A stretch of 46,824 nt of DNA, taken from assembly GCA_017474385.1 (NCBI GenBank), contig JAFVHU010000160.1:1-46824 (forward strand). Direction: 5' to 3'. Both the position numbers and the translations under genes were made by a program. Under the pieces are notes generated by a model. The model worked only from the letters and a program-made list of their open reading frames with translations. It had not been told where the DNA came from and did not search any database. Source of the DNA: Afipia sp. (GTDB lineage Bacteria > Pseudomonadota > Alphaproteobacteria > Rhizobiales > Xanthobacteraceae). Positions 1-46,824 of this stretch are shown here, in pieces (position 1 is the stretch's first letter; each line of letters begins with the position of its first letter).

Positions 1-98
1 AGGAACTGGCTGAAGATCATGCCGACGCCGATGCCTGCGCCGCCCATGCCGAGACAAGCGATGCCGGCGCCGATGTACTTTGCTGCAACTGGATCCAT
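1..98 (-). CDS. atpE: ATP synthase F0 subunit c, N-terminal part (cut by window edge)
   Basis: Only the first 32 codons are inside the window. They read MDPVAAKYIGAGIACLGMGG and continue with a glycine-rich GAGIGVG helix, which is the typical first transmembrane helix of the proteolipid subunit c. Subunit c forms the proton-conducting ring in the inner membrane. The carboxylate-bearing second helix lies outside the window. The start ATG (complement of 96-98) follows the stop of atpB by about 60 bases, with a GGAG-like ribosome site between them, so it is the third gene of the atpI-atpB-atpE run. Family assignment is firm from sequence plus gene order. Confidence 0.9.
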   Translation of the reverse strand, partial: MDPVAAKYIGAGIACLGMGGAGIGVGMIFSQF

Positions 99-159
99 AG
101 TGAAACTCCTTCTGGGATGTTGGTGTCAGTGGATAAGTGAACCGGCCAGTGTCTTGAAT

Positions 160-909
160 TCAGTGTCCGGGATGAAGTGCGTCGTTGAGGTAGATGCAGG
201 TCAGGATCGTGAAGACGTAGGCCTGCAGGAAAGCCACGAGAATTTCGAGGCCGGTGAGCGCGGTCGTCATCGCCAGCGGCAATATCGAACCGAAGATGCC
301 CACAGCGCCGAGCGCGCTCAGCGACGTGACGAATCCCGCAAACACCTTGAGGGTGATGTGACCTGCCAGCATGTTCGCGAACAGACGCACGGAGTGGGAC
401 ACCGGCCGCGACAGGAACGAGATCACCTCGATCACCATGATGAGCGGCAGGATATAAAGCGGAATGCCGCTGGGCACGAACAGCTTGAAGAACTTCAAGC
501 CGTTCTTGTAGAGGCCGTAGAGCAGCACGGTCAGGAACACCATCAGCGCCAGCGCCAGTGTCACGATGAGGTGGCTGGTCACGGTGAAGGTGTAGGGAAT
601 GATGCCGATCATGTTCGCGGTCAGGATGAACATGAACAGGGAGAACACGAACGGGAAGAATTTCATGCCTTCGTCGCCGACGCTTTCTCTCAGCGTATTG
701 CCGACAAATTCGTAGGACAGTTCTGCGACGGACTGGAAGCGGCCCGGAACGAGCGCGCGGGCCGCACTGCCGCCGATCATCAGCAGCGAAACGACGGCCA
801 CTGCGCCGAACATGTAGGCGGATGAATTGGTGAACGCGATCTCCTGACCGCCAATGTGGCCCAGCGAGAAGATCTTGTGGATCTCAAATTGATGGATTGG
901 ATCGGCCAT
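160..909 (-). CDS. atpB: ATP synthase F0 subunit a
   Basis: Encodes 249 residues starting MADPIHQF. An upstream in-frame extension of 24 codons is possible, but the chosen start matches the usual N-terminus of rhizobial subunit a. The protein is a multi-spanning membrane protein, and the family signature [11 protein letters not shown], holding the essential arginine of the proton half-channel, is present in the C-terminal half. Subunit a carries protons to the c-ring. It lies 93 bases after atpI and about 60 bases before atpE on the same strand, so the three are probably co-transcribed. Length and motif are normal for the family. Confidence 0.95.
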
Positions 910-1002
910 CCACGTTCGTCTTTCATCTTTGCCGGCGTGCCGGACAGTCATACCCGCCAGCAAGCTGGCTTGAAATTCCAAGAGCGATCCCGGTGGATCC
1001 TG

Positions 1003-1386
1003 TCAGGAGCGATCCGACGCGTCGCGGTTTGCGACGCCGGCTGCCCGCATCACGTTGATCACGCCGGCGGTGAAGCCCAGCAGAAAAAACACGATCAGAC
1101 CCCAGGGGGAAGTCGACAAGAGACGGTCGATGCCCCAGCCAATGACCGCTCCGACAAGGACGCCTGCAATCAATTCGGAGGAGAGGCGAAAACCCCGTGC
1201 CATCGCGGATGCGTTGGCGGAGGCTGCCCCGCTTCCTGACTGATCTGTCTGGTTTTTGCGGTTATTCCGGACTTCGGAAAGCCGATTCTTCAGACGGTCG
1301 AGCCTCGCGGAGAGCGCAGCTTCGTCGGCAGGCGGTTTGTCTCGTTCCCCTTCGCCGCGACCGTTGTTGTGCGTGCCGTTCGCCAT
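1003..1386 (-). CDS. atpI: AtpI-like F0F1 ATP synthase assembly/subunit protein
   Basis: Encodes 127 residues from ATG (MANGTHNNGRGEG). An in-frame GTG four codons upstream (1398) is also preceded by a G-rich stretch, so the exact start is uncertain. The N-terminal half is hydrophilic and charged. The C-terminal half has two hydrophobic helices (ELIAGVLVGAVIGWGIDRLL and WGLIVFFLLGFTAGVINVM), the layout of the AtpI/AtpZ family. AtpI assists c-ring assembly or ion supply. It is first in the atp run, and its promoter should lie in the 280-base gap before the divergent gene at 1666. Confidence 0.85.
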   Translation of the reverse strand: MANGTHNNGRGEGERDKPPADEAALSARLDRLKNRLSEVRNNRKNQTDQSGSGAASANASAMARGFRLSSELIAGVLVGAVIGWGIDRLLSTSPWGLIVFFLLGFTAGVINVMRAAGVANRDASDRS

Positions 1387-1665
1387 TGCTGTCGACACCC
1401 CACCCCCGTCGCGCGATTTCAGAGAAAAACGCCCCGCCACCCACGGAAACCGCGCGGACCATACTGACGGCATACGGTCAAGTCAAGATTGCCTGATTGA
1501 CATGTATCGCTTTGAAATATCTTATGAAATTGGAGAAAAAATCTGATCGCTGCGCGCACTCGCCGCACTGCGATAAGCGAAATGCGCAATGGCGTGTTTG
1601 CCGACGCGGTTTCACTTGTTGTGATATGACCGGAGCTTGCCGAAATCATGCAGCCGGGAGGGCCG

Positions 1666-2289
1666 ATGGCGCGCCAGATTGACTACTATTTTTCCATCCA
1701 GTCGCCATGGGCTTACATCGGGCATGCGCTGTTTCAGGACCTCGCGGCCACGCATCAGTTGAAGGTCAACTACAAGCCGGTTCTTCTGGTTGACGTCTTT
1801 TCAGAAACGGGCGGCTTGCCGCTGGCGAAGCGTCATCCGGCGCGGCAGCGTTATCGGATGATGGAATTGCAGCGCTGGCGCGACAAGCGCGGTCTGAAGT
1901 TCAATCTTAAGCCGCAGTTTTTTCCGGGCGATCCTCGGCTTGCCGATGGTGTCGCTGTTGCCGCAGTGGCTGCAGGGCTTAATCCCGAGCCGTTTATGCG
2001 CCGCGCCTTTGCAGGCCTCTGGGAACAGGAACTCAATCTCACGGACCCCGCGACTGTGGCGAAGCTCGCCGACGAGGCGGGTCTGCCGGGCGAGAAACTT
2101 GTCACACATGCGGTCTCGGACGAGATCAGTGCGGCATATGAGCAGAACCGCCAGGATGCCATTGCGGCCGGCGTCTTCGGGTCACCCTGCTGGGTGCTCG
2201 ACGGTGAGGTTTTCTGGGGCCAGGACCGGATCGAATTGCTGGCTGATGCGTTGAAATCCGGCCGCAAGGCCTACACTTCAGACGTTTGA
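1666..2289 (+). CDS. DsbA-family 2-hydroxychromene-2-carboxylate isomerase-like protein
   Basis: Encodes 207 residues. The start ATG at 1666 is preceded at a good distance by GGGAGGG, so the ATG at 1648 is unlikely. The protein opens with QIDYYFSIQSPWAYIG, matching the thioredoxin-fold start of HCCA isomerases and kappa-class GSTs, where a serine replaces the DsbA CxxC. It ends with FGSPCWVLDGEVFWGQDRIE, the typical cis-proline substrate-binding part of the same family. Known members isomerise aromatic ring-cleavage intermediates using glutathione, but many family members have unknown substrates. No aromatic catabolic genes sit next to it, so only the family is claimed. Confidence 0.8.
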   Translation: MARQIDYYFSIQSPWAYIGHALFQDLAATHQLKVNYKPVLLVDVFSETGGLPLAKRHPARQRYRMMELQRWRDKRGLKFNLKPQFFPGDPRLADGVAVAAVAAGLNPEPFMRRAFAGLWEQELNLTDPATVAKLADEAGLPGEKLVTHAVSDEISAAYEQNRQDAIAAGVFGSPCWVLDGEVFWGQDRIELLADALKSGRKAYTSDV

Positions 2290-2333
2290 GGACGAAACAA
2301 ACAGACGGCGGGTTGATCGCGATGAGGAAGCCC

Positions 2334-2837
2334 ATGCGTTCCGATGTGAGGTTTGCCGCGATGGCGCTGGCGGCGACGGTGTTGCTCGGTCCCGAGGCCC
2401 GCGCCCAGGCCGCGCCCGATACCGAGAACGGCCGGTTCACGCTGTCGCCTGTCACGGACGGATTCCTGCGGCTCGATACCCGCAACGGCGTGGTGTCGAT
2501 CTGCACCAACAAGAGCGGCTGGACGTGCCGGCTGGTGCCGGACGAGCGGGCCGCGCTCGATACCGAAATCGGCCGGCTTCAGGCCGACAACAAGAAGCTG
2601 CGCGAGCAACTGGCCCAGCGCGACACCGTCAGCGGCAAGACCGATGCGCCGCTGGCCAAGGAAGATTCGAAGAAGAGCGCGCAGGCCTCGCCCGACGGCA
2701 AAGCCTCGCCCGACAAAAAGATCGAACTGCAATTGCCGCCTGAGCACGAGAAGCTGATGGCGCTGATTGAGCGGGTCTGGGAGCGGCTGATCGAAATGGC
2801 CAACCGGATGCAGAAAAAACTGTCAGAAAAAATCTGA
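2334..2837 (+). CDS. Exported coiled-coil hypothetical protein
   Basis: Encodes about 167 residues from the ATG at 2334, which has AGGAAG seven bases upstream. An alternative ATG at 2322 has a poorer site. The N-terminus is a signal peptide ending near ARAQA. A short domain with two cysteines follows (SICTNKSGWTCRLV), then a heptad-like coiled coil (TEIGRLQADNKKLREQL), a lysine/serine-rich linker, and a C-terminal amphipathic helix rich in E, R and K. I do not recognise a named family. It is probably periplasmic. It follows the isomerase by about 45 bases and could share its transcript. Confidence 0.65.
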   Translation: MRSDVRFAAMALAATVLLGPEARAQAAPDTENGRFTLSPVTDGFLRLDTRNGVVSICTNKSGWTCRLVPDERAALDTEIGRLQADNKKLREQLAQRDTVSGKTDAPLAKEDSKKSAQASPDGKASPDKKIELQLPPEHEKLMALIERVWERLIEMANRMQKKLSEKI

Positions 2838-2869
2838 GAAAATCTGAGATTCAATGTCGCAAAAAAAAG

Positions 2870-2893
2870 CGGCCGCGGAGCGATCCGCGGCCG
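2870..2893 (-). terminator. Rho-independent terminator of the MHS transporter gene
   Basis: A 10-bp perfect inverted repeat (CGGCCGCGGA / TCCGCGGCCG) with a 4-base GCGA loop. Read on the minus strand it is followed by a run of eight T (positions 2861-2868 are A on the plus strand). It lies just past the stop of the transporter gene at 2940, so it should end that transcript. The plus-strand gene ending at 2837 may also use it, although the plus-strand tail (TTGTGTTT) is weaker. Confidence 0.8.
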
Positions 2894-2903
2894 TTGTGTT
2901 TGA

Positions 2904-2933
2904 AAAGTCAGGCGGAATGAGCCGCCTGACTTT
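2904..2933. terminator. Second hairpin, likely bidirectional terminator
   Basis: A 12-bp perfect stem (AAAGTCAGGCGG / CCGCCTGACTTT) with a 6-base loop lies between two convergent genes. The stem starts with A and ends with T on both strands, so either strand gives a hairpin with a short U tail. Together with the hairpin at 2870-2893 it forms a double stop between the genes ending at 2837 (plus) and 2940 (minus). Confidence 0.7.
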
Positions 2934-2939
2934 CAATCG

Positions 2940-4604
2940 TTACTTGCTGATATCGACGTCCTTGGTTTCCGGCAGGAAGAAGAAGCCGATCACCACGGTG
3001 ATCAATGCGAAGATCACCGGATACCAGAGGCCTGCGTAGATATCGCCGGTCGATGCCACGATCGCGAATGACGTCGCGGGCAACAGACCGCCGAACCAGC
3101 CGTTGCCGATATGGTAGGGCAGTGACATCGAGGTGTAGCGAATCTTGGTCGGGAACAGTTCGACCAGCATCGCAGCGATCGGGCCGTACACCATGGTGAC
3201 GTAGATCACGAGGACGAACAACAGTCCGATGATCGCGGCCACCTGCGGTTTGAAAATGTCGAATGGATTCGACATTTTCACGAGCGTCGGATTGGCGCCG
3301 GGCTTCGGATAACCGGCAGCCTGAAGGGCTGCGGTTGCGCCAGCGTTAGACGCTGCCGGCGTGGTGTAAGGCACGTCCGTTCCGTTGATCTTGATCAGCA
3401 CGGGTGAACCAGGTGCTCCGGTAACGGTGTCGTACTTGACCGAGGACTTCGCGAGGAAGTCGCGGGCAAGATCGCAAGGCGCCGAGAACACGCGGGTGCC
3501 GACCGGGTTGAACAAGTCGCCGCAGCCCTTCGGATCGGCAACGACCGCGACCTTCACGGTTTCGATGGCCTTTTCCAACTGCGGATTGGCGTTGCTGGAG
3601 ATCATGCGGAAGATCGGGAAGAAGGTCAGTGCCGCGATCAGGCAGCCTGCGAGGATGATGGGCTTGCGGCCGATCTTGTCCGACAGCGCGCCGAACACGA
3701 TGAAGAAGCCGGTACCCAGCAGCAGCGACCACGCGATCAAGAGGTTCGCGGTGTAGCCGTCCACCTTCAGGATCGATTGCAGGAAGAACAACGCGTAGAA
3801 CTGGCCCGTGTACCAGACCACGCCCTGACCCATCACGCCGCCGAACAATGCGATCAGCACGATCTTGGCGTTGCTCCAGCGTGCGAAGGATTCGGTCAGT
3901 GGCGCCTTCGAGCCCTTGCCCTCTTCCTTCATCTTCTGGAATACCGGCGATTCGTTCAGCTTCAGCCGGATGATGACGGAAACACCGAGCAGAACGACGG
4001 AGAGCAGGAACGGAATGCGCCAGCCCCAAGCTGCGAAGTCAGCTTCACCAAGAATGGTACGGGTGAAGAGAATGACCAGCAGCGACAGGAACAGGCCGAG
4101 CGTGGCGGTCGTCTGAATGAACGAGGTGTAGTAGCCGCGCTTGCCGGGAGGCGAGTGCTCCGCGACGTAGGTGGCCGCACCGCCGTATTCGCCGCCGAGC
4201 GCGAGGCCCTGCAGCAGGCGCAGAATGATCAGGATGATAGGAGCTGCGATGCCGATGGTGGCTGCGTTCGGGAGCAGGCCGACGATGAAGGTCGACAGGC
4301 CCATGATGAGGATCGTGACCAGGAAGGTGTACTTGCGGCCGACGATGTCACCGATGCGGCCGAACACGATGGCGCCGAACGGACGCACGAGGAAGCCGGC
4401 GGCGAACGCCAGCAGCGCGAAGATGTCGCGGGTCGCCGGCGGATAGGCGCTGAAGAACTGCGCGCCGATGATCGCGGCGAGCGATCCGTAAAGATAAAAA
4501 TCATACCATTCGAAGACGGTGCCGAGTGACGATGCGAAGATGACGAAACGTTCGTCCTTCGTCATGCCGCCCGCTCGCGGCGAGGTCGTAGTGATGGTGG
4601 CCAT
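2940..4604 (-). CDS. MFS transporter, metabolite:H+ symporter (MHS) type with a large periplasmic loop
   Basis: Encodes 554 residues. The start ATG (MATITTTSP) has GGGGAG seven bases upstream; an in-frame TTG five codons earlier overlaps that site. The first helix region contains SSLGTVFEWYDFYLYGSLA and the loop RPFGAIVFGRIGDIVGRK, signatures of the MHS family (ShiA, KgtP, ProP, carboxylate permeases). A second loop GALSDKIGRK is also present. About 115 residues separate helices 9 and 10, much longer than usual, and contain two cysteines (GCGDLF, APCDLA) that could form a disulfide. The likely substrate is a carboxylate or related metabolite, taken up with protons. It is divergent from the response regulator at 4896, which suggests regulation by the neighbouring signalling genes (inference). 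Confidence 0.85.
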   Translation of the reverse strand: MATITTTSPRAGGMTKDERFVIFASSLGTVFEWYDFYLYGSLAAIIGAQFFSAYPPATRDIFALLAFAAGFLVRPFGAIVFGRIGDIVGRKYTFLVTILIMGLSTFIVGLLPNAATIGIAAPIILIILRLLQGLALGGEYGGAATYVAEHSPPGKRGYYTSFIQTTATLGLFLSLLVILFTRTILGEADFAAWGWRIPFLLSVVLLGVSVIIRLKLNESPVFQKMKEEGKGSKAPLTESFARWSNAKIVLIALFGGVMGQGVVWYTGQFYALFFLQSILKVDGYTANLLIAWSLLLGTGFFIVFGALSDKIGRKPIILAGCLIAALTFFPIFRMISSNANPQLEKAIETVKVAVVADPKGCGDLFNPVGTRVFSAPCDLARDFLAKSSVKYDTVTGAPGSPVLIKINGTDVPYTTPAASNAGATAALQAAGYPKPGANPTLVKMSNPFDIFKPQVAAIIGLLFVLVIYVTMVYGPIAAMLVELFPTKIRYTSMSLPYHIGNGWFGGLLPATSFAIVASTGDIYAGLWYPVIFALITVVIGFFFLPETKDVDISK

Positions 4605-4895
4605 TTCAATGCTCCCCAAACGTGTTGCTGAAAAATTCGCTTCTGCGCGCCGCTCTTTCGCCGGCTGAAAAAGTGCGAGAAGTTCGCAATCAAGGTAACA
4701 TCGGCGTGAAACTCGGCCCTATAAGACTTTCGGCCAGCAAAATGGGCAGAAGGGGACACCGTGCAGTGCACAATCATTGCGATCAGCGACCGTGAGCTTG
4801 TTGTTTTTGTTCCCCGGTTGCATGACTGAACGGCACGGTAAACACTCGAATTCAATATCGTTGTTGGGTCTAATCAGCTATTGCATGCGGAATAA

Positions 4896-5573
4896 ATGAC
4901 CATCGCTACCAGCACACATCTCGTTGTCGCCGACGATCATCCGCTCTTTCGCGACGCCCTGCGACAAGCAGTCGCGACCGTTGTCGCGTCGGCGCGGGTC
5001 GACGAGGCGGGGTCGTTTGAGGAGTTAACGGCGCTGCTCGAGCGCGAATCCGACGTCGATCTGATCCTGCTCGATCTGTCGATGCCGGGAATCAGCGGCT
5101 TCTCCGGGCTGATTTATCTGCGGGCGCAATTCCCGGCGATCCCGGTGGTCATCGTGTCGGCCAGCGACGATGCCGGCACCATCCGCCGCTCGATGGACTT
5201 CGGCGCGTCCGGCTTCATTCCCAAGCGCTTTGGCGTCGAGACATTGCGCGAGGCGATCGGCAAGGTGATGAACGGCGACGTCTGGGTTCCGGCCGATGTC
5301 GATCTCTCCGCGGCTGCCGATCCTGACATGACCAAATTGCGTGACCGGCTGGTGACACTGACGCCGCAGCAGGTGCGGGTGCTGATGATGCTGTCGGAAG
5401 GCCTGCTCAACAAGCAGATCGCCTACGAGCTTGGCGTGTCGGAAGCGACCATCAAGGCGCACGTGTCCGCCATTCTGCAAAAGCTTGGCGTCGAAAGCCG
5501 GACCCAGGCCGTGATCGCCGCCGCGAAAATCGCAGGCGGAGAGTGGAAACAGCCCGACCCGGCGAAGCAGTAG
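4896..5573 (+). CDS. NarL/LuxR-type response regulator, ErbR/CrbR-like
   Basis: Encodes 225 residues. The receiver domain spans about residues 5-125 with the acidic pair D13/D14 (VADDHPLFRDAL), phospho-acceptor D60 (LILLDLSMPG) and K110. A LuxR-type DNA-binding domain spans about 155-215 (LTPQQVRVLMMLSEGLLNKQIAYELGVSEATIKAHV). The receiver wording resembles Pseudomonas AgmR/ErbR and CrbR, regulators of alcohol oxidation and of acetyl-CoA synthetase. CrbR works with CrbS, a kinase fused to a sodium/solute symporter, and such a kinase is encoded 0.7 kb downstream at 6272-9781. The partnership is inferred from that context. It is divergent from the MHS transporter gene. Confidence 0.85.
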   Translation: MTIATSTHLVVADDHPLFRDALRQAVATVVASARVDEAGSFEELTALLERESDVDLILLDLSMPGISGFSGLIYLRAQFPAIPVVIVSASDDAGTIRRSMDFGASGFIPKRFGVETLREAIGKVMNGDVWVPADVDLSAAADPDMTKLRDRLVTLTPQQVRVLMMLSEGLLNKQIAYELGVSEATIKAHVSAILQKLGVESRTQAVIAAAKIAGGEWKQPDPAKQ

Positions 5574-5610
5574 CTGGCTGCGCGAACACCTCCGGCAAAA
5601 GCGATGGATC

Positions 5611-6258
5611 ATGATTGAGGCAGTGATTTGGGATTTTGGCGGGGTGCTGACCACGTCGCCGTTCGAGGCCTTTGCGCGGTTTGAAAAAGAGCGCGGCCTT
5701 CCCGTCGATATTATCCGGCGGACCAACGCCGCGAACCACTTCGAGAATGCGTGGGCGAAGTTCGAGCGCGCCGAAGTGGATCTCGCGACCTTCGATGAAC
5801 TGTTCGCCGCCGAATCGCTGGCGCTCGGCGCCGAAGTGCGGGGACGGGATGTTGTGCCGCTGCTGTCGGGCGATCCGCGGCCGGAGATGGTTGAGGCGTT
5901 GCGGCGGGTGAAGCAGCATTTCAAGACCGGCTGCATCACCAACAATCTTCCGGCGAACGCCATCGGCAGTTCCAGCGGCCGTGCGCTCTACGTCGCGGAG
6001 ACGATGGCGCTGTTCGATCATGTCATCGAGTCGGCAAAGATCGGCCTGCGCAAACCCGATCCACGCATCTACCGGATGATGGTCGAGGCGCTGGGTGTCG
6101 ATCCGAACAAGTGCGTCTATCTTGACGATCTCGGCGTCAACCTGAAGCCCGCACGGGAGATGGGCATGACCACCATCAAGGTGATCGACGGCCCGCAGGC
6201 GATCGCGGAACTGGAAGCAGCCACGGGCCTGACGCTGGCCGATCACGCGCCGACTTAA
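5611..6258 (+). CDS. HAD-superfamily hydrolase (epoxide-hydrolase-N-terminal-like phosphatase type)
   Basis: Encodes 215 residues starting MIEAVIWDFGGVLT. The nucleophile aspartate of motif I is present, but the usual second aspartate (DxD) is a glycine, as in the HAD subgroup related to the N-terminal domain of soluble epoxide hydrolase and ACAD10. Motif II (CITNN), the motif III lysine (GLRKPDPRIY) and motif IV (YLDDLGVNLKPARE) are all present, so a phosphohydrolase-like activity is possible. The substrate is unknown. The gene begins 37 bases after the response regulator on the same strand and may be co-transcribed with it. It converges with the kinase gene ending at 6272. Confidence 0.8.
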   Translation: MIEAVIWDFGGVLTTSPFEAFARFEKERGLPVDIIRRTNAANHFENAWAKFERAEVDLATFDELFAAESLALGAEVRGRDVVPLLSGDPRPEMVEALRRVKQHFKTGCITNNLPANAIGSSSGRALYVAETMALFDHVIESAKIGLRKPDPRIYRMMVEALGVDPNKCVYLDDLGVNLKPAREMGMTTIKVIDGPQAIAELEAATGLTLADHAPT

Positions 6259-6271
6259 CCGCGACCGGGTT

Positions 6272-9200
6272 CTACTCCGCCGCCGCTACCACCTGCTGGG
6301 CACGCCACTGTGCGAGCAGCGCGCGCAGCGCCGCCGGCTTGACCGGCTTGTTGAGCACGACGATGCCGTCTTCGCGTGCGGCATCGCGCACATGCGGGCT
6401 GCGATCCGCAGTGATCAGAATGGCTGGAATTCCATCGCCGAACCGCTGACGAATGTCGCGGATCGCGGCAATGCCGTTGCCGCGGTCGAGATGATAATCG
6501 ACCAGCAATCCGGTCACCCGCTCATTAGTCGCGGCAATGGCCTCAGCGGCGGTCACCGGATCGACAGCGGCGATCACCTTGGCGTCCCAGCCGGTCAACA
6601 GCGTCTTCATGCCGTCGAGAATGGCGCGGTCGTTCTCGATGCAAACGATGAGGGTGCCGCTCATCGGCGCCTTGGACGGTATGTTGGCGCCGGCCACTGT
6701 CGCCGTATGCGTGACGGTCTTTGCAATCGGCATGGTCACCGAGAACCGCGACCCGCCACTGCGGTTCGAATCGACCACGATGCGGTGGTTCAGAACCCGC
6801 GCCAGCCGCTCGACAATCGACAGGCCGAGTCCCAATCCGCGCGCGATCCGGGCACCCTGATCGAGGCGGTGAAACTCCTTGAAGATCTCGGCGCGCTTCG
6901 GAATCGGAATGCCGAGGCCGGTGTCGTAGATCCCGATTTCCAGCGATTTGCCCCTCCGGCGGCATCCGACCAGAACACGTCCTTTGGGCGTGTACTTGAT
7001 GGCGTTCGAGATCAGGTTTTGCAGCAGCCGCCGCAGCAGCACGCGATCGGAGGACACCGCCAGCGAGGAGGGCACGAAGGTGAGCTTCAGCTTTCTTGCC
7101 TTTGCGATCGGCGTGAACTCCACTTCCAGCGATCGCATCAGGTCGCTCATGCGGAAGCTGGAGATCGACGGCGTCATGGCGCCGGAGTCGAGCCGCGAGA
7201 TGTCGAGCAATGCGCCCAGGATTTCCTCGATGGCTTCCAGCGAGTCGTCGATGTTGCCGACCAGACGGGCGTCCTCGCCGCCGTCCTGCCGCTCGACGAG
7301 GCTGGTGACATAAAGCCGCGCCGCATTCAGCGGTTGCAGAATGTCGTGGCTGGCCGCCGCAAGGAAGCGGGTTTTGGAAATGTTGGCTTCCTCGGCGGTG
7401 CTCTTGGCCCGCGCAAGTTCGCTGTTGAGCCGCGTCAGTTCCTCGGTGCGTTCACGCACACGCTTCTCCAGCGTCGCGTTGGCGCGCTCCAGCGCTTCCG
7501 CCGCTTCAAAACTCGGCGTGATGTCGGAGAAGGTGATGACCAGCGCGCCGCCCGGCATGCGGTTGGCGCGGACCTCCACAACCATGTTGCGATCGGTCAG
7601 CCGCTCCAGATAGGGCTCGCCCTCGGTGGTGTACGCAGCCAGTCGTCGTTGCAGCATGACGGGATCGGCATTCTCGTCCTGTCCGTTGCTGCCGATGAAT
7701 TCAAGAATCTCGACCAGCGGAATGCCGATCTGCGAATATTGCGCGGGCAGGTCGAGAATCTCGCCGAACTGCTGGTTCGAGGTGATGAGTTGCAGTTCCG
7801 GATTGAACACCGCGATGCCTTGCCGAACGTGGTTGAGCGCGGTTTGCAGCATCTCGCGATTGAAGTGCAGCGCGGTGTGCGCATCGTCGAGCAGCTTGAG
7901 CGCGGCCTTGGCGGACACTGCACGCTTGCGCAGCAGCAGCGACAGCACAAGCCGCGACGACGCCGCGCCGATTGACGACGCGATCAGATGTTCGGCATGG
8001 CGCAGCAGGCGGAAATCCGCGGGCGCCGCGCGATCGATATTGACGTGGTGGCTGGCAGCGAAGGTTTCGAACGACTGCTGCGCGCGTTCCGGGCCGAAAT
8101 ACTGCGCGACCGTGGTGAGCAGATCCTGCACCGTCACCGTGGTGCGCCAGCGCCGGAAATTCGGCGCGATCGGCGCCAGTTCGTTCGGCACAAACAGATC
8201 GGCCTGAACCCGTTCGATCGATGTCGGCTGGCGCAGTAGCGACAGCACGATATAGGTCAAGAGATTGAGCGAAAGGCTCCAGAAAACGCCGTGAATCAGC
8301 GGCGCCATTTCAGTGCCGAGCAACGCCCGCGGCCGCAGCGCCGCGATGCCGAACAACCCTTCCTTCAGCCAGATCACGCCGCGCGGATCGACGTCGGCGA
8401 AGCTCGGCAGGAACAGCGTGTAGGCCCACACCGCGAAGCCGATCATCATGCCGCCCATGGCGCCGCGTGCGGTCGCGCGCCGCCAGAACAGTCCGCCGAA
8501 AAAGGCCGGTGCGAGCTGGGCGACGGCGGCGAACGACAGCAGGCCGATGGCGGCGAGCTGCGCATTGCCGAGCGCATGATAGTAGAGATACGCCATCGCC
8601 ATGATGGCGAAGATCGCGACGCGGCGCACTTTAAGCAGAAAGCCGCCGAAATTTGCCTTGCCGGCCTGCGCCGCAGGCCGCCGCTTCAACACCAGCGGCA
8701 CCACGATATCGTTCGACACCATGATGGCGAGCGCCACGCATTCCACGATCACCATGGCGGTGGCGGCGGACAGACCGCCGATGAACACGACCACGCTGAG
8801 CCATGTGGCGCCGGCCTGGATCGGCAACGCCAGCACGTACATGTCGCTGTCGGATGCACCGAACGGAAAGGTGACAAGGCCGGCAATCGCGATCGGAATC
8901 ACGAACAGGTTGATCGCGACCAGATACAGCGGAAACAGCCAGCGTGCGCGGCGAACTTCGGCCTCGGTCGAGTTCTCGACAACGCTGACATGGAATTGCC
9001 GCGGCAGCAGCATGATCGCCAGAAACGACAGCAGCGTCATGGCGGCGAAGTTGCCGATCGACGGCGCGGTTTCGATGGCGCGCACCGCCTCCGGCGTCTT
9101 CATGGCGCGATCCCACAGATCGGACGGCCCGAACATCACGAAGGTCACGAACACGCCCGCCGCAATGAAGGCCACCAGCTTGACCAGCGATTCCGTTGCG

Positions 9201-9781
9201 ACCGCGAGCATCAGGCCATGCTGATGTTCGGTGGCGTCGGTCTGACGCGTTCCGAACAGCACCGCGAAAGCGGCGAGCGTAATGGTGACGATGAAGGCGA
9301 TGTCGCCGATATAGGGGATGCTGGAGACGTCCTGATCCTGATTGAGGATTGTTTCCAGTGATGATGCGACGGCCTTCAATTGCAGCGCGATGTAGGGCAC
9401 CGAGCCGATGATGGCGATGCCGGCGGCGGTCGCGGCGACAGCCTGGCTCTTGCCGTAACGCGCGGCGATGAAGTCGGCGATCGAGGTGATGTTCTGCGAT
9501 TTCGCCAGTTGAATGACGCGCATCAGCAGCGGCGTGCAGAACGCGATCATCAGGATCGGGCCGACATAGATCGCGAGAAACTCGACGCTGGTCCGGGTCG
9601 CGAGGCCTACCGAGCCGAAGAACGTCCAGGACGTGCAGTAGATCGCAAGCGACAGCGGATAGATGATGGTGCCGAGGCGGCCGCGCTGAACCTGCGTCAG
9701 CCGCTCGCCGTAGCTTGCGACAACGAACAGCAGGCCGATGTAGCCGAAGGCGGCTGCGATCACGCCCCAGTCATGCAGCAT
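6272..9781 (-). CDS. Hybrid sensor histidine kinase with an N-terminal sodium/solute symporter (SSS) domain, CrbS-like
   Basis: Encodes 1169 residues from MLHDWGVIAAAFGYIG; an upstream extension would run through a repeat element and is rejected. Residues about 1-520 form a 12- to 13-helix SSS (SLC5-like) domain. A PAS-like segment follows at about 650-760, then a coiled coil. The HisKA box is AAASHDILQPLNAARLY (H812) and the HATPase has NLISNAIKYTP, DTGLGIP and GLGLGLSIV. The C-terminal receiver carries D1095 (LLVDYHLDRGNG) and a KP motif. This order and H-box match CrbS and NahK-type kinases. The symporter part may sense or transport a carboxylate in the inner membrane. Divergent from the FixJ-like regulator at 10006, and downstream of the ErbR/CrbR-like regulator. 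Confidence 0.9.
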   Translation of the reverse strand: MLHDWGVIAAAFGYIGLLFVVASYGERLTQVQRGRLGTIIYPLSLAIYCTSWTFFGSVGLATRTSVEFLAIYVGPILMIAFCTPLLMRVIQLAKSQNITSIADFIAARYGKSQAVAATAAGIAIIGSVPYIALQLKAVASSLETILNQDQDVSSIPYIGDIAFIVTITLAAFAVLFGTRQTDATEHQHGLMLAVATESLVKLVAFIAAGVFVTFVMFGPSDLWDRAMKTPEAVRAIETAPSIGNFAAMTLLSFLAIMLLPRQFHVSVVENSTEAEVRRARWLFPLYLVAINLFVIPIAIAGLVTFPFGASDSDMYVLALPIQAGATWLSVVVFIGGLSAATAMVIVECVALAIMVSNDIVVPLVLKRRPAAQAGKANFGGFLLKVRRVAIFAIMAMAYLYYHALGNAQLAAIGLLSFAAVAQLAPAFFGGLFWRRATARGAMGGMMIGFAVWAYTLFLPSFADVDPRGVIWLKEGLFGIAALRPRALLGTEMAPLIHGVFWSLSLNLLTYIVLSLLRQPTSIERVQADLFVPNELAPIAPNFRRWRTTVTVQDLLTTVAQYFGPERAQQSFETFAASHHVNIDRAAPADFRLLRHAEHLIASSIGAASSRLVLSLLLRKRAVSAKAALKLLDDAHTALHFNREMLQTALNHVRQGIAVFNPELQLITSNQQFGEILDLPAQYSQIGIPLVEILEFIGSNGQDENADPVMLQRRLAAYTTEGEPYLERLTDRNMVVEVRANRMPGGALVITFSDITPSFEAAEALERANATLEKRVRERTEELTRLNSELARAKSTAEEANISKTRFLAAASHDILQPLNAARLYVTSLVERQDGGEDARLVGNIDDSLEAIEEILGALLDISRLDSGAMTPSISSFRMSDLMRSLEVEFTPIAKARKLKLTFVPSSLAVSSDRVLLRRLLQNLISNAIKYTPKGRVLVGCRRRGKSLEIGIYDTGLGIPIPKRAEIFKEFHRLDQGARIARGLGLGLSIVERLARVLNHRIVVDSNRSGGSRFSVTMPIAKTVTHTATVAGANIPSKAPMSGTLIVCIENDRAILDGMKTLLTGWDAKVIAAVDPVTAAEAIAATNERVTGLLVDYHLDRGNGIAAIRDIRQRFGDGIPAILITADRSPHVRDAAREDGIVVLNKPVKPAALRALLAQWRAQQVVAAAE

Positions 9782-9803
9782 CGAAGCGATCCCTGACGTT
9801 AGG

Positions 9804-9849
9804 GCCTGATCCTCTCCGAAAACCGGTTCCCACTTTTCGGGATCATGCC
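9804..9849. repeat. About 46-bp palindromic interspersed repeat, copy 1
   Basis: This stretch matches in inverted orientation the element at 24103-24149: both contain CCGAAAACCGG(T/C)T, CCACTTTTCGG and end in GATCATGCC. The outer ends are imperfect inverted repeats of GATCATGC. Similar elements are common between genes in Bradyrhizobium relatives (my recollection). Here it lies just upstream of the hybrid kinase start, in the divergent promoter region shared with the gene at 10006. Confidence 0.75.
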
Positions 9850-10005
9850 TGGCAACGCCCGGTGCGACCTTAACCCGGTCCGCTGTCACACGCACCCGGA
9901 GTGAGACGCCGTCCGCTGAGCGGACAAAAATATTGGCACATCAGGCCGAATCAGGTACTACCCGTAATGGTTGTATTGCCAATGTAACGCACCAAGGGGC
10001 GGGTC

Positions 10006-10659
10006 ATGGGCCAGATGCTACCTATCCGGGATGCTCCGATCGCCATCATCGACGACGATCCATCGGTTCGTGACGCGCTATCGCTGCTGCTGAAAATCGA
10101 GGGCTTTGCCCCGGAGGCGTTCGCAGACGGAGAGTCGTTCCTCGATTGGCTGCAATCGTCCGGACCGGCTTGCGTCATCCTCGATCTTCAGCTTCCGGGC
10201 CGTTCCGGCCTCGCGGTGCTGAGGCAGCTTGCCGACATCCATTTTGCGCCACCGGTCTTTGTGATCTCCGGTCAGTCCGACGTCGCGATGGCGGTGGAAG
10301 CCATGAAGCTCGGGGCGCTGGATTTTCTTGAAAAGCCATTTTCCGCCGGCGCCATGATCGAGCGCGTTCGCGAGGCCGTTCTGTTTTATCGCCAGACTGC
10401 CGCCGGTCACATCGATGGTCTCGCCGATTTTCCGGGGATCGAGCTTCTCACCCGGCGCGAGCGGGACGTGCTGGGGCAGGTCGCCCACGGCGCATCCAAC
10501 AAGGAGGCGGGACGGCGGCTGGGCATCAGCCCGCGTACCATCGAGGTTCATCGCGCGCGTATCATGGATAAACTGGGCGCGCGGAATGCCGCCGACCTGA
10601 TGCGGATCGTGCTATCGAACGCGCCGGCCGCGGCACGGCAGCTCGTCAGAGCCGTCTAA
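10006..10659 (+). CDS. FixJ-family two-component response regulator
   Basis: Encodes 217 residues. The receiver domain has the acidic cluster IIDDDPSVRDAL, phospho-acceptor D60 (CVILDLQLPGRSG), FVISGQSD and K110 in FLEKPF, a clear FixJ-type receiver. The C-terminal LuxR-type helix-turn-helix reads LTRRERDVLGQVAHGASNKE and then ISPRTIEVHRARIMDKL. It should be a transcriptional regulator activated by phosphorylation. The gene is divergent from the SSS-kinase gene, and the two start codons are 224 bases apart, so it may be a second output of that kinase (inference). An alternative start at 10015 would remove three residues. Confidence 0.85.
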   Translation: MGQMLPIRDAPIAIIDDDPSVRDALSLLLKIEGFAPEAFADGESFLDWLQSSGPACVILDLQLPGRSGLAVLRQLADIHFAPPVFVISGQSDVAMAVEAMKLGALDFLEKPFSAGAMIERVREAVLFYRQTAAGHIDGLADFPGIELLTRRERDVLGQVAHGASNKEAGRRLGISPRTIEVHRARIMDKLGARNAADLMRIVLSNAPAAARQLVRAV

Positions 10660-10694
10660 AACCAGAAGGGCGTGGCGAGTTATTCAGCCGCGAT

Positions 10695-11921
10695 TTACTC
10701 AGCAGCCATGGGCTTGGCATGCAGCGGCAGTTCGAGCTGCTCCCAGACCTGAACCAGCGCCTCGGCAAGTCCATCGATCAGCGCGTCGTCATGATACGGC
10801 GACGGCGTGATGCGCAGGCGTTCGGTCCCCTTCGGCACCGTCGGGTAGTTGATCGGCTGAATGTAGATGCCGTGCTGCTCCAGCAAGAGATCGCAGGCCT
10901 TCTTGCAGCGCTCCGGATCGCCCACGAACAGCGGCACGATATGGGTGTCGCTCGACATCACCGGCAGACCGGCGGCGGTGAGAATGGCTTTCACCCGCGC
11001 AGCGCGGTCCTGATGACGCTCGCGCTCCCAGCTCGATGATTTCAGATGCCTGATCGCAGCGGTCGCGGCCGAGCAGATCGCCGGCGGAAGTGCAGTGGTG
11101 AAAATGAAGCCCGGCGCATAGGAGCGGACCGCATCGACCACCTTGGCGCTGCCGGCGATGTAGCCGCCGAGACAGCCGAACGCCTTGGCCAGCGTGCCTT
11201 CCAGAATATCGACCCGGGGCATCACGCCATCGCGCTCGGCGATGCCGCCGCCGCGCGGGCCGTACATGCCGACCGCATGGACCTCGTCGACATAGGTCAT
11301 CGCGCCATAGCGCTCGGCGAGATCGCAGATCTTCGCCAGCGGCGCCACGTCGCCGTCCATCGAGTAAAGGCTTTCGCACACGATCAGCGTCGGGCGGCCC
11401 GGATGGGCGCGCAGCAACTCTTCGAGATGTGCAACGTCGTTGTGGCGGAACACGATGTATTCGGTGCCCGACTGGCGGATGCCCTCGATCATCGAATTAT
11501 GGTTCAACGCGTCCGACAGGATCAGGCAGTTCGGAATCAGCTTCGCCAGAGTCGCGATGCCGGTCTGGTTCGAGACATAGCCCGAGGTGAAAACCAGCGC
11601 CGCTTCCTTGCCGTGCAGATCCGCGAGCTCTTGCTCAAGCTGGATCAGGGAATGGTTGTTGCCCGCGATGTTGCGGGTGCCGCCGGCGCCGGTCCCGGTG
11701 CGGGTGGCGGTCTCGACCATCGCGCCCACCACCTTGGGATGCTGGCCCATGCCGAGATAGTCGTTGGAGCACCACATCACGACGTTGCGCTGGCCCTTGG
11801 GCGAGTGCCACACAGCGTGCGGAAAGCGGCCTGCGATCCTCTCCAGGTCCGCGAACACGCGGTAGCGCCGCTCGTTATGAAGGCGGCCGAGGGCATCGTC
11901 GAAGAACTTGTTGTAATCCAT
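10695..11921 (-). CDS. hemA: 5-aminolevulinate synthase
   Basis: Encodes 408 residues starting [23 protein letters not shown], the standard start of alphaproteobacterial ALAS; a GTG one codon upstream is not needed. The enzyme condenses glycine with succinyl-CoA to give 5-aminolevulinate, the first step of haem synthesis by the Shemin route, using PLP. The PLP lysine is K246 in [13 protein letters not shown]. The motifs [22 protein letters not shown] and [12 protein letters not shown] are also present. An exact FNR/FixK-type box (TTGATCGAGATCAA) lies about 150 bases upstream at 12071-12084, which suggests oxygen-dependent control. Length and motifs are complete. Confidence 0.97.
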
Positions 11922-12070
11922 CACAAAAACCCTGGATGGGGACCCGGATTACGGCAGCCGGCCCAAGGATTTACCGAGGGGTCTTCTGTCGCGCGCAGGG
12001 TCTTTTTAGAGCTTTTCCAGGTTTAATGTCGAGGCCGTTTTCGCCGGTCATCTATGCGGCTGGCGAGGAG

Positions 12071-12084
12071 TTGATCGAGATCAA
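12071..12084. promoter_or_regulatory. FNR/FixK-type binding site upstream of hemA
   Basis: TTGATCGAGATCAA is a perfect match to the FNR consensus TTGAT-N4-ATCAA and also fits the FixK2 pattern TTGA-N6-TCAA. It lies 150 bases upstream of the hemA start on the minus strand and just past the stop of the neighbouring metallo-hydrolase gene. Oxygen-responsive Crp/Fnr factors control hemA in several alphaproteobacteria, which supports a functional role. The exact distance to a transcription start is not visible. Confidence 0.7.
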
Positions 12085-12113
12085 TCCAGCCAATCCGCAT
12101 GCCGGTACCGAGA

Positions 12114-13178
12114 TCAGGTCGCGGTGAAGCGCAGCACGCCATCCGCGCCGACATTGGATTTCAGACGGTCGTGCGCCAGCATGTGATTGACATGCGCGAT
12201 CAGTTCGCCGGCGGCGAAGCCGGTCTGATGGGCGTCGAGAACATGCTTGTGGAACACCACCGGCACAAGCTCCGCCGAAGTCTTCGGCGACGTGCGGCAG
12301 GCATTGGCGATCAACTGGCAGCGCTCTTCGTGATGATCGGCAAGCTGCTTGATGCGGGTCTTCACGCCGTAGAACGGCACGCCGTGTCCCGGCAGCACCA
12401 GCACATCGTCCGGCAACAGGCCGTTCAGTTCAGATAGCGACGTGAGATATTCCCCGAGCGAATTCGCCTCGGGCTCGACCGCCCAGACGCTGACATTCGG
12501 CGAGATCTTGCTCAGCACCTGATCCGCCGACAGGAAGATGTTGTCAGCCGCGCAATACAGCATCACCTGATCGAGCGCATGACCGCCGCCGGTGATGACC
12601 TTGAACTTTCGCGACCCGATCGCGATGTCGTCGCCCTTCGACAGGCGGCTGTAGGAGGCCGGAAGTATCGACACGCGCGCGAGGTAGTCCATGCCTCGCC
12701 CGAGCAGCGCTTCGGTGATCTCTTCGTTCATGCCGTGGCGCCGGAAGAAAAGACGTTGCGCCATCTTGCGCTCCGGCGAACCGCGATGCTGATGATACGC
12801 GGCTTGCAGGTATTCGACCTGCGACATGTGGAGCGGACAATTGAAACGCTCGACGATCCATCCCGCGAGACCGACATGATCGGGATGCGCGTGGGTGACG
12901 ATCAGCTTCGTGATCTTGAAGCCCTTGAGCGGCCCTTGAAACAGCGTCGTCCATGCGGCGATGGTGGCTTCGTTGCCGATGCCGGTGTCGACCATCGCCC
13001 AGCCGTCGCCGTCAGCGAGCAGATAGATGTTCACATGGTTGAGACGGAACGGCAGCGTCAGCCGGACCCACATCAACCCGGGCGCGACCTCGATTGCCTC
13101 GTCCGGCTTCGGCGGGGTCTCGAAGGGATAGCGCAGGCCATCGGCGGCTGCGGGCAAGGTGGCGGTCCTGGTGTGCAT
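12114..13178 (-). CDS. Metallo-beta-lactamase fold hydrolase
   Basis: Encodes 354 residues. The zinc-binding motif THAHPDH gives H96, H98, D100 and H101. Further metal ligands are GGGHALDQVMLYC (His), SADQVL (Asp) and LPGHGVPFYG (His), so the active site is complete. The extra C-terminal region with a winged-helix-like segment (HVLDAHQTGFAAGELIAHVNHML) resembles the LACTB2/hydrolase subgroup that acts on thioesters or nucleic acids. The substrate is not predictable. It lies between bioB and hemA on the same strand, with the twin-hairpin repeat copy A in the 315-base gap on its upstream side. Confidence 0.85.
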   Translation of the reverse strand: MHTRTATLPAAADGLRYPFETPPKPDEAIEVAPGLMWVRLTLPFRLNHVNIYLLADGDGWAMVDTGIGNEATIAAWTTLFQGPLKGFKITKLIVTHAHPDHVGLAGWIVERFNCPLHMSQVEYLQAAYHQHRGSPERKMAQRLFFRRHGMNEEITEALLGRGMDYLARVSILPASYSRLSKGDDIAIGSRKFKVITGGGHALDQVMLYCAADNIFLSADQVLSKISPNVSVWAVEPEANSLGEYLTSLSELNGLLPDDVLVLPGHGVPFYGVKTRIKQLADHHEERCQLIANACRTSPKTSAELVPVVFHKHVLDAHQTGFAAGELIAHVNHMLAHDRLKSNVGADGVLRFTAT

Positions 13179-13232
13179 CGTCTCGCAATCGTGTTTTTCA
13201 AGGTCCGGCTTAACGCGGCAATCGGTGCCGCG

Positions 13233-13395
13233 CTAGTGTCCCGTATCCGACGTTCGCCTCACTTTGCAGCGTCTTCCGAGCGAACGTCGGATACGAAAGG
13301 ACACTAGCAAACTATAGTTCTAGTGATCCTTCGGTTCTGACATTCGTAAAAGGTGCCGCCGAGAAATGATACGAATGTCAGAACCGGATCACTAG
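13233..13395. repeat. Twin-hairpin CTAGTG/CACTAG repeat, copy A
   Basis: Two adjacent hairpins. Hairpin 1 (13233-13307) has ends CTAGTGTCC / GGACACTAG and an inner 14-bp stem GTATCCGACGTTCG / CGAACGTCGGATAC around a 24-base loop. Hairpin 2 (13320-13395) has ends CTAGTGATCC / GGATCACTAG and an inner 15-bp stem GGTTCTGACATTCGT with its exact complement, around a 23-base loop. A 12-base linker CAAACTATAGTT separates them. Copies B and C at 18057 and 24716 share the layout. It fills the gap between bioB and the metallo-hydrolase gene; both are on the minus strand, so it would be transcribed if they are co-transcribed. Confidence 0.9.
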
Positions 13396-13493
13396 TGTTC
13401 CGGCCAGCCAAAACTCACGTTTTACGAGGCGCGCCGGCATGGTTGCCATGCAGGCAGCCATGCCTTGGTGCTTCCTTGGCGTTTCAAACAGCG

Positions 13494-14579
13494 TCAGGAA
13501 GCGGCTGCGCCGGACACCGTGGCTGCGGCTGGCGTTGCGTCCACATGTGTGTGGTTGTGCGGCTTCGCGTCGTCGAGCTTCGACTTGATGCCGAGGCGAT
13601 CGAGCAGATCGGCGTCGCGCACGGTCTGCGGGTTCTTCGTGGTCAGCAGCACGTCGCCGATGAAGATCGAATTTGCACCGGCCACGAAGCACAGCGCCTG
13701 CAATTCGTCGGTCATGTACTGGCGGCCAGCCGACAGGCGAACGACGCTGCGCGGCATCATGATGCGCGCGACCGCGATCATGCGCACCAGCGCGATCGGA
13801 TCGGGACGCTCGGCGGTGTCGTTGACCGGCACGCCCTTGACCTCGTTCCACATGTTGATCGGAACGCTCTCCGGATGCTCGGGAAGGTTCGCCAGCAGCG
13901 CCAGCATGCCGAGACGGTCATCGACCTGCTCGCCCATGCCGATGATGCCGCCGCAGCAGACCTTGAGGCCGGCTTCGCGTGCAGATGCCAGCGTGTCGAT
14001 GCGATCCTGCATCGTGCGCGTGGTGATGATCTTGCCGTAGAACTCCGGCGAGGTGTCGACATTGTGATTGTAGAAGTCGAGGCCGGCTTCCTGAAGGCGC
14101 TTCGCCTGTGCATCGGTCAGCATGCCGAGCGTGACGCAGGTCTCCATGCCGAGATCCTTCACGGCGCTGACCATGTCGCAGACCTTGTCGAGATCCTTGT
14201 CTTTCGGGTTGCGCCACGCCGCCGCCATGCAGAAGCGTTCTGCGCCGGCTTCCTTGGCGCGCTTCGCCGTGGCCACGACATCGTCGTGATCCATCAGCTT
14301 CGACGCCTTGAGGCCGGTGTCGTACTTGGCGCTCTGCGAGCAGTAACCGCAGTCCTCCGGACAGCCGCCGGTCTTGATGCTGAGCAGGCTCGCGGTCTCG
14401 ACGTGATTGGGATCGAAGTTGCGGCGGTGAATGCTCTGCGCCTGGAAGATCAGATCCGCAAAGGGGAGATCGTACAGCGCCTGCGCTTCCGCGCGGGTCC
14501 AGTCGTTGCGCGGCTCGATCAGCGCATCGCGCCCGACCGACATCCCGCCCTTCACATCCGAACCCGGCACTATGCTCAT
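13494..14579 (-). CDS. bioB: Biotin synthase
   Basis: Encodes 361 residues. The start ATG has AAGGGG seven bases upstream. The radical-SAM cluster motif [13 protein letters not shown] supplies C73, C77 and C80. Other BioB motifs are present: [44 protein letters not shown] and RLSAGRQ with the arginine that binds the [2Fe-2S] cluster. The enzyme inserts sulfur into dethiobiotin as the last step of biotin synthesis. The C-terminus has an extra alanine/histidine-rich tail beyond the core. No other bio genes lie next to it, and I found no BioR-like palindrome in the 185 bases upstream. Confidence 0.97.
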
Positions 14580-14688
14580 GCGCTAACCCCTTGCGTGCGA
14601 AACCTAAAGTCTCGTTCTGGCGGACAGCACGAGATGCTCTGAGGCAACCCGCTTCTTCCATGTCCTGAGAGGTTACCAAGGATCATGA

Positions 14689-14714
14689 GGGCCCAGAAGA
14701 GTCAATCTGGGCCC
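14689..14714 (-). terminator. Hairpin after the chemoreceptor gene, possible terminator
   Basis: A 9-bp perfect stem (GGGCCCAGA / TCTGGGCCC) with an 8-base loop starts about 50 bases past the stop of the chemoreceptor gene on the minus strand and lies upstream of bioB. It has no clear U run, so termination is uncertain. It may instead be a structural boundary element. Confidence 0.5.
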
Positions 14715-14764
14715 CGGCCGCCGGGCGAACCAGCTATGCCTCACGGCATAGCGCATAAACGCAA

Positions 14765-16909
14765 TTATGCAGCCCGGATGTTGAGCAGGAAGGCGTCAAC
14801 TTCAGCGCGCAGCGTATCGGCTTCGTGGCGAAGTTCGTTCGATGCATTCAGCACTTCGCCGGCTGCGGTTCCAGCCTCGCTCGAGGCACGGCTCACGCCG
14901 ACGATGTTGCTCGAGACTTCCTGGGTGCCGCTTGCGGCGTGCTGGATGTTGCGCGCGATCTCGCGGGTCGCCGCACCCTGTTCCTCGACGGCCGCGGCGA
15001 TGGCGGTGGTGACCTCGTTGATCTCGCCGATGGTGGAGCCGATGTTGCGGATGGCGCTGACCGCCGATGCCGTGACGTTCTGCATGCTCGCGATCTGGGT
15101 GCGGATTTCGTCGGTCGCCTTCGCGGTCTGCTCGGCGAGGCTTTTCACTTCCGATGCCACGACCGCGAAACCGCGCCCGGCTTCGCCGGCACGCGCGGCC
15201 TCGATGGTGGCATTGAGCGCGAGCAGGTTGGTTTGCGACGCGATCTCCTGAATCAGATCGACGACGCTGCTGATGCGGTTGGCGTTGTCGGCAAGACCCT
15301 GCATGGTCGTGTCGGTCTTGCCGGCTTCGGTGACGGCGTTGGCGGCGATCTTGGTCGAACTCGTGACCTGACGGCTGATCTCCTGGATCGACGATGACAA
15401 TTCCTCGGTACCGGCGGAGACCGTCTGCACGTTGACCGAAGTTTCTTCGGCAGCCGACGCGACGGTGTTCACCAGCGCGCTGGAATGTTCGGCGGATGTT
15501 GACATGCTCTCCGCCGTCGCTTGCATCACATTGGCGGAGGTCATCAGGCTGTCGAGCGCGGTGCGGACCTTGTCCTCGAAGCTGACGATCTGCTTTTCGA
15601 TGCGCGACGCGCGTTCGGCCTTGGCGAGACGGTCCTGGTCCTGTTCGCTGCTCAGCGTGCGCGAGCGGATCATGCTGTCGCGGAACACTTCCAGCGAGTC
15701 GGCCATGACGGCGATTTCGTCCTGCTGGCGGCCGCGCTTCACTTCGGCATTGAGATCGCCTTCGGACAGGCGGCGCATCACGTCCTGCAGGTTGCCGATG
15801 CGGCCAAGGATGTTGCGGCCGACATAGAGCCAGACGAACAGCGCCGATCCGACCAGCGTGAGCACGCCGAGCGCGAGCATGGTCGTCGTTCCCAGCGTGA
15901 TCGTGTTGTTCGCCCTGGCGGCTGCGGCATCCGTCGCCACCTGCACGTCATCGACCAGCCGCTTGATGCTCATTTCCAGGCCGCGGTTGAGCTTGCCGGT
16001 CTCTTCCAGAATAAGCCGGCCGTAATCGGCGGAATCCAGTTCCTTCTGGCGCAGCTTGAAAAGGCCGTTCTTCTTGTTGCCGAACGCCATCATCTGCGTG
16101 ACGGCGTCCTTCAGCTTGTCGCCGTCGCCGGCATGGCCGAGCGCCTTGAGGGAGATCTCGATGCTGTCGTACGTCACCGAGAATGCATATTCCTGATCGC
16201 TGAGCGTCTCGGCGTTGTTGGCGTTTGCAGCGGCGCTGATGTTGCTCGCGGCGAAATTGACGTCGGCCAGCAGGCTGGCCAGCATATCGACGCCGCGCAT
16301 GGCCTTGATGGCTTCCTTCGGCTCGGCATTCGGATTCACCAGCGCCGAATTGACGGAAGCTTTTGCATCTTCCGCCGCGCTGCTGATGATGTTGACGACG
16401 GCGCTATGGGCGGCGCGGGCGGCCTCGAACTTCTTGTTGTGCTCGGCGGCCAGATCCAGCCGCTCCTTCGCAGCCGCGCGCAGGCTGTTGATGGTGTCGT
16501 CGAGCATTTTGACGTTTTCTTCCAGCGCGGACACGACGCTCGGATCGGCCTTGAGAGTCTTGATCTCCTGAAGCTTCGTCAGCGCCGCGGCCTGAACCTC
16601 TTTCAGGCCCTGGGTGCGGGATTGCAGGGTGCTTTCATCGTCCGAGGCCAGCATCGCGGGACCGCGGGCGGCGAGGCTCTGGCTCAACCCGGACAACTGG
16701 AGACTTGCGCTCAGGCGGGGAATGTTCTGGCTGCTCAGTTCGTTCATCATGCCGCCGAGCTGGCCAAGCAGCAGGCTCGCTCCCGCGCTGATGGCGATCG
16801 CCATGCCGGCGATGACCGCAAAGGCCAGGAAGAGACTCCCCCGGACGCCAAGCTTCAGGCTGGGCAGTTTGAAACGAAACAGATTTCCGACCTTGAACCG
16901 CAAAGCCAT
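14765..16909 (-). CDS. Methyl-accepting chemotaxis protein
   Basis: Encodes 714 residues. A basic N-terminus precedes transmembrane helix 1 (LFLAFAVIAGMAIAISAGASLLLG, about 26-50). A mostly helical periplasmic region of about 290 residues follows, then transmembrane helix 2 (about 345-368, TTMLALGVLTLVGSALFVWLYV), a HAMP domain (IGNLQDVMRRLSEGDLNAEV) and the signalling domain. The conserved hairpin tip is present as EIASQTNLLALNATIEAARAGEAGRGF. There is no CheR-binding pentapeptide at the C-terminus (ends FLLNIRAA). The ligand is unknown. The helical sensor domain is of the four-helix-bundle kind. No che genes are nearby, so it is an orphan receptor. Confidence 0.93.
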   Translation of the reverse strand: MALRFKVGNLFRFKLPSLKLGVRGSLFLAFAVIAGMAIAISAGASLLLGQLGGMMNELSSQNIPRLSASLQLSGLSQSLAARGPAMLASDDESTLQSRTQGLKEVQAAALTKLQEIKTLKADPSVVSALEENVKMLDDTINSLRAAAKERLDLAAEHNKKFEAARAAHSAVVNIISSAAEDAKASVNSALVNPNAEPKEAIKAMRGVDMLASLLADVNFAASNISAAANANNAETLSDQEYAFSVTYDSIEISLKALGHAGDGDKLKDAVTQMMAFGNKKNGLFKLRQKELDSADYGRLILEETGKLNRGLEMSIKRLVDDVQVATDAAAARANNTITLGTTTMLALGVLTLVGSALFVWLYVGRNILGRIGNLQDVMRRLSEGDLNAEVKRGRQQDEIAVMADSLEVFRDSMIRSRTLSSEQDQDRLAKAERASRIEKQIVSFEDKVRTALDSLMTSANVMQATAESMSTSAEHSSALVNTVASAAEETSVNVQTVSAGTEELSSSIQEISRQVTSSTKIAANAVTEAGKTDTTMQGLADNANRISSVVDLIQEIASQTNLLALNATIEAARAGEAGRGFAVVASEVKSLAEQTAKATDEIRTQIASMQNVTASAVSAIRNIGSTIGEINEVTTAIAAAVEEQGAATREIARNIQHAASGTQEVSSNIVGVSRASSEAGTAAGEVLNASNELRHEADTLRAEVDAFLLNIRAA

Positions 16910-17044
16910 AATTACGAATCCCCCGATCCCGTAAAATCACGCGCGGGCGGAGTATCGTGATGCCTGGTTAAAAATTTCGGGAGCTGGGGGCGTTTTCTGC
17001 CAAAAATTTCGTGCAGGGCTGCAATGCGAGGCTTTTGAGAGGGC

Positions 17045-17119
17045 TGGTGCTGCCAGACAGGATTGAACTGTCGACCTCTCCATTACCAATGGAGTGCTCT
17101 ACCACTGAGCTACGGCAGC
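17045..17119 (-). tRNA. tRNA-Thr (anticodon GGT)
   Basis: On the minus strand the sequence starts GCTGCCGTAGCTCAGTGG and folds into a normal cloverleaf. The acceptor stem is GCTGCCG / TGGCAGC (with one G-T pair), and the D-loop contains AGCTCAG. The anticodon stem CTCCA / TGGAG holds the loop TTGGTAA, giving anticodon GGT (Thr). The T-loop is GTTCAATC. Discriminator A is followed by an encoded CCA at 17045-17047. It lies between the chemoreceptor and an NTF2-like gene. Confidence 0.95.
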
Positions 17120-17260
17120 GAACGCCAGACGAGAAAGAGCCAGAACCGTACCAGGTACGTGAATCAGCTGAAAAGCCTCTAAAGGCGCGCGTTCCTTTGC
17201 CATAAGGCAACTGGCGGTGCAAGCACTGAGCGGCCTGTTCTTGGTCCCCGGCAGCGGAAC

Positions 17261-17710
17261 TCAGGCAGATGCCGCCTTGGGAGGCTTGTATTTGGCCAGC
17301 TCCGGGCCGATCCGGGCACCCAGCTGGGTGCTCAATGCCTCCAGGGCCTTGAAGGGCCGGATCATCACCTCGAATTCGATGATTTTTCCGGCGGAATCGA
17401 ATTTCACCAGATCGATGCCATTTAATTGCAGGTCGCCGATATTGGCGCTGAATTCCAGCGCCACATCGTGCGTCCCGGCCACGAAGGTGCGGTGATAGCG
17501 GAAATTCTCGAAAATCTGCACGACCGCGCCGAGGATCAGCACACTGGCGGGGCGTCCCGGAATCGGCAGATGCACGAACGGCGAACGGAACACGGTGGTT
17601 TCCGCAAAAAGCGGCCGCAGCACGTCCTCGCTCTTGGTTTCAACGAAGCGATGCCAGCCCTTGAGTGTCTCCTGCGCTGAAGGCGCAAGCCCCTGTGCGT
17701 CAGCCGTCAT
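17261..17710 (-). CDS. NTF2-like / SnoaL-like small protein
   Basis: Encodes 149 residues from the ATG at 17710, preceded by GGGGAG at a suitable distance; a longer in-frame start at 17794 has no such site. The sequence pattern (TLKGWHRFVETKSEDVLRPL, TVFRSPFVHLP, then alternating strands ending in GIDLVKFDSAGKIIEFEVMIRPFKALEAL) is typical of the cone-shaped NTF2/SnoaL fold with its final beta-sheet. Members include isomerases, hydrolases and ligand carriers, so no reaction can be assigned. It is divergent from the small gene at 17806. Confidence 0.75.
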   Translation of the reverse strand: MTADAQGLAPSAQETLKGWHRFVETKSEDVLRPLFAETTVFRSPFVHLPIPGRPASVLILGAVVQIFENFRYHRTFVAGTHDVALEFSANIGDLQLNGIDLVKFDSAGKIIEFEVMIRPFKALEALSTQLGARIGPELAKYKPPKAASA

Positions 17711-17805
17711 CACATTCTCCCCGTCACATTGCCTGCCGGATTCGATATAAAATAGTTCTTCACACCGGCGATACCCGGTCAAGGAAACCTGCAAGCAGGC
17801 CTGTC

Positions 17806-18009
17806 ATGACGGACGACGTCAAAAATGAGCGCAACGCCAAATCGGCCCGCAATGAGCGGCTGAAATCGGCGCTGCGCGACAATTTGAAACGGCGGAAGTC
17901 GCAGGCCCGCGGCCGCGCCGGAATGGCGATCGTCACGCCCGATGACGATGCGAAGGCGCGGGACCATGCATCGGGCACGGGCTCACATCGGCGCGACGGC
18001 GACACCTGA
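17806..18009 (+). CDS. Small basic hypothetical protein
   Basis: Encodes 67 residues starting MTDDVKNERNAKSARNERLK. The sequence is strongly charged and helical in its first two thirds (SALRDNLKRRKSQARGRAGM), with a disordered tail. I recall similar short proteins in Bradyrhizobium relatives, but no function is known. The run of arginines and lysines would suit nucleic acid contact, which is only a guess. It is divergent from the NTF2-like gene, and the twin-hairpin copy B begins 48 bases after its stop. Confidence 0.55.
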   Translation: MTDDVKNERNAKSARNERLKSALRDNLKRRKSQARGRAGMAIVTPDDDAKARDHASGTGSHRRDGDT

Positions 18010-18056
18010 CCAGCCGCCTTCATCCATCGCTTGATTGTTTGGCGGGCAGACACGAT

Positions 18057-18220
18057 CTAGTGTCCCGTATCCGACGTTCGCTTTGCTCCGCAGCGTCTTC
18101 CGAGCGAACGTCGGATACGAAAGGACATTAGAAAACTTATGATTCTAGTGATCCTTTGATTCTGACATTCGTAAAAGTGCCTGCGAAAGATCCGTACGAA
18201 TGTGAGAACCGGATCACTAG
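18057..18220. repeat. Twin-hairpin CTAGTG/CACTAG repeat, copy B
   Basis: Hairpin 1 (18057-18131) has the same inner stem as copy A (GTATCCGACGTTCG), with one change in the right outer arm (GGACATTAG). Hairpin 2 (18145-18220) has ends CTAGTGATCC / GGATCACTAG and an inner stem GATTCTGACATTCGT / ACGAATGTGAGAACC, which carries two mismatched or wobble positions. The linker is AAAACTTATGATT. The loops also resemble copy A (CAGCGTCTTCCGAG in loop 1). It lies between the small gene ending at 18009 and the flavoprotein gene. Confidence 0.9.
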
Positions 18221-18283
18221 CTTGATGAAGGCGATCTCCAACGAGGGATATCGCTGATCTGCTCGAACATAAGGATGCGTGAG

Positions 18284-18742
18284 ATGGCGACGGACCAGGC
18301 AGCAGCAATTGGGACGGGCGCCCCGCAAACCGACGCCGCGCACGCGGCATTTCCCCGGTTCGAGCAGACGTTTCCGAAATTGACGGAAACAGAAATCGGC
18401 CGCATGCGCCGGTTCGGCGAGGTGCGTCAGCATAAGGACGGCGAATTGCTGTTCGAGTCCGGCAAGGTCGGCCCCGGCATGTTCGTTATTCTCTCGGGAA
18501 ATGTCGCCATCAGCCAGCGCGACGGCCTGGGTCATGTCACGCCGGTGATCGAGCAGGGACCGGGCCAGTTTCTGGCCGAGATCGGACAGCTTTCTGGCCG
18601 CCGTGCGCTGGTGGATGGCACCGCCGAGGGTGACGTTGAGACGCTGCTGATCCCGCCGCCCAATCTGCGCGCGCTGCTTGTGGCCAAGCCGATCTCGGCG
18701 AGCGCATCATGCGCGCACTCATTTTGCGCCGTGTTGCCCTGA
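18284..18742 (+). pseudogene. 5' part of a frameshifted cNMP-binding/thioredoxin-reductase-like flavoprotein
   Basis: The frame from the ATG at 18284 (AAGGA eight bases upstream) encodes a cyclic-nucleotide-binding domain: GEVRQHKDGELLFESGKVGPGMFVILSGNVAI and GQFLAEIGQLSGRRALVDGTAEGDVETLLIPP. At about 18686 the frame breaks. One missing base after GTGGCC would restore VAEADLGERIMRALILRRV and join the domain to the flavoprotein frame that continues to 19995. Without it, this frame stops at 18742. It is either a real disabling deletion or a sequencing error. The intact form is a known alphaproteobacterial architecture (cNMP domain plus TrxR-like flavoprotein). Confidence 0.75.
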
Positions 18743-19995
18743 TCCAGGCCGGTCTCGGAGGCCCGGTGCTGATCGGCTCGCCGTCGCTGGGCGACGTCGT
18801 GCGGCTGCAAGGCTTTTTGTCGCGCAACGGTATTCCCCATCATGTGCTTGATCCCGCCAACGACACGGACGCAGCAGATCTGATTGCGCGCTACTCGCCG
18901 TCACCCACTGATCTGCCGCTGGTGGTGGCCCCGGACGGCACCGTCCTGCGCAATCCCAGCGAAGTCGATCTTGCCTATGCGATGGGAATGATCGGCGGCC
19001 CGATCCGGGACAAGCTCTATGACGTCGCCGTCGTCGGCGGCGGCCCCGCCGGACTTGCGACCGCGGTGTATGCGGCGTCCGAAGGATTGTCGGTGGCGGT
19101 GCTCGATGCACGCCACTTCGGCGGCCAGGCCGGCGCCAGCGCCCGCATAGAAAATTATCTCGGATTCCCGACCGGTATCTCCGGGCAGGCGCTTGCCGGG
19201 CGGGCTTACAATCAGGCGCAGAAGTTCGGCGCGGACCTGATGATTCCGGTCGAGGCGAAATCGCTCGACTGCTCGAAAAGCGGCGGTGCATTCGGGCTCA
19301 CGACCGAATGCGGTCATTTCCTGAAGGCGAAATCCATTGTCGTTGCCAGCGGTGCGCGCTACCGGCGCCCCACCATCGAGAATCTCGACAAGTTCGAGGG
19401 ACGCGGCGTCTGGTACTGGGCATCGCCGATCGAGGGGAAGCTCTGTTCGCAGCAGGAAATCATTCTGGTCGGCGGCGGCAACTCCGCAGGGCAGGCTGCG
19501 GTGTTTCTCTCTAGCCACGCCAGCAAGGTGCGGATGATGATCCGTAGCGGCGGTCTCGCCGACAGCATGTCGCGCTATCTGATCGACCGCATCATGGCGA
19601 CGCCGAACATCGAACTGATGATCCATACCGAGATCGTCAGGCTGGAGGGCGCGGAAGGCGGGCTCGAGCGGGTGCACTGGCGCAATCGCCGCACCGGCAT
19701 CGAGACGGCGGGCGACATCCGCAACGTGTTTCTGTTTGTCGGCGCCGATCCTGCAACCTCATGGCTGAAAGGTTGCGGCGTTGAGCTTGATCGCACGGGT
19801 TTCGTGGTGACCGGTTCGCAGTGTGAGGAAGGCAAGCCGGTCTCGGGGCTGGAGACATCGGTGCCGGGTGTCTTCGCCGTCGGCGATGTGCGTTCGGGCT
19901 CGGTCAAGCGCATGGGCGGGGCGATCGGCGAAGGTGCGCAGGTCGTGGCCGCGCTGCATGGTTTTCTTGGCGACAAACCGGCGCAGCCTCATTAG
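18709..19995 (+). CDS. Thioredoxin-reductase-like FAD/NAD(P) oxidoreductase lacking the CxxC (3' part of a frameshifted fusion)
   Basis: This frame holds the end of the cNMP domain, a thioredoxin-like segment (LIGSPSLGDVVRLQGFLSRNGIPHHVLD), then the flavoprotein. The FAD site is VAVVGGGPAGLATAVYAASEG, GGQAGASARIENYLGFP is typical of TrxR, the NAD(P) site is EIILVGGGNSAGQAAVFL, and GVFAVGDVRSGSVKRMGGAIGEGAQVV closes the FAD site. The redox CATC motif is replaced (GVWYWASPIEGKLC), so it cannot act as a classical thioredoxin reductase. The ATG at 18709 lies inside conserved sequence and is probably not the natural start. It precedes the UBP zinc-finger gene at 20038. Confidence 0.8.
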   Translation: MRALILRRVALIQAGLGGPVLIGSPSLGDVVRLQGFLSRNGIPHHVLDPANDTDAADLIARYSPSPTDLPLVVAPDGTVLRNPSEVDLAYAMGMIGGPIRDKLYDVAVVGGGPAGLATAVYAASEGLSVAVLDARHFGGQAGASARIENYLGFPTGISGQALAGRAYNQAQKFGADLMIPVEAKSLDCSKSGGAFGLTTECGHFLKAKSIVVASGARYRRPTIENLDKFEGRGVWYWASPIEGKLCSQQEIILVGGGNSAGQAAVFLSSHASKVRMMIRSGGLADSMSRYLIDRIMATPNIELMIHTEIVRLEGAEGGLERVHWRNRRTGIETAGDIRNVFLFVGADPATSWLKGCGVELDRTGFVVTGSQCEEGKPVSGLETSVPGVFAVGDVRSGSVKRMGGAIGEGAQVVAALHGFLGDKPAQPH

Positions 19996-20037
19996 CCTGT
20001 GAACCGCCGGAGAACTCTCTCACCAAGAGACCATGAC

Positions 20038-20340
20038 ATGCCCTGCAAGCACATCGCGGAGATCAAGGACGTCACTCCGAGTGCGCTGGGCTGCGAGGAA
20101 TGCCTGAAGACCGGCAGCGTCTGGCTGCACTTGCGGATCTGCCGGACCTGCGGCCATGTCGGCTGCTGCGACGATTCGCCGAACCGGCACGCCACCAAAC
20201 ATTTCCGCGCCACGCAGCATCCCGTTATCGAAGGTTATGATCCGCCGGAGGGGTGGGGCTGGTGCTACGTCGACGAAATCATGTTCGACCTGTCGAAGCG
20301 CAAGACCCCGCATAACGGTCCGATCCCGCGTTATGATTGA
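20038..20340 (+). CDS. UBP-type zinc finger protein
   Basis: Encodes 100 residues from ATG (MPCKHIAEIKDV). Cysteines and histidines at C3, H5, C19, C22, C35, C38, H40, C43, H51, H55 and H61 follow the ZnF-UBP pattern known from ubiquitin hydrolases and HDAC6; bacterial versions lack ubiquitin partners and their ligand is unknown. It begins 42 bases after the flavoprotein stop. This zinc finger is often found beside or fused to such flavoproteins in alphaproteobacteria (recollection), which suggests a joint redox or sensing role. Confidence 0.85.
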   Translation: MPCKHIAEIKDVTPSALGCEECLKTGSVWLHLRICRTCGHVGCCDDSPNRHATKHFRATQHPVIEGYDPPEGWGWCYVDEIMFDLSKRKTPHNGPIPRYD

Positions 20341-20372
20341 ACTGCGCCTGCCGATGATCTGAGCTTGCCAAA

Positions 20373-20404
20373 TCTGTGTGTTGCCAGGTCTGTGTGTTGC
20401 CAGG
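20373..20404. repeat. Two perfect tandem copies of a 16-bp unit
   Basis: TCTGTGTGTTGCCAGG occurs twice in direct tandem (20373-20388 and 20389-20404), with a partial related unit (TTGCCAAA) just before. It lies in the 82-base gap upstream of the hydrolase start at 20423, so a change in copy number would alter promoter or leader spacing. Confidence 0.85.
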
Positions 20405-20422
20405 TCCTCTTGTTATTTCAGC

Positions 20423-21352
20423 ATGCAGTATTTTCGACGGGCCATTCGCGGCGCGGCCTGCGCCGCGGCAGTGGCGGCATCCATCGTTCTCGCGTCATTC
20501 GGTCCCGCGGCTGCGCAGTCGGCGCCGCAGAGCCGCTCCGCCGACGTGAATGGCGTCAAGCTGAACTATCTGATCGCCGGCGAGGGCGATCCTGTCGTGC
20601 TGCTGCACGGTTACGCGCAAACCAGCCACATGTGGCGGCCGCTGTTTCCCGGACTTGCGAACCAGCACACGGTGATCGCGCCGGATCTGCGCGGGTTCGG
20701 CAAATCCGATGCGCCTGAGGGCGGCTACACCAAGAAGCAAATGGCGCAGGACATCCACGCGCTGGTGAAGAGCCTCGGATACACCAAGGTCAAGATCGTC
20801 GGCCACGACATCGGACTGATGGTCGCCTATGCCTATGCGGCGCAGTATCCGGCCGAGGTCGATCGCATCGTGCTGATGGATGCCTTCCTGCCCGGCGTCG
20901 GCGACTGGAAGAACGTCTGGCTGCTGCGCGATCTCTGGCACTTCCATTTCTACGGCAAGACGCCGCTGGCGCTGGTGACTGGCCGCGAACGGATCTATCT
21001 CGAACATTTCTGGAATGATTTCGCCGCCAACCCGGCAAAATCGATCTCTCAGAAGGATCGTAAGTTCTACGCCAAGGCCTATGCGCAGCCGGGACACATG
21101 AAGGCGGGGATGGAAGTCTTCCGCGCGTTCGAAAAGGATGCCGACGATTTTGCCGGCTTTGCCAAGACCAGGCTGCCGATGCCGATGCTCGTGCTTTCCG
21201 GCGAGAAGGCGGGAGGGCTTTTCCTGATCGAACAGGGCAAGCTGGTCGCGACCAATGTCGAGGGTGTGATCGTGAAAGGCTCCGGACACTGGCTGATGGA
21301 GGAGGCGCCCGGTCAGGTAATTCCGAAGCTGGTGGATTTTCTCAATCGCTGA
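20423..21352 (+). CDS. Exported alpha/beta hydrolase of the epoxide hydrolase/dehalogenase type
   Basis: Encodes 309 residues from the ATG at 20423. The N-terminus is a signal peptide (FRRAIRGAACAAAVAASIVL, cleavage near AAAQS). The alpha/beta-hydrolase fold shows the oxyanion motif LLHGYAQTSHMW, the elbow VGHDIGLMVAYAYA and the terminal histidine in GSGHWLMEE. The nucleophile is an aspartate, as in epoxide hydrolases and haloalkane or haloacetate dehalogenases. The natural substrate is unknown. Export to the periplasm is unusual for the soluble bacterial members but not rare. Two 16-bp tandem repeats precede it. Confidence 0.85.
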   Translation: MQYFRRAIRGAACAAAVAASIVLASFGPAAAQSAPQSRSADVNGVKLNYLIAGEGDPVVLLHGYAQTSHMWRPLFPGLANQHTVIAPDLRGFGKSDAPEGGYTKKQMAQDIHALVKSLGYTKVKIVGHDIGLMVAYAYAAQYPAEVDRIVLMDAFLPGVGDWKNVWLLRDLWHFHFYGKTPLALVTGRERIYLEHFWNDFAANPAKSISQKDRKFYAKAYAQPGHMKAGMEVFRAFEKDADDFAGFAKTRLPMPMLVLSGEKAGGLFLIEQGKLVATNVEGVIVKGSGHWLMEEAPGQVIPKLVDFLNR

Positions 21353-21455
21353 TCAGCACGAAAATTTGTGAGCGCGCCGCGTGCGGAAATGGAACCTCTG
21401 TTGCGCTGCCCTGCGTATGATGTAGCCTTGGATTCATTCTAAACGGGCGCGCACC

Positions 21456-21941
21456 ATGATTTTGGGCATGTCACTAGCGGGTTTCACGGTCCTTCATCTC
21501 ATCATCTGCATGATCGCCATTGGCCTCGGCTTCGTGGTGGTGGGCGGGATGCTCGCCTCGAACCGGCTGCCCGGCTGGACGCTCTGGTTTCTCGTCCTGA
21601 CCATCCTCACCAATGCGACCGGCTTTCTGTTTCCCTTCACCAAGCTGCTGCCGTCGCACATGGTCGCGCTGATCTCGCTGGTGCTGCTGGCGATCGCGGT
21701 CTACGCGCTCTACGCAAAAGGCCTCGCCGGTATCTGGCGCACGGTTTATGTGGTCACCGCGATGCTCGCGCTCTGGTTCAATGTGTTCGTCCTGATCGCG
21801 CAGTCGTTCCAGAAGGTCGCGTTGCTGAACGTTTATGCGCCGACCGGAGCCGAGCCGCCATTTGCAATCACCCAGGGCATCGTGCTGCTGTTTTTCATCG
21901 GCCTGATCATCCTCGGCATCAGGCGTTTCAAAACGGCTTAA
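21456..21941 (+). CDS. Four-helix membrane protein of unknown function
   Basis: Encodes 161 residues with four clear hydrophobic helices: VLHLIICMIAIGLGFVVVGG, LWFLVLTILTNATGFLFPF, VALISLVLLAIAVYALYA plus VYVVTAMLALWFNVFVLIA, and IVLLFFIGLIILGI. The loops are short. No conserved catalytic motif is visible and I do not recognise a named family. The start could also be the ATG at 21468. It lies about 100 bases after the alpha/beta hydrolase and 24 bases before the SDR gene, so the last two may be co-transcribed. Confidence 0.7.
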   Translation: MILGMSLAGFTVLHLIICMIAIGLGFVVVGGMLASNRLPGWTLWFLVLTILTNATGFLFPFTKLLPSHMVALISLVLLAIAVYALYAKGLAGIWRTVYVVTAMLALWFNVFVLIAQSFQKVALLNVYAPTGAEPPFAITQGIVLLFFIGLIILGIRRFKTA

Positions 21942-21964
21942 CGCACGTCTAAACGGGAGCGTCG

Positions 21965-22630
21965 ATGAAAGTCATTGTCTTCGGCGCGACCGGCATGGTC
22001 GGGCAGGGCGTTCTGCGCGAATGCCTGCGCGATGGCGATGTGACGGAGGTGTTGACCGTCGGCCGCAGCGCCACCGGTCAGCAGCATCCGAAACTGCGCG
22101 AGCTCGTGCACAAGGACTTTCTCGATTTCTCAGCCGTTGAAAAAGACATCACGGGCTATGACGCCTGCTTCTTCTGTCTCGGCGTCTCCTCGCTCGGACT
22201 GGACGAGGAGCGTTATCGCCATCTGACCTACGACATCACACTGGCGGCGGCGCGGCCGCTGGCGCGGCTCAATCCCGGCATGACTTTCGTCTATGTCACC
22301 GGCGCAAGCACCGACAGCACCGAGCAGGGCCGCATGATGTGGGCGCGCGTCAAAGGCAAGACCGAGAACGACCTGCTCAAGCTGCCGTTCAAGGCGGCCT
22401 TCATGTTCCGTCCCGGTGCGATCCAGCCGCTGCACGGCGTCCGGTCGAAAACGGCGTGGGTTCAGGCGCTCTATGTCATGACCGGGCCGCTGCTGAGTTT
22501 CCTGCATCAGGTCGCGCCGAACTATGTCACCACCACCGAGGAACTCGGCCGCGCCATGCTGAGCGTTGCCAAGCGCGGCTATCCGAAACCGATCCTTGAG
22601 ATGGAAGACATCCACAAGGCCGGGGCCTGA
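21965..22630 (+). CDS. NAD(P)-binding atypical SDR / epimerase family protein
   Basis: Encodes 221 residues. The N-terminal Rossmann motif is VIVFGATGMVGQGVLREC, followed by VGRS and a CFFCLGVSS strand. The region FVYVTGASTDSTEQGRMMWARVKGKTENDLL holds a Thr/Ser and Lys but no YxxxK, as in the atypical NAD(P)-binding proteins related to HTATIP2/TIP30. The substrate is unknown. It is separated by only 24 bases from the membrane protein gene and precedes murA by 176 bases. Confidence 0.8.
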   Translation: MKVIVFGATGMVGQGVLRECLRDGDVTEVLTVGRSATGQQHPKLRELVHKDFLDFSAVEKDITGYDACFFCLGVSSLGLDEERYRHLTYDITLAAARPLARLNPGMTFVYVTGASTDSTEQGRMMWARVKGKTENDLLKLPFKAAFMFRPGAIQPLHGVRSKTAWVQALYVMTGPLLSFLHQVAPNYVTTTEELGRAMLSVAKRGYPKPILEMEDIHKAGA

Positions 22631-22806
22631 TCGCATGTTGGGCCGGGCGGCCGGAAAGCCCTCTGTCCCCGCCCAACCGACACAATTCGAGCGATTTTTC
22701 AGGTATTAAGCTGAAGCGCCGGGGTTCTTGGGGCGTCCGGCGCGCGGTTTCCACCTCCACCGAAACGCGCTAAAAGCCATTTTATCCGCAACAGGGCAGG
22801 TTTCGC

Positions 22807-24096
22807 ATGGATCGCATTCGCATTGTCGGCGGCAATAAACTCAACGGCACCATTCCGATTTCCGGCGCGAAGAACGCGGCTCTGCCGCTGATGATCGCAA
22901 GCCTGCTCACCGATGAGACGCTGATTCTCGACAACGTGCCGCGCCTGGCCGACGTCGCGCAGCTTCAGCGCATTCTCGGCAATCATGGCCTCGACATCAT
23001 GTCGAAGGGCAAGCGCCCGGGCGACCATGAGTATCAGGGCCAGACGCTGCATATTTCCGCGGCCAACATCATCGACACCACCGCTCCCTATGAGCTGGTC
23101 TCGAAGATGCGCGCCAGCTTCTGGGTGATCGCGCCGCTGCTCGCGCGGATGAAGGAAGCCAAGGTGTCGTTGCCCGGCGGCTGCGCCATCGGCACGCGCC
23201 CTGTCGATTTGTTGATCATGGCGCTGGAGAAGCTCGGCGCGGAATTGCAGATCGACGGCGGCTACGTGATCGCGAAAGCGCCCGGCGGGCTTGTCGGCGC
23301 TGAGATCGATTTCCCCAAGGTCACGGTCAGCGGGACTCATGTGGCGTTGATGGCGGCGACGCTGGCGAAAGGCACGACGGTCATCAAGAACGCGGCGTGC
23401 GAGCCCGAGATCGTCGATGTCGCCGACTGTCTCAACAAGATGGGTGCGAAGATTTCCGGCGCCGGCACGACGCGGATCGTAATCGAGGGCGTCAAGAAGC
23501 TGCACGGTGCGCGGCACACGGTGCTGCCGGACCGGATCGAGACCGGCACCTATGCCATGGCGGTGGCGATGACCGGCGGCGATGTCCAACTCGCGGGCGC
23601 GCGGCCTGAACTGCTGCAATCGGCGCTCGACGTGCTGACGGAAGCCGGCGCCACCATCACGCCGAACAACGAAGGCATCCGCGTTGCGCGCAACGGTGCG
23701 GGTATCACCCCGGTCAAGGTCACGACCGCGCCGTTCCCGGGCTTCCCGACCGATCTTCAGGCGCAGCTCATGGCGCTGATGGCCTGCGCCAAGGGCTCGT
23801 CGCACATCACCGAAACAATTTTTGAAAACCGTTTCATGCATGTTCAGGAACTGGCGCGGTTCGGTGCGCGTATCTCCCTCGATGGCGAGACCGCGATCAT
23901 CGACGGCATCGCCAAGCTCAAGGGCGCGCCGGTGATGGCGACGGATTTGCGCGCCTCGGTGTCGCTGGTGATTGCGGCGCTGGCGGCGGAAGGCGAAACC
24001 ACCGTCAATCGCGTCTATCATCTCGATCGCGGCTTCGAGCGGCTCGAGGAAAAACTGTCTGCCTGCGGCGCGACCATCGAACGCATCAGCGGGTAA
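22807..24096 (+). CDS. murA: UDP-N-acetylglucosamine 1-carboxyvinyltransferase
   Basis: Encodes 429 residues. It catalyses transfer of enolpyruvate from PEP to UDP-GlcNAc, the first committed step of peptidoglycan synthesis in the cytoplasm. The N-terminal motif is [12 protein letters not shown]. The fosfomycin-sensitive active-site cysteine is C126 in [43 protein letters not shown] and [12 protein letters not shown] complete the family pattern. It starts the run murA-DUF2948-hisD-UPF0262-phosphatase-maf-yacG, all on the plus strand. Confidence 0.97.
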
Positions 24097-24102
24097 TGCA
24101 GG

Positions 24103-24149
24103 GCATGATCCCGAAAAGTGGAAGCCGGTTTTCGGAAAAGATCATGCCC
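24103..24149. repeat. About 46-bp palindromic interspersed repeat, copy 2
   Basis: Begins GCATGATCCCGAAAAGTGG and ends GGAAAAGATCATGCCC, so its outer ends are inverted repeats of GCATGATC. It is the inverted counterpart of 9804-9849. It sits between the murA stop (24096) and the next start (24172), inside the likely operon, and would be transcribed as a hairpin. Confidence 0.8.
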
Positions 24150-24171
24150 ACTTGAAACAACGGCGGGGGCC

Positions 24172-24654
24172 ATGTCTCAGAACAAAACGGCTCAGCAGAA
24201 TGTATCCCGGCGCAAGCTGGCCGCGCTGGATGAAGACGATCTCGCGGTGATCTCCGCCCACATCCAGGATGCGGCGGTGGTCGCGGGCGACATCCTCTGG
24301 CGGCAGAACGAGAAGCGTCTGGTCGTCGCCATGCGGCGGATAGACTGCGAGGATATCCTCGCCGGTGATTGCGTTCCGCGCCGCCTGATCTCGGCGCTGC
24401 GTTTCGACCGCGTGCTGTCGTGCCAGTCGCGCGAGATCGACATGACGGCCCCGGAACTCCCGCTGACCCTGCTCGGGCTGGAATTCCATCCCGGCAAGAA
24501 ACCGGGCGGCCAGGTGCTGCTGCTGTTCGCTACCGGCGGGGTGCTCAGGCTCGAGGTCGAGTGCCTCGAATGCGAACTGGCCGATCTGGGCCCGGACAAC
24601 TCGGACGGCGATCTGGCGGCAGAGCCCAATCTGCCTGCGCACACAGACATTTAG
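24172..24654 (+). CDS. DUF2948 family protein
   Basis: Encodes 160 residues from the ATG at 24172 (MSQNKTAQQNVSRRKLAALDED), with a run of G just upstream. The core LDEDDLAVISAHIQDAAVVAGDI and the closing RLEVECLECELADLGP match the DUF2948 family of alphaproteobacteria, which is placed between murA and hisD. Function is unknown. The motif FLLFATGG-like segment and a Cys-rich LECEL stretch are conserved in the family. The gap to hisD contains the twin-hairpin copy C. Confidence 0.88.
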   Translation: MSQNKTAQQNVSRRKLAALDEDDLAVISAHIQDAAVVAGDILWRQNEKRLVVAMRRIDCEDILAGDCVPRRLISALRFDRVLSCQSREIDMTAPELPLTLLGLEFHPGKKPGGQVLLLFATGGVLRLEVECLECELADLGPDNSDGDLAAEPNLPAHTDI

Positions 24655-24715
24655 CAACCAATCCGGGCGGTCCCGCTCGCGGTTTCATTCCAGGAATGTT
24701 ATGGGTTGACGGTGA

Positions 24716-24880
24716 CTAGTGTGGCGGTTCGCAAGTCCGCAACATTTGTCAGCACGTCCATTTAGCGGACTTGCGAACCAAAGCCACACTAGAAACTATA
24801 ATTCCTAGTGTCCTTTTGAATCCGAAGTTCGCTATGGAGCGTGCCGCAAAATGAGGCGAACTTCGGATTCAGGACACTAG
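24716..24880. repeat. Twin-hairpin CTAGTG/CACTAG repeat, copy C (diverged stems)
   Basis: Hairpin 1 (24716-24792) has ends CTAGTGTGGC / GCCACACTAG and a perfect 15-bp inner stem GGTTCGCAAGTCCGC / GCGGACTTGCGAACC. Hairpin 2 (24805-24880) has ends CTAGTGTCCT / AGGACACTAG and a perfect 15-bp inner stem GAATCCGAAGTTCGC / GCGAACTTCGGATTC. The linker is AAACTATAATT. The stems differ from copies A and B but every change is matched on the other arm. It ends 10 bases before the first possible hisD start. Confidence 0.9.
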
Positions 24881-24890
24881 CATCGCGCCA

Positions 24891-26225
24891 ATGACCACGC
24901 CTTTAATTGATCCCCTGCCGGACCCTGGAATGCCGATCCGCCTCACCAGCCACAGCGCCGACTTCAGCGAGCGCTTCAACGCCTTTCTCGACATGAAGCG
25001 GGAGGTTTCCGCCGATATCGACGCCTCCGCGCGCGCCATCGTCGACGATGTGGCGAAGCATGGCGATGCAGCGCTGATCGCGGCGACCAAGAAATTCGAC
25101 CGGCTCGATGTGGCGGCAACCGGATTGCGGATTACACCGGTGGAAATCGAAGGTGCGGTGAAGGCTTGCGATACTGCGACGCTCGATGCCCTGAAGTTCG
25201 CGCGCGATCGCATCGAGGTTTTTCACCAGCGGCAATTGCCGAAGGACGAGCGTTTCACCGACGCCGCGGGTGTCGAACTCGGCTGGCGCTGGAGCGCCAT
25301 CGAGGCCGTCGGGCTGTATGTACCGGGCGGCACCGCGGCCTATCCGTCATCGGTGCTGATGAACGCGGTGCCGGCGAAGGTCGCCGGGGTCGGGCGCGTG
25401 GTGATGGTGGTGCCGTCTCCGGACGGCAAGCTCAATCCGCTGGTGCTGGCGGCGGCGCAGCTCGGCGGCGTCTCGGAAATCTACCGCGTCGGCGGCGCGC
25501 AGGCCGTTGCGGCGCTGGCCTATGGCACGGCCACCATCAAGCCGGTGGCGAAGATCGTCGGTCCCGGCAACGCTTATGTTGCCGCGGCCAAGCGGCTGGT
25601 GTTCGGCAAGGTCGGCATCGACATGATCGCCGGCCCGTCCGAAGTGCTGGTGATTGCGGATCGCACCGCGAATCCCGACTGGATCGCAGCCGATCTGCTG
25701 GCGCAGGCCGAGCACGACGCCAACGCGCAGTCGATTCTGATTACCGATGACGAGACGCTTGCGAACGACGTCGCGCGTGCTGTCGAAGCCCAACTGACAA
25801 CACTGCCGCGTGCGCAGATCGCACGCGCCTCGTGGAATGACTTCGGTGCGATCATTCTGGTGAAGTCGCTCGATGAATCAATTGCGCTCGCCGACGCGAT
25901 TGCCGCCGAGCATCTGGAAATCATCACGGCCGATCCCGAAGGCTTGAGCGTGCGTATCCGCAATGCCGGCGCGATCTTCTTGGGCAGCCATACACCGGAA
26001 GCGATCGGCGACTATGTCGGCGGTTCGAATCACGTTTTGCCCACGGCGCGTTCGGCGCGTTTCTCCTCGGGCCTCGGCGTGCTGGATTTCATGAAGCGGA
26101 CCTCGATCCTGAAGTGCGGACCGGAGCAGCTTCGCGCCCTGGGACCGGCGGCGATGACGCTCGGCAAGGCCGAAGGGCTGGATGCCCATGCGCGCTCGGT
26201 CGGATTGCGGCTTAATCTCTCATGA
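24891..26225 (+). CDS. hisD: Histidinol dehydrogenase
   Basis: Encodes up to 444 residues; an alternative start at 24930 ([12 protein letters not shown]) fits related proteins equally well and removes 13 residues. HisD oxidises L-histidinol to L-histidine in two NAD-dependent steps, using zinc. Motifs present are [46 protein letters not shown], the zinc and catalytic part [12 protein letters not shown] with AEHDANAQS, and EHLEI. The stop TGA overlaps the ATG of the next gene (ATGA), which shows translational coupling. It lies in the murA-yacG run. Confidence 0.96.
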
Positions 26226-26731
26226 GCAAGAAGCCCCTGCCAGATCAGGATCCCAACAACCGCGTGGTCGCGGTGACGCTTGATGAGGAATCGATCGGGC
26301 GATCGGGGCCGGACATCGAGCACGAGCGCGCGATCGCGATCTACGATCTCGTCGAGAAGAATCTGTTCGTGCCCGAGGGCAACCACACCGGCCCGTTCAC
26401 GCTGCACATCGGAATCACCGGCAATCGGCTGATGTTCGACATCAAGCGCGAGGACGGCGCGCCCTGCGTTGTGCATCTCTTGTCGCTGACGCCGTTCCGC
26501 CGGATCGTGAAGGACTACTTCATGATCTGCGACAGCTACTATCAGGCGATCCGCACTGCGACGCCCGACAAGATCGAAGCCATCGACATGGGCCGCAAGG
26601 GTATCCATGACGAAGGCTCACGCACCTTGATGGAGCGCCTTGAAGGCAAGGTGCGCATCGACTTCGAGACCTCGCGCCGGCTGTTCACGCTGATCTCGGT
26701 GCTGCACTGGAAGGGCGACGGCAGTACATGA
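26222..26731 (+). CDS. UPF0262 family protein
   Basis: Encodes 169 residues that start inside the hisD stop (4-base ATGA overlap). The sequence ([66 protein letters not shown]) matches UPF0262, an alphaproteobacterial family found directly after hisD. Its function is unknown. The close coupling to hisD suggests a shared transcript, although no histidine-pathway role is known. Confidence 0.93.
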
Positions 26732-26775
26732 CTCCGAAACGTGTCATGCGCAAACTTAGCGGGCGAGCCTGACGA

Positions 26776-27231
26776 ATGGCGGCGCGTTCCCCGCAAGCGG
26801 TTCTGTTCATGTGCGGGCAGAACAGCGTCCGCTCTCCGACGGCAGCCTGTCTGCTGCGTCACCTCATTCCGCGCGGGCTGTATGTGCAGTCGGCGGGCGT
26901 CAGCAAGGCCGACCTCGATCCGTTCGCGGTGGCGGTGATGAAGGAAATCGGTCTCGACATTTCCAACCACAAGCCGTGGACGGTCGCCGATCTGGAAGAC
27001 TGGGAAGGCCTGAATTTCGATCTGATCGTGACGCTGTCGCCGGAGGCGCATCACAAGGCGCTGCAACTGACCGCGACCTCGGCGACCGAAGTCGAATACT
27101 GGCCGACGCCCGATCCGGTCGGCGTCGAGGGCCGCCGCGAGTTGCAGCTCGATGCCTACCGGCATGTTCGGGACAGTTTGCAGCGGCGGATCCGCGAGCG
27201 TTTCGCGCCCAAGGCCATCAAGAACGAGTAG
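26776..27231 (+). CDS. Low-molecular-weight protein-tyrosine-phosphatase/ArsC-like protein
   Basis: Encodes 151 residues. The P-loop CGQNSVRS fits the C-x5-R-S catalytic motif of low-molecular-weight tyrosine phosphatases and their arsenate-reductase relatives, directly after the first strand VLFM. The second catalytic element is the Asp in WPTPDPVGVEG. The native substrate is unknown. It follows the UPF0262 gene by 44 bases. No other ars genes are near, so a housekeeping phosphatase is more likely than arsenate resistance. Confidence 0.88.
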   Translation: MAARSPQAVLFMCGQNSVRSPTAACLLRHLIPRGLYVQSAGVSKADLDPFAVAVMKEIGLDISNHKPWTVADLEDWEGLNFDLIVTLSPEAHHKALQLTATSATEVEYWPTPDPVGVEGRRELQLDAYRHVRDSLQRRIRERFAPKAIKNE

Positions 27232-27340
27232 GCAAAATCGTCAGAAATCCAACCCGGACACGCCGCCGCGCTGTTGTCGGGACCACGCCCTTCGGATAGT
27301 TTCCGCGCCCATTGACCCCTGACCGAACGACAAATCTCGC

Positions 27341-27964
27341 ATGTTAGGCCGTCCCAAATTTGTTCTCGCTTCCGGTTCGCCGCGACGCCTGAGCCTCTTG
27401 AATCAGGCCGGTATCGAGCCCGATGCGCTGCGCCCCGCCGATGTCGACGAGACGCCGAAGCGCGGCGAGCTGCCGCGCGCCTGCGCCAACCGTCTGGCCC
27501 GCGCCAAGGCGGACGCGGCGCTCAAGTCCGTGCAACTCGATGATGATCTCCGCGGGTCCTACATTCTTGCTGCTGACACCGTGGTCGCGGTCGGCCGCCG
27601 CATTCTGCCGAAGGCGGAACTGGTGGACGAGGCCTCGCAATGTCTGCGGCTGCTGTCGGGCCGCAATCATCGCGTCTACACCGCGATCTGCCTCGTGACC
27701 CCGAAGGAAACATTCCGTCAGCGGCTGGTGGAAACGCGGGTGCGGTTCAAGCGGCTGAGCGAGGACGACATCCAGGCGTATATCGGCTCCGGCGAATGGC
27801 GCAGCAAGGCCGGCGGTTACGCGGTGCAGGGCATCGCGGGTTCGTTCGTGGTGAAGATGGTTGGTTCTTACTCCAATGTGGTCGGACTGCCGCTTTATGA
27901 AGTGACCACGCTTCTCGGCGGCGAAGGTTTTCCGATCCGCTTCGGCTGGCTGAATGCCAGTTGA
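27341..27964 (+). CDS. Maf-like nucleoside triphosphate pyrophosphatase
   Basis: Encodes 207 residues. The N-terminal signature [15 protein letters not shown], the catalytic aspartate in [11 protein letters not shown] and the lysine/glutamine-rich motif [16 protein letters not shown] are those of Maf proteins, which hydrolyse nonstandard or methylated nucleoside triphosphates to monophosphates. Rhizobial genomes usually hold two Maf types; this one lies in the conserved murA-yacG run. Its end overlaps the start of yacG by 11 bases, so the two are translationally coupled. Confidence 0.93.
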
Positions 27965-28148
27965 TGGCGCGAAAACCGCGCGCGCCGCGAGACCCTGTCC
28001 GATCTGCGGCAAGCCGCCGGTCGAGGCGTCCAAGCCGTTCTGTTCGGAACGCTGCCGCGACGTCGACCTGAATCGCTGGCTGTCGGGGTCCTACGCCATC
28101 CCGGCGCGCGAGAGCGACGACGAGGACGAACCGGACGAGCCGAAATAG
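27954..28148 (+). CDS. yacG: DNA gyrase inhibitor YacG
   Basis: Encodes 64 residues. The zinc motif CPICGKPP ... [17 protein letters not shown] gives four cysteines (CxxC and CxxxC) as in YacG, a small protein that binds gyrase GyrB in E. coli. The tail is acidic ([12 protein letters not shown]). It overlaps the maf gene by 11 bases and ends the housekeeping run before tRNA-Phe. Confidence 0.92.
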
Positions 28149-28193
28149 GCCATTTGGGCGTTTTCAAGCCCAGCCGAAGCCCTTGAATTCGGT

Positions 28194-28241
28194 GGGATTT
28201 TGAGAGCCCGCCGCGCGGCGCGCCACCCCCCTCAAAATTCC
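28194..28241. other. Inverted repeat between yacG and tRNA-Phe
   Basis: GGGATTTTGAG (28194-28204) pairs with CTCAAAATTCC (28231-28241) with one wobble, enclosing a GC-rich segment with its own GCCGCGCGGC palindrome. It lies 46 bases after the yacG stop. It could end the murA-yacG transcript or isolate the tRNA promoter, but it has no U run after the stem. Confidence 0.4.
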
Positions 28242-28250
28242 GCCGGTGGC

Positions 28251-28279
28251 TGGACAGCGCCGCCGCGTCTCACTATAAA
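28251..28279 (+). promoter_or_regulatory. Promoter of tRNA-Phe
   Basis: TGGACA (28251-28256) and TATAAA (28274-28279) are separated by 17 bases and lie 33 bases upstream of the tRNA 5' end. This is a good fit to the housekeeping sigma-70 pattern, in the right place for a tRNA gene. Confidence 0.6.
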
Positions 28280-28312
28280 CCGGCGCTCTCCCCGGGCAGC
28301 GTTCGGGGCGGC

Positions 28313-28388
28313 GCCCAGGTAGCTCAGTTGGTAGAGCATGCGACTGAAAATCGCAGTGTCGGTGGTTCGATCCCGCCCCTGGGCACCA
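28313..28388 (+). tRNA. tRNA-Phe (anticodon GAA)
   Basis: A complete cloverleaf. The acceptor stem is GCCCAGG / CCTGGGC, the D arm contains AGCTCAGTTGGTAGAGC, the anticodon stem GCGAC/TCGC-like holds loop CTGAAAA giving GAA (Phe), and the T-loop is GGTTCGATCC. Discriminator A and an encoded CCA end at 28388. The last 12 bases of the acceptor region (CCTGGGCACCAT, 28378-28389) recur at 29576-29587 beyond the toxin-antitoxin pair. Confidence 0.97.
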
Positions 28389-28389
28389 T
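28378..28389 (+). repeat. Left direct repeat: tRNA-Phe 3' end (att-like)
   Basis: CCTGGGCACCAT covers the 3' strand of the acceptor stem, discriminator, CCA and one further base. The same 12 bases occur at 29576-29587, framing a 1.2-kb segment that carries only the HEPN/MNT pair. The two copies are what an integration into the tRNA 3' end would leave. Confidence 0.65.
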
Positions 28390-28419
28390 CACTTCAATAA
28401 ATGAGGACGGGCCGCATCG

Positions 28420-28848
28420 CTATTTGCGGACAGGCCCTAGTTTTTCGACCTCCTGCAATACAATTTCCGTGGCCTTCAACAAGTCAGCAAGCAACTGATC
28501 GTCGACGTCGAAGTAGCCTTCGTATTCGACGGAGTTTCTGCTGGTGTGGCATTTTTCCAGAACGCGCCAAACTCCGGCATCAAGGCCGAGCGTATGCGGG
28601 AGAGCCGAGAAAACGACAAAGCGTTTGTTGTTCGGACGGTATCCGTGCCATCGCATTGCCGACAACGAAAACGCGTGGGCCGCGCTGTACGCCAGATCGA
28701 AACGGCTTTCCGTGGAAAGTCCCGTCTTCTTCGCATCGGTCAGGCGGGCGCGGCCGGACGCCAGAAGGCCGTCAATTTCTTTTTGATCGGCAGCCTCAAC
28801 CTTCAAAAGCTCGATCCTGACGAGATTGTTAAGTTCCCTGGAGCTCAT
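28420..28848 (-). CDS. HEPN-domain protein, probable toxin partner of the adjacent nucleotidyltransferase
   Basis: Encodes 142 residues from ATG (MSSREL), with GGAG six bases upstream; an ATG four codons earlier (28860) is possible. The protein is all-helical. It has a helix with RFDLAYSAAHAFSLSAMRWHGY, a middle segment and RNSVEYEGYFDVDDQLLADLL. The position of the RNase motif of HEPN toxins (R-x4-H-x-Y) is occupied by R-N-S-V-E-Y-E-G-Y, so the usual histidine is replaced by tyrosine. It overlaps the nucleotidyltransferase gene by 20 bases and is translated after it. The pairing is the strongest argument for the assignment. Confidence 0.7.
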   Translation of the reverse strand: MSSRELNNLVRIELLKVEAADQKEIDGLLASGRARLTDAKKTGLSTESRFDLAYSAAHAFSLSAMRWHGYRPNNKRFVVFSALPHTLGLDAGVWRVLEKCHTSRNSVEYEGYFDVDDQLLADLLKATEIVLQEVEKLGPVRK

Positions 28849-29440
28849 TCGCGTCTCCATAGATGAAGATTTTTGGCTGCTGAATGATTTTTGTCACGAA
28901 CGGATTCTTGTCTTCGATTTTCCTTGCCCAGTCTTTCGTCGTCATAAGATTTGGACTAACCGGGCGCTGAAGGGTCTGCTCTGCTTTCTGCAATGCGCTG
29001 AAGATGGGGCTATAGGACAGATCGTCGCCGACGATGATCAGGTCGATGTCGCTTTTCGATGTGTCGAGACCTTTCGCGACCGATCCGTAGACAAATGCGA
29101 AGCGAATCTGGGTCCGGAATTTCCTGAGGGCGCTTTGAATCGGTTCAACCAGACCGACCGTCTTCATGATCAGACCACGAAGGTCATCAAAAATCGGAGA
29201 TTCCTTGTTGGCCCGATACATCTTCCGGTTGCCCGATGGCGTGGCGGTAATAATGCCTGCATGGGTGAGCTTTTCGAGCTCGCGCTGAACAGCCCCTGAG
29301 CCGGATTGAACAATCTTTATGATTTCGGACGCGTGGTATTGCCGCTCGGGCTGTCCGATCAGGAGCGTCAGAACACGGAGCTGCACTTGCGCAAATAAAG
29401 CGCTCGCGAGTCCGGATTTACTGTGTGCGATCTTACCCAT
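28829..29440 (-). CDS. HTH-fused minimal nucleotidyltransferase (MNT), probable antitoxin and autorepressor
   Basis: Encodes 203 residues from the ATG at 29440; an in-frame TTG at 29461 would add seven residues, and neither has a clear ribosome site. Residues about 10-85 form a winged helix (LRVLTLLIGQPERQYHASEIIKIVQSGSGAVQRELEKLTHAGIITATPSGNRKMY). About 100-190 is a nucleotidyltransferase with the motif FVYGSVAKG ... SDIDLIIV, holding the GS and the DxD metal ligands. In known MNT/HEPN modules the MNT protein AMPylates and silences the HEPN toxin. The fused winged helix could bind the four palindromes at 29433-29527. Confidence 0.85.
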   Translation of the reverse strand: MGKIAHSKSGLASALFAQVQLRVLTLLIGQPERQYHASEIIKIVQSGSGAVQRELEKLTHAGIITATPSGNRKMYRANKESPIFDDLRGLIMKTVGLVEPIQSALRKFRTQIRFAFVYGSVAKGLDTSKSDIDLIIVGDDLSYSPIFSALQKAEQTLQRPVSPNLMTTKDWARKIEDKNPFVTKIIQQPKIFIYGDANELQGT

Positions 29441-29449
29441 TTTGGGATT
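29433..29449. promoter_or_regulatory. Operator-like palindrome 1 (overlaps the MNT start)
   Basis: TTACCCA-TTT-TGGGATT: the inner five bases of each arm match the other sites, while the right outer end is imperfect. Centre at 29441. It covers the ATG at 29440, so occupancy would block transcription or ribosome entry. Confidence 0.6.
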
Positions 29450-29453
29450 GATA

Positions 29454-29470
29454 TTACCCAATATGGGTAA
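29454..29470. promoter_or_regulatory. Operator-like palindrome 2 (perfect)
   Basis: TTACCCA-ATA-TGGGTAA is a perfect 7-3-7 palindrome, centre at 29462, exactly 21 bases from site 1 (two helical turns). Confidence 0.7.
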
Positions 29471-29489
29471 ACAGAGGAAGGGTCAATTT

Positions 29490-29506
29490 CAACCCAAATT
29501 GGGAAT
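29490..29506. promoter_or_regulatory. Operator-like palindrome 3
   Basis: CAACCCA-AAT-TGGGAAT, centre at 29498, 36 bases from site 2. The core ACCCA-N3-TGGG is conserved and the outer bases are imperfect. Confidence 0.6.
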
Positions 29507-29510
29507 GATT

Positions 29511-29527
29511 CAACCCAATTTGGGTAA
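29511..29527. promoter_or_regulatory. Operator-like palindrome 4
   Basis: CAACCCA-ATT-TGGGTAA, centre at 29519, again exactly 21 bases from site 3. Sites 1-2 and 3-4 thus form two equally spaced pairs upstream of the MNT/HEPN operon. Confidence 0.65.
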
Positions 29528-29575
29528 CAGACTGCGGCGGACAAACCCCTGTTATCTCAATAGTTGATAGCGCTG

Positions 29576-29587
29576 CCTGGGCACCAT
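29576..29587 (+). repeat. Right direct repeat of the tRNA-Phe 3' end (att-like)
   Basis: CCTGGGCACCAT, identical to 28378-28389. No tRNA body precedes it here. It lies 16 bases past the stop of the ALDH gene (29604, minus strand), so the segment between the two copies looks inserted between tRNA-Phe and the ALDH gene. Confidence 0.65.
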
Positions 29588-29603
29588 TTCTCTCCACTCC
29601 CAC

Positions 29604-31121
29604 TCAATCGATATCGAATCGGACGCCCTGGGCGAGCGGAAGGTCGTGGCCGAAATTGATGGTGCTGGTGACCCGGCGCATATAGGCCTTCCATGCGTCC
29701 GACCCCGCCTCGCGGCCGCCGCCGGTTTCCTTTTCGCCGCCGAATGCGCCGCCGATCTCTGCGCCCGATGGGCCGATGTTGACATTGGCGATGCCGCAGT
29801 CGGAGCCCATCACCGAGAGAAATTTCTCCACCTCGTGCATGTCGGTCGAGAAGATCGAGGATGACAGCCCTTGCGGCACGTCGTTGTGCAGCGCCAGCGC
29901 CTTGTCGAGCTCCGAATATTTCATGACGTAGAGAATCGGCGCGAACGTCTCTCGCCGCACCGGCCCGGTCTGCGCCGGCATTTCGGCCAGCGCAGGCGTG
30001 ACATAATACGCTACGGGTTTTTGTTTTTCATCGATGCGCGCGCCGCCAAAAACCTCTGCGCCGAACGTCCGCGCTTCCGCCAGCGCCTCCTGCATTTTCA
30101 AAAAGGCCGTCTCGTCGATCAGCGGCCCAACAAGCACGTCATCTTTCGCGAGAGGATTGCCGATCCGGACTGACGCATAGACCTGCTTCAGCCTCCCGAC
30201 AAAGGCATCGTAAACGCTGTGATGAACGAACAGCCTGCGAAGCGATGTGCAGCGCTGGCCCGCCGTGCCGATGGCGGCGAAGGCGATGGCGCGAACGGCG
30301 AGGTCAAGGTTGGCCGACGGGCACACGATCGAGGCGTTGTTGCCGCCAAGTTCCAGGATGCTCCGGGCAAAACGCCGCGCCAGGCGCGGACCGACCATTC
30401 GCCCCATGGCGGTGGATCCGGTGGCCGAGACCAGCGGGACGCGCGGATCATCGACCAATAGCTCGCCGACGTCTCGTCCGCCGATCAGCAGTGTCGAGAG
30501 ATCGGCCGGTATGCCGTTGATTTTCGCCGCCGCGCGCTCGAACAGCGCCTGAACGGCGATCGCCGTCAGCGGCGTCTTTTCCGATGGCTTCCAGATTACC
30601 GGGTTGCCGCAGACAAGGGCGAGGGCGGCGTTCCACGCCCAGACTGCAACAGGGAAATTGAACGAGGTGATGACCCCCACGGGGCCAAGCGGATGCCACT
30701 GCTCCATCATCCGGTGGTTGGGCCGCTCGCTCGCGATGGTGAGGCCGTAGAGCTGGCGCGAGAGACCGACTGCGAAATCGCAGATGTCGATCATCTCCTG
30801 AACCTCGCCTTGTCCTTCCGACAGGATTTTTCCAGCCTCGATGGTGACCAGGCGTCCAAGCGCGGTTTTGGCGTCGCGCAGTTCATTACCGAGAACGCGA
30901 ACGAGTTCGCCGCGTTGCGGCGCGGGAACGGTTCTCCATGCGAGGAACGCATTTTGCGCCCGGCTGATCGCTTCGGTCGCGCTGCCGGCGGTTGCATCCT
31001 GCACGCTGGCAATCGTCTCGCCGGTGAGCGGTGAGCGCACTGCGCGTGAACCTTGAGTGTAGCGATCGCTTGGAACGCCGAGATTTTGAAGAAGCGAATC
31101 GACATCGTTTGCGAGAGTCAT
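29604..31121 (-). CDS. ALDH7-type aldehyde dehydrogenase (alpha-aminoadipic semialdehyde dehydrogenase-like)
   Basis: Encodes 505 residues. The catalytic cysteine is in GTAGQRCTSLRRL and the general-base glutamate in LELGGNNASI; the NAD site shows ITSFNFPVAVWAWN and SATGSTAMG. The C-terminal stretch FGGEKETGGGREAGSDAWKAYM is characteristic of ALDH7/antiquitin and bacterial AmaB, which oxidise 2-aminoadipate 6-semialdehyde in lysine catabolism. That substrate is inferred from the family, since no lysine catabolic genes are in this window. The enzyme is cytoplasmic. The 12-bp tRNA-end repeat lies just downstream of its stop. Confidence 0.9.
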   Translation of the reverse strand: MTLANDVDSLLQNLGVPSDRYTQGSRAVRSPLTGETIASVQDATAGSATEAISRAQNAFLAWRTVPAPQRGELVRVLGNELRDAKTALGRLVTIEAGKILSEGQGEVQEMIDICDFAVGLSRQLYGLTIASERPNHRMMEQWHPLGPVGVITSFNFPVAVWAWNAALALVCGNPVIWKPSEKTPLTAIAVQALFERAAAKINGIPADLSTLLIGGRDVGELLVDDPRVPLVSATGSTAMGRMVGPRLARRFARSILELGGNNASIVCPSANLDLAVRAIAFAAIGTAGQRCTSLRRLFVHHSVYDAFVGRLKQVYASVRIGNPLAKDDVLVGPLIDETAFLKMQEALAEARTFGAEVFGGARIDEKQKPVAYYVTPALAEMPAQTGPVRRETFAPILYVMKYSELDKALALHNDVPQGLSSSIFSTDMHEVEKFLSVMGSDCGIANVNIGPSGAEIGGAFGGEKETGGGREAGSDAWKAYMRRVTSTINFGHDLPLAQGVRFDID

Positions 31122-31139
31122 GCCGTGCTCCGGGGAAAC

Positions 31140-31493
31140 CTAGCTTTCGGGAGGCGGAACAAAGCAGAGAATACCCGCCTCAGGCGTGTAGCACAAAACT
31201 GCGCCCCCGGTCGGGTTGTGACGCTCATCGAGAATTCTCTCCGCCGGGACCCGGAGCCAGAACGTCGACGAGACATGCCACTTGTGGTCAACCTTGACCT
31301 CATAGCCCTGGTTATCCCGCCGCACCTCGGCGGCGCGGCAATCAGCGATCGAGCAACACTCCGCGCCCGTTCCCGGCTGTTTCAAACCCTTGAACCACGG
31401 CGCCAATGCCGGGTCCGCGTTATCGGGCGGCGCGGCATGGAGCGGCGTAACGGACAGTGCGATCGCGATGGCTTGCGTAACGAATGTTCGCAT
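31140..31493 (-). CDS. Small exported cysteine-containing protein
   Basis: Encodes 117 residues from the ATG at 31493, which has a strong GGAGG five bases upstream. The signal peptide is MRTFVTQAIAIALSVTPLHA with cleavage before APP. The mature part contains several cysteines (ECCSIADC, LCYTPEAGILCF) and a VDHKWHVSSTFWLRVP segment. It probably has disulfides and sits in the periplasm. I do not recognise a functional family. It precedes the ALDH gene by 19 bases on the same strand. Confidence 0.7.
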   Translation of the reverse strand: MRTFVTQAIAIALSVTPLHAAPPDNADPALAPWFKGLKQPGTGAECCSIADCRAAEVRRDNQGYEVKVDHKWHVSSTFWLRVPAERILDERHNPTGGAVLCYTPEAGILCFVPPPES

Positions 31494-31504
31494 GCGGACC
31501 TCCG

Positions 31505-31615
31505 TCAAGACATATGCGCATCGCGCTTCCGTTCCCTGACCATCGAGACAATAAGCCGTATCCCTGACGCCGCAAGCAGCACGGATAGCATATCAAGGAC
31601 CAGTGAACCCGGCAT
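31505..31615 (-). CDS. Possible 36-residue single-helix membrane peptide
   Basis: The frame starts MPGSLVLDMLSVLLAASGIR and ends LIVSMVRERKRDAHMS, giving one hydrophobic helix followed by a basic tail, as in real small membrane proteins. Its stop lies 11 bases before the ATG of the exported protein gene, in the same direction, with that gene's GGAGG site between them. Its own ribosome site is weak. Only comparison with relatives could confirm it. Confidence 0.35.
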   Translation of the reverse strand: MPGSLVLDMLSVLLAASGIRLIVSMVRERKRDAHMS

Positions 31616-31708
31616 GCCCGACCGGCAGCGTGAGACGGTAGTTATTGCGATGATCGCAGCTTCCTGAAAGGATCGGCGACATCTCCGAGCCTCGACGGGA
31701 GCCTTTCG

Positions 31709-32530
31709 ATGTCTCGATTGCGCCTGATCTTCGCACTCATTGGCATCGTTCTGCCTATCGATATCGGCACTGCGCAGATCAAGCCGCAGCCGAGCGAGTG
31801 CCTTGCGATCGCGCAGTCCATTCCCCGCGTCATGTTCGCAAGCCTGTCCACGGTCGCTGCGGAAAAGGGCGAGGTGATCATTACCTACGCGGGGCATTCG
31901 ACCTACATCATCGAGACGCCCGGCAACGTCACCATCGCCACCGATTTCAGCGGCGCTTACACTGCGGGTAAATCGCCCAACGTCGTGACCATGAACCGGG
32001 CGCATTCGACGCACTACACGCTGAACCCAGATCCGCGCATCGCCCACGTGCTGCGCGGCTGGGGCGACGGCGAAGGCCCGGCGCGTCACGCGCTGGTCGT
32101 CGGCGATACCTTGATTCGCAATGTACCGACAGATATTCGCGGCGGCTGGCGGTCCGGTCCTGACACGGTGATGCAGAAGGACGGCAATTCGATTTTCATC
32201 TTCGAGGTGGCGGGTCTGTGCATCGGCCATCTCGGCCATCTGCATCATCCGCTCGATGAAACACACTACGCCGCGATCGGCCGCCTCGACATCGTCATGG
32301 TGCCGATCGATGGCACGTACACGCTGTCGCTCGACGGCATGTCGGAGATCACGCGGCGGCTGCGCTCCTCGATCGTGCTGCCGATGCATCGCTTCGCAAC
32401 ACCGCTGAGCGATTTCATCGCGCGGATGAACGGGCAGTTCGAGATGGACATCCGGCCGGAGCGGTCGCTCTCGGTCTCGCGCGACACGCTGCCGAAAAGG
32501 CCGACGGTCATCATTCTGGACGGGGTTTAG
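31709..32530 (+). CDS. Exported UlaG-like metallo-beta-lactamase fold protein
   Basis: Encodes 273 residues. The signal peptide is MSRLRLIFALIGIVLPIDIG with cleavage near GTAQ. The domain begins with ITYAGHSTYIIETPGNVTIATDFSG, a start typical of UlaG/YtnP-type MBL proteins, and continues with MNRAHSTHYT, GHLGHLHHPL and VLPMHRFATP, providing candidate zinc ligands. The classical HxHxDH is altered to AHSTHYT, so metal binding may differ. The function is unknown. It is divergent from the small genes at 31140-31615. Confidence 0.8.
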   Translation: MSRLRLIFALIGIVLPIDIGTAQIKPQPSECLAIAQSIPRVMFASLSTVAAEKGEVIITYAGHSTYIIETPGNVTIATDFSGAYTAGKSPNVVTMNRAHSTHYTLNPDPRIAHVLRGWGDGEGPARHALVVGDTLIRNVPTDIRGGWRSGPDTVMQKDGNSIFIFEVAGLCIGHLGHLHHPLDETHYAAIGRLDIVMVPIDGTYTLSLDGMSEITRRLRSSIVLPMHRFATPLSDFIARMNGQFEMDIRPERSLSVSRDTLPKRPTVIILDGV

Positions 32531-32544
32531 GGTGTCGTTGCTTA

Positions 32545-32671
32545 CCCCCACCCCGGCGCTTTGCGCCGACCCTCCCCACAAGGGGGAGGGAGAAGAAAGA
32601 ACGCGACATCGCGTGAAGTCATCCCTCCCCTGAATGGGGAGGGTGGCTGGCCGGAGGCCAGTCGGGTGGGG
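32545..32671. repeat. Interspersed palindromic repeat, CCCCCACCCCGGC type
   Basis: The left part CCCCCACCCCGGCGCTTTG and the right part ending GGCCAGTCGGGTGGGG are imperfect inverted repeats, with CCCTCCCC ... GGGGAGGG pairs inside. It fills the gap between two convergent genes. Elements like this occur widely in alphaproteobacterial genomes (recollection). It may also act as a terminator for both genes. Confidence 0.75.
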
Positions 32672-32699
32672 TGATCGTCAATAGTCGCTCAGTGAAAAT

Positions 32700-33845
32700 C
32701 TAAAACCCCGCGGCCAGATCCTTCGCGCCCTGAAGATTGACCTGGTTGTCCATCCGCGCATCTGTCGCCGCCAGCAGCTTGGCGACGGTGTTGTTGCGGA
32801 TCGCCACAGGATTGCGCTCATAGCCGTTGCGCTGGAAGAAATTCGACGTCGGCACCACAATGCGCATCGCCTGCGGCATCGACACCATGTCGAATCCGTT
32901 GCCGTCGCCGGTCAGGTTCATCATCTCAAGCTCGGCGGCGGTGAGCGGCGCGGTGTAGCCCTTGCGCTTGGCGAAATTGACCGAGTCCATCAGCTTCAGC
33001 GTCTGCAACAGCGGCCCGACATCGACATCGAGGTTGAGCGCGTGGACGGCGATGCCGCGCGGCGTGACGCCGAGCTTTTCGTGGGCGCTCCATTCATTGG
33101 GCACGGTTTTGCAGAACGCGATCATCTGCTGGACGATGGCGGTCTTGCGCTCCAGCGCGGCCTTCTGCGGTCCCGTCGCCTGACGAATTTTTTCGCCGAG
33201 CGTCTTGAGGATCATGCCGCCATGTTCGGCAAGCAGGTCGATGGTGTTGGTGGTCAGAAGCTGGTTGTAGCCGAGTGCGGTGGAGATCGCGCGGGCGCCG
33301 GGGCGGGTGCCTTCCAGCCCGGCCTGCACATCGTATTTGCCGTTGCCGCCGGATTCGAAGCTGTAGATTCGCACGGCTTGATCCTTGGTCAGGCCGAAGC
33401 TCGAGGCCACCTGCGCATAGGCGCGCTTGTATTCGATCTCGGTGGCGGGCTTGCGCGGCGTGAACTGAAAATGCTCCTGCGCATTGCTCAGAAAATCCGC
33501 CACGACCGGGAGCGGCTTGCGCTCTGACGGCGGCTTGTCCGGCGCTGAGGGATCGACCGGCTTTGGCGGCCCGCTATAGACCGGCGGCTGGGTGAGCACA
33601 TAATCCTCGGCGACGATGGTCTCGCCGTTGCGCCGCTTGGCGTTCCGCGTCCGCCGCTTGTCGCTGATCGATGTCCAGTAGGCCGACGCCGCCTCATCAA
33701 ACGGCTGGCGGACGGCGGTGTATTCGGCGAGCTTGCGGCGATACTCCGCCATCGCCTGCGGTGTCTGCGCGAAGACGACGGAGGGCAGTGTCGCGGCAAT
33801 GACCGCGACCGCGATGCAGGCCATCGTCCACCGAACGTTTCTCAC
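32700..33845 (-). CDS. Exported protein with a lytic-transglycosylase/lysozyme-like domain
   Basis: Encodes 381 residues from a GTG at 33845 that overlaps the stop of the thioesterase gene by four bases (GTGA). This start gives a signal peptide (VRWTMACIAVAVIAATLPSVVFA). A long proline-rich linker (KPVDPSAPDKPPSERKPLP) precedes a helical domain where IYSFESGGNGKYDVQAGLE resembles the catalytic ES motif of soluble lytic transglycosylases and SALGYNQLLTTNTIDLL the following substrate groove. The glutamate in SFESGG would be catalytic. Whether it cleaves peptidoglycan is inferred. Translational coupling with the thioesterase gene is visible. Confidence 0.65.
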   Translation of the reverse strand: MRNVRWTMACIAVAVIAATLPSVVFAQTPQAMAEYRRKLAEYTAVRQPFDEAASAYWTSISDKRRTRNAKRRNGETIVAEDYVLTQPPVYSGPPKPVDPSAPDKPPSERKPLPVVADFLSNAQEHFQFTPRKPATEIEYKRAYAQVASSFGLTKDQAVRIYSFESGGNGKYDVQAGLEGTRPGARAISTALGYNQLLTTNTIDLLAEHGGMILKTLGEKIRQATGPQKAALERKTAIVQQMIAFCKTVPNEWSAHEKLGVTPRGIAVHALNLDVDVGPLLQTLKLMDSVNFAKRKGYTAPLTAAELEMMNLTGDGNGFDMVSMPQAMRIVVPTSNFFQRNGYERNPVAIRNNTVAKLLAATDARMDNQVNLQGAKDLAAGF

Positions 33846-34630
33846 ATGAACACCGCGACATTCTGCCGGCTGACCAGCACCGGCTGTCGATCGGCATTCC
33901 AGAGGGTGGTCGCCTGGCTGGAATAGCCGCCTGCGACATTCTCGGCCCTGGTTTGCAGAAGCCACCAGCCGTCTTTGGTTTCCGGCCTGTCGGTCAACAG
34001 ATCGATGGTCCAGGTCATGGTGCTGAGCGGCCCCGGCCGCCCGAACAGCACGAGTGCCGCGGGCGGCGGCGAATCGGTGAGCGCGACAAGGGCCGCTATC
34101 GATGCCGGTTTCGCTTCATCCTGATGCCGCAACCAGATCGAAAAGTTCGGCTGCTGGCTCTGGCTGAACGGAGGATTGCCGCCGGCGAAACGTCCCTCGA
34201 AATGCTGGATGAAACTCAATCCGGGAATCTTGCGGAAGAACGGCGGACAGGCCTCCGGCTCGGGCACCGCAGGTGCCGCCAGACTGCGGTATGCGACCGC
34301 CGAATCGCGCGCCGTGCCGTAGCAAAGCGTGGCCCGCGTCGAGAGGCCGGCTTCGCCGAACAGGTCGACACCGACGAAGATCGTCGACTTGCCTTTGCGC
34401 AGGATGGTCGGCTTGATCGTCACCGTGCCGGCCGCCGGGCCGACGAACCCGAATTGTGCAGAGCGCAACGGCGGCAGTTCGCCGAACTGGCGCGCCACGC
34501 TTTCGAGGCAGAAGGCAGCGGAAAGACCGCCATAGATGGTGCGGCCCTGAAGCCAGTCCTCTGTCGCCGTGACCGAACAGGTCTCGCCGTTGACCGTTAT
34601 GGTGTCCATCAATGCGGTGAAATCGATCAT
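33842..34630 (-). CDS. Thioesterase family protein (acyl-CoA thioesterase, double hot-dog type)
   Basis: Encodes 262 residues from the ATG at 34630 (MIDFTALMDTITVNG). The N-terminal half carries QGRTIYGGLSAAFCLESVARQF and the C-terminal half LTDSPPPAALVLFGRPGPLSTMTWTIDLL and WWLLQTRAENVAGGYSSQATTLWNADRQPVLVSRQNVAVF, the pattern of the TesB-like thioesterases with two hot-dog halves. It should hydrolyse an acyl-CoA. It is coupled to the lysozyme-like gene by a 4-base overlap. A 25-base palindrome upstream at 34753-34777 could be its operator. Confidence 0.85.
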   Translation of the reverse strand: MIDFTALMDTITVNGETCSVTATEDWLQGRTIYGGLSAAFCLESVARQFGELPPLRSAQFGFVGPAAGTVTIKPTILRKGKSTIFVGVDLFGEAGLSTRATLCYGTARDSAVAYRSLAAPAVPEPEACPPFFRKIPGLSFIQHFEGRFAGGNPPFSQSQQPNFSIWLRHQDEAKPASIAALVALTDSPPPAALVLFGRPGPLSTMTWTIDLLTDRPETKDGWWLLQTRAENVAGGYSSQATTLWNADRQPVLVSRQNVAVFM

Positions 34631-34752
34631 CGTGCTGTGCCTGCTCCTGAAATCGGTCCGCGAGTCGCGGTCATGGCTGCCATGATCGCTCAATCCGGTG
34701 AATCGCGCAGCCAGAACTTCTTGCGAAACTCTCTCGGACTCACCGCAGACTC

Positions 34753-34777
34753 ATTCGGTCAGTAAAGCTGACCGAAT
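34753..34777. promoter_or_regulatory. Operator-like palindrome upstream of the thioesterase gene
   Basis: ATTCGGTCAG and CTGACCGAAT form a perfect 10-bp inverted repeat with a 5-base centre TAAAG. It lies about 125 bases upstream of the thioesterase start and has no U run on either side, so a regulator-binding site (for example of a TetR- or GntR-type factor) is more likely than a terminator. The regulator is not in the window. Confidence 0.55.
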
Positions 34778-34892
34778 CAAGTTATCAACAGGCGTTTGAT
34801 CGGCTCTTTCGAATCATTCTCGCTTCACGATACGAGATGGTTTCAGATGTGACGCTTGCGTGACTGTGGCGTTCGCGTGCGGGGCGACGATC

Positions 34893-35114
34893 ATGAACAA
34901 AATTGTTTCGCCGAAGGGTTTTGTTTCGAACGAGTTGTCGAAGTTGTTCGGCGACGTACCGAAGCCGGACCGCGCCGAGTGGGAGAAGACACTCAAGGCG
35001 CTCAAGCCGTGGCTCAGCCCGGAAAAATTCGCAGAAACCGAAGCCATTCACTGGCGCATGTTCGAGCGCGCCAACCGCTGGCACGAAAGCAAGTCGTCCT
35101 CGTCGAAGGACTGA
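34893..35114 (+). CDS. Small hypothetical protein
   Basis: Encodes 73 residues from the ATG at 34893, preceded by GGGG at nine bases. The sequence (MNKIVSPKGFVSNELSKLFG, then KPDRAEWEKTLKALKPWLSPEKFAETEAIHWRMFERANRW) is helical with tryptophans spaced along it and ends in a serine-rich tail. It has no recognised family but the codon use looks coding. An upstream ATG is much less likely. A repeat of the CGTCATTGCGAG type starts 10 bases after its stop. Confidence 0.5.
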   Translation: MNKIVSPKGFVSNELSKLFGDVPKPDRAEWEKTLKALKPWLSPEKFAETEAIHWRMFERANRWHESKSSSSKD

Positions 35115-35123
35115 CGCTCTACT

Positions 35124-35205
35124 CGTCATTGCGAGGAGCACGGCGACGAAGCAATCCAGAAGCAACAAGCAAGACTGGATTGCTTCGCTTGCGCTCGCAA
35201 TGACG
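35124..35205. repeat. Interspersed palindromic repeat, CGTCATTGCGAG type
   Basis: The outer ends CGTCATTGCGAG and CTCGCAATGACG are perfect inverted repeats, and the inner GAAGCAATCCAG and CTGGATTGCTTC pair as well, leaving a loop AAGCAACAAGCAAGA. This element is familiar from many alphaproteobacterial genomes. It lies between the small gene ending at 35114 and the convergent MFS gene. Confidence 0.9.
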
Positions 35206-35248
35206 CCGTCAACGCCCCTGCTGTATGATGATCTCAGAGCTGCCGCGC

Positions 35249-36949
35249 TCACACGCCGCTGCTCGCGGGCGTCTCGATCGGCACGTCGTTCGCCTTGGTG
35301 CGATCCGGCGTCTCGTCCTTCCACCGCACCGACCCCAGCGGCCGTTCCAGCATGCGATGAACCTTGATCGGTTCTGGCCCGAGATGAAACTCGATGGCCT
35401 TGAGCTGGATCTCGCGCTCGGACTGGGTCGAGCGGTTGCGCTGACGCAGATAGTCCAGCCAGGTGGGGCAGTGATAGCGCTCGATCCACAGTTCCGGGTC
35501 GGCGATATCGCGCGCGATCGACCAGTCATAGGCGCCGTTGCGCTGGCGGATGGCCTGGAGCTGCAGCATCGTGGTGTAGAACGCACGGGCTTTCTGCTGG
35601 CTGACGCGATACTCGATCTCGACCACGATCGGCCCGCTTCGCTGCGAGATCGAAAGATTCACTTCCGGCTCTTCAAGCGCGTCGACTGCGTCGGTGTTGG
35701 CGCCGTCGGTCGATGGCATGCGCAGCCAGATCGCCAGCACCGGCGAGACGAACATCACAGCAGCAGCAACCAGCAGCGCCTTGTCCACGCCGACGCCGTT
35801 GGCGACATAGCCCCACAGCCAGCTTCCGATCGCGACGCCGCCGGCGATTGCAGCCTGATACGCAGCGAGCGCGCGGCCCGCGACCCAGCGCGGCGTCGAG
35901 AGCTGCACGCCGATGTTGAACAGCGTGACCGCGATCATCCATGACGCGCCGGCCACGACCAGCGCAGCGCCGGTCAGCGCGGGCCAGCGGCTGAGCGCAA
36001 GCACGCCGATTGCAACACCCATGGTCAGCGCACACAGGCGAACCGCGTACTCACCGCTCAGATGCGCGCGCACGCTTGAAATGTTGAGCGCGCCGAGGAC
36101 GCCGCCCATGCCGAAACAGCCCAGCATGATGCCGTAGGTCTGGGCGCTGCCGTGCAGGATGTCGCGCGCCACCAGCGGCAGCAGCGCGAGCACCGAGCCA
36201 CCCGCGATGCCGGTTACCAATGTGCGGTAGAGCACGATACGGATCGATGGTGAGTGAATGATGTAGCGAACGCCGGAGACGACGGCGCGGCGGAGCCGCT
36301 CCGGCGGCAGCCGCGACGGCTCCAGCGTGCGCTGCCAGAGATAGAGCACGACGATGAGCGGAATATAAAGCAGCACATTGCAGACGAACGCCGCCACCGC
36401 GCCCGCCGCCGCGACGATGATGCCGCCAAGCGCCGGGCCGAAACTGCGCGCGATGTTGTAGCTGATGCCGTTCAGCGCGACCGCCGAAGGCAGCGTTTCG
36501 GCGGGCACCTGCTCGCTGACCGAGGCCTGCCACGCCGGGCCGAACAGCGCCATGCTGCTGCCGATCAGGAAACAGAACAGCAGCAGGCTGTTGGGCGTGA
36601 TCGCGTTGAGATAGGCGAGCACGGCCAGCGTCACGCCGCCCAGTAGCCCGAGCGACAGCGCGGTGAGACCGACAATGCGCCGGTCGTACATGTCGGCGAT
36701 GGCGCCCGCCGCCAGCGACAGCAGCATGATCGGCAGCATCAGCGCAGTCTGGACCAGCGCCACCATGCTGGCCGAAGACGTCATCTGGGTCATGGCCCAG
36801 GCGGCGCCGACGCCGTTGATCATCAGGCCGAGATTGGTGAGCAGACTGGCCAGCCAGATTCGCCGGAACACCGCATGCCTCAAGGGCGCTGCGATACCGT
36901 CGGCCGACAGCAGGGATCGTTTGGCAGGCTTGTCGGTCGTCGTATTCAA
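35249..36949 (-). CDS. MFS exporter of the transmembrane-secretion-effector type with C-terminal ABM-like domain
   Basis: Encodes 566 residues. The only N-terminal start is a TTG at 36949 with GGGG about nine bases upstream. Eleven to twelve helices fill residues 25-410, with the MFS loop GAIADMYDRR and ALFGPAWQASVSEQVP, as in the EntS/MFS_3 family. Residues about 435-545 form a soluble domain (VEIEYRVSQQKARAFYTTMLQLQAIRQRNGAYDW, ERYHCPTWLDYLRQRNR) resembling an antibiotic-biosynthesis-monooxygenase fold, which is usual for PF05977 proteins. The substrate is unknown; related proteins export siderophores. Confidence 0.88.
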   Translation of the reverse strand: MNTTTDKPAKRSLLSADGIAAPLRHAVFRRIWLASLLTNLGLMINGVGAAWAMTQMTSSASMVALVQTALMLPIMLLSLAAGAIADMYDRRIVGLTALSLGLLGGVTLAVLAYLNAITPNSLLLFCFLIGSSMALFGPAWQASVSEQVPAETLPSAVALNGISYNIARSFGPALGGIIVAAAGAVAAFVCNVLLYIPLIVVLYLWQRTLEPSRLPPERLRRAVVSGVRYIIHSPSIRIVLYRTLVTGIAGGSVLALLPLVARDILHGSAQTYGIMLGCFGMGGVLGALNISSVRAHLSGEYAVRLCALTMGVAIGVLALSRWPALTGAALVVAGASWMIAVTLFNIGVQLSTPRWVAGRALAAYQAAIAGGVAIGSWLWGYVANGVGVDKALLVAAAVMFVSPVLAIWLRMPSTDGANTDAVDALEEPEVNLSISQRSGPIVVEIEYRVSQQKARAFYTTMLQLQAIRQRNGAYDWSIARDIADPELWIERYHCPTWLDYLRQRNRSTQSEREIQLKAIEFHLGPEPIKVHRMLERPLGSVRWKDETPDRTKANDVPIETPASSGV

Positions 36950-37048
36950 GACAGGAATCCCCGAAAGAGCTGCATCATTAATGGACCGGCAGGCCCGCGA
37001 TATGAAGCGCGAATGTGTTCCAATCGGAGCGGCTTGAACAGGGAACTG

Positions 37049-37483
37049 CTACCAGCGCCATTGCCCGTCGGCGGTCCAGCGGGACCGGTGGCCGACAAGG
37101 CGCATCCAGCGGGTGACGATCTGGTCGAACCCGGTCACGTAGTCGCAAGCCTTGTCGCGCGTCCACCTCGCATCGGCCCTGACCTCGGCAAAGGTCTTTT
37201 CGCTGGCGTAGGAATAAAGCTGAAGCGGCTTTGATGAATCACTGATCTCGGCGCGGTTGGCGATCAGTTCCCGGTCCAGCGTGTTGAACACCACACATGG
37301 GGTGCTGGCGTAAGTCATCCGCAGATCGTCCGCGATGACCTTGGCGTTATCCGGTGGAAGCTCGATCTTATAGGACATAAGAAACGCGGCCGCTGCGAGC
37401 AATGCGGCAAGGACAACGCCGCTCAAAACCGGCCAGATGAGCCGGGGACGCCTGACAGCTTCTGCTTGGTTCGGTTGCGGCAT
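37049..37483 (-). CDS. Single-helix membrane-anchored hypothetical protein
   Basis: Encodes 144 residues. A basic N-terminus precedes one transmembrane helix (LIWPVLSGVVLAALLAAAAFLMSY) and a periplasmic domain with two cysteines (TPCVVFNTLDREL and DKACDYVTGFDQIVTRWMRL). No named family is recognised. It lies between the Bug-type binding protein and the MFS gene on the same strand. Confidence 0.65.
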   Translation of the reverse strand: MPQPNQAEAVRRPRLIWPVLSGVVLAALLAAAAFLMSYKIELPPDNAKVIADDLRMTYASTPCVVFNTLDRELIANRAEISDSSKPLQLYSYASEKTFAEVRADARWTRDKACDYVTGFDQIVTRWMRLVGHRSRWTADGQWRW

Positions 37484-37566
37484 GAACTCGATAATAGCAT
37501 CGCCGGCGGGAATGTTCCCGGACGCCGCGGCGGATCAAAACCTGCCGCGGCGTCAGGGCACAGCGA

Positions 37567-38568
37567 TTACTCAGGCTTGATCTTGGCGAACTCGGCGACC
37601 TTGCCCCACTTCTCTGTCTCCGCGATGACGAACGCCTGCATTTCCTCGGGCGTGTTGCCAATCGGTTCGCCGCCGAGCTTGCGGATACGCTCGATCCCGT
37701 CGGGCGACTTGATGTACTTGATGATGCTGGCGTTGAGCTTCATCACGATGTCCTTCGACACCTTCGCCGGAGCGGCGACGGTGAACCACGAAGCCGCGTC
37801 GTAGCCCTTCACGGTTTCGCCGATCGGAGGAATGTCGGGCAGCAGCGGCCAGCGCTCCGCGGTGCTGATGGCCAGCGCACGCACATTATTGTTTTCGGCG
37901 AAGGGAAGAACCGCCGGCAGGTTGTCGATCATCACATGAACCCGGCCGGCCACCAGATCGGTCAATGCGGGCGCACTGCCTTTGTAGGGAACATGCACGA
38001 TGTCGATGCCGGTCATCGACTTGAACAACTCGGTGGCGAGATGCGCGGTGCTGCCGAGACCGGGTGTGCCGTAGAACAACTGTCCCGGCTTCGATTTCGC
38101 CAGCGCGATGAATTCGGCGACCGTTTTCGCAGGCACCTCCGGATTGACCGACATCAGGTTGGGAACGCGGGCGATGATGGTGACCGGCTGGATATCCTTG
38201 ATCGGATCGTAGGGCATGTTCTTCTGAACATACTTGTTGATCGCATGGGTGCCGGGTGTGCCGACAATGAAGGTGTATCCATCGGGCTCGGCCTTCGCGA
38301 CGAAATCGGCGGCGATGTTGCCGCCCGCGCCAGGCTTGTTCTCGACGATGAACTGCTGGCCGTATTCTTCCGAAAGTTTCTGCGCAACCAGACGTCCGAG
38401 AATATCGGTGGTTCCGCCGGCGGCGAACGGCACGACGAACTTGACCGGGCGGTCCGGCCAGGCGGCGGCCTTTGAGGCGCGGCTCAGAAACGGCGTCGCG
38501 CCGAACGCTGCTGCGCCGGCAAGAAGAGTGCGGCGGGTGAGGTGCGCGGAAGCAGGTCGTTTGGACAT
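37567..38568 (-). CDS. Bug/TctC-family tripartite tricarboxylate transporter substrate-binding protein
   Basis: Encodes 333 residues from the ATG at 38568, with GGGAGAAT upstream. A Tat signal peptide is visible (LTRRTLLAGAAAFGATPF, cleavage near SKAAA). The mature protein shows the Bug signature WPDRPVKFVVPFAAGGTTDILGRLVAQKL, ENKPGAGGNIAADFVAKAEPDGYTF, and VPYKGSAPALTDLVAGRVHVMID. It should bind a small carboxylate or related ligand in the periplasm. No TctA/TctB membrane partners are nearby, as is common for Bug proteins, which are often orphans. Confidence 0.92.
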   Translation of the reverse strand: MSKRPASAHLTRRTLLAGAAAFGATPFLSRASKAAAWPDRPVKFVVPFAAGGTTDILGRLVAQKLSEEYGQQFIVENKPGAGGNIAADFVAKAEPDGYTFIVGTPGTHAINKYVQKNMPYDPIKDIQPVTIIARVPNLMSVNPEVPAKTVAEFIALAKSKPGQLFYGTPGLGSTAHLATELFKSMTGIDIVHVPYKGSAPALTDLVAGRVHVMIDNLPAVLPFAENNNVRALAISTAERWPLLPDIPPIGETVKGYDAASWFTVAAPAKVSKDIVMKLNASIIKYIKSPDGIERIRKLGGEPIGNTPEEMQAFVIAETEKWGKVAEFAKIKPE

Positions 38569-38588
38569 GAACTTGAATTCTCCCGTAT

Positions 38589-38615
38589 GAGGCCCTGCGG
38601 GCCTCGTGCTTTTTT
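38589..38615 (+). terminator. Hairpin with T-run facing away from the binding-protein gene
   Basis: GAGGCCC-TGC-GGGCCTC followed by GTGC and six T on the plus strand is a typical rho-independent terminator. No plus-strand gene ends here. On the minus strand it falls just upstream of the ribosome site of the binding-protein gene and would be a leader hairpin. It may stop antisense transcription into the neighbouring region. Confidence 0.55.
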
Positions 38616-38803
38616 GAAAGCCGCAAAGCGATGCGAACTTTGGATGCGAAACACTTAGTCGCCAACGGTGACGACTCTTACGGCATGCCCGCTCCATTGA
38701 CTATTGTGCGGCGCAATATGGCGGATGGCTGCCTTCCTGTTCCTGCTGGGCTAATTCACTTACAACGGCGGCCTCCATCGCGCGCCCTTGTTGAGGTCAT
38801 TTC

Positions 38804-39493
38804 GTGAGTCTGTGTCTTGCAACTGCCGGTGTCGTGAAGTCGCTGGCGGTGGCATCCTTCATGCTGTCGTGGGCGCCTTCTGCTGAAAAGACTGAGTGGC
38901 AGGAGGATTGGCGCGTCACGCCGCAGGGTCTGGAAATCGCCGAGGCCCGCGTGAACGGATCGGGCGCAGGAATGGAGCCGTTGCCGGATGCGCGGCTCAT
39001 CGACGGCTGGTACCGCAGGAAGCCGCAGTTGCCGGTATTGCCGCAAGTCGCGCTGCGAAATTCCGGCATGGCCGGCGAATGGCGGCTGTGCACTGACGGC
39101 AAGTGTCAGGATCTTTCCGCAATCGTCGGGCGTCCGCTCGGCGGCGCCGCCGTGACCATGAGCGTGTGCAAGCCCGACGTCGCGGTCAAATCGCTGGACG
39201 CAAAGACGCTGCTCGCACGCGGCGACGATTTCAACATCAAGGGCGAACTCGACCGCGCCATCGCCGATTACGATGCGGCGCTGAAGGTCGAACCGGCGCT
39301 TGCCGAAGCTCTCAACAGCCGCGGCATGGCCTGGCGCGCCAAGGGCGATCGCCGCCGTGCGCTGTCGGATTTCGATGCCGCGCTGAAACTGAAGCCGGAT
39401 TATGAAGCCGCGCGGGCCAACCGCAAAAGCCTGTTCAGCGAGATCGAGCGCCTTGGTGCGCAGATGCCGCTGAAGGGGCCGGTGAAAAAGTAG
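38804..39493 (+). CDS. TPR-repeat protein, probably exported
   Basis: Encodes 229 residues from a GTG at 38804 with GAGG seven bases upstream. The N-terminus looks like a signal peptide (VVKSLAVASFMLSWAPSA). A domain with Trp and Cys residues follows (WRLCTDGKCQDLS), then two or three TPR units (ARGDDFNIKGELDRAIADYD, ALNSRGMAWRAKGDRRRALSDFD) at about 140-205. TPRs bind protein partners. The partner is unknown. Confidence 0.7.
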   Translation: MSLCLATAGVVKSLAVASFMLSWAPSAEKTEWQEDWRVTPQGLEIAEARVNGSGAGMEPLPDARLIDGWYRRKPQLPVLPQVALRNSGMAGEWRLCTDGKCQDLSAIVGRPLGGAAVTMSVCKPDVAVKSLDAKTLLARGDDFNIKGELDRAIADYDAALKVEPALAEALNSRGMAWRAKGDRRRALSDFDAALKLKPDYEAARANRKSLFSEIERLGAQMPLKGPVKK

Positions 39494-39504
39494 CAATATG
39501 TCGC

Positions 39505-39609
39505 CGTCACCCTGAGGTGCCGTAGCGAAGCGAAGGCCTCGAAGGGCGGCGGCGAGCGCAATACCCGCATCCTTCGAGGCTGGCAAGTGCTCGCACCTCA
39601 GGATGACGG
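39505..39609. repeat. Interspersed palindromic repeat, CGTCATCCTGAGGTGC type, copy 1
   Basis: The left end CCGTCACCCTGAGGTGC and right end GCACCTCAGGATGACGG are nearly perfect inverted repeats, with GGCCTCGAAGG and CCTTCGAGG inside. A second copy is at 45279-45388. It lies between the TPR gene and the propionyl-CoA synthetase gene. Confidence 0.9.
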
Positions 39610-39726
39610 GACCTATCATCATAATGTCGCAGCCTCTGCCGCTTGAACTTGTGGCATCAGGCGTGACAATGCTGCTGCCGACAACAAGAAAAGTCCGCTA
39701 CAATTCTGCGCCCGGGAGTGATCGCA

Positions 39727-41637
39727 ATGAGTGCCATATCCAACAGCCGCTACGCCGAAGTCCACGCGCGTTCGCTGCGCGATCCGGAAGGATTCTGGGC
39801 CGAAGCGGCGCGCGAGATCGACTGGATCGAGCCGGCGACAAAAATCTTCGATCCCTCAATGGGGCTTTATGGCCGCTGGTTCGCAGGCGCCGTGGTGAAC
39901 ACCTGCTACAACGCACTGGATCGTCATGTCGCAGGCGGCCGCGCCAACCAGACCGCGCTGATTCACGACTCGCCGCTGACCAACACCGTCACCAAATTCA
40001 CCTACGCCGAGCTCCTGCACGAGGTGCAGACGCTCGCCGCCGTGATGCAGGATTTCGGCGTGGTCAAAGGCGACCGGGTCATTCTTTATATGCCGATGGT
40101 GCCGCAGGCGATGGTGGCGATGCTGGCCTGCGCGCGGATCGGAGCTATTCACTCTGTGGTGTTCGGAGGCTTCGCGGCGAAAGAACTTGCGACACGTATC
40201 GAGGACGCCGAGCCGAAACTCATTCTCTCCGCAAGCTGCGGCCTCGAGCCCGGCCGCATCGTGAAATACAAGCCGCTGCTCGATGAAGCGATTGCGCTAT
40301 CGAGTGTGAAGCCGCAGGCCTGCATCATTCTGCAACGCCCGCAGCAGACATGCGACCTCATCAAGGGTCGCGACCACGACTGGAACGAACTGCGCGACGC
40401 TGCGATCACGGCGAAGAAATCCGCGCCGTGCGTGCCGGTGCTGGCGACCGATCCGCTTTATATTCTCTATACGTCCGGCACCACCGGCAAACCCAAGGGC
40501 GTGGTGCGCGACAACGGCGGACATCTGGTCGCGCTGGAATGGTCGATGTTCAATCTCTACGGCGTCAAGCCGGGCGAGGTGTTCTGGTGCGGCTCCGATA
40601 TCGGCTGGGTCGTCGGCCACAGCTACATCATCTATGGGCCGCTGTTTCATGGCGCGACCTCGATCATGTATGAGGGAAAACCGATTGGTACGCCCGACGC
40701 CGGCGCATTCTGGCGCGTGATCTCGCAGCATAACGCCGTCGCGTTGTTCACCGCGCCGACCGCGTTTCGCGCCATCAAGAAGGAAGACCCGAACGGCGAT
40801 TTCATCCGCAAGTATGATCTGGCGAAGTTCCGCACGCTGTTTCTCGCCGGTGAGCGCGCCGATCCGCCGACGGTGGAATGGGCCGAGCAGCAGTTGAAGG
40901 TGCCGGTGATCGATCACTGGTGGCAGACCGAAACCGGCTGGTGCATCGCGGGCAATCCGGTCGGTCTTGGTATGTTGCCTGTCAAACACGGCTCGCCGAC
41001 GGTGCCGATGCCGGGTTATCAGGTTGATGTGGTGGATGAAGCGGCAAAGCCGCTGCCGCCGAACACCATGGGCTCCATCGTCATCAAGCTGCCGCTACCG
41101 CCGGCGAATTTGCCGACCCTGTGGAAGCAGGACGAGCGCTGCAAGGAAGCCTACTTCAACGAATTTCCCGGCTACTACAAGACATCCGATGCCGGCTACA
41201 AGGACGCGGACGGCTATGTCTTCGTGATGGGCCGCACCGACGACATCATCAATGTCGCGGGGCATCGTCTCTCCACCGGCGGCATGGAAGAGGTGCTGGC
41301 CTCGCATCCGGATGTCGCCGAATGCGCCGTGCTTGGCATCAAGGACGCGGTGAAGGGCGAGGTGCCGTGCGGCTTCCTTGTTTTGAAAGCGGGTGTGACA
41401 AAGCCTGTTGCCGAGATCGAGAAAGAGATCGTCGCGCTGGTGCGCGACAAGATCGGCCCCGTTGCGGCTTTCAAGCTTGCAATCACCGTGGCGCGGCTGC
41501 CGAAAACCCGTTCGGGGAAAATCCTGCGCGGCACCATCAAGAAGATCGCCGACGGTGAACCGTGGACCATGCCGGCGACCATCGAAGACCCGGCGGTGCT
41601 GGACGAAATCAAGACGGCGCTGCAGGGCCGGACATAA
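39727..41637 (+). CDS. prpE: Propionyl-CoA synthetase (PrpE-type acyl-CoA synthetase)
   Basis: Encodes 636 residues from ATG (MSAISNSRYAEVHARSLRDPEGFWAEAA), with GGGAG eight bases upstream. It activates propionate (and likely acetate) with ATP and CoA through an acyl-adenylate. The AMP-binding P-loop is YTSGTTGKPKG, the A5 motif WWQTETGW, the hinge GRTDDIINVAGHRLSTGGMEE, and the acetylation-controlled lysine is in KTRSGKILRG. The N-terminal GRWFAGAVVNTCYNALDRHV stretch and the length favour PrpE over AcsA. It is followed 12 bases later by the small DUF6494 gene. Confidence 0.92.
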   Translation: MSAISNSRYAEVHARSLRDPEGFWAEAAREIDWIEPATKIFDPSMGLYGRWFAGAVVNTCYNALDRHVAGGRANQTALIHDSPLTNTVTKFTYAELLHEVQTLAAVMQDFGVVKGDRVILYMPMVPQAMVAMLACARIGAIHSVVFGGFAAKELATRIEDAEPKLILSASCGLEPGRIVKYKPLLDEAIALSSVKPQACIILQRPQQTCDLIKGRDHDWNELRDAAITAKKSAPCVPVLATDPLYILYTSGTTGKPKGVVRDNGGHLVALEWSMFNLYGVKPGEVFWCGSDIGWVVGHSYIIYGPLFHGATSIMYEGKPIGTPDAGAFWRVISQHNAVALFTAPTAFRAIKKEDPNGDFIRKYDLAKFRTLFLAGERADPPTVEWAEQQLKVPVIDHWWQTETGWCIAGNPVGLGMLPVKHGSPTVPMPGYQVDVVDEAAKPLPPNTMGSIVIKLPLPPANLPTLWKQDERCKEAYFNEFPGYYKTSDAGYKDADGYVFVMGRTDDIINVAGHRLSTGGMEEVLASHPDVAECAVLGIKDAVKGEVPCGFLVLKAGVTKPVAEIEKEIVALVRDKIGPVAAFKLAITVARLPKTRSGKILRGTIKKIADGEPWTMPATIEDPAVLDEIKTALQGRT

Positions 41638-41649
41638 AAGGAGGCCACA

Positions 41650-41856
41650 ATGAACGAAGACGTCTTCAACACCAGTGTGCGAAAGTTTCTCAAGCAGGTC
41701 GGCGTCACCTCGCAGCGCGAGATTGAAAAAGCGGTGCGCGAGGGCGTGTCCGGCGGCCGCCTGAAAGGCAACGAGAAGCTGCCTGCCAAAATGGTGCTCA
41801 CCGTGGGCGGCGTCGCGTTGTCGTTCACGATCGATGGCGAAATCGAGCTCGGATAG
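41650..41856 (+). CDS. DUF6494 family small protein
   Basis: Encodes 68 residues (MNEDVFNTSVRKFLKQVGVT ... GRLKGNEKLPAKMVLTVGG). A strong AAGGAGG site lies seven bases upstream. The sequence matches the short DUF6494 family, whose function is unknown. The gene begins 12 bases after the prpE stop, so it is probably co-transcribed with it. Confidence 0.85.
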   Translation: MNEDVFNTSVRKFLKQVGVTSQREIEKAVREGVSGGRLKGNEKLPAKMVLTVGGVALSFTIDGEIELG

Positions 41857-41928
41857 GCTCAGGACGCAGTTTCTTCAGTATTGCTGGAAGATTGCTGTGA
41901 AAAGCCTTTGGACGTGCAACAGTCACAG

Positions 41929-42061
41929 CCGTCATCACCGGGCTTGGCCGTTCGAAGGACGGCGTCGCTCCGCTCGCCTATGCCCCGGTGATCCACGCCT
42001 TGCTTTTGCCGGTTGTGGCGGTCAAAGACGTGGATGGCCGGGTCAAGCCCGGCCATGACGG
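41929..42061. repeat. Interspersed palindromic repeat, CGTCATCACCGGGC type
   Basis: The left end CCGTCATCACCGGGCTTGGCC is matched imperfectly by GGCCGGGTCAAGCCCGGCCATGACGG on the right, with GTGATCCACGCC and GACGTGGATGGCC inside. It fills the gap between the DUF6494 gene and the lipoprotein gene. A family common in Bradyrhizobium relatives (recollection). Confidence 0.8.
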
Positions 42062-42085
42062 AATGAATCGCAAACTGGCATCCAC

Positions 42086-42346
42086 ATGAATCTGACCAGA
42101 TCAACTCTCTTGGTACTCACCACCGCATTGCTGCTCGGCGGCTGCGCCCAGTTCGAGCGCAACACTGCGCCGCAGGCCAATGTCGATGATGACGCGATCT
42201 GCCGGGCCGAGGGCGAACCCGGCTCGCCTGGCTATGTGGCCTGCCGCAAGAACCGCGATGTCCAGAGCAGCCGCGCGTCGGGCAATTCGCGGATCGAGCG
42301 CTCCCACCGCAATCTCGCGGAAGACATGCTCAACAATCCGCGCTAA
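42086..42346 (+). CDS. Small lipoprotein
   Basis: Encodes 86 residues with a lipoprotein signal peptide ending in the lipobox LLGGC (MNLTRSTLLVLTTALLLGGC). The mature part has two cysteines (DAICRAEGEPGSPGYVACRKN) that could form a disulfide, then a charged tail. The function is unknown. The likely location is the outer membrane inner leaflet. Confidence 0.75.
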   Translation: MNLTRSTLLVLTTALLLGGCAQFERNTAPQANVDDDAICRAEGEPGSPGYVACRKNRDVQSSRASGNSRIERSHRNLAEDMLNNPR

Positions 42347-42393
42347 GGCTCACCCGCGCGGCGGCCGGGGCCGCGTTTTACCAAGGACATGTC

Positions 42394-42606
42394 ATGGCGG
42401 TCAGGGACAGCAACGGCAACGAGCTGAAGGAAGGCGACACCGTTGTCGTCATCAAGGATCTGAAGGTCAAAGGCTCGTCCAGCGGCGTCAAGCGCGGCAC
42501 CGTGGTGAAGAACATTCATCTCACCGACAACGAAGACGAGATCGAAGGCCGCACCGACAAGATCAAGGGCCTCGTGCTGCGCACGGAATTCCTCAAGAAG
42601 GCGTGA
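42394..42606 (+). CDS. PhnA-domain protein (YjdM C-terminal-like)
   Basis: Encodes 70 residues (MAVRDSNGNELKEGDTVVVI, then KDLKVKGSSSGVKRGTVVKN). This is the C-terminal SH3-like domain of the YjdM/PhnA family, without the N-terminal zinc ribbon. The name comes from phosphonate gene clusters, but a role in phosphonate use is not supported and no phn genes are near. It lies 48 bases after the lipoprotein gene and 27 before the DsbA-like gene. Confidence 0.88.
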   Translation: MAVRDSNGNELKEGDTVVVIKDLKVKGSSSGVKRGTVVKNIHLTDNEDEIEGRTDKIKGLVLRTEFLKKA

Positions 42607-42632
42607 TCCTGCGCGCGTTTTGAAAGCTGAAC

Positions 42633-43301
42633 ATGATGAGTTTCGCGAAGCGATATTTTCCCGGCCTCGCCGCCGCAATGCTTGTGGTGACAGCTCTGGC
42701 CTTCGAGTCCGCGCAGACCGCGCCGGCGCAGGAGCAGGGCGCTGTCTCCGATGTGCTGAGCAAGGATGCGGTGCTGCGCGACGCGGACAATCCCGTGCTC
42801 GGAAATCCGAAAGGCGACATCACCATTGTCGAGTACTTCGATTACCAGTGCCCCTACTGCAAGAAGCTCTCGCCGGTGCTCGATCAGGTGATCAAGGACG
42901 ACAAGAATGTGCGGCTGGTGCTGAAGGACTGGCCGATCCTCGGCGATCCGTCGGGATATGCCGCGCGTCTGGTGCTGGCCGCGAAATATCAGAACAAGTA
43001 CGAGGCCGCGCACCGCGCGCTGATCGTCAAGGTCGGGCGCCTGACCGAGGCCGTGATCGATGAAGCGCTGACACAGGCCGGTGTCGATGTCGCCAGGGCC
43101 AAGGCCGATCTTGCAACCAACAAGGCCTCGATCGATGCGCTGCTCAAGCGCAACAGCGCGCAGGCGCAAGAGTTCGGCTTTCACGGCACACCGGCTGTTT
43201 TGGTCGGCAGTTTCCGCGTGCCCGGCGGGCTGACCGCGGAGCAGTTCAAGCTGGCGATCGCGGATGCGCGCAAGGCTGCGAAGGACGGGGCGGGGAAGTA
43301 A
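42633..43301 (+). CDS. Exported DsbA-family thiol:disulfide oxidoreductase
   Basis: Encodes 222 residues. The signal peptide is about 30 residues (FPGLAAAMLVVTALAFESA). The thioredoxin fold begins at VEYFDYQCPYCKKLSPVLDQ, holding the CPYC active site, and the cis-proline loop is FGFHGTPAVLVGSFRVPGG. It should form or shuffle disulfides in the periplasm, in the BdbD/ScsC-like group. Length and residues are complete. Confidence 0.9.
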   Translation: MMSFAKRYFPGLAAAMLVVTALAFESAQTAPAQEQGAVSDVLSKDAVLRDADNPVLGNPKGDITIVEYFDYQCPYCKKLSPVLDQVIKDDKNVRLVLKDWPILGDPSGYAARLVLAAKYQNKYEAAHRALIVKVGRLTEAVIDEALTQAGVDVARAKADLATNKASIDALLKRNSAQAQEFGFHGTPAVLVGSFRVPGGLTAEQFKLAIADARKAAKDGAGK

Positions 43302-43343
43302 CCTCGATGAGGAGCGGGCGCGACAAGCAGCCCGCCGCGAGGA

Positions 43344-44033
43344 TCACTCGTCGCCTTTCACCTGCGGCTTTTCATGCAGCACCGCATGCAGCAGCGAATG
43401 GTGCACTTCAATCTTTCCGTTGTAGCTGATGAAGCCGAGCTTGCGGAACTTGTTCATGAAGAAGCTCACGCGCGAGCGCGTCGTGCCGATCATGTCGGCC
43501 AGGGTTTCCTGACTGATCTTGGTGTCGATGGGCTGCGGCTTGCCTTCCGTTCCGAAATTCGCCAGCAGCAACAGCAAACGCGCAAGCCGCCGCTCGCTTG
43601 AGTTGAAAAGCTGATCGATCAGGTCTTCCTCGATCCGGTTGTTGCGGGTCAGCAGATAGGCCATGAACATTTCCGAGAATTTTGGTTCTTTCCCGAGAGT
43701 CACGATCATCGCCTTTTTCGTGATGGCGACGATCTGCGAACCCTCCATCGTCTTGGTGGTTGCGATGCGGAGCGTTTGTCCGTTGAGGCAGCCTTCGCCG
43801 AAAAACTGGCCTGCTTCCAGAATGGCGACAACCGCTTCCTTGCCCTCCTTGGAAACGACGGTCAGCTTGACCTTGCCTTCCTGGATGTAAAAGACCGAAT
43901 CCGCCACATCACCCTGAGCGTAGACGGTCTGGCCGCCACGAAATTTGAGACTGGTCTTGCCGGGCCCCAGGTTGGCGAGGAAAACCTTGGGGTCGAATGT
44001 TTTCTTGACGGCTTTCTTGGTCGCTTTGCTCAA
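43344..44033 (-). CDS. Crp/Fnr-family transcriptional regulator
   Basis: Encodes 229 residues from a TTG at 44033 with AAGGA seven bases upstream. The cNMP-type beta-barrel spans about 20-130 (GQTVYAQGDVADSVFYIQEGKVKLTVVSKEGKEAVVAILEAGQFFGEGCL), and a winged helix spans about 150-215 (ISQETLADMIGTTRSRVSFFMNKFRKLGFI). No FNR-like N-terminal cysteine cluster is present, so oxygen sensing by an iron-sulfur cluster is unlikely. The recognition helix (TTRSRVSFFMNKF) differs from FNR/FixK, so it probably does not read the hemA box. Confidence 0.9.
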   Translation of the reverse strand: MSKATKKAVKKTFDPKVFLANLGPGKTSLKFRGGQTVYAQGDVADSVFYIQEGKVKLTVVSKEGKEAVVAILEAGQFFGEGCLNGQTLRIATTKTMEGSQIVAITKKAMIVTLGKEPKFSEMFMAYLLTRNNRIEEDLIDQLFNSSERRLARLLLLLANFGTEGKPQPIDTKISQETLADMIGTTRSRVSFFMNKFRKLGFISYNGKIEVHHSLLHAVLHEKPQVKGDE

Positions 44034-44510
44034 CGTGTTGTCCTTCGAACGCGTCGCGCCGTGACGGCGGCTATGTCAAAACTCAAGAACTTGAATGAGG
44101 TTGGTTGGCGAAAAACGAGAGGTCGCCTGAAGACGAACTCCGTTTTTAGGCCAGGCGGACCTGAGGGCAGATCCACGCCTGACAACTGCAAAACTGGCGG
44201 CAGCAAGTCAGCCGGTCTGTACAATTTTGAACACATCGCATTTTTTTCAGTCGCGCCGTAAACATAGCGGTCCCGGTTTCGTGCTCCAGTTCAGCGGTTT
44301 GTGTGTATGGGTGAGCCACGGCTCATCGGACGGCACTGCCGGTCCACCAAATATTTTAGCACTGGCAAAACCGGAATCAACGGCGGCGAAGCGCCTGCCG
44401 GTATCCGCCGGTTATTCTGTTGGTCGCGACAGGTTGCGGTGCAAGACGGTAGCGCAAGGTGCGCCCGCAAATGTTCCCTAGATGCGAGCGGCTGACAGTC
44501 CGTTGTCCTG
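44034..44510. other. Gap of about 480 bases without a supported gene
   Basis: The stretch holds short reading frames of 65-85 codons, but none has a ribosome site, plausible composition or recognisable motif. It includes the promoter region of the Crp/Fnr gene near its left end and an AT-richer part at 44220-44270. No palindromic repeat of the types seen elsewhere was found here. Confidence 0.5.
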
Positions 44511-44834
44511 CTACTTGTCCGTCGGCGCCCTCAGGCCCGGCGATGAAAGCCATTCGTTGATATGCGAAGCGGTGTCCAGTTGACGGGCTTTCTTGAGCAA
44601 CGCGTCCCGGTCTCTCCCGGGCGGAAGCTTTTCAGCCTCGTCTCGCGCGATGTCCGCTATGGCCTTCCACTTCCTTGCAATGGGGTCTTGGTCAGAGAGA
44701 GAGACATAACTCAGCTCCCTGTACGCATGGGGCGGGAGCACAACACTCTCAGTCACCGATAGCAGCCAAAAACCGTGCGGTGATGAGCCATTCTGCAGAC
44801 CTTGGCCGTGGCTGCGCTGGTCAATAGTGATCAC
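44511..44834 (-). CDS. Small hypothetical protein with a dinucleotide repeat at its likely natural start
   Basis: As it stands the frame opens with a GTG at 44834 and gives 107 residues. The C-terminal about 65 residues (DQDPIARKWKAIADIARDEAEKLPPGRDRDALLKKARQLDTASHIN) look like a short helical protein I recall from Bradyrhizobium relatives, while the N-terminal part looks noncoding. Just before that segment, ATG is followed by TCTCTCTCTCT and then GACC. Removing one TC unit would place that ATG in frame and give MSLSDQDPIARKW. This is a possible slippage switch or a recent frameshift. Confidence 0.55.
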   Translation of the reverse strand: MITIDQRSHGQGLQNGSSPHGFWLLSVTESVVLPPHAYRELSYVSLSDQDPIARKWKAIADIARDEAEKLPPGRDRDALLKKARQLDTASHINEWLSSPGLRAPTDK

Positions 44835-44983
44835 TTCTCGAGTTTTTTACGCAGTGACCGCGCTTGAGGCCCTGCCTCCGACAAGCCGCCGGGGTTGACG
44901 GAAAAGGATATAAGGAATATATTCCTTTAATGTTGTGCAGGCGATTGATCAGCGCCCGAACGGCAAAGCGAAGTGACGACGGT

Positions 44984-45111
44984 GGAGCGCCGGGAGGCGC
45001 AGCGCCAAAGTCATTTGGCGCGCGCGGTCCTCGCAAGACTGCGCAGGCGGGCCGATCGCAAGGTTCGCCTTACGGGTGTCTCGCAAGCACCCCGGCGCCT
45101 CCCGAGGCTCC
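44984..45111. repeat. Large imperfect palindrome with inner hairpin
   Basis: GGAGCGCCGGGAGGCGC (44984-45000) pairs imperfectly with GGCGCCTCCCGAGGCTCC (45094-45111). Inside, GCGCCAAA-GTCA-TTTGGCGC (45002-45021) is a perfect 8-bp hairpin, and CGCAAG motifs recur. I recall related sequences between genes in Bradyrhizobium, so this is probably an interspersed element. It may extend to about 45180. Confidence 0.6.
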
Positions 45112-45278
45112 ATCGCCTTCGCGCATTTGCGCGGGGTGTTGCGTCTCTCACAACTCGGACGCGTTCACTCGCGCCGCGAGATCACCTCTGCGTGGTTTCG
45201 CATTTTCCCTGATACACATTCAGTATCATCTCTGCGAAGGCGGGGATTCATTGACCTTTGCAAAATGCAACGATGTTG

Positions 45279-45388
45279 CGTCATCCTGAGGTGCGAGCCG
45301 CGCTTGCGGCGAGCCTCGAAGGATGCGTGGCTCCATGTCGTCGCCGTCGTCCTTCGAGGCTCGCAAGCGCTCGCACCTCAGGATGACG
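45279..45388. repeat. Interspersed palindromic repeat, CGTCATCCTGAGGTGC type, copy 2
   Basis: CGTCATCCTGAGGTGCGAGC at the left pairs with GCTCGCACCTCAGGATGACG at the right (perfect 20-bp ends), with GAGCCTCGAAGGA and TCCTTCGAGGCTC also pairing inside. It is the same family as 39505-39609, and better conserved. Confidence 0.95.
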
Positions 45389-45419
45389 GCGATCCATCCT
45401 CCGCGAGTTCGGTGGTTAT

Positions 45420-45480
45420 GGGTCCCCGCTGGAGCCTGTCATCGGGCCGGCAAAGCCGGACCCGTTGGCGGGGACGACGA
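45420..45480. repeat. Short palindromic repeat, GTCCCCGC type
   Basis: GTCCCCGC at the left and GCGGGGAC at the right frame GTCATCGGGCCGGCAAAGCC, itself a GGCCGGC-AAA-GCCGGACC hairpin. It lies immediately right of copy 2 of the CGTCATCCTGAGG element and before the small exported protein gene. Confidence 0.7.
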
Positions 45481-45503
45481 AGTAAGTGCAGTTTAGGGCT
45501 GAT

Positions 45504-45770
45504 CTATTGAGTCTTCTCAGCCGGCTTGTCGAAGCACTCGGCGACAAATTGCGGCAGTTCGCGCTTCTGAATCTTCGCGACCTTGGCGGCGTTGTTGCAT
45601 TCGATCAGCTTGACCTGCTCGGCGCGGCGCTTCTCGGCGGCCTCGCGAAATTCCGGCGCCACTGTGTTGGGATCGACGATCTTTTCGGCGCGCGCCGGTG
45701 CGCCGCTGAAGGCGGCGAGTGAGGCGGAAGTCGCCGCCGCAAGAAAAAGGAGTGTGACGCGGTTGCGCAT
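45504..45770 (-). CDS. Small exported protein
   Basis: Encodes 88 residues from the ATG at 45770, with AGGAG four bases upstream. The signal peptide is about 28 residues (VTLLFLAAATSASLAAFSG, cleavage after ARA). The mature part is helical and charged with two cysteines (LIECNNAAKVAKI ... FVAECFDKPAEK), loosely like PsiF-type periplasmic proteins. The function is unknown. Confidence 0.7.
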   Translation of the reverse strand: MRNRVTLLFLAAATSASLAAFSGAPARAEKIVDPNTVAPEFREAAEKRRAEQVKLIECNNAAKVAKIQKRELPQFVAECFDKPAEKTQ

Positions 45771-45834
45771 CACACTCCTGTACCATTCATTGCGCGGTTA
45801 CGACATGCCCCGTTTGGGGCATGGCACGAAAAGC

Positions 45835-46536
45835 TTATTCGTCTTCGGCCTTCTTGCCGCCGATGGTCTTCAGCTTGGCGAACACGGCGTCGACATTCAT
45901 GTCGTCGCGCTGCTTCTCGGTGGTGGTGGCGGCCTCGTGCTCGGCGTCCTTGCGGGTGGTTTCCGAGGCCGGCAGCAGGGTCGCGCCGCCGTACTGCGTG
46001 GCTGCGGGCTTTTCCTTGGCGGCGCGCTGCACCTCGAAATCGAGTTCGATCTGCGAGCACAGGCCGAGCGTCACCGGGTCCATCGGTGTCAGCGTCGAGG
46101 CGTTCCAGTGGGTGCGGTCGCGCACGCTGGCGATCGTCGTCTTGGTGGTGCCGACGAGGCGCATGATCTGGCTGTCTTTGAGTTCGGGATGATTGCGCAC
46201 CAGCCACAGGATCGCGCTCGGCCGTTCATGGCGGCGCGAAACCGGGGTGTAGCGCGGGCCCTTCTTCTTCTTGGCTTCCGGCAGGATCACCTTGGATTCG
46301 CCGAGTTTCAGCCGATACTCCGGATCGGCTTCGCCGCGCTCGATCTCCTCGCGGGAGAGCTGGCCGGTCGAAATCGGGTCCATGCCCTTGATGCCCTGCG
46401 CAGCATCGCCGTCGGCGATGGCGCGGATTTCGAGGGGGTGCATCTTGGTGAACTCGGCCACCTGGTCGAACGTCAGCGCGGTGTTATCAACCAGCCACAC
46501 GGCAGTCGCCTTCGGCATCAGCGGTGCATTGCTCAT
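45835..46536 (-). CDS. trcR: Cell-cycle transcriptional regulator TrcR (DUF1013)
   Basis: Encodes 233 residues from ATG with AAGGAG upstream. The start MSNAPLMPKATAVWLVDNTALTFDQVAEFT and the core RPSAILWLVRNHPELKDSQIMRLVGTTKTTIASVRDRTHWN match DUF1013/TrcR, a conserved alphaproteobacterial regulator. The core segment looks like a helix-turn-helix. The C-terminal part is charged and probably disordered. It is divergent from ispH, and they share the 197-base promoter region. Confidence 0.93.
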   Translation of the reverse strand: MSNAPLMPKATAVWLVDNTALTFDQVAEFTKMHPLEIRAIADGDAAQGIKGMDPISTGQLSREEIERGEADPEYRLKLGESKVILPEAKKKKGPRYTPVSRRHERPSAILWLVRNHPELKDSQIMRLVGTTKTTIASVRDRTHWNASTLTPMDPVTLGLCSQIELDFEVQRAAKEKPAATQYGGATLLPASETTRKDAEHEAATTTEKQRDDMNVDAVFAKLKTIGGKKAEDE

Positions 46537-46733
46537 GGCAAATCTCCTTTACGCTTCGCCCGCCAGATTTTTTGGGGGGTAAAGCCGTCTGGTCATCGGT
46601 GATGACGGGAATTCGTCCCTATATCGTCTGCCGAGGGCAGACCGTTCAATGGTTTTGATCGCCCTTGACATAATGGGGAAGGCAGCCCCAAGTCCCCTTT
46701 ATTAATCCCGAAAACCCTTGATTCCGGCTTAAA

Positions 46734-46824
46734 ATGCCCCCTGACGCTCAAAAACCGCAGCTTTCAGTCGTGCTTTGTTCCCCCCGAGGCTTCTGCGCCG
46801 GGGTGGTCCGGGCCATCGACACGG
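46734..46824 (+). CDS. ispH: 4-hydroxy-3-methylbut-2-enyl diphosphate reductase, N-terminal part (cut by window edge)
   Basis: Only 30 codons are inside the window. After a short leader the sequence LCSPRGFCAGVVRAIDT is the characteristic N-terminal motif of IspH (LytB), where the cysteine in GFCAGV is the first ligand of the [4Fe-4S] cluster. IspH makes isopentenyl and dimethylallyl diphosphate, the last step of the MEP isoprenoid pathway. The start ATG at 46734 is the only one in frame that fits the family. Confidence 0.92.
   Translation, partial: MPPDAQKPQLSVVLCSPRGFCAGVVRAIDT

What the first reader, a model, noticed from the sequence alone, without database searches (positions are those of the whole stretch)
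13233..24880. A family of about 164-bp twin-hairpin elements whose stems change but keep pairing
Copies A (13233-13395), B (18057-18220) and C (24716-24880) all have two hairpins of 75-77 bases, each bounded by CTAGTG and CACTAG, joined by a linker near AAACTATAATT. The inner stems of C (GGTTCGCAAGTCCGC, GAATCCGAAGTTCGC) differ from those of A and B (GTATCCGACGTTCG, GGTTCTGACATTCGT), yet each arm matches its own partner. The loops keep short shared words (GTGCC..G.AAA in hairpin 2). Paired change in stems with conserved linker and loops implies selection or copying for structure. CTAG is usually rare in bacteria, yet marks all ends. Candidate roles are a REP-like element moved by a REP-associated transposase, a structured RNA or a protein-binding site.
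Basis: seen in the sequence. Interest (0 to 1): 0.75.

Follow-up and report, generated by a model that had tools for sequence, protein, structure and literature searches.

The report
CTAG-targeted mobile twin-hairpin DNA elements
The three twin hairpins are copies of a small, gene-less mobile DNA element found in several to dozens of copies per genome in this bacterial genus and in scattered other alphaproteobacteria; it sits at the rare sequence CTAG (often a gene's stop codon), its stem arms change together, and the enzyme that moves it is unknown.

Summary
All 69 twins paired from that list share one plan: hairpin, 10-15 nt linker, hairpin, bulges facing the linker. Each twin joins two different hairpins; three subfamilies keep their partners in 72 of 78.

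At 4 of 7 sites some relative has a single CTAG and no element (one of these by eye); 3 of 7 show only near-matches. So the twin probably inserts at CTAG and leaves CTAG at both ends. In 16 of 77 non-coding twins the end's TAG is a stop codon.

Stem arms change together: 126 matched double, 105 single changes; about 3 matched doubles expected. Leftover mismatches are not G-U biased on the gene strand, favouring arm-to-arm DNA copying over RNA selection. REP-associated transposase is absent from 27 of 29 genus genomes; IS630 and DDE_Tnp_1 are missing from several high-copy ones. The mobiliser is unidentified. I judge it a new variant of REPIN/MITE-like elements.

The parts
13233..13307 (+). Copy A, hairpin 1 (subfamily I, type a; AAA bulge at 13296-13298 on the linker side)
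13308..13319 (+). Copy A, AT-rich linker CAAACTATAGTT
13320..13395 (+). Copy A, hairpin 2 (subfamily I, type b)
13233..13236 (.). CTAG at the left end of A. L029 (MAG Afipia) has a single CTAG here and no element, with an indel of about 12 bases just to its right; L035 has CCAG at about the same place
13392..13395 (.). CTAG at the right end of A
18057..18131 (+). Copy B, hairpin 1 (subfamily I, type a); inner end mutated to CATTAG
18132..18144 (+). Copy B, linker AAAACTTATGATT
18145..18220 (+). Copy B, hairpin 2 (subfamily I, type b). L028 has a single CTAG and no element in the corresponding gap; matched by eye on about 10 bases, not confirmed by the alignment
24716..24792 (+). Copy C, hairpin 1 (subfamily II, type b)
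24793..24804 (+). Copy C, linker AAACTATAATTC
24805..24880 (+). Copy C, hairpin 2 (subfamily II, type a); ends 10 nt before the first ATG of the hisD-like frame (24891). L028 and L035 have TCTGG and L029 TGTGG at the empty site
21937..21952 (.). Empty site in the window (CTAA) for a subfamily III twin present in L028 at 6960-7126

Best explanation
A non-autonomous mobile DNA element of about 165 bp whose unit is a head-to-head pair of two different bulged hairpins. SHOWN: every copy examined in this genome is a twin or the remnant of one; copies sit at places where relatives have no element; in part of these places a relative has a single CTAG where this genome has CTAG at both ends; stems are conserved while loops vary. 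INFERRED: a trans-acting recombinase recognises the pair (as folded single-stranded hairpins, or as the roughly 25-bp outer arms acting as terminal inverted repeats), moves it, and inserts it at CTAG. Because CTAG is about ten times rarer in coding than in non-coding DNA here and also occurs as (C)TAG stop codons, this rule delivers the element to harmless places, and the element's own CTAG keeps the stop codon. INFERRED: after insertion one arm of a hairpin is often recopied from the other (template switching in the palindrome), so stem changes appear as matched pairs without selection on an RNA. The enzyme is not identified.
For: Unit and number: 80 twins plus one truncated; all 69 listed twins in -+ orientation, linker 12 nt in 36, 13 in 16, 11 in 14, other in 3. 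Partner fidelity 72 of 78. Empty sites, single CTAG in a relative: A (L029), B (L028, by eye), T1 (1 of 5 aligned relatives, G001), T2 (2 of 9, G012 and G017); near-matches only: C (0 of 3), T3 (0 of 1), the L028 element (0 of 1). Nested twins sharing a CTAG in L202, and near-identical copies in G318. Stop codon: 16 of 77 non-coding twins (15 C-TAG, one A-TAG) against 16 of 76 non-coding CTAG sites outside twins; public annotation agrees in 8 Roseibium/Labrenzia records of one orthologous site, in Bradyrhizobium CB82, and for a single hairpin in A. vitis. Arm coupling: 126 matched double, 105 single, 6 unmatched double changes in 3759 cells of 152 hairpins; terminal tetramers both CTAG 79, both changed alike 41, one changed 14, both changed differently 10, of 144 (8 with a gap dropped). 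One clearly and one weakly inverted loop of 132; in the clear one arms and bulge are in place.
Against: No transposase gene flanked by these hairpins was found. Three tested transposase classes are missing from several high-copy genomes, so present-day mobility there is unproven. Among 66 own-genome twins compared, no pair within a subfamily is more than 90-91% identical. At 3 of 7 sites no relative has exact CTAG, and at T1 and T2 most aligned relatives have other tetramers. Only 30 of the matched doubles are unique within their type, so part of the coupling count is inherited. Twins avoid gaps between convergent genes more than CTAG sites do (2 of 75 against 12 of 63, p = 0.002), which CTAG targeting does not explain; this rests on my own gene finder. 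Conservation of the stem sequence across copies cannot come from arm copying alone.
Confidence: 0.7

Rival explanations
1. A REPIN: a REP doublet moved by a REP-associated tyrosine transposase (RAYT, HUH/Y1) through single-stranded hairpins.
For: Inverted doublet as the unit, as described for REPINs (passages of PMC3116915). Among the 20 other-genus genomes of the family (G029-G048), a Y1 hit occurs in 5 of 11 with elements and 0 of 9 without.
Against: PF01797 absent from 26 of 29 genus genomes that all carry elements; RAYT profile hits only G003 and G019 in the genus; no twin at the 12 Y1 loci read. REPs are 20-40 bp with GTAG or CGTC tags (PMC3733652, start of abstract and passages); these hairpins are about 76 nt with CTAG at both feet.
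Confidence: 0.06
2. A MITE of a DDE insertion sequence that targets TA in CTAG/YTAR (IS630/Tc1-mariner-like or IS5-like), whose outer arms are its terminal inverted repeats, the parent being lost from most genomes. This is a concrete version of the best explanation.
For: Outer arms are un-bulged, similar at both ends and about 25 bp; ends read CTAG-TG...CA-CTAG, so a TA or a CTAG duplication both fit. IS711 of Brucella duplicates TA in YTAR (passages of PMC2266754); IS630-derived MITEs are known (passage of PMC2817692).
Against: G001, G004, G006, G012, G015, G024 and G026 have 30 to at least 59 listed hairpins but no PF13358 and no PF01609 match at E 0.001. In G318 the listed outer-arm matches suggested no pair at insertion-sequence distance; about 100 of its 146 matches were listed and I read them by eye. 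Other DDE families were not tested.
Confidence: 0.33
3. A family of structured regulatory RNAs whose base pairing is under selection in the transcript.
For: Strong covariation; stems 0.88-0.94 and loops 0.51-0.68 mean pairwise identity; small conserved words in the loops.
Against: Few G-U cells outside one sliding column (9 of 1671 against 14 in that column); leftover mismatches on the gene strand A-C 21 to G-U 10; matched doubles per hairpin similar in divergent (0.78) and tandem (0.86) gaps; both orders occur relative to genes (31 to 17, p = 0.06); no Rfam family at gathering score. No transcript data were available.
Confidence: 0.08
4. Chromosomal protein-binding or regulatory sites kept by selection for a host function such as upstream control or nucleoid binding.
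For: Stem sequence, not only pairing, is conserved; 73 of 75 classifiable twins adjoin at least one gene start, and convergent gaps are avoided.
Against: Sites are not conserved between relatives: the three twins of one 19-kb stretch are absent from the relatives whose sites aligned (5, 9 and 1). The stop-codon share follows CTAG availability. Subfamily stems differ between genera.
Confidence: 0.12

Closest known systems
REPINs / BIMEs with RAYTs (REP superfamilies GTAG and CGTC; passages of PMC3116915, PMC2817692, PMC3733652)
   Same: High-copy intergenic palindromes, inverted doublet as the mobile unit, lineage-specific subfamilies.
   Different: Hairpins about 76 nt, CTAG at both feet of both hairpins, two different hairpins per unit, insertion at CTAG, no RAYT in most host genomes of the genus.
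MITEs of IS630/Tc1-mariner and IS5 families (Correia, RUP)
   Same: Short, gene-less, terminal inverted repeats, target containing TA.
   Different: Two complete hairpins in one element, each end having its own inverted copy inside; no parent insertion sequence found.
Bru-RS1/2 of Brucella (103-106 bp; passages of PMC2267715, PMC10800456, PMC2266754)
   Same: Palindromic intergenic family in Hyphomicrobiales; reported hot spot for IS711, which targets YTAR.
   Different: Shorter; 35-40 copies in the older literature.
RIME of Sinorhizobium/Rhizobium (J Bacteriol 1995; paper not held; seen only in citations and passages of PMC2573895 and PMC2873474)
   Same: Palindromic intergenic mosaic elements in rhizobia.
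   Different: Length recalled as about 106-109 bp. No Sinorhizobium plasmid is named among the blastn matches, weak evidence against identity; I did not check which Sinorhizobium plasmids the collection holds.
Br-REP1 and Br-REP2 of Bradyrhizobium (passages of PMC5082802)
   Same: Palindromic repeats in 3' untranslated regions of a related genus.
   Different: Printed consensus sequences are shorter and show neither the CTAG feet nor these stems.
Double-hairpin elements of fungal mitochondria (search listing only)
   Same: Mobile double hairpins in intergenic DNA, by recollection with compensated stems.
   Different: Mitochondrial, much smaller by recollection, no CTAG rule known to me.

Membership tests
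REPIN/RAYT system | Inverted doublet as the unit | tested here: met
   69 of 69 listed twins head-to-head; 10 of 11 leftovers also twins, one truncated
REPIN/RAYT system | Cognate RAYT (Y1) gene in the genome, often flanked by the repeats | tested here: not met
   Absent from 26 of 29 genus genomes by PF01797 and 27 of 29 by RAYT profile; no twins at 12 Y1 loci read
REPIN/RAYT system | 20-40 bp palindrome tagged GTAG or CGTC | tested here: not met
   About 76 nt, CTAG feet
MITE | Short element without coding capacity, high copy number | tested here: met
   About 165 bp, 80 twins located
MITE | Terminal inverted repeats | tested here: met
   Outer arms of about 25 bp, similar but not identical at the two ends
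MITE | Target-site duplication | tested here: met
   T2: CTAG at both filled ends, single CTAG in G012 and G017; A and B similar with the reservations given; 3 of 7 sites only near-matches
MITE | Derivation from an identifiable insertion sequence | tested here: inconclusive
   No parent by arm pattern in G318, partial list; PF13358 and PF01609 absent from several high-copy genomes
IS200/IS605-type single-strand transposition | Strand-specific hairpins with a target tetranucleotide read by pairing with a guide | not testable with these tools
   The inner CTAG could act as guide for the outer CTAG; no biochemical data
Rfam structured RNA | Match at gathering score | tested here: not met
   Only two tRNAs in the window; sub-threshold matches only, best Termite-flg E 3e-4 at copy A
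RIME / Bru-RS | Sequence identity to the published repeats | not tested
   Published sequences not available here; only indirect plasmid searches

The most novel reading that the evidence does not exclude
A previously undescribed class of alphaproteobacterial selfish elements: obligate heterodimers of two hairpins, mobilised by a recombinase of a kind not yet linked to small repeats, which use the rarity of CTAG in coding DNA and its presence in stop codons as a built-in safe-harbour rule, and whose palindromes are kept perfect by arm-to-arm templating.
Probability: 0.27. Interest if true: 0.82.

Novelty: new variant of a known kind. Interest (0 to 1): 0.6.

Why it matters
The family gives a natural experiment on two open points. 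First, how short palindromic repeats keep perfect stems: many matched two-arm changes, few intermediates and an inverted loop can be set against template-switch predictions (PMC8794818, outline and abstract read). Second, how a mobile element avoids damage: a target tetramer that is rare in genes and coincides with stop codons. The lack of the three tested transposase classes in closed genomes that hold dozens of hairpins makes the enzyme a well-defined target to find.

Tried and rejected
RAYT hypothesis: Pfam PF01797, a ten-protein RAYT alignment and 12 Y1 loci; the best model score near them was E 0.08. Rejected as the general mobiliser in the genus.

Parent insertion sequence: unpaired hairpins were first taken as possible transposon ends, but ten of the eleven leftovers are twins with mutated ends and the last is truncated. 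An outer-arm search in G318 and blastp of twin-flanking frames of G183, G318 and G260 against the own genome's showed no recurring family that I took for a transposase; the matched frames were not annotated by profile. PF13358 and PF01609 are not universal.

Target duplication as the cause of matching terminal tetramers: rejected, because tetramers match within a hairpin (57 both changed, 12 and 4 one changed, 79 neither; gaps counted as change) more than between the two outer ends of a twin, which are also associated, less strongly (23 both, 12 and 11 one, 30 neither, p = 0.001).

Loop hypermutation: not needed, since recent copies in G318 differ little in their loops. Phage records gave no match to copy C, the only copy tried. 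Six stem strings searched in papers: in the 20 of 109 papers listed only the 9-base string CTAGTGTCC occurred, in papers on unrelated subjects. That I found no description of the family rests, in an open-licence library.

Reductions before counts: one search typed 78 of 80 twins (C160:79554 and C161:2036 not fetched; truncated L022 left out). One search used 76 of 78 (two with both arms diverged) and set aside 41 gap cells. One search used 66 of 78. Of the six twins that broke partner fidelity four have a strongly diverged arm and two (L138, L146) look like mixed or intermediate forms, as does L018. Gene context uses a home-made codon-usage gene finder, which probably mis-called the gene left of copy B. 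Against the pattern: the reversed control found 31 against 78. On re-checking, the empty-site evidence was stated more cautiously and the main confidence lowered from 0.72 to 0.70, the novel case from 0.28 to 0.27.
Full report
WHAT IS THERE. Each hairpin has a 9-10 bp foot beginning CTAGTG, a bulge of usually 3 nt on one arm, a 15-16 bp inner stem and a loop of about 20 nt; the two hairpins of a twin are joined by an AT-rich linker with the bulges facing it. The window lies in a 4.48-Mb, 162-contig genome (84% complete) whose hisD is closest to Afipia MAGs (96% and 89% protein identity).

HOW MANY. An exact-end pattern finds 78 hairpins (the reversed-pattern control finds 31, so that pattern alone is not specific). 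A covariance model from 67 aligned hairpins gives 150 listed hits, the cap. After removing one duplicate, 149 hairpins form 69 twins and 11 leftovers. Re-searching the leftovers shows ten twins with decayed ends, one truncated twin, and one further degenerate twin. That is 80 twins plus one truncated, a lower bound.

ARCHITECTURE. All 69 listed twins are head-to-head; linkers are 10-15 nt. Outer arms fall into six types that pair as three heterodimers, I, II and III (a+b each), in 72 of 78 twins, in either orientation. Of the six exceptions four have a strongly diverged arm and two look mixed or intermediate. The same plan with other stems occurs in G183, G318 and G260, on Aminobacter, Martelella, Rhizobium and Ochrobactrum plasmids, in Roseibium/Labrenzia plasmids, and in Sphingobium, so the family reaches Sphingomonadales. 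Some single hairpins exist there too (Sphingobium, Sphingopyxis, A. vitis).

MOBILITY. Relatives provide seven insertion sites without the element. Single CTAG: T2 in 2 of 9 aligned relatives (G012, G017) and T1 in 1 of 5 (G001), cleanly aligned; A in L029, with a 12-base indel just right of the CTAG, while L035 has CCAG; B in L028, by eye on short flanking identity, not confirmed by the alignment. Near-matches only: C (TCTGG or TGTGG, 0 of 3), T3 (CTAAG, 0 of 1), and the L028 twin's site in the window (CTAA). In L202 one twin ends where another begins, sharing a CTAG. The three twins of the 19-kb stretch L020 are missing from the relatives whose sites aligned (5, 9 and 1). G318 has near-identical copies; the own genome does not (best pair 90-91% among 66 twins).

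WHERE IT SITS. With a simple gene finder (378 genes), 78 twins are 48 tandem, 25 divergent, 2 convergent, 1 inside a gene and 2 at contig edges. In 16, the TAG at the element's end is the stop codon of the neighbouring gene, 15 of them C-TAG. Outside twins, 102 CTAGs divide into 60 intergenic, 26 coding and 16 stop codons, although coding DNA is 4.5 times longer. Among non-coding sites the stop-codon share is the same for twins (16 of 77) and CTAGs (16 of 76); one of 78 twins is in a gene against 26 of 102 CTAGs. Public annotation agrees in part: the CDS stop overlaps the element's CTAG in 8 Roseibium/Labrenzia records (one orthologous site), in Bradyrhizobium CB82 and, for a single hairpin, in A. 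vitis; Aminobacter, Martelella and Sphingopyxis do not show it. Twins are scarcer in convergent gaps than CTAG sites are (2 of 75 against 12 of 63), which I cannot explain; two of the plasmid copies do lie in convergent gaps (Roseibium, Martelella).

ARM COUPLING. In 3759 stem cells of 152 hairpins there are 126 matched double changes, 105 single changes and 6 unmatched doubles; independence predicts about 3 matched doubles. Thirty of the matched doubles are unique within their type, so the rest may be partly inherited. At the terminal tetramer, 79 hairpins have CTAG at both feet, 41 the same changed tetramer at both, 14 a change at one and 10 different changes, of 144. The two outer ends of a twin are associated less strongly, so the target duplication does not explain it. 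Mismatches left on the gene strand are not enriched for G-U (10 G-U, 21 A-C, 26 other), and matched doubles are about as common in divergent as in tandem gaps. Of 132 loops one is clearly and one weakly inverted; in the clear case arms and bulge are in place. These patterns are those expected of template switching between inverted-repeat arms (PMC8794818 abstract; PMC8604942, start of abstract). Eight orthologous Roseibium copies differ too little to decide, and the differences I saw there are one-sided or in loops. Stem conservation across copies (0.88-0.94 against loops 0.51-0.68) still needs a recognition constraint.

ENZYME. Y1_Tnp is absent from 26 of 29 genus genomes, RAYT from 27 of 29, and 12 Y1 loci carry no twins. 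PF13358 and PF01609 are each absent from several closed or near-complete genomes with many elements, for example G012, G015 and G006. I saw no transposase recurring beside twins in distant genomes (by blastp only). The mobiliser is therefore an untested family, a lost one, or a host enzyme.

VERDICT. A mobile, CTAG-targeted, heterodimeric twin-hairpin element: like REPINs and MITEs in behaviour, not a member of the RAYT-REP system by test, MITE membership incomplete for want of a parent. No description was found in the searches listed, in an open-licence library only.

Noticed in passing
L212-L217, L219-L221, L223 (G003, G019, G031, G036, G040, G042, G044, G059): RAYT-like proteins of about 170-190 aa that score only 22-28 bits against PF01797 but below E 1e-89 with their own alignment, by construction; no twin nearby.
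   Followed up: partly
L202 from about 3132 (G318:C29:4132); L273 from about 306: A further hairpin type beginning CTAGTGCAC, forming a second twin nested at the CTAG of another twin in G318, and a related-looking hairpin in A. vitis.
   Followed up: no
window and own-genome loci: CTAG is about ten times rarer per base in coding than in non-coding DNA: 26 in 319 kb against 60 in 71 kb, outside twins.
   Followed up: partly
L160 2021-2186: Second hairpin carries an inverted loop with arms and bulge unchanged, a possible template-switch footprint.
   Followed up: partly
L130 3917-4075: A type Ib hairpin with its loop and part of its stem deleted beside a nearly intact type Ia hairpin.
   Followed up: no
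window 13208-13313 (-): Sub-threshold match of copy A hairpin 1 to the Rfam family Termite-flg (32.7 bits, gathering score 40).
   Followed up: no
window 17048-17119 (-) and 28313-28385 (+): Two tRNA genes at gathering score.
   Followed up: no
own genome, 78 twins: Avoidance of gaps between convergent genes (2 of 75), opposite to what I recall for REPs.
   Followed up: partly
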